Positions 1 to 23,035 of a DNA stretch of 23,035 nt are shown piece by piece. Each line of letters opens with the position of its first letter. The first letter of the stretch is position 1. Position numbers and translations under genes: made by a program. Origin of the DNA: a virus; the IMG/VR virus record IMGVR_UViG_3300042731_002130, positions 1 to 23,035 of that record; one strand, 5' to 3'. The notes under the pieces are model-generated. The model made no database searches, was not told the DNA's origin, and saw only the letters and a program-made list of their open reading frames with translations.

Positions 1-211
1 TTTGCTTTTTTCTATGTACAAGGATTGTATTTGGCAACTGCAAGTTGTAGACGGGTCCGTCTATATTATAAGTCAACATTGTTTTATGGTCATCTACACC
101 AACTAGAACAAAAATCTTATTGAATAATATGTCGTGCTCCTCTAAAATTCTATCTACAACCTCATTTACCCCCTCATCTTGTAGGAAGGTGCAATAAAGT
201 TTATTGTTCAT
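1..211 (-). CDS. Unknown protein, 3'-truncated by window edge
   Basis: An ATG at 211-209 opens a frame that stays open for 70 codons to the window edge, so the C terminus is missing. The visible protein starts MNNKLYCTFLQDEGVNEVVD and continues with alternating hydrophobic and polar stretches (NKIFVLVGVDDHKT) that suggest a small alpha/beta fold. I see no catalytic motif, signal peptide or membrane helix. It lies 32 bases after the stop of the polymerase-like gene on the same strand, so it probably belongs to the same transcript. A 7-bp hairpin ends three bases before its ATG, which may control its translation. I do not recognise the family with confidence. The frame is supported by its length, its sensible composition and its colinearity with the neighbours. 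Confidence 0.7.
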   Translation of the reverse strand, partial: MNNKLYCTFLQDEGVNEVVDRILEEHDILFNKIFVLVGVDDHKTMLTYNIDGPVYNLQLPNTILVHRKKQ

Positions 212-214
212 TTT

Positions 215-236
215 TCTGGAATTGTGTTGTTCCAGA
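215..236 (-). promoter_or_regulatory. Hairpin just upstream of a start codon (possible translational operator)
   Basis: TCTGGAA (215-221) and TTCCAGA (230-236) form a perfect 7-bp stem with an 8-base loop. In the minus-strand RNA the hairpin ends three bases before the ATG at 211. It is followed by A residues rather than U residues, so it does not look like an intrinsic terminator. It fills most of the 32-base gap between the polymerase-like gene and the truncated gene. The placement resembles phage translational operators, but no binding protein can be inferred from sequence. Confidence 0.45.
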
Positions 237-243
237 ATAAATA

Positions 244-1569
244 TTAAATGTCTTTAAGAGAAGAGTATGTATATCCTTTTTTAAGTTTCACTGGAAAGTC
301 TGATGAAATCGTGTCTTTCAACCATTTAAGTGTGTCTTTCCCATCTTCGATCGCAAAATCTATTAGTATAGAATCATACACATATAACACAATTTTAGAT
401 TTTTTACCTTCTAAAAACCCAAATATCCTTGATAACATTGTAAAGTTATACTCCGTTTCAAACGCTTGAATATAATAATTAAATAACTTTTGAGGAGTCA
501 TATTTTTATAATTGTCTTTTAAAAGCTTGCGTCTCGCAATTACAGTTTTAACGTATCCTTGAGTATTATATTCTTGCCACAAAGCATTTATAAATTGTTG
601 TGCTTTATTAAAATACTCGTGTTTGAGGTATTTTTTATTTATACCGCCATACATTTGTTGGAAAGTAAGTTCTTTACTTCGCTTATACATTTCAGCGTCT
701 ATCTCTTCAGTATCAAAGTACATTTTTGCCATTTGCATATGAACTGATTCGTTTTTATCTAATTCACCTCCTGATAAACGCGCTATAATTCGTGGATGAT
801 AGCCCTCAAAATCCATTTCAATCAATAGATCGTTATCGGCTTCAAAACCGTCTCGTTCACCTGTGTCGTGCTTTAAAGCTGAGAAATTAACGCTATTAAA
901 GTTGTTTGTAGGGCGTCCTGTTGTTGTGCAAAAATTATACCATCCGTAAATCTTGTTTTCATTAATGCTAAACTTTTCATTTATGTCAAAGTGTTTATTG
1001 AATGTATCGTTAATTTTAAAACCCTCACTTACCATTTTTGCTAACGTGGGTGTAAGTATTTCGTTGTACCATTTATTTGATTCTTCACTATTATAATTAA
1101 GTATATATGGGTAAATCGCATTAAATTCCTCCCCCAACGCCTCGTAGTGCTTCGCAAGTGGAATAATTTTATTCACGTTATTTGCGCCGTATTTGCGCTC
1201 ATAAAATGTGTGAGTGCCCGTTTTAGGTAACCCCACTAATGGTTCATTTTTTAGTAAGTAGTATATGCTTTGTATATCCGTATAAGGAAGTGTAGGGATG
1301 TGTAGTAAAGCTTTTATTTTTTCTTTTACAAATATATTTGTATAAGATTGTAAATATTTTATGGGTAAATTAAGCCTAAATGCTTCTGGGTGATCTAAAT
1401 TAATAATAAATCCTTTTTCCTTACTAAATGAATAAATATAAAGAGCACACAACGATTGTAATTTTGGGTGTACCTCGTCGTTATTTGTAATAAATTGAAG
1501 GTAGCATTCGCTACCTTCATCACTAAAAAATCGTTCTAATTGGTCTTGTGTTTCTATGAGGTAGTACAT
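244..1569 (-). CDS. Short family-A DNA polymerase-like protein
   Basis: 441 aa. The C-terminal half carries the ordered landmarks of a family-A (Pol I type) palm and fingers. TTGRP at 216-220 matches the T-G-R strand that precedes motif A. Motif A is MDFEGYHPRIIARLS with D253 as the expected metal ligand. The O-helix-like motif B has K299, F303 and Y307-G308 in K-x3-F-x3-YG spacing. A helix with N364 and Q368 resembles NxxIQG. Motif C is VYDS with D399. Both catalytic aspartates are therefore present, but the usual motif-A glutamate (QIE) is H258 and motif C has S400 instead of E. Family-A enzymes with a proofreading domain are usually longer. The first ~110 residues hint at a reduced 3'-5' exonuclease fold without a DxE pair. 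The sequence TATATTTG lies just upstream and resembles a Bacteroidota -7 element. A replication-type gene is unexpected behind baseplate genes. The polymerase fold is likely; activity is uncertain. Confidence 0.75.
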   Translation of the reverse strand: MYYLIETQDQLERFFSDEGSECYLQFITNNDEVHPKLQSLCALYIYSFSKEKGFIINLDHPEAFRLNLPIKYLQSYTNIFVKEKIKALLHIPTLPYTDIQSIYYLLKNEPLVGLPKTGTHTFYERKYGANNVNKIIPLAKHYEALGEEFNAIYPYILNYNSEESNKWYNEILTPTLAKMVSEGFKINDTFNKHFDINEKFSINENKIYGWYNFCTTTGRPTNNFNSVNFSALKHDTGERDGFEADNDLLIEMDFEGYHPRIIARLSGGELDKNESVHMQMAKMYFDTEEIDAEMYKRSKELTFQQMYGGINKKYLKHEYFNKAQQFINALWQEYNTQGYVKTVIARRKLLKDNYKNMTPQKLFNYYIQAFETEYNFTMLSRIFGFLEGKKSKIVLYVYDSILIDFAIEDGKDTLKWLKDTISSDFPVKLKKGYTYSSLKDI

Positions 1570-1587
1570 ACCCCAAATATATGAAAA

Positions 1588-2145
1588 TTATTTTGCTTCT
1601 CCTAATATAAATTGAGATGCATCATTAAAAAAGAACCTTATACCTGGGTATGTTATTTCTAATTTAAGTACACTTTCATTGTTTACTTTACTATCAGTAA
1701 GGGACCATACAATACGACCCCCTAAGTAAAGTATATTATCTAATCTTCCTGCATTTAGTTGATTAAAACTTTCTTCACTAATTTCATAAAAACCAGATTT
1801 GCTGTTTTTTCTTTTACAAAAAAATCTAGTAAAATACCCCTTAGTATAATCATCTTGACCTGGAAAAACAGCTGTAGATGGTGGTGGTTGTCTGTTTAGT
1901 GCTTTCCTGTAGCGTTTAGGTCTTAAAGCATGATAAACTTGGGCATCAAATTTACGACTTAGATTACCGCTTCCTTGGTCTATTTTTTGTAGACGGTCCC
2001 CCAAGTTTCCTATGGATCTACCAGCATAGTAATTGGTTCCGGTTTTTATATAATCCCCTATATACTCTGTTTTGGTTTTAGGGTTATATAGTTCTTTACC
2101 ATTAGTGTAAAGTATTTCGTATCTATTTTTAGGTATAAAAGCCAT
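1588..2145 (-). CDS. Conserved-looking phage protein, probably virion or baseplate associated
   Basis: 185 aa, starting MAFIPKNRYEILYTNGKE. Its ATG overlaps the stop of the 989-aa hub gene by one base (TAATG), so translation is probably coupled and the product is probably needed with the baseplate. The protein is rich in Tyr, Arg and Lys (YHALRPKRYRKALNR near 70-84; GYFTRFFCKRKNSKSGFYEI near 104-123) and ends in beta-strand-like hydrophobic stretches. There is no signal peptide, membrane helix or recognisable enzyme motif. Similar small proteins with an N-terminal 'YxILYTNG' segment occur beside baseplate genes in marine myoviruses as far as I recall, without an assigned function. Its role as a structural or assembly protein is inferred from context only. 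Confidence 0.75.
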   Translation of the reverse strand: MAFIPKNRYEILYTNGKELYNPKTKTEYIGDYIKTGTNYYAGRSIGNLGDRLQKIDQGSGNLSRKFDAQVYHALRPKRYRKALNRQPPPSTAVFPGQDDYTKGYFTRFFCKRKNSKSGFYEISEESFNQLNAGRLDNILYLGGRIVWSLTDSKVNNESVLKLEITYPGIRFFFNDASQFILGEAK

Positions 2146-5114
2146 TATTGGTTATTTAAGTTGGATACTCTTTCGGTTGCTCCTTCGTCTGTTGTTTGAA
2201 TAACGTCTACCCTAACCCAAAATTCTTCTCCTTCATTTACATTAACAAAATCTAAACGAGATTCATCTACGGCAACTTCCTCTAATGCTTCACTTGCTCT
2301 AAATTTATACCATAAAGCTACATCGTCTTCTCTTTCTTGGATAAACTGTTCAGTAACAGTTCCTAGTAATAAACCTCTATTACCCGCAGGTACTATTGCT
2401 ACTACGTTGTCATCAAAATCATACCAACCCACATCATTATCTACTTCTTGGCTAGTTCTAATGTTAGTAGGATCACCATTAATTTTTAAATAAATTTGAT
2501 CTCCTACCCCAATATTATCTATATCATCTGGAATAAAGGTTTGTTCATCACTTATTTCAACCCCCTCATTTCCTCTTAATTCATCATTAACATATACTCC
2601 TGTTCTTTCATCAAAATCATTATTATCAGGTCTTTCTTTGCCAAAGTTTTTACCAGGTAATAATATCATTTTACCACTTATATCAGTAGTCCAATCTTGC
2701 CCTGCTGTGATTTTTTGACTTTCCCCAAATGTTACAAACCCGACTTCTGCTCTACCTTTAAGAGATTGGGTACTTTCCCCTTTTCTATAAGCACGAGGTA
2801 ATCTAGATTCATCTATTTTAAAAACATTCCCTATAACAATACCAGCTATACCATCAAAAGTCATACTAAATTCTAAGGGTATAACAGTAGATGTATTAAC
2901 TTCTCTATCTCTAAGATTAGTTTCTTGCATGATTACTGTTTGGAGGCGTTTTAGAGTTGTAGTTAAGTCATCTATTTTGTCCCCCGAATCTTCAATATCA
3001 TAGTTTTCATAACCATTTATAATTTGAAAATAGGTTGCTTTAAGTTTTTTATATTGTCGATTTAATTTTTGGCGTTCTTTAATTAGTTTTCCTAAAGGGC
3101 TATCAGCTGCCTCTGTAGATTCTTCAGCAAATACTCTAGCTTCATCTGTTTTTTGAAATAACCTATTTCTAATAGCTCTATTAAAAGCATTAAAAGATAC
3201 GTCTTCTAAATCCTGAGGATTACCAGGGTCTTGAGCGTGTACCGCTATTGTTGATTTTAAAGCATCTGGTACTTTAGCCTCTAAATTATATGACCTAACA
3301 ATACTATCACTAGCTTGAACAGGAACAGTATAAATATTATCTATACCAGCTACATCAGTATTATCTACAGGTAAATCCATTATGTAAATTTGATTAGGAT
3401 ATTCATCATCAATTTTCATAATAAAATTATGCATAGGACAAACAGCATTTATGTCGTCCCAAAGTTTTTTGATAAAACTACCTAAATCAGCTTCATCTTT
3501 ATCTCTAATAGTAGCATCGTATACTTTTAATAGATGTCTAATATTAATAAAAATACCACCTATTGGGGTTTGCACATCCCCTGTAGGGGGGAGTATTGTA
3601 GTAGTAGTAGTTCCCCCAGAAGCGCCATCTCTCCAAAGCCTTCTCCAACTTCTACCTGCCATTCTCCAGCCTGATTCAAATACGTCTTGTACAGCTTCAC
3701 CAAAAGATTCAGCAGTGTCTCCTAAATCTTCATCTAAAAATGTGTGTGGTAATATACAAACTGTAGGGTCGCAACTAATATCTAATCTAGATTTATTGTC
3801 GGGGCCTTTATAATTAACGTATTGGAGTGCTTCGGTTCTAACATCACTATCTCCTACATTTACTAATCTAGATGTAACTATTTCTGTGGTTGATTCTCCT
3901 TCAGGTATATTTGGGACTTTAGGTATAGCAAATTCATTTATTAAAAATACTAATAATTCCCATTTAATATAAGAAGTATTTATAAAAGCATTAAGAGCGG
4001 CTGATTCTACATCTGAATCTTTTTTTAAAATATAATTAGCTAAAGCAGTATCTTCTGCATTACTATCTGTAGGATCTTCAACAGATAGAAATTCTTTAGA
4101 AATATAATCTATAAAGGCTTCAGTAATTTCACTTGAATTATCTACATCATTAAATAAGCCTTCTTTTTCTACTTTAGAGGTATCTATGTCTTCAGCATAT
4201 TTTAAAAGAAGAAGTATAATAGCCTTTATAGCATCTGGGTTTTTAATTTCTTCATCAGTTTCATCAAAAACAAATTCTGCGGTTAAATCAGGTACACCTG
4301 GAATTTTAAAAGGAACTATTTTTAAGCTATTAAGTGTTTCACCCATAGATGTTAATTCAGCATAACAGTCAAATCCTCCATCTTCCCTTGCTTGAAACCC
4401 AAAATTAGAAATAAATCCTAAAAAAGCATCAGCATTACCATCTGATTGGGATCTTAATTTATAAATAGCTTGATATATAGAAGCTTGATCTATATTATCA
4501 TTAAATAAGCTTTTACCGTTACGGCTTAATATATTTTCTAGACTTAAATTTTGTGGGGTGATTTCTCCTTCATTGTTTATATAAGGATCCCACCCCCATT
4601 CTACTACTATAGGGTAACCTGGTCTTAAGTATAATAATTCTAATACTTCTAACTGTCTAAGATTATGTACTACTATGTTTAATTTGGCTCTTCTTAATGA
4701 ACCATAAGCAGATTTAGTTTCTACTTCTAATGAAGTAATACCAGGCATAGGGACTTGACCATAACCATCTACATTATCTTCACCATCTGAAGCTAATAAA
4801 GGATTACCATATGCTGAGTTAAAATCTCCTAATCCTCCATATAAATTATCTCCATTACTTACTCCACCTTGTAATACAAAACTTTTAGATAATTGGTTAC
4901 CATTTAATTGGGTAAATTGTCTATCACCTAATTCTAATCCTATATCCTGGGCATAATCAACTAAAGAAGTAGCCCTAATAACACATTGTTTGTTTGAGTT
5001 CCATACTAAAGCTTGATTAGATTTTGTATCTCCAAATCCTTGTGATTGTAATCTTTGTCTAGTCTTTAATTGTTTTCTAACAAACCCCCTAAAGGTTTCT
5101 TTAAAAATACTCAT
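2145..5114 (-). CDS. Large baseplate hub-type structural protein
   Basis: 989 aa. The N-terminal part (about 122-265) contains MPGITSLEVETKSAYGSLRR and LELLYLRPGYPIVVEWGW, a pattern I associate with large baseplate proteins of marine myoviruses. A central part (about 520-570) contains INIRHLLKVYDATI and LWDDINAVCPMHNF. Residues about 672-735 look coiled-coil. Residues 745-815 (FDGIAGIVIGNVFKI, then ITAGQDWTTDISGKM) resemble the end of tail hub proteins of the gp27/gpD type, where a 'GQ-W-T' strand closes the hub domain. A Thr-rich linker lies at 502-506. The last ~120 residues are acidic and beta-rich, with a W-Y-K / W-V-R pattern recalling a bacterial SH3 fold. The start overlaps the previous gene by ATGA. 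Following a LysM wedge gene and the tape measure supports a baseplate role; the exact hub equivalence is inference. Confidence 0.75.
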   Translation of the reverse strand: MSIFKETFRGFVRKQLKTRQRLQSQGFGDTKSNQALVWNSNKQCVIRATSLVDYAQDIGLELGDRQFTQLNGNQLSKSFVLQGGVSNGDNLYGGLGDFNSAYGNPLLASDGEDNVDGYGQVPMPGITSLEVETKSAYGSLRRAKLNIVVHNLRQLEVLELLYLRPGYPIVVEWGWDPYINNEGEITPQNLSLENILSRNGKSLFNDNIDQASIYQAIYKLRSQSDGNADAFLGFISNFGFQAREDGGFDCYAELTSMGETLNSLKIVPFKIPGVPDLTAEFVFDETDEEIKNPDAIKAIILLLLKYAEDIDTSKVEKEGLFNDVDNSSEITEAFIDYISKEFLSVEDPTDSNAEDTALANYILKKDSDVESAALNAFINTSYIKWELLVFLINEFAIPKVPNIPEGESTTEIVTSRLVNVGDSDVRTEALQYVNYKGPDNKSRLDISCDPTVCILPHTFLDEDLGDTAESFGEAVQDVFESGWRMAGRSWRRLWRDGASGGTTTTTILPPTGDVQTPIGGIFINIRHLLKVYDATIRDKDEADLGSFIKKLWDDINAVCPMHNFIMKIDDEYPNQIYIMDLPVDNTDVAGIDNIYTVPVQASDSIVRSYNLEAKVPDALKSTIAVHAQDPGNPQDLEDVSFNAFNRAIRNRLFQKTDEARVFAEESTEAADSPLGKLIKERQKLNRQYKKLKATYFQIINGYENYDIEDSGDKIDDLTTTLKRLQTVIMQETNLRDREVNTSTVIPLEFSMTFDGIAGIVIGNVFKIDESRLPRAYRKGESTQSLKGRAEVGFVTFGESQKITAGQDWTTDISGKMILLPGKNFGKERPDNNDFDERTGVYVNDELRGNEGVEISDEQTFIPDDIDNIGVGDQIYLKINGDPTNIRTSQEVDNDVGWYDFDDNVVAIVPAGNRGLLLGTVTEQFIQEREDDVALWYKFRASEALEEVAVDESRLDFVNVNEGEEFWVRVDVIQTTDEGATERVSNLNNQ

Positions 5115-5419
5115 CTATTAGAGTTTAATCTATTAAAAGCGTTAATAACAGGTTCGGGATCTAAGGGTATTCTAATTTGCATTCCTGGTTTACAAAAATA
5201 ACTATCCCTGCGTAATTTACCAGGATTTGAAGCTATTATAACCCACCATAAAGAAGGATCTTTATAAAATTGATGAGCTAATATATCTACCCTATCTCCA
5301 TATTCTGTTTCAACATAAATATCGTTTAGTGATTCTGGTACATTAGGATAAATCGTACTGCCATAGTATCTAGTTCCCAAACTGTTTTTAAATTGTTTTA
5401 TGCTTTTATATCTATTCAT
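5111..5419 (-). CDS. LysM-like baseplate wedge protein (gp53-like)
   Basis: 102 aa from the ATG at 5419 (MNRYKSIKQFKNSLGTRYYG). A longer in-frame start at 5482 exists but would overlap the preceding gene by 62 bases. The 5419 start follows that gene's TAA by a single base, so I prefer it. The core YVETEYGDRVDILAHQFYKD followed by PSLWWVIIASNPG is the LysM-type pattern of phage baseplate and tail proteins: a repeat that must cope with 'low residence' bound to a W-W-x-I-A-x-x-N helix. It ends in PGMQIRIPLDP, the usual 'pG..l.iP' closing strand. T4 gp53 is a LysM-containing wedge subunit of about 200 aa, so this one is shorter. The stop overlaps the hub gene start (ATGA). It probably helps join wedges to the hub. 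Confidence 0.75.
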   Translation of the reverse strand: MNRYKSIKQFKNSLGTRYYGSTIYPNVPESLNDIYVETEYGDRVDILAHQFYKDPSLWWVIIASNPGKLRRDSYFCKPGMQIRIPLDPEPVINAFNRLNSNR

Positions 5420-5420
5420 A

Positions 5421-6542
5421 TTAAGGTATATCGAAAGGGCTGCCCGCTCCACCACCCCCAAAGCTACCCCCAGCAAACCCACCGTTACCTGTACCCGTAG
5501 AACTATTCATAGAAAAGTTAGGGTAAAATTGGGGTTCTTGGGGCATTGCTACTCTAGTATTATCGGGTTCTAATATAATAGGGGGTATAGCTATAGGTTC
5601 GGTTTCAGGGTTAGGTGTATCATAAATTTGGGGTGGAGCATCAACTATAGGTTCTTCTACGGATCCTTGTTTTACGTTTTCTATACCAGGTAGTATAAAG
5701 GGTGCTTTACTAACATCAAACTCTCTATTTTCAGGTGCAAAGTCATGAATTGGTTGGAATTGACAACTTACATCTAAAACATGAGGATGTTGAGTTACAC
5801 CAGGTTCTAATTTTATTTCCCATGGATAAGCTTTAGACCATTTTAGATTTATTCCTGTAAAGAAACCAGGAATGTCATTTACCCACTCTCCTATAGTGAT
5901 TCTATTAAACTTACCGCGCATTCTTCTTTTATTGCCTGAGTATTCAGGAGCGGTTTGTGCTACTAAGTAGTTAAGTTTTTGGTAAAGAGGAATAATTTCT
6001 TGTCTTGATTGTGCAGCTATTTTAAAATTAAAATTAATTTTTCTGTCAAATTCATTGTAAGTCCAAAATTTCTCAGCTCTACCATTATATTTGTATGAAT
6101 TCCACCCCCCAGTATAATCGTCACCTAAATCTTCTAATAAAGCCCTAAATAGTAGTACTCTTGTATCTTCGGGGTCAATGGGGTTAATCACGGAAATTTT
6201 AAATTTAATTAAATCTTTATATTCAAACCCGTCATAGTTTAATTCCCCTTTAGCACCTGGTTCTATAATAGGGAAAAGATTTATAGAATCTTGAGCTGGC
6301 TTATTACGTAAAGTGTAATCTATATTTCCTTCTCCACTTATATCTACGTTTCCTGCTTGAGATATACCAATACGGTTATTAATATGTTGGTTAGGGGTAG
6401 AAAAATTTTTTGTATTACTATCAGCAAGTGTTTCATAGCTAACTTTATCCCCTAGCCCATCATACTTTTCATGGATAGCATGGTTTGAACTACGTACTTT
6501 ATTCCTAAAGTCTTCTTCGTTATATTTTTTTAAAAGTCCCAT
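5421..6542 (-). CDS. Tail-tube initiator / baseplate structural protein candidate
   Basis: 373 aa, starting MGLLKKYNEEDFRNKV. The ATG overlaps the tape-measure stop by one base (TAATG). The N-terminal ~80 residues are polar and probably extended. The middle (about 105-275) is a mixed beta region (FKISVINPIDPEDTRVLLFR; YNEFDRKINFNFKIAAQSR; WSKAYPWEIKLEPGV; DVSCQFQPIHDF) that resembles tube-like proteins linking tube and baseplate. The C terminus is Pro- and Gly-rich and ends in a Gly-rich low-complexity tail (GGSFGGGGAGSPF). Genes between tape measure and hub in contractile tails commonly encode the tube initiator (T4 gp48/gp54 role), so I propose that role. I do not see a decisive family motif, so the structural assignment is firmer than the specific one. 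Confidence 0.65.
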   Translation of the reverse strand: MGLLKKYNEEDFRNKVRSSNHAIHEKYDGLGDKVSYETLADSNTKNFSTPNQHINNRIGISQAGNVDISGEGNIDYTLRNKPAQDSINLFPIIEPGAKGELNYDGFEYKDLIKFKISVINPIDPEDTRVLLFRALLEDLGDDYTGGWNSYKYNGRAEKFWTYNEFDRKINFNFKIAAQSRQEIIPLYQKLNYLVAQTAPEYSGNKRRMRGKFNRITIGEWVNDIPGFFTGINLKWSKAYPWEIKLEPGVTQHPHVLDVSCQFQPIHDFAPENREFDVSKAPFILPGIENVKQGSVEEPIVDAPPQIYDTPNPETEPIAIPPIILEPDNTRVAMPQEPQFYPNFSMNSSTGTGNGGFAGGSFGGGGAGSPFDIP

Positions 6543-9500
6543 TAAGCAAAGTTATCTGAAGGTAATCTTCTTATAGTATTAATATCTCCTTTTTGACCTG
6601 AAGCATTAAAGTTATCATTAACGACTTTAACTTTACCTTGTCCTTCTTTTAATGCTGCTACCATAGGTGGTACTAAAGCATTTACAGTAGCGGTAACAGT
6701 TTCAGCAATTAATGGCTGTAGGTTGTCAATAAATACCTGAGAACTGTCGTTTTCTTTATTTTCGTCAGGTGTTGTTTGTGGGGCTTCTATAGAAGCATCA
6801 GTTTCTGGAGATTTGGCTCTGAATAGATTAACTTTTTCTTCTTTAAGTCCGGGACCTCCAGTAACTGATATCTCAGCACCTAAGATTTTTTCACCTATTT
6901 CTTTAGATTCTATAAATCCAGTAAAATCAGTGATTTTACTACTTGCAACTACAAGTGCATTTACTATTTCAAGAGATTTATCCGAAAATAATTCTGTTTT
7001 TATATCTTGTTGCCCATCCCTCATATCGACTAATGCTGCTTGGGCTTTCATAATATCTAATGTATCTAAATTTGTAGAGCGATTTTTCTTTTCGAATTCT
7101 AATTCACCTATAGCAGTATTAATTTGGTCTGTAGTAAGGGTTAATACACGTTCTAATGTAGATACATTAGTGGTTTCTGGTTCTGGTGTTGCAACGGAAA
7201 TACCTGGTACTATTTCTGTAGGGGGTTCTAAATTAACAGGTGTAACTTCTGTTATAGCAGTACCTGGGGCTAATTGAGTAGGAGAAGTAGTTGTAGGTAA
7301 TATATTAGCAGTAACTGTGGTTAATTTTTCTAAATTAGTAGCAGCATTAGAAGTTGCTGTAGAAAGATTTTCAGTATTTATAGTTAGTGTTTCTTGTGTT
7401 GTTGTAGGAGAATCAGCAGTATTAACAGTATTTATGTTGATGTTGCCTTCAAAATTAGATAGTGTTTCTAGTGCTGATGCGTCTATTGTGTTTAAAGAGG
7501 TGGCTAATAAAGCAATACTAGTTGCCATCCCTTTTATAGCAGTGTTAGCTAAATCTAATTTAGGGGCCATTTCTGCTATAGGTCCTAAGGCTTTACCTAA
7601 AATAAGTAACCCAACTGATGCTATAGCAATTGGTCCTATAGAAGCTCCAAAGAATGTTAATCCTAAAGCTAATATAGGTAAGGCTTGCCCTAATCCTAAT
7701 AATTGACTAGGGTCTAATTCTTTAATAGCATCATTAAAGGTTTGAATTCCTGGAGAAGCTATTGCTAATATTTTACTAATAGGGATTAAAGCAAAACTTA
7801 ATGCTGTTAATGCGGCTGCCCCTATTATAATTGCTGGTCCTACTAATGATAAACCGGCAGCAGTAGCTCCTAATATACCTAAAGCTGCTGCAAATCCTAA
7901 CATAGCTGTTGGATCTAGTCCTTCAAGCATACTAAAGGCGGCTGCTGCTGGGATAATTGCTAATCCTACAGCTGCTATACCCACTGCTCCTGCTAACATA
8001 AATGGGGCTATATTGCCTAATAAGGCAGCAACCCCACCTAATAATGTTAAAGCACCTACAAATCCTAACATAGCCCCCACATCGATTCCTTCTAATAAAC
8101 TAAATGCTAATGCTGCAGGTATAATAGCAGCACCGACGGCAGCTAATCCTAAAGCACCCATTAACACCTGAGGTAATAGATTACCAAGTAATGCAGCTGC
8201 ACCTCCTAATACTCCTAATGCTATACTAAAACCTATCATAGAACTAACATCTACACCTTTAAGTAAACTAAAGGCAGCAGCTGCAGCAGCTATAGGAACT
8301 GATAAAGCAGTTAATGCTAAAGATCCTTTAAGCATGCGGACTAAATTATCACCAAAGAAACCAATACCTCTACCTACTGCTTTAAGCCCTTTTTCAGCTA
8401 AGTTACCAACAGCACCTATTATAGCAATACCAGGTGATGCAATTGCAAGAGCTAATATACCAGGAGCTACTGCTAATAATCCTAATCCACCAAGTAAAGT
8501 TTCACCCTTACTAAACTCAGCTACTCCTTCTGATATACTTGCCATAGATTCTTTTATGGCTTCTGAATTGAGGCCCTCTATATTTTTTAGCCCTAATGAG
8601 CTAGCTCCTAATAGCAACAAGCCAGGTGCAGCTAATGTTAATCCTATAGCACCACCTACTACTGTCATAGAAGCAAATTCACCTACACCATCAGCTAAAC
8701 TGCTCATGGCTTCCTTAGTAGTTTCGGCTCCTATTCCTGCTAAGTTTTTAAGTCCTCCTACAGACATTGAAAGTAAAACTAAACCAGGGGATGCTAATAT
8801 TAATCCCATTGAACCTAAAACTACTCTTACGGTGCCAAATTTTTCAACTCCTTCAGCTATGCCTTTCATAGCTTCTTGAAGAGCTTCACCTTTAACTTCT
8901 CCTAATTTGTTTAAACCATCAGCAGCTTTACTTAAAATAAATAAACCAGGAGATGCAATTGTTAATGCTAAAGCACCCTTTACAACTTCCATACTAGCAA
9001 AAGATTTAAGGCCTTCAGCTATGTTTTTCATTTTTTCTTTAAGCATAGAACCATCATCGGCTACTACTGGGATATCAGCAATATCATCTGTTCCCTCAGC
9101 TAAATTAGGAACAGGTGAAGGTATAAGTTCAGTACCTGGCTTAAATACACCTGCAGCATTAGCTGTTTCTTCGCTTACTAATCTACCAGTAGTCATATCA
9201 CGGAATCTACCTCCGCCAGCCATTCTTGGATCGAATTCTATGCCAGCGGCTTGGTCTTGCACACCTGTAAATCCTGATTTGATTTTATCAAATACTCCCT
9301 TAATTCCTTCACCACCGCTACTAAGACCACTTACTAAATTTTTACCTAAATCCCCTGCTTTAGAAACTAATCCCCCTATCCCTTTTCCTAAATCTCCTAT
9401 TTTAGTTACTATACCCCCTACAGAAGCAGATATACCAGAGAAATTAAGGGCAACAAGACCAGCTGCTATAACTTTTAATATATTAGGTACTTTAGTTAAG

Positions 9501-11911
9501 AGTGTAGTAAGCATCTTAACTGGGGTTAATATAAAGTTTAAAGCTGCAGCTACAGGACCTATAATTACTGAAGCTACGTCTACTAAAGCATCTAATAATT
9601 CACCAACAGGACCACCCAATAATTCTCCAAATAATCTTTGGAGTTTCATAACGGCATCATTAAATTTATCTTGTGCGCTTCTTTGCTCTTGTATTTTAAC
9701 AACTGCTTCAGCCATTGATATATCTTGACTATCTGCCAATTGTTTAGCAGCTGTTAACTGTTCATCCGTTAAGTCTTTAGCACCGGCAATACCTTTATTG
9801 ATTGCTTCCTGTCTGATTAAGACACCACTTAATTGGTCAACATTCATACCAAGTGATTCTGCAAGTTTCTGTCTTTGTAAGACATTCATACTTTCAAATT
9901 CACTAATAGTACCAACTTGACTTGCTATTTCTTTAGCTAATGTAGCTTGGTCACCTGCTAACGCGGCTGCCCTAGCTCGTTCGAGATTTAGTTGTTTACC
10001 TGTGAGTAACTCAGCTTCTAATTCAGACTCAATACTCCCCTGGAAGTCAAGGAGTTTGCTAGATATAGCGTTTAAATCGCCTAATTCTATGCCTAATTTT
10101 TTAACCTCAGCTAATGTTTTACCAATAGCTTCAGGTTGTCTGCCAAATAGAATTAACTGCTCATTAGTTAGGTTAGCAGTATCTTCCATTATCTCTTTCA
10201 TATTAACAGTAATACCCAACGTTTTAGCTTGTTGGGCGGCTGCTAATGCAGATTTGCCTGCAAATTCAGTAGCGCTTTCACCTGTTGAAGCACTTGCTAA
10301 AGTTAATTTAGCGGCTTGCTGGGCAGATAAACCTATTTTTTCAGTTAATCTTGTAAAATTAACAAGGGTAGCGTCACTAAACATTACCCCTAAACTTAAC
10401 TCTTTATTTAATTCACTTTGTGATTTTAATAGTCTTTCAGTATTGATGGCTGTATCCATCGTATTAGCCGAAATGCTAGTAAATTCGTTTCGTATTTTAG
10501 TAGCTTGTGTTTCTGTTACGCCTAAGTTTTTAGATATATCAGTAACTTCGGAGTTAAATTGTAAACCTTTAGTAACTAAAAAGGTAAATATAGTAGCTGG
10601 GTCAGTAAGAGCGTTTTTAAGGTTACCTAAACTTTTATTAAGCAACTCAGTCATTATCTGAGTTCGTGTAGTTAATTGAACATTTGTAGCGGCTTCCTCG
10701 TTATTTTCCTTACTTTTTATAAGGCGTTCTTTTGTAACTTTTAAAACTTCAATTTGATCAGCATTTCCTACAGGATCACTTTCTAAATCCCTAATTTGTT
10801 TTTCTACTTCTAGTATAGCTTCTTTATCTGCTTTTGCTTGGTCTGCAAATCTTTTTTGTTCAACATAAGCCTCTCTGGCTAGATTTTTTACATGTTCTAT
10901 ATCTTCAGACTTAAAGATAGCACTAAATCCTGGAATTTTACTAAAGCCATCCATTATAGCTCCTGTTAGTCCCATACGTCTATTTAGTTCTTCTTCTCTT
11001 GCTATTGAATCATCTATGGCTTTTTGTAGATTTTGAAAATGGGTTCTTCCATCTACAAGTTCATTGTTAAATTCTATAGCAGCTATTATACGTTGTCTGT
11101 CTTGTTCTGAAAGATTATCATTAACCCTTGTATATTCTTTAAGGGATTCTATTTCTTGTTCTGTTAATTTTTTTCCTTGTCTTGCTTTATCTAAAGAGAT
11201 ATCAACAATAGACATTTTTTGTTGTTCTGCCTGCTTTAGCCTTATCTGTTCTTCATATTGTTTAGCTACAACTTCAAGAGATTCAGCTTCTGCTATTTTA
11301 CCCTCCATTCTGAGGTCTAAAGCTTCTTGTTCTAGATTTGCTTTTTGCTGTCTAAGGTTAATAAGTTGATGTCCGTTTCTTGCCAGATCGTTACTTACAT
11401 CTAATGCCGCTAAAGCTTGGGCACCTTCTAAAGCTTGTGCTTCTAAACGTTTTTCCTGAACATTTAAAATGTCTCTTTGGTTATCCATGTACTTAACACT
11501 TCGTACATAAGATAAGTCAGCATCATCTGCTATAGAATTACTTACTGAGCGGATTTTTCTAAATGACCCTAATATTCTGTTGGATAAATCACTTTGGTTA
11601 GTGATAGCTTCTATGACTTCGTTTAATCTAGCTACTATTGATTCTATTTCCCCACCGTAATCTCGGGAAGATGAAACAGTGGCTTCAATTTCACCATTAA
11701 GGGAATTTTGAAATCCTTTTAGGCGTTCAGTACTATTTCCTATAGTTTCTATAAAATCTTTATAGGCTCTTATTTTAACTTCTCTTATATCATCAGATAC
11801 ACCCTGTTCTTTAAGAGATTCGTTTAGTTCCTCTATTAGGTTATTAATACTCTGCCTTAGTTTTTCTTCTTCACTAAGGTTTTCTTGATTATCTTCTGGG
11901 TTTTCAGCCAT
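6542..11911 (-). CDS. Tail tape measure protein
   Basis: 1789 aa, the longest gene here. The first ~430 residues are charged and coiled-coil rich, with many Glu, Lys and Gln heptads. Residues about 430-760 hold a conserved-looking helical block (SKNLGVTETQATKIRNEFTS, GESATEFAGKSALAAAQQAK). From ~770 onward long Ala/Gly/Leu/Ile-rich hydrophobic helices dominate, as in tape measures that insert into or span the host envelope. Residues 961-1176 contain 54-residue repeats and 1214-1381 contain 56-residue repeats. The region from about 1490 to 1790 is polar and Thr-rich. Length, composition and position after the tube and chaperone genes make the assignment secure. The protein sets tail length and is probably ejected with the DNA. 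T4 gp29 is 590 aa, so this ruler is about three times as long. It follows a strong terminator, so it needs its own promoter. Confidence 0.93.
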   Translation of the reverse strand: MAENPEDNQENLSEEEKLRQSINNLIEELNESLKEQGVSDDIREVKIRAYKDFIETIGNSTERLKGFQNSLNGEIEATVSSSRDYGGEIESIVARLNEVIEAITNQSDLSNRILGSFRKIRSVSNSIADDADLSYVRSVKYMDNQRDILNVQEKRLEAQALEGAQALAALDVSNDLARNGHQLINLRQQKANLEQEALDLRMEGKIAEAESLEVVAKQYEEQIRLKQAEQQKMSIVDISLDKARQGKKLTEQEIESLKEYTRVNDNLSEQDRQRIIAAIEFNNELVDGRTHFQNLQKAIDDSIAREEELNRRMGLTGAIMDGFSKIPGFSAIFKSEDIEHVKNLAREAYVEQKRFADQAKADKEAILEVEKQIRDLESDPVGNADQIEVLKVTKERLIKSKENNEEAATNVQLTTRTQIMTELLNKSLGNLKNALTDPATIFTFLVTKGLQFNSEVTDISKNLGVTETQATKIRNEFTSISANTMDTAINTERLLKSQSELNKELSLGVMFSDATLVNFTRLTEKIGLSAQQAAKLTLASASTGESATEFAGKSALAAAQQAKTLGITVNMKEIMEDTANLTNEQLILFGRQPEAIGKTLAEVKKLGIELGDLNAISSKLLDFQGSIESELEAELLTGKQLNLERARAAALAGDQATLAKEIASQVGTISEFESMNVLQRQKLAESLGMNVDQLSGVLIRQEAINKGIAGAKDLTDEQLTAAKQLADSQDISMAEAVVKIQEQRSAQDKFNDAVMKLQRLFGELLGGPVGELLDALVDVASVIIGPVAAALNFILTPVKMLTTLLTKVPNILKVIAAGLVALNFSGISASVGGIVTKIGDLGKGIGGLVSKAGDLGKNLVSGLSSGGEGIKGVFDKIKSGFTGVQDQAAGIEFDPRMAGGGRFRDMTTGRLVSEETANAAGVFKPGTELIPSPVPNLAEGTDDIADIPVVADDGSMLKEKMKNIAEGLKSFASMEVVKGALALTIASPGLFILSKAADGLNKLGEVKGEALQEAMKGIAEGVEKFGTVRVVLGSMGLILASPGLVLLSMSVGGLKNLAGIGAETTKEAMSSLADGVGEFASMTVVGGAIGLTLAAPGLLLLGASSLGLKNIEGLNSEAIKESMASISEGVAEFSKGETLLGGLGLLAVAPGILALAIASPGIAIIGAVGNLAEKGLKAVGRGIGFFGDNLVRMLKGSLALTALSVPIAAAAAAFSLLKGVDVSSMIGFSIALGVLGGAAALLGNLLPQVLMGALGLAAVGAAIIPAALAFSLLEGIDVGAMLGFVGALTLLGGVAALLGNIAPFMLAGAVGIAAVGLAIIPAAAAFSMLEGLDPTAMLGFAAALGILGATAAGLSLVGPAIIIGAAALTALSFALIPISKILAIASPGIQTFNDAIKELDPSQLLGLGQALPILALGLTFFGASIGPIAIASVGLLILGKALGPIAEMAPKLDLANTAIKGMATSIALLATSLNTIDASALETLSNFEGNININTVNTADSPTTTQETLTINTENLSTATSNAATNLEKLTTVTANILPTTTSPTQLAPGTAITEVTPVNLEPPTEIVPGISVATPEPETTNVSTLERVLTLTTDQINTAIGELEFEKKNRSTNLDTLDIMKAQAALVDMRDGQQDIKTELFSDKSLEIVNALVVASSKITDFTGFIESKEIGEKILGAEISVTGGPGLKEEKVNLFRAKSPETDASIEAPQTTPDENKENDSSQVFIDNLQPLIAETVTATVNALVPPMVAALKEGQGKVKVVNDNFNASGQKGDINTIRRLPSDNFA
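7769..8272 (-). repeat. Three 56-residue (168-nt) repeats in the tape measure
   Basis: Units start at the Phe codons at 8272, 8104 and 7936, exactly 168 nt apart, with no insertion or deletion. They begin FSLLKGVDVSSMIGF, FSLLEGIDVGAMLGF and FSMLEGLDPTAMLGF and continue through LG(G/A)xAA, a Pro-containing turn and a second hydrophobic helix ending AIIPAA in the first two units. A fourth, more degenerate unit may follow (LDPSQLLGLGQALPIL). They encode residues 1214-1381 of the tape measure and probably form repeated helical hairpins. Confidence 0.9.
8384..9031 (-). repeat. Four 54-residue (162-nt) repeats in the tape measure
   Basis: Units start at Met codons at 9031, 8869, 8707 and 8545, exactly 162 nt apart. 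They begin MKNIAEGLKSFASM, MKGIAEGVEKFGTV, MSSLADGVGEFASM and MASISEGVAEFSKG, followed in each by a hydrophobic helix and a conserved (S/A)PG turn (IASPGL, LASPGL, LAAPGL, VAPGI). The last unit loses register after the turn. They encode tape-measure residues 961-1176 and are distinct from the 56-residue family that follows. Confidence 0.9.
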
Positions 11912-11925
11912 ATATAAAAGTATTC

Positions 11926-11940
11926 TCGTATAAATATTAA
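11926..11940 (-). promoter_or_regulatory. Candidate promoter ahead of the tape measure
   Basis: The minus-strand sequence TTAATATTTATACGAG lies between the terminator and the tape-measure ATG, about 20 bases before the start. It is a weaker match to the ATATxTGTATA-like element that recurs ahead of other genes here (it lacks the G). Because a strong terminator lies directly upstream, some promoter is expected in the 27 bases before the gene. Confidence 0.35.
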
Positions 11941-11974
11941 AAAATATAAGGTGATGTTAATACACCACCTTATA
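11939..11974 (-). terminator. Strong rho-independent terminator before the tape measure
   Basis: In the minus-strand RNA a 9-bp stem (TATAAGGTG with CACCTTATA), one mismatch, three further pairs (TGT with ACA) and a 4-base loop are followed at once by six T residues (11944-11939). It starts three bases after the stop of the chaperone extension frame (11977). It would separate the chaperone transcript from the very long tape-measure transcript, or attenuate read-through. Confidence 0.85.
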
Positions 11975-11976
11975 AA

Positions 11977-12255
11977 TTATAATTCATTTTTTAATCCTGA
12001 GTCTCTAGGAATATTATCCCAATCTATATCGAAGTTTTCAAAGGTTTCCATTGCTTTTTCATCATTGGTTTTTCCTTTAGATGCGTCTTCTTGTTTTTTA
12101 TGAATATCACTAATTTTATTTATGTAATAGCGTCTCATATAAACTGGCATATTCCAAACTTGTTCGAACGTAAAACCTCCCTGTCCCCAATAAACGAGGT
12201 CGAATACCTCGTCAAGTATTACTGGTTTATACCTGGAGGTCAGGCCAAAAGAAGT
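11977..12255 (-). CDS. Chaperone extension frame, probably expressed by ribosomal frameshift
   Basis: This frame opens after an in-frame TGA (12258-12256) and runs to TAA at 11979-11977. It overlaps the 3' end of the gp26-family gene by 29 bases, in the +1 frame. It has no ATG, GTG or TTG before the most conserved-looking part, YWGQGGFTFEQVWNMPVYMR, which resembles the short C-terminal segments of phage tail chaperones and T4 gp26/gp51-like proteins ('GGF-(x)n-NMP-(x)2-RR'). The first ATG lies inside that motif and would remove half of it. If ribosomes slip at the TTTT at 12250-12247, the fusion has 253 residues of the chaperone plus 89 new residues ending in KNEL, 342 aa in all. The extension is rich in Lys, Asp and Glu after residue 45. 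The position between tail tube and tape measure is exactly where G/GT-type frameshift chaperones lie. A sequencing indel is the main alternative. Confidence 0.75.
   Translation of the reverse strand, partial: TSFGLTSRYKPVILDEVFDLVYWGQGGFTFEQVWNMPVYMRRYYINKISDIHKKQEDASKGKTNDEKAMETFENFDIDWDNIPRDSGLKNEL
12194..12212 (-). promoter_or_regulatory. Hairpin downstream of the putative frameshift site
   Basis: ACGAGGT (12194-12200) and ACCTCGT (12206-12212) form a perfect 7-bp, GC-containing stem with a 5-base loop, inside the coding extension. Its 5' edge is about 34 bases after the TTTT slip candidate. That is farther than the 5-9 bases usual for stimulatory structures, so a role in frameshifting is only possible. 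Confidence 0.35.
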
Positions 12256-13006
12256 TCACTCCGATGGGAATTTGGACGTCACTAACAACAGTGCCATCCT
12301 CACCTTCGAAGTTAAACGTAAGATCTACGTCGGGGGAAATTTCTTTAATATAATTTCTTAATGAACGAGAATCTCTAGCTAATAATTCATCATCTACAAA
12401 TTCTCTTATTTTATCATTATCAGTTTCACCATCTACTGATACTATTGTGTGCTTTAAACGTGTAGTTAATTCAGCTTCACGCTTCATTTTACGAAGATTT
12501 TTAAGTTCAAGCTGTATATTATCTTCATCTCCTTGGCTTAAAATTTTAAATGCAACTTTTTTACCTGAAAGTGGTAATTCATATTCAAATAAGTTAACTC
12601 CAGGTTGGGTTACTAGACTTTCATCTAATTCTTTATCATTTACTAATGATAAATCAACCATTACTTCTTCATCTTTACCTGTGCCAGGATTAGTGTAGTT
12701 AAACACATAATGGGGACCATACCCATAAACACGTGCAGCAATCATAATTGCATTTTTATCCCCAATTAAAATGTTTCTAAAATCAACAGGAGATACTACT
12801 AATGCTTCAAGTAGTTTATCAATTACTACACCAGATTTAATGTAGCTTTGGTTAGTAAGGATGTCTTCCTCTTTTGCGGTCATATATTTAACCTCAACTG
12901 TGCCATTTCTAAGAGGAGAATCTTCAGGATATAGAAGTCCTTTTGATGGTAGGCCTACCATTTCTGTTTGTAACTTTTTTTCAGCCATATTTATAACTTT
13001 TGTCAT
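12227..13006 (-). CDS. Tail/baseplate assembly chaperone (T4 gp26-family-like)
   Basis: 259 aa. After a short N terminus it shows VGLPSKGLLYPEDSPLRNG, then YMTAKEEDILTNQSYIKSG and VIDKLLEALVVSPVDFRNIL, the pattern of the T4 baseplate hub assembly protein family (gp26 type; T4 gp26 is about 208 aa). A middle beta region (YVFNYTNPGTGKDEEVMVDL) and a helical end (LKNLRKMKREAELTTRLKHT) follow, and it ends FFWPDLQV. It lies between the tail-tube gene and the tape measure, the place of tail assembly chaperones, and has an out-of-frame extension. I give the first ATG (13006); the ATG at 12988 (MAEKKLQ) is a real alternative that shortens it by six residues, and neither has a Shine-Dalgarno. It probably binds the tape measure before tube polymerisation and is not in the mature virion. 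Confidence 0.85.
   Translation of the reverse strand: MTKVINMAEKKLQTEMVGLPSKGLLYPEDSPLRNGTVEVKYMTAKEEDILTNQSYIKSGVVIDKLLEALVVSPVDFRNILIGDKNAIMIAARVYGYGPHYVFNYTNPGTGKDEEVMVDLSLVNDKELDESLVTQPGVNLFEYELPLSGKKVAFKILSQGDEDNIQLELKNLRKMKREAELTTRLKHTIVSVDGETDNDKIREFVDDELLARDSRSLRNYIKEISPDVDLTFNFEGEDGTVVSDVQIPIGVNFFWPDLQV
12232..12255 (-). promoter_or_regulatory. Window in which the chaperone frameshift must occur
   Basis: Zero-frame codons here read AAC TTC TTT TGG CCT GAC CTC CAG before the stop at 12229. The run TTTT lets a P-site tRNA-Phe move from TTT to TTT by +1, after which GGC CTG ACC is read in the extension frame. GGAG lies eight bases upstream of the TTT codon, the only purine-rich Shine-Dalgarno-like stretch I noticed in this region. 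A small CCTG/CAGG stem starts two bases after the slip run. These are plausible elements, not proof. Confidence 0.5.
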
Positions 13007-13013
13007 TTATTGT

Positions 13014-13030
13014 TGCATATACATATATGA
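13014..13030 (-). promoter_or_regulatory. Candidate promoter/operator element before the chaperone gene
   Basis: The minus strand reads TCATATATGTATATGCA, one of the best matches to the recurring ATATxxGTATA element. It lies immediately after a strong terminator and about 16 bases before the chaperone ATG, so a promoter is expected here. Confidence 0.45.
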
Positions 13031-13031
13031 A

Positions 13032-13063
13032 TAAATAAAAAGAAGCGCCAAAAGGCGCTTCTT
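13032..13063 (-). terminator. Strong rho-independent terminator after the tail-tube gene
   Basis: A perfect 10-bp stem (AAGAAGCGCC with GGCGCTTCTT; 13040-13049 and 13054-13063) with a 4-base loop ends, on the minus strand, in TTCTTTTTATTTATT. It starts 25 bases after the tube gene's stop. Tube and sheath transcripts, needed in high copy, would end here. Confidence 0.88.
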
Positions 13064-13087
13064 CTTTTAAAATATATTAATTGACAA

Positions 13088-13591
13088 TTAGTATCTTAAG
13101 ATGCAGTAGTCCATAGCAAGAGTTAAGTTGATAGTCTGGGCTGTATTAGCGTTTGACCAATCAGCGTCTGAGAAATCGACATTCTTGATAAATGTACCTT
13201 TGCACTCCCACTCTTCAACAACATCACCAACAGGACCTAAAGAACGGAATGAAACATCTTTCTTGTAGAAATCCTGGTAACCATCTCTACCAGTTACTGA
13301 TTCGTGGTGTAATCTGAACCAGTTCATTACGGCCTGAGCACCTGATGGGTTGATTGGGTCGTATAATTCGCATGTGATATCACCCCAATTAACTTTACCT
13401 TTTAACTTTCTTTTGAGGTTAATGTGATCGAGAACGATTTCTTCAAAAGATGGTTTTGGTCTGTCAGCTTTTTTAACTAAGTAAGCTGGAATAGCGTCTA
13501 TAGTAAAATAGAATCTATTTTTAGTTTTTGGTTCGTATGTTCTATAGAACATTCCGATATTGTCGGAGTCGGTATTTTGTAAAATTGCCAT
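13088..13591 (-). CDS. 19: Tail tube protein (T4 gp19-like)
   Basis: 167 aa, close to T4 gp19 (163 aa). It carries the T4-type tube pattern: an N-terminal segment PKTKNRFYFTIDAIPAYLVK, a strand-rich core (ITCELYDPINPSGAQAVMNW), the FRLHHESVTGRDGYQDFYKK segment, a LGPVGDVVEEWECKGTFIKN strand, and a terminal LTLAMDYCILRY. Hexameric rings of this protein stack inside the sheath to form the tail tube through which DNA passes. The ATG follows a highly A-rich leader (ACAATAAAATAAAATAAA) with no Shine-Dalgarno. It sits directly downstream of the two sheath genes, as in T4 (18-19), and a strong terminator follows it. No oddities in the frame. Confidence 0.93.
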   Translation of the reverse strand: MAILQNTDSDNIGMFYRTYEPKTKNRFYFTIDAIPAYLVKKADRPKPSFEEIVLDHINLKRKLKGKVNWGDITCELYDPINPSGAQAVMNWFRLHHESVTGRDGYQDFYKKDVSFRSLGPVGDVVEEWECKGTFIKNVDFSDADWSNANTAQTINLTLAMDYCILRY

Positions 13592-13617
13592 TTTATTTTA
13601 TTTTATTGTTGTTGGTT

Positions 13618-13634
13618 GTTGATACATATATTAG
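13618..13634 (-). promoter_or_regulatory. Candidate promoter/operator element before the tail-tube gene
   Basis: The minus strand reads CTAATATATGTATCAAC and overlaps the stop codon of the second sheath gene. It matches the ATATxxGTAT element found before other genes here and lies about 34 bases before the tube ATG. It could give the tube its own transcript. Confidence 0.35.
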
Positions 13635-15361
13635 TCTTCAAAAGAAGCTCCAGTAGGTGTAATAGTAAAGTCGAGGGCGATAAACTCGGCTGTTTTAGTG
13701 GGCTGAAGGAATACTTGACCAACTAATTTGTTTTGATCTATTACTTCAGGTGTGTTTAACTGGCCATCGATTTTGACTTGGAAGGCGTATAAACCTTGTC
13801 TAGATACTAAGTTTTCTAGGTATGGTGTGATTTGTCTCTTAAATCTATCGCGAGTAGCGTCGGTATTTTGCTCGAATACTATCTTTCTAGCAAACCCATT
13901 GATAGTATCTTTTACGTCAAGTAATAAACGTCTAACATTGACTCTATCGAGGGCACTGGCGGCCTGCTGTAAGGTTTTCTGACCAAATACTACAACACCT
14001 TGTCCTGGGAAAGTAGCGAGTGGATTAACTTTAGAGGTGTATAAATCGTCTCTTTGTGTTTTACTTAATTTAGTTTCAACTTTAGGAACATTTCTTAAAC
14101 CACCTCTAGTTAAACCAGCGGGGGCAAACCAAGGAGCGGCAATTGAGTCGTTTTTAGCAAATACACCAGGAATTATTGTAGAGGCAGGTGCCCATACATT
14201 TTTGCCTAATTCGGCACTTCTAACCTGAACCCAAGGCCAATATGAAGCAGCAAATGAACTATCAATTTCTTCTGCTTCAATTTTAGCATTAGCTACTGTT
14301 TCACCATAAGCAACCAAATCAGCTACATATAAGTTATCTCCACGTGTTTCAGTGTTAGAAATTGCAAGGTCTACTTGAGTACCGTGTAAATCATGAGTTA
14401 AACCAGGGGTAACTAAAGTTTTGAATTTAAATTCTTCTCTATTAGTTAGTATAGATAATGAAGCTGTATAATCGTTGGGGTGTAAACCCTGAATATTAGT
14501 TGCAGAAGATTGTGAACCATATATAGCGGCTACACTACCAAAATTATCACCTAAACCACCTACAAATGTACCTGATCCAGTTTGGGGTAATAATTTATTA
14601 TAAGCTATACCATCACTTGAACGAGTAGCAACACTACCATCAGCTGCTAAATAGCGGTATGTTGGGTTATTTACTGCTGATACTCTAACAAACTTAGATC
14701 TGTTAGGGAATTCACCATCTACAGTAACGCTAAATACACCACCACTTTCAGTTACAGTTTGGGATTGGTCACCTATGTTTTTAGCTATATAATTAGGTGA
14801 AAGTGGGTCTAAAGATACATTATTAAATTGTTCTAAAACAAGTGGTTTAGAATTTGTATCGTCGCCTCTTCTAATTAATACACTAAATGTACCTGCTTTT
14901 TCATTAACATTAGTAATTTCATACTTAAAGTTTGATTTAGTTCCTGTAGCGCTGTTTAAGTCACTACCCTTACCAAGAGCTGTAAGTACAAATGGGTTAT
15001 CATAGGTTGTTCCTCCATGATTTGATGAAGAAATAGCAGTTATATTTGATGAACTGGCATGAGCAAACCCAGAAGCGTCAGGGGCAACTCTAACTACTAA
15101 AGCACTAGAACCACCATTATCAAAGTAGTTTTTAACTGCTAAATTAGTGTATAATTCATATGCTTGAGAGCCGGATTTTATTACAGTACCAAAGGTAGTT
15201 TTAAAATCTTGATAATTGGTTATTAAAGTAGGTATTTCTAATGGACCTCTAGCGGTAGGACCTATTATGGCCATACCGGAGGGGTCAGTACCTGGTTGTA
15301 CATAGGTTCTGTCGATTTCTTGGAGTAATACTCCAGGAGATACTAATGTTTCTGTAGGCAT
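13631..15361 (-). CDS. 18: Tail sheath protein, copy 2 (T4 gp18-like)
   Basis: 576 aa (T4 gp18 is 659). It begins MPTETLVSPGVLLQEIDRTY, the standard sheath N terminus, which helps link neighbouring subunits. The middle (about 95-370) is variable and beta-rich, probably the exposed domain. The C-terminal third is the conserved sheath core (NPLATFPGQGVVVFGQKTL, RVNVRRLLLDVKDTINGFAR, EFIALDFTITPTGASFED). It contracts around the tube at infection. It is 20 bases downstream of a second sheath gene whose ends are nearly identical and whose middle has diverged. Two DNA blocks (44 and 57 bases) are identical between the copies, pointing to duplication with recent exchange. Start context is CAGAATAAAATG without Shine-Dalgarno. 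No promoter-like element separates the copies, so they are likely co-transcribed. Confidence 0.93.
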   Translation of the reverse strand: MPTETLVSPGVLLQEIDRTYVQPGTDPSGMAIIGPTARGPLEIPTLITNYQDFKTTFGTVIKSGSQAYELYTNLAVKNYFDNGGSSALVVRVAPDASGFAHASSSNITAISSSNHGGTTYDNPFVLTALGKGSDLNSATGTKSNFKYEITNVNEKAGTFSVLIRRGDDTNSKPLVLEQFNNVSLDPLSPNYIAKNIGDQSQTVTESGGVFSVTVDGEFPNRSKFVRVSAVNNPTYRYLAADGSVATRSSDGIAYNKLLPQTGSGTFVGGLGDNFGSVAAIYGSQSSATNIQGLHPNDYTASLSILTNREEFKFKTLVTPGLTHDLHGTQVDLAISNTETRGDNLYVADLVAYGETVANAKIEAEEIDSSFAASYWPWVQVRSAELGKNVWAPASTIIPGVFAKNDSIAAPWFAPAGLTRGGLRNVPKVETKLSKTQRDDLYTSKVNPLATFPGQGVVVFGQKTLQQAASALDRVNVRRLLLDVKDTINGFARKIVFEQNTDATRDRFKRQITPYLENLVSRQGLYAFQVKIDGQLNTPEVIDQNKLVGQVFLQPTKTAEFIALDFTITPTGASFED

Positions 15362-15381
15362 TTTATTCTGTGTTAATTATA

Positions 15382-17157
15382 TTAGTCTGTGAAGCTGGCT
15401 CCAGTTGGGGTAATAGTAAAGTCGAGGGCGATAAACTCGGCTGTTTTAGTGGGTTGTAAAAATACTTGGCCAACCATTTTATTCTGGTCTATTACCTCGG
15501 CTGTATTTAATTGACCGTCGATTTTAACTTGGAAAGCGTATAAACCTTGTCTAGATACTAAGTTTTCTAAATAAGGAGTAACTTGTCTCTTAAATCTGTC
15601 ACGGGTAGCATCTGTGTTTTGTTCAAATACTATCTTTCTAGCAAATCCATTAATTGTGTCCTTAACATCAAGTAACAATCTACGAACATTGACTCTATCT
15701 AAAGCACTAGCTGCTTGTTGTAATGTTTTCTGACCGAATACTACAACGCCCTGTCCGGGGAAGGTAGCGAGTGGGTTAACTTTAGAAGCATAAAGTGTAT
15801 CACGCTGGGATTTGCTTAATTTAGTTTCAACTTTATTAATTTGTGTTCTACCTCTAGTTAAACCAGCGGGGGCAAACCAAGGAGCGGCAATTGAGTCGTT
15901 TTTAGCGTATACACCTGGGATAACAACTGAAGCAGGGCACCATACATTTCTGCCTAACGCTGTGCTTCTTACCTGTGCCCAAGGCCAGTATGAAGCACCA
16001 AATGAACTATCAATTTCTTCAGCTTCATTAGTTACTGTAGATAAAGTAGTAACACCGTATTTAACAGGGTCGACTATGAAGAAACTATCTCCACGAGTTT
16101 CAGTATTAGAAAGAATAGTATTAATAGTACTGCTGTGGTTTTCTTGGTTTAGTCCAGGAACAATTAGTGTTTTAAACTTAAATTCTTCCTTATTTTTCAT
16201 AATATTAATGGCATCAGTATAATCTGCTACTCTTAATCCTTGAATATTATTAGTAGCACTATCAGCACCCGCACCGGCAGCAGATCCATATTTAGCTCCT
16301 CCAGGTGTATTTGAAGGAATATTAGAACCGGCACCATTATAGAAAGCACCTGATTGTGCTGTAGGGAGAGAAGCTGAGTAGGAGGTTGAGGCTCCATCTG
16401 TTTGGACTACATTATTAATAGAATATTCGTAAGTAGGTAAATTTACTGCTGATATTCTAACAAATCTAGATCTATTGGGGAACTCACCTGTGATTTCAAT
16501 ACCATCAGCGGCTGAGTTTTTAGTAATTTTTTGATCACCTACAGCCTTAGCTATATAATTAGGTGAAAGAGGATCTAAGGATACATTGTTAAACTGTTCT
16601 AAGATAACAGGTTTAGAAGCTGAGTCATCGCCTCTTCTAATTAATAGACTAAATGTACCTGCTTTATTGTTTACACTAGTTATTTCCCATCTAAAGTTAT
16701 CTACAGATCCCGTTTTAAGAATGTTACCTGAAAATTCGTCAATAGCTCCAGTTAACGATGAAGCATTATTAAGAATTGCTCCTTTACCTATAGTTTCTAA
16801 AGTAAATGGTTGTGTGCCGTCTTTAGCAGAAGCTGAAATGTGGGTATTTGCTGCATAATCCCAAGTACCGGAAGCGGAAACTACTCTAACAACAACAGCA
16901 GAAGTACCACCATTAGCGAAATAGTTTTTAGTAGCTAAGCTAGTGAAATATTCATAGCCTTGGGAAGCTGATTCAAAAGTAATTCCAAATAAATCTTTAT
17001 ATTGTTGGAAATTAGTTACTAGGGTAGGTACTTCAATAGGGCCTTTTACAGCAGGACCGATTATAGCCATACCTGAAGGGTCGGTTCCAGGTTGGATATA
17101 GCTTCTATCAATTTCTTGAAGCAATACACCTGGTGATACTAGTGTTTCTGTTGCCAT
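15382..17157 (-). CDS. 18: Tail sheath protein, copy 1 (T4 gp18-like)
   Basis: 591 aa. The N terminus MATETLVSPGVLLQEIDRSY and C terminus EFIALDFTITPTGASFTD match the neighbouring copy almost residue for residue, as does the long core from about residue 450 onward. The central region (about 100-390) differs in sequence and length, with a Gly/Ser/Ala-rich insert (AVQ/GSAAGAGADSATNN region near 285-300). Both copies keep RRLLLDVKDTINGFARKIVF intact, so neither looks like a pseudogene. They could form mixed or alternative sheaths. The gene follows a GGGGACCC hairpin and a TATATTTGTATAC element, and has an A-rich leader (AAACAGAAAATAAAATGG). Confidence 0.93.
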   Translation of the reverse strand: MATETLVSPGVLLQEIDRSYIQPGTDPSGMAIIGPAVKGPIEVPTLVTNFQQYKDLFGITFESASQGYEYFTSLATKNYFANGGTSAVVVRVVSASGTWDYAANTHISASAKDGTQPFTLETIGKGAILNNASSLTGAIDEFSGNILKTGSVDNFRWEITSVNNKAGTFSLLIRRGDDSASKPVILEQFNNVSLDPLSPNYIAKAVGDQKITKNSAADGIEITGEFPNRSRFVRISAVNLPTYEYSINNVVQTDGASTSYSASLPTAQSGAFYNGAGSNIPSNTPGGAKYGSAAGAGADSATNNIQGLRVADYTDAINIMKNKEEFKFKTLIVPGLNQENHSSTINTILSNTETRGDSFFIVDPVKYGVTTLSTVTNEAEEIDSSFGASYWPWAQVRSTALGRNVWCPASVVIPGVYAKNDSIAAPWFAPAGLTRGRTQINKVETKLSKSQRDTLYASKVNPLATFPGQGVVVFGQKTLQQAASALDRVNVRRLLLDVKDTINGFARKIVFEQNTDATRDRFKRQVTPYLENLVSRQGLYAFQVKIDGQLNTAEVIDQNKMVGQVFLQPTKTAEFIALDFTITPTGASFTD

Positions 17158-17177
17158 TTTATTTTCTGTTTAATGTT

Positions 17178-17193
17178 ATTGTATACAAATATA
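17178..17193 (-). promoter_or_regulatory. Candidate promoter ahead of the sheath genes
   Basis: The minus strand reads CTATATTTGTATACAA, about 29 bases before the first sheath ATG and directly after a stable hairpin. It fits both the recurring ATATxTGTATA element of this window and the Bacteroidota -7 consensus TAnnTTTG (TATATTTG). A promoter here would feed both sheath genes and the tube gene. Confidence 0.5.
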
Positions 17194-17213
17194 GGGGACC
17201 CTAGTGGGTCCCC
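17194..17213 (-). terminator. GC-rich hairpin between the coiled-coil gene and the sheath
   Basis: GGGGACCC (17194-17201) and GGGTCCCC (17206-17213) make a perfect 8-bp, very GC-rich stem with loop TAGT. It lies 31 bases after the stop of the 85-aa gene. The bases that follow on the minus strand are TATATTTG rather than a T run, so it may be an inefficient terminator, an mRNA-stabilising 3' end, or a processing site instead. Confidence 0.55.
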
Positions 17214-17244
17214 CATAAATATAAAAAATAGTTCAAAACCGAAA

Positions 17245-17502
17245 TTATTCTTCTATAGGAGTAAATTCTCCAGTATCTAGATTGATACTTCCTTTTCCAT
17301 AAGTTGTTGTAAGAGAAGATACTAATTCTTGTTCTCTTCTTCTTACTTCTTGAAGATTAGTTTCAACTTGTCCTTTTCTTTCGTTTAAAGAAATTTCTTC
17401 TAAATGAACCTGTCCTGCTTGATTAACTACAGTAGTATAGAGTTGTTGAATTTCGCGGATTTGCGCGAGTTCTTCATCATTAAATTTGATTGGATCTGCC
17501 AT
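17245..17502 (-). CDS. Small coiled-coil protein
   Basis: 85 aa, starting MADPIKFNDEELAQIREIQQ. Residues about 8-68 are almost wholly helical, with Leu/Ile/Val spaced as in a coiled coil and many Glu, Gln and Arg (NLQEVRRREQELVSSL). The end (YGKGSINLDTGEFTPIEE) is an extended acidic tail. There is no signal peptide, membrane segment or catalytic motif. Small proteins of this form precede sheath genes in other marine myoviruses as far as I recall, but their role is unknown. A function as an assembly factor or minor virion component is inferred from shape and position only. It has a TATACGTATAT element upstream, an A-rich leader (AAAAAATAAAAGTTATGG), and a GC-rich hairpin after its stop, so it may be a separate transcript unit. 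Confidence 0.75.
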   Translation of the reverse strand: MADPIKFNDEELAQIREIQQLYTTVVNQAGQVHLEEISLNERKGQVETNLQEVRRREQELVSSLTTTYGKGSINLDTGEFTPIEE

Positions 17503-17519
17503 AACTTTTATTTTTTATG

Positions 17520-17538
17520 TTTAAATATACGTATATGC
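17520..17538 (-). promoter_or_regulatory. Palindromic AT element before the 85-aa gene
   Basis: The minus strand contains ATATACGTATAT, a perfect 12-base palindrome, about 28 bases before the ATG of the coiled-coil gene. It is the clearest example of the recurring ATATxxGTATA element. The symmetry would suit a dimeric regulator, while the position would suit a promoter. Confidence 0.45.
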
Positions 17539-17557
17539 TAATTTTGGAAACCCCAAA

Positions 17558-17689
17558 TTATTCTAAACTTCCTGAATCTTGAGGATTCCACATATAGTTA
17601 ATATCATTAATAATTGTATTAACTTTAGTTATTACATCAGCTAAACTAGCTGTTGTGTTTAATTGGTGAATGTATTGAGGGTCTTTCAT
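17558..17689 (-). CDS. Small ORF, 43 aa, unknown
   Basis: An ATG at 17689-17687 follows the TAA of the 225-aa gene by one base (TAATATG), and the frame ends at TAA 17560-17558. The product starts MKDPQYIHQLNTTASLADVI and ends in YMWNPQDSGSLE. It is mostly one helix with an acidic, extended tail. Tight coupling to the gene before it and the absence of any other use for these bases support it as a real gene. I do not recognise the family. It may be a small virion or assembly protein that acts with the 225-aa product. Confidence 0.6.
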   Translation of the reverse strand: MKDPQYIHQLNTTASLADVITKVNTIINDINYMWNPQDSGSLE

Positions 17690-17690
17690 A

Positions 17691-18368
17691 TTAATCTACT
17701 AAAAAGAATGATATATTAGCATAAAGATAAGTATTACTACCTAAACTTCCTGCTCTATTTTCAGCTAAAAAGAATAAGTACTTATCACTTACATTACTAG
17801 TAGTAGTAAACTCTGATATATAAACTTTAGTACTACTAGTATCGGCACTAGTGGTTCCACTTTGGGCTCTTAAAGTTACTGTATGGTTAGCTGTAGATCC
17901 ATTTGTAGGGGGGTCACAATCCCACATACTGAAACCAAAGTCTAATCCGTCAGCATTTTGACATCTAAATGTTACTCTGGCTCTGACTTTTTTACTTTCA
18001 TCAGGCACATAAATACCATATGCTATAGGGTGAAAATTACTGACAGTAGATGTTGTAGTATCAACAGTACCGGCACTATAGGTTCTTAAAGTTGAAGTAC
18101 TGGGTTCACTTGTCATGCTGTACCAGTTAAAAGGACCATAAGATGTGTTACCTATATGGATACGTTCTCCATCGTCTGCACTGCTCCATTGGAATCTACC
18201 TGATACGTTAGCTAAAGGGGTCTCTGTCATTCCTCCTACAGATACATCTTGCGTAGTATCATCTCCTTTAGTAAACCGTAAAGTACCGCTACTTAAAGTG
18301 ACTCCTTTAAGTATGCTAGAGTTTTGTCTAATTTTGTCTCCAAAGTTAATTCCGTGCCATTTAGCCAT
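17691..18368 (-). CDS. Beta-rich appendage protein, unknown
   Basis: 225 aa, starting MAKWHGINFGDKIRQNSSIL. Its ATG overlaps the end of the methyltransferase gene by eight bases, so they are co-translated. The first ~50 residues resemble the attachment regions of phage fibre-associated proteins (FGDKIRQNSSILKGVTLSSG). The rest is Thr/Ser-rich and beta-dense with few charges (STLRTYSAGTVDTTTSTVS; ARVTFRCQNADGLDFGFSMW; NTYLYANISFFLVD), as expected for a jelly-roll or fibre-tip domain. There is no catalytic motif, signal peptide or transmembrane helix. It lies among fibre genes, so a role in host recognition or as a virion decoration is likely but unproven. Confidence 0.75.
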   Translation of the reverse strand: MAKWHGINFGDKIRQNSSILKGVTLSSGTLRFTKGDDTTQDVSVGGMTETPLANVSGRFQWSSADDGERIHIGNTSYGPFNWYSMTSEPSTSTLRTYSAGTVDTTTSTVSNFHPIAYGIYVPDESKKVRARVTFRCQNADGLDFGFSMWDCDPPTNGSTANHTVTLRAQSGTTSADTSSTKVYISEFTTTSNVSDKYLFFLAENRAGSLGSNTYLYANISFFLVD

Positions 18369-18915
18369 GATTATAAATATATTGAGGCATATAATAATGC
18401 TTGTGATTAAAATAACTATTTTTAGGTGGATTTACATTTAAAACTTTAAATGAAGTATTTTCCAACTTAAATTCATTATACTCACTAGGGAGATTATTCC
18501 ACCAAGTCAATAAACACCCATCATTACATATATTAGGCAATAGTTGTGGTAGATAAGAAGCATGAGCATCCATATGAGTATCAAATAAAATACCATCATA
18601 CTTACCCATTTTATCTATATTATCATACCAATCACCTTCTAATATAGTAACATTAGGTTTATCTTGTGCCCAAATATGTAAAGTTTTCAATATTTGGGGG
18701 TTAATTTCACATATAGTATGTGATTTTATATTATGTTTTTGGATATAGTTAGCTGATATACCCATACCAAATCCAAATTCAATTATATTTCCACTATTTT
18801 GACAAACAAAATCTGCTTTAGCTTTCATAATGGGGTGTTCCCATTTATGCATAACTGTGCCTATATTAGGTGAATTGATTTTTTCTTTTGTAATTGTTAA
18901 AACCTCTTCAACCAT
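18361..18915 (-). CDS. SAM-dependent methyltransferase, guanidinoacetate/RMT2-type
   Basis: 184 aa. VMHKWEHPIM (21-30) matches the 'VMxxWExPYM' segment that precedes the Rossmann core in guanidinoacetate N-methyltransferase (GAMT) and the related arginine methyltransferase RMT2. It is followed by motif I IIEFGFGMGISANYIQ (44-59), an acidic residue at the end of strand 2 (ICEIN, E70), VTILEGDW (89-96) and YDGILFDTH (106-114), equivalent to GAMT 'FDGILYDTY' with the acidic active-site residue retained (D112). A hydrophobic WW pair (138-139) sits where GAMT has its 'LTYxN' strand. GAMT itself is about 235 aa, so this one is shorter at the end. Its start overlaps the tail-fibre stop by one base (TAATG), so it is made with the fibre. 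A guanidino or arginine substrate is plausible, perhaps on a virion protein; the actual substrate is unknown. Confidence 0.85.
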   Translation of the reverse strand: MVEEVLTITKEKINSPNIGTVMHKWEHPIMKAKADFVCQNSGNIIEFGFGMGISANYIQKHNIKSHTICEINPQILKTLHIWAQDKPNVTILEGDWYDNIDKMGKYDGILFDTHMDAHASYLPQLLPNICNDGCLLTWWNNLPSEYNEFKLENTSFKVLNVNPPKNSYFNHKHYYMPQYIYNHG

Positions 18916-21698
18916 TAGTTTTCAATATAATCAGGTGATGGGTTAAAGTAAATCTTGTAATAGGTACTTCTTCCTGATACAAAAGAATCAACTATGTGAC
19001 CAACAGCGCGAACTATGTCTCCTGTAGCTGTAGGGGCAGTGCAAGTATATACTCCAGGTGAAGTACTTATGTAAACTGTTTTACCAACGCCACCATCGGT
19101 TACATTAGTTCCTAAGATATTAAATACACCTCTTATTAAGAAATCATTACCACTACTACCATCTACTGCTACTCCTAAAAATCCTGCTGAAGTTGAAACA
19201 GCATCAGCATCCGCTGCTACCCATCCTGAGCTTCCTAAATTATATAGATAATGTTGTGTTCTTGATATAGCGGTTCCTACTTCAATGTATTCACCACTAT
19301 TTTCTAAAGTGGTAGATTCCCATTGGTTCTCTACTCTATTTGAAATTCCATTGACAGCCGTTCCTGGTGTGAAATTTAAAGTACCATCTAAATTAAGAAC
19401 ACTACCATTATAGGTAAGGGTAGATTCAGTGGTTACTGTACCATCGTTATCACTGGTAATAAGACCATTAGCGGTACCTGTAAATCCTACTTCACTAAGA
19501 TCTAAAGTTACATTTGGTGTTGTAGTGCCATTAGTAACATCTAAACCAGTACCAACTGTAACCTCAGTAACTGTGCCTGATCCACCTCCACCACCTGCAG
19601 AGGCTAATGAAGCGGAAACACTACCCCAATCAGCTATAAATACATCATTACCTGCTACAATATTATTACTAGCACTAATATCACCTGTAACATCTAATTC
19701 AACAGTAGGCTCTAAAGTATTAATACCGACAACGCCACCTGCAGATCCTGAAAATATAGCAGCGTATGAGTTGGGAGCACCATCTTCATGACCTTGAGCA
19801 TATAATGCTATTGTATCTGGGTTAGTACCGTTTGTATTACCCGCTGTAAAATGACCACCATATGCTTTAATAGCACTACCTGGGGTACCATTAGCCTGTC
19901 CACCTTCAACTTTTAAAGCATAGTGGGCAGAACCCATTATACCTGAGTAAGTGTTACTTATGTCTACTATAGCACCTGAGGATCTAGCTTCATCAATGTC
20001 TACTTGACCATTTATATCAAGTGTAGTTCCATTCCAAGTAAGATTTGAATCACCTTCAATTGTATCTGAGTCTGTAAATATTGCTAGTTGATTATTAGCA
20101 GGTGTGCCTGAAGTATCTACAGTACCAGTATTTGTGGTATAACCAGCACCATTAGTTAATTGGTTATTGTTTGTGGGGATATCTGAGGCTAGTGAAGCAC
20201 TTACTGAATCAAATGCGCCACTAATTTGTGCTGCGGTTAATCCTTTAATTAATGATAACGAAGTAACTTCAGAATCCATCAAAGCACCTGCAGCCTGAAC
20301 ATTTGTTGAATCAGTAACATCAGCATTGTCTTCAACGCCCGTGGCTGTACTGAATGAACCTGTATCAGCTGGTTGTATTGCTGTGTCTGCTAAAGCACCT
20401 TGGGCGGCAGTTGCATAATCAGATGAGTCAAAAGCTTTGACTTGAGCTAAGTTAGTTACCTCTGAATCCATTAAAGCACCTGCGGCAGTTACGTTTGCTG
20501 TATCTGTTACATCAGCATTATCCTCAACTCCTGTGGCTGTGCTAAATGAGCTAGTTTGAGAAGGTTGTATTGCCGTATCAGCTTTAGCTCCCTGAGCGGC
20601 TGTAGCGTAGTCAGAAGAATCGAAGGCTTTTACTTGTGCAAGATTTGTTACTTCAGAATCCATAAGAGCACCTGCAGATGTTACGTTAGATGTATTAGCC
20701 GTGAGTTTAGCATCGTTAGCAGTAACTCTAGTGCTAAATGAAGCGCTAGCGGCATTAAACGAACCAGATATTCCTGCAGCTGTTAATGATTTAACCGTAG
20801 CAATTTCTGATAATTCAGAATCCATTAATGCACCTGCGGCAGTAACATTAGTAGCATCAGTTACATCAGCATTAGCTTCAATACCATCTAATTTAGAGTG
20901 ATCTGCTGTTGTAAAGTTTTCATCTGTTTGTGATGGTAAGTTAGTTAAATTTGAACCATCACCGTGGAATTCAGCAGCATAAACATTACCACTAGCACTT
21001 ATATTACCCGAAGCTGTTATAGGAAATGAAAATCGTGTGCCTGTAGTTGAAAATAAACCTGATTGTATGGTTATGGTATCTGTACCAAATGATATTCTAT
21101 TACCTTCATTTCCATTATGAACTATATAATCATCTACACCTACACGCTTAGCAGTAATCTTTTCACTAGAACTAATCTCAGCTGATGCTGTTAATTGGCC
21201 AAATATTTTTACACGTTTATCAGCAAGTGTATCTTTACCAAAATAAATATCTTGTCTATTATCATCATTGCTTATAATAATAGCATCAGGTCCAGATGAA
21301 TTAGATGCAAGATTATAACTATCAATGTTGTAATTACCTGCAACATTAAGACTACTACCATCAAATGTTAAATTGGCTTCACTATTTACTGTGGTTGAAT
21401 TAACAGATGTAATTACTCTATTATTAGAAGCATTAGTATAAGAAGAAATAGCAGCAGATGATAAACCAGTTATCCCTGATCCATCCCCTACAAAGGCATT
21501 TGCTGTGATAGTACCACTTGCACTTATATCACCTGAGGCTGTTATGTTTCCTAGGGCTAAATCTTGTTTTACAGCAGATGCACTACCATAAAATAAATTA
21601 CCATCAACAACGTTAATTGCAAATTCACCTGTTTCGAGTGAAGATGGTGTGTTTCCTGCAGTAGTGCTGTTTTTTAATTTTATTGTGCTATTTGACAT
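18915..21698 (-). CDS. Long repeat-rich tail fibre
   Basis: 927 aa. The N terminus (TIKLKNSTTAGNTPSSLETG and EFAINVVDGNLFYG) is the pattern found at the start of many marine phage fibres. It is followed by 'GNITASGDISASG' beta-helix-like turns, a repeat block at residues 284 to ~490 with GALMDSE, DNADVTD and YATAAQGA motifs, more beta-rich repeats (for example TWNGTTLDINGQVDI), a Gly-rich turn (GGGGGSG, near 695) and a C-terminal domain (FLIRGVFNILGTNV, GDIVRAVGHIVDSF) common at fibre or appendage ends. It is probably a trimeric adsorption fibre. Its ATG follows a TATGTATATATAAG element 13 bases away. The methyltransferase start overlaps its stop. The host receptor cannot be inferred. Confidence 0.85.
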   Translation of the reverse strand: MSNSTIKLKNSTTAGNTPSSLETGEFAINVVDGNLFYGSASAVKQDLALGNITASGDISASGTITANAFVGDGSGITGLSSAAISSYTNASNNRVITSVNSTTVNSEANLTFDGSSLNVAGNYNIDSYNLASNSSGPDAIIISNDDNRQDIYFGKDTLADKRVKIFGQLTASAEISSSEKITAKRVGVDDYIVHNGNEGNRISFGTDTITIQSGLFSTTGTRFSFPITASGNISASGNVYAAEFHGDGSNLTNLPSQTDENFTTADHSKLDGIEANADVTDATNVTAAGALMDSELSEIATVKSLTAAGISGSFNAASASFSTRVTANDAKLTANTSNVTSAGALMDSEVTNLAQVKAFDSSDYATAAQGAKADTAIQPSQTSSFSTATGVEDNADVTDTANVTAAGALMDSEVTNLAQVKAFDSSDYATAAQGALADTAIQPADTGSFSTATGVEDNADVTDSTNVQAAGALMDSEVTSLSLIKGLTAAQISGAFDSVSASLASDIPTNNNQLTNGAGYTTNTGTVDTSGTPANNQLAIFTDSDTIEGDSNLTWNGTTLDINGQVDIDEARSSGAIVDISNTYSGIMGSAHYALKVEGGQANGTPGSAIKAYGGHFTAGNTNGTNPDTIALYAQGHEDGAPNSYAAIFSGSAGGVVGINTLEPTVELDVTGDISASNNIVAGNDVFIADWGSVSASLASAGGGGGSGTVTEVTVGTGLDVTNGTTTPNVTLDLSEVGFTGTANGLITSDNDGTVTTESTLTYNGSVLNLDGTLNFTPGTAVNGISNRVENQWESTTLENSGEYIEVGTAISRTQHYLYNLGSSGWVAADADAVSTSAGFLGVAVDGSSGNDFLIRGVFNILGTNVTDGGVGKTVYISTSPGVYTCTAPTATGDIVRAVGHIVDSFVSGRSTYYKIYFNPSPDYIEN
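20304..20849 (-). repeat. Fibre repeat block with 64-residue and 54-residue units
   Basis: GALMDSE occurs four times, with its Met codons at 20825, 20663, 20471 and 20279. The spacing is 162, 192 and 192 bases, that is one 54-residue unit and two 64-residue units. The two 64-residue units share VTNLAQVKAFDSSDYATAAQ and STATGVEDNADVTD almost exactly at protein level, while their codons differ at many third positions. A further partial unit continues to about 20230. Confidence 0.9.
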
Positions 21699-21699
21699 A

Positions 21700-21716
21700 T
21701 CTTATATATACATATT
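21700..21716 (-). promoter_or_regulatory. Candidate promoter/operator element before the tail fibre
   Basis: The minus strand reads ATATGTATATATAAG in the 20-base gap between the truncated fibre-like gene and the fibre ATG (about 13 bases before it). It matches the recurring ATATxxGTATA element. Confidence 0.35.
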
Positions 21717-21718
21717 AG

Positions 21719-23035
21719 TTAAAATGATCCCCCATTGATAATTCCAATAAGTTCACCACTAGAACTTATATCACCGGAAGCTGTTATATGGTGGATTTCT
21801 ATACCCCCACTACTATTACCTGTTTTAAAACTTATATTATTAGAATCAAATCCGGATATAGAAGCAAATTTTCTAGATCCAAAACGATAATCATCAGAAA
21901 TAATTTGGCCACTAGCACTCACTTCACCTGTAACGCTTATATTACCTGAAGCTGTAAGGGGGCCATGTATTTTAGTATTAGAAGATAATAAACTAAGTTT
22001 AGTGGTACTATCGCTGATTCTGAAAGTATCACTCGCCGCATGGTAATTGACTAAATCATTATCTGATAATATTATTTTGGTTCCATTAACATTAAGGTTG
22101 TTTTCAATATTAATTTCACTACCAGAAAGATAAATACTTGAACTTAGTAGACCACCCCCACTTACATCTTGAAATTCTATTTTTGAAGAAGTACCTAAAA
22201 GAGTAGATCCTTTAAATATAAAGGGTGAAGCTAAAGTAGCAGTTAAATCTATTGTGTTTCCTCCTATTTCTGTGAGAAAACCTACATCTTGCATAGCACT
22301 AAGAGTAGAATCGGAAACTCTACTACCCGAGGGGAGTTCTTGGCTACTTGTTACTATTTTTCCTGCTACTCTATCTCCATTAGGATCATAAACTACTCCA
22401 TAATCGGATAATACTAGTAATACATCACTAACCCCAACAGTACCGTCTTGATCTATATCTGCCGGCAGATATTGGGGACCACCACCTGTACCACTTGAGG
22501 CTCCGTTTCCTGCTAATGAAGCACTTAAACCTATAAATTCATCCCTTATTTGAGATATAAATGTGTTTTCTAAGAAGGACTGAAAATCTATTCTACGTAA
22601 TGACCCAGTCGTATCATTACTACCACTTATATCTAAAACAATAAAATTAGTAATAGTGTCTCCACCCTCGGGTACAAAGGTACTAGATCCCCCAGTAAAA
22701 AATTTATGAGAAGATTCACTACCCCCATTAGATTGGGTTGTAATAGAAATATTATTTCCTGCTGCTCCTGCTATATTACTTTCTAAATGTAAATGGGGGT
22801 TGCTTCCAAATCCCCCGGGGGTACTTACACTAGCTGTTATATTTATATTTAAACTAGCGTGATTATGTGTAACTTCATTTATAGCGTCTCTAAGATTGTT
22901 GGCAAATGTTTGAAACATTATTGCCCCATGGGGGACTAGTATAGGATCTGCTTCACTACCTACACCTGTTATATCTATTGCTCCTGCGGATGTAATTGTT
23001 TTAAAATACACTGGAGAAGTTCCTCCAGTATCAGC
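21719..23035 (-). CDS. Fibre-like structural protein with calcium-loop motif, 5'-truncated
   Basis: At least 438 codons. The frame stays open to the window edge (ADTGGTSPVYFKTITSAG), so the true start lies outside; a GTG at 23011 is only an internal codon. The first ~125 visible residues contain a beta-rich domain (ASLNINITASVSTPGGFGSN). A motif at about 22373-22459 reads DIDQDGTVGVSD, with Asp at loop positions 1, 3, 5 and 12 as in EF-hand/dockerin calcium loops, followed by VLLVLSDYG and a second DPNGD turn. The rest is built from 'ISASG/ITASGDISSSG' turns like those of the next fibre gene, ending IINGGSF. It is probably a fibre or baseplate appendage protein encoded with the tail fibre. 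Receptor binding is inferred, not shown. Confidence 0.8.
   Translation of the reverse strand, partial: ADTGGTSPVYFKTITSAGAIDITGVGSEADPILVPHGAIMFQTFANNLRDAINEVTHNHASLNINITASVSTPGGFGSNPHLHLESNIAGAAGNNISITTQSNGGSESSHKFFTGGSSTFVPEGGDTITNFIVLDISGSNDTTGSLRRIDFQSFLENTFISQIRDEFIGLSASLAGNGASSGTGGGPQYLPADIDQDGTVGVSDVLLVLSDYGVVYDPNGDRVAGKIVTSSQELPSGSRVSDSTLSAMQDVGFLTEIGGNTIDLTATLASPFIFKGSTLLGTSSKIEFQDVSGGGLLSSSIYLSGSEINIENNLNVNGTKIILSDNDLVNYHAASDTFRISDSTTKLSLLSSNTKIHGPLTASGNISVTGEVSASGQIISDDYRFGSRKFASISGFDSNNISFKTGNSSGGIEIHHITASGDISSSGELIGIINGGSF

Follow-up and report, generated by a model that had tools for sequence, protein, structure and literature searches.

A probable +1 programmed frameshift in a gp26-family tail assembly chaperone gene

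The stretch of viral DNA analysed here, hereafter the window (23,035 nucleotides; IMG/VR record IMGVR_UViG_3300042731_002130), very probably carries, in a tail assembly chaperone gene, a +1 programmed frameshift that is real and functional. We consider it highly probable that the gp26-family frame at 12227-13006 and the start-less frame behind it at 11977-12246 are a single chaperone gene, whose short and long forms would arise through a one-base forward slip of the ribosome. The first-pass annotation had suggested a pair like G and GT of lambda, in which the gp26-type protein is the short form; frame offset, slippery codon, dual coding, selection, gene position and homology to T4 gp51 together support that suggestion strongly. 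The anatomy, conservation, constraint and homology set out below are read directly from sequence.

The gp26-family gene and its start-less extension

The gp26-family gene, corresponding to the lambda gpG-like short form (TAC-N), lies on the minus strand at 12227-13006 and encodes 259 aa, ending in TAA at 12229-12227; its second ATG, at 12988 (MAEKKLQ), is an alternative start. The extension is, on the same strand, a stop-to-stop ORF at 11977-12255 of 92 codons, 89 of which lie past the proposed shift and make up the lambda T-like C-terminal part (TAC-C; minus strand, 11977-12246, from GGC at 12246 to 11980, with stop TAA at 11979-11977). As first described, the two ORFs overlap by 29 bases (12255-12227) with the extension in the +1 frame relative to gp26, and a scan of the extension frame for ATG, GTG and TTG found none in-frame ahead of its conserved part, YWGQGGFTFEQVWNMPVYMR; a TGA (12258-12256) shuts the frame just upstream. 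An open frame of 92 codons appeared by chance in 1 of 4000 shuffles of this stretch, and this result, with the persistence of the arrangement in relatives, indicates that the anomaly is neither error nor chance.

The genes run in the order sheath, tube, gp26, extension and long presumed tape measure, with two sheath genes upstream; the gene thus sits between tube and (presumed) tape measure genes, as a tail assembly chaperone should. The upstream neighbour (13088-13591, minus strand) is a tail tube gene of the gp19 type (phrog_4542 tail tube, 4.1e-26). The downstream neighbour (6542-11911, minus strand) encodes 1789 aa with hydrophobic repeats and is presumed from position and length to be the tape measure protein; its product matched no family profile, and the gene at the equivalent place in relatives is annotated as tail tape measure. 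Terminator-like hairpins on the minus strand, each with a 13-pair stem and a T tail, lie 3' of the tube gene (13037-13066) and in the gap that separates the extension's stop codon from the start of the tape measure gene (11945-11974), so that gp26 and its extension stand alone between two terminators. The sheath genes, at 13631-15361 and 15382-17157, are tandem paralogues whose C-terminal parts are nearly identical.

The gp26 protein scores 24.7 bits against PF12322 (T4_baseplate), just above the cut-off of 24.5, and matches phrog_150 (baseplate hub) at 3.4e-11. It was modelled apart from the extension, giving an AlphaFold model with pLDDT 93.6, whose best fold matches in the PDB, weak in score (Foldseek E 0.43), are the HK97 tail assembly chaperone 2ob9 (Foldseek probability 0.63; Z 4.7) and B. 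subtilis YqbN (3klu; Z 5.3). Searching the solved structures by sequence gave no relevant match.

The extension evolves as protein, under purifying selection: its dN/dS against four relatives is 0.05-0.14, versus more than 1.2 for the same DNA read in other frames. It is modelled as a helical domain (pLDDT 77). Its profile aligns with that of the cyanophage extension (hhalign 93.6%, E 2e-7), which aligns in turn with residues 200-252 of T4 gp51 (95.5%, E 1e-8); direct profile comparison of the extension with gp51 gave no significant match. On these profile comparisons the extension is homologous to the C-terminus of T4 gp51 by way of its cyanophage relatives. The N-terminal part of gp51 aligns with the cyanophage gp26 profile (hhalign 91%, E 1e-6), and direct HMM matches of the window's gp26 to T4 gp51 or gp26 were not significant. 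Members of the extension family match phrog_32580 (tail assembly chaperone) and phrog_634 (baseplate hub assembly catalyst). Against DUF6760 (PF20546) the window's extension reached 14.2 bits, under the curated cut-off of 27 bits; 12 of 38 extension members match this domain weakly, at best 2.8e-4.

The DUF6760 domain occurs in three bacterial contractile-tail loci with sheath and tube genes, L300 (G074:C54), L301 (G200:C61) and L302 (G267:C103), which come from a single-phylum set of genomes sampled around a Flavobacteriales MAG. In L301 and L302 it is fused to a gp26-like Zn-finger part within one reading frame; L300 has it as an ORF that lacks a start and lies in -1 across TCGGGGGAATCATAG, and this single locus is a candidate for -1 frameshifting in a bacterial contractile injection system.

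Conservation and constraint at the shift site

The window's gp26, used as query, recovered 80 viral contigs at 51-92% identity, and the further seeds Mel-JY01, huge phage LR756508 and SP-15 brought the total to 176 loci with a readable gp26 stop (SP-15 retrieved only itself from the viral contigs). Since some contigs were retrieved by two seeds, statistics are more safely drawn from the 84 nonredundant loci (<80% identity). The +1 frame is open past the gp26 stop in 169 of the 176 loci, five of the other seven being contig ends, and 174 loci, across the window, Mel-JY01, huge-phage and SP-15 seeds, have YTT with T as the next base as the gp26 codon ahead of the split, always at the same place. 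Two loci of the 176, L277 and L282, both inside the +1 clade, give the extension a start of its own, a private ATG just after the gp26 stop in another frame, and in L277 the slip codon is lost as well; a separate polypeptide can therefore suffice in some phages.

More distant loci, ten from GTDB genomes at 26-31% identity, are all +1, and nine carry TTTTTTTGGCC; they belong to phages in MAGs assigned to Woesearchaeota, WOR-3, Methylococcaceae, Halobacteriovorax, Flavobacteriales and others. Flavobacterium immuto, Microcystis Mel-JY01, SP-15, LIS04, GXN1 and LR756508 are likewise +1. In the GenBank records of the isolated phages immuto, Mel-JY01, SP-15, LIS04 and GXN1 the extension is either unannotated or entered as a small hypothetical protein; the +1 reading explains an ORF that databases drop or mislabel, and gives a great many uncultured tailed phages a correct gene model. 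Rhodothermus RM378, whose frame looks open in +1, was set aside as proof of this design because its extension fails the profile match. On a long branch within the +1 clade lies L088 (LR756511, a 595-kb phage), a gp26 relative whose extension is seemingly in -1, possibly a switch of direction. L288 and L289 are two copies of the tail locus with identical junctions near both ends of contig NHDW01000006.1 (305,838 bp, binned as Methylococcaceae), which probably represents a jumbo phage whose assembly kept an overlap of its ends.

In the window the shift site reads TTC TTT TGG CCT (12242-12253, minus strand), with the P-site TTT at 12250-12248, the skipped T at 12247 and GGC at 12246 as the next codon; the TTTT noted earlier is at 12250-12247. 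A start-less overlapping ORF in another frame, a slippery codon and retention of both in relatives, the hallmarks of a tail assembly chaperone gene, are all found here. Among relatives the slip site is TTT_TGG, or rarely CTT_TGG or CTT_TAC, the waiting codon being TGG in 80 of the 84 nonredundant loci and TAC in four. The codon after it is CCT in 83/84, versus 35% elsewhere in these genes (P 2e-36), and the next Asp codon is GAC in 58/59, versus a 21% background (P 2e-38)—a bias demanded by reading both frames, WPD in one and GLT in the other. A further T stands directly ahead of the T run in only 2 of the 84 loci, with about 45 expected, so that the run is capped at seven, perhaps through avoidance of transcriptional slippage.

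Signals around the slip site are less uniform. The GGAG that the first-pass annotation placed eight bases upstream of the TTTT is present (12259-12262, minus strand) and resembles a Shine-Dalgarno (SD) element; it is a possible stimulator, but its spacing is 8 nt against 3 nt in prfB, and some relatives have no Gly codon at this position. The Gly codon four codons upstream of the shift is GGG or GGA in 40 of 49 nonredundant loci, versus 41% expected (P 1e-8), a bias compatible with an SD-like stimulator; SD-like duplex energy here lies within the range that other parts of the gene show, so that it is the codon bias alone that stands out, and no SD element kept across the whole +1 clade was found. 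Just 3' of the site a stem-loop is predicted (12173-12241, minus strand; MFE about -27 to -29 kcal/mol, z -3.5), with the same fold in the four nearest relatives only (L001, L002, L003, L005); it is a possible stimulator in the window's close group. A 3' stimulatory RNA common to the clade was considered and rejected, the mean z being only -0.95 versus -0.44 in controls.

Proposed mechanism and competing explanations

Most ribosomes would stop at 12229 and release the 259-aa TAC-N. A fraction would stall while peptidyl-tRNA-Phe occupies UUU (12250-12248) and the A site presents the Trp codon UGG; the peptidyl-tRNA would then slip one base forward and re-pair on UUU, leaving GGC as the next codon, and continued reading in +1 would produce a long form of 342 aa (TAC-NC, ~38 kDa) with the junction ...NFF-GLTSRYKPVILDEVFDLVYWGQGGF... 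By analogy with lambda gpG/gpGT, TAC-N may coat the tape measure protein and the C-terminal domain of the long form may recruit tube subunits. The occurrence and efficiency of the shift, the re-pairing and the role as chaperone are what we infer; conservation, codon constraint, gp51 homology and the weak fold matches of gp26 to solved tail assembly chaperones together point to a G/GT-like (TAC-N/TAC-NC) pair. The site TTT_TGG, whose A-site codon is a sense codon and not a stop, is a compact and testable +1 site.

A -2 shift would lead to the same downstream frame with one extra Phe. Seven-T sites would allow it, and a -2 event has been noted at an apparent +1 site (PMC10885494), yet at the window's TTC TTT TGG, as at TTT CTT TAC, a -2 slip finds no re-pairing, whereas +1 re-pairs at all variants; we regard -2 as quite improbable. 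Rather less probable still is a separate small protein, made when ribosomes reinitiate past the gp26 stop or use a non-standard start such as ATA or CTG. The private ATGs of L277 and L282 speak for such a product, as do the ATG that cyanophage relatives (L106-L185) carry 5 bases past the gp26 stop in the extension frame (80/80) and the GenBank practice of entering such fragments as small hypothetical proteins; yet no start precedes the conserved domain in the window or its nearest relatives, start positions are scattered across the +1 clade with none conserved, and the frozen +1 codons CCT and GAC, upstream of the gp26 stop, would be left unexplained.

The same products could come from a mixed mRNA if RNA polymerase slipped on the T run, and most relatives do have seven T (TTTTTTTGG). 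The window, however, has four only, after C (TTCTTTTGG), and others read TTTCTTTGG or TTTCTTTAC; that short and interrupted runs share the same +1 design argues against polymerase slippage, as does the cap at seven, and we see very little chance that this is the source of the long form. As for a sequencing error or a decayed gene, suspicion attaches to the homopolymer run at the junction, but the same offset recurs in 169 viral-contig loci, in isolated phages and in MAGs, and the extension is under purifying selection, so that this explanation is scarcely conceivable. Ribosomal +1 frameshifting is the reading we retain.

Frameshift direction and known systems

The closest parallel for the slip itself is the prfB (RF2) site CUU_U, where a P-site YUU likewise re-pairs in +1 on UUU; the CTT_T variants share its very codon. 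The systems differ in that at prfB a UGA stop waits and the SD lies 3 nt upstream, whereas here the waiting codons are the sense codons UGG or UAC and the SD-like GGRG is about 8 nt away. Tests in the prfB context place UUU among the next most slippery codons (PMC10885494).

The lambda gpG/gpGT and P2 E/E+E' systems resemble the window in having a short and a long chaperone form, with the shift near the 3' end of a gene between tube and tape measure; their shift is -1, unlike the window's +1, and they belong to a different sequence family. Xu, Hendrix and Duda reportedly described in 2004 both these chaperone pairs and their production by a -1 shift.

T4 itself (Straboviridae) has a gp26-family short form, and the window's extension resembles gp51 200-252 through the cyanophage extension; in T4, genes 26 and 51 are separate and on opposite strands, whereas the window has a single locus with a putative frameshift. 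The abstract of Vladimirov, Gautam and Davidson, from 2022, is said to name genes 26 and 51 and to have frameshifting kept in several T4-like groups. Cyanophage and Rhizobium T4-like phages (Sf-FS3, RL38J1, IC12, phiAS5) share with the window an overlapping extension after gp26 and a poly-T junction, but their extension is in the -1 frame: 78 of 80 cyanophage loci are open in -1, the other two being incomplete at the locus, and the extensions of Rhizobium RL38J1 and IC12, Aeromonas phiAS5 and Cygsa01 are also -1. The window does not follow this -1 poly-T design of T4-like TAC-N; its extension, like that of its clade, is in +1. In the cyanophage-type relatives the -1 junction coexists with the ATG 5 bases after the stop, so that these phages may produce the gp51-like piece in a fused as well as a free form.

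Frameshift signals described for T4-like phages are poly-T and -1 (PMC12846349). The chaperone of phage Adele (Vandenendeviridae/Andersonviridae), like the window's, has a start-less extension reached by a poly-T shift, although the shift is -1 at GTTTTT (PMC12846349), and some T4-like phages have a short gene plus a longer fused gene in place of a frameshift (PRFect). The first-pass annotation was aware of no earlier account of frameshifting in gp26-family chaperones; in principle there is one, since Vladimirov et al. 2022, as cited in PMC12846349 and PMC10885494, assigned T4-like chaperones and reported frameshifting in some groups. What looks new, as far as the sequences and these citations go, is the +1 direction across one whole clade comprising the window, SP-15, marine, MAG and Flavobacterium phages.

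The gp26 tree separates the -1 phages, with T4 gp26/gp51, from the +1 loci by a 100/100 branch; branches are long and the deepest order is unsure. We give about even chances to the broader proposition that the gp26 family is split by direction into one deep YUU_U +1 clade (window, Flavobacterium, Microcystis, SP-15, Listeria LIS04, MAG and marine phages), a mode not known to have been described for the family, and a T4/cyanophage/Rhizobium clade that uses -1, a private start or two genes, with the same DUF6760-like C-terminal domain reaching into bacterial contractile injection systems. Homologous chaperones that arrive at the long form by +1, by -1, by a private start or from two genes offer a natural experiment on the evolution of frameshift direction.
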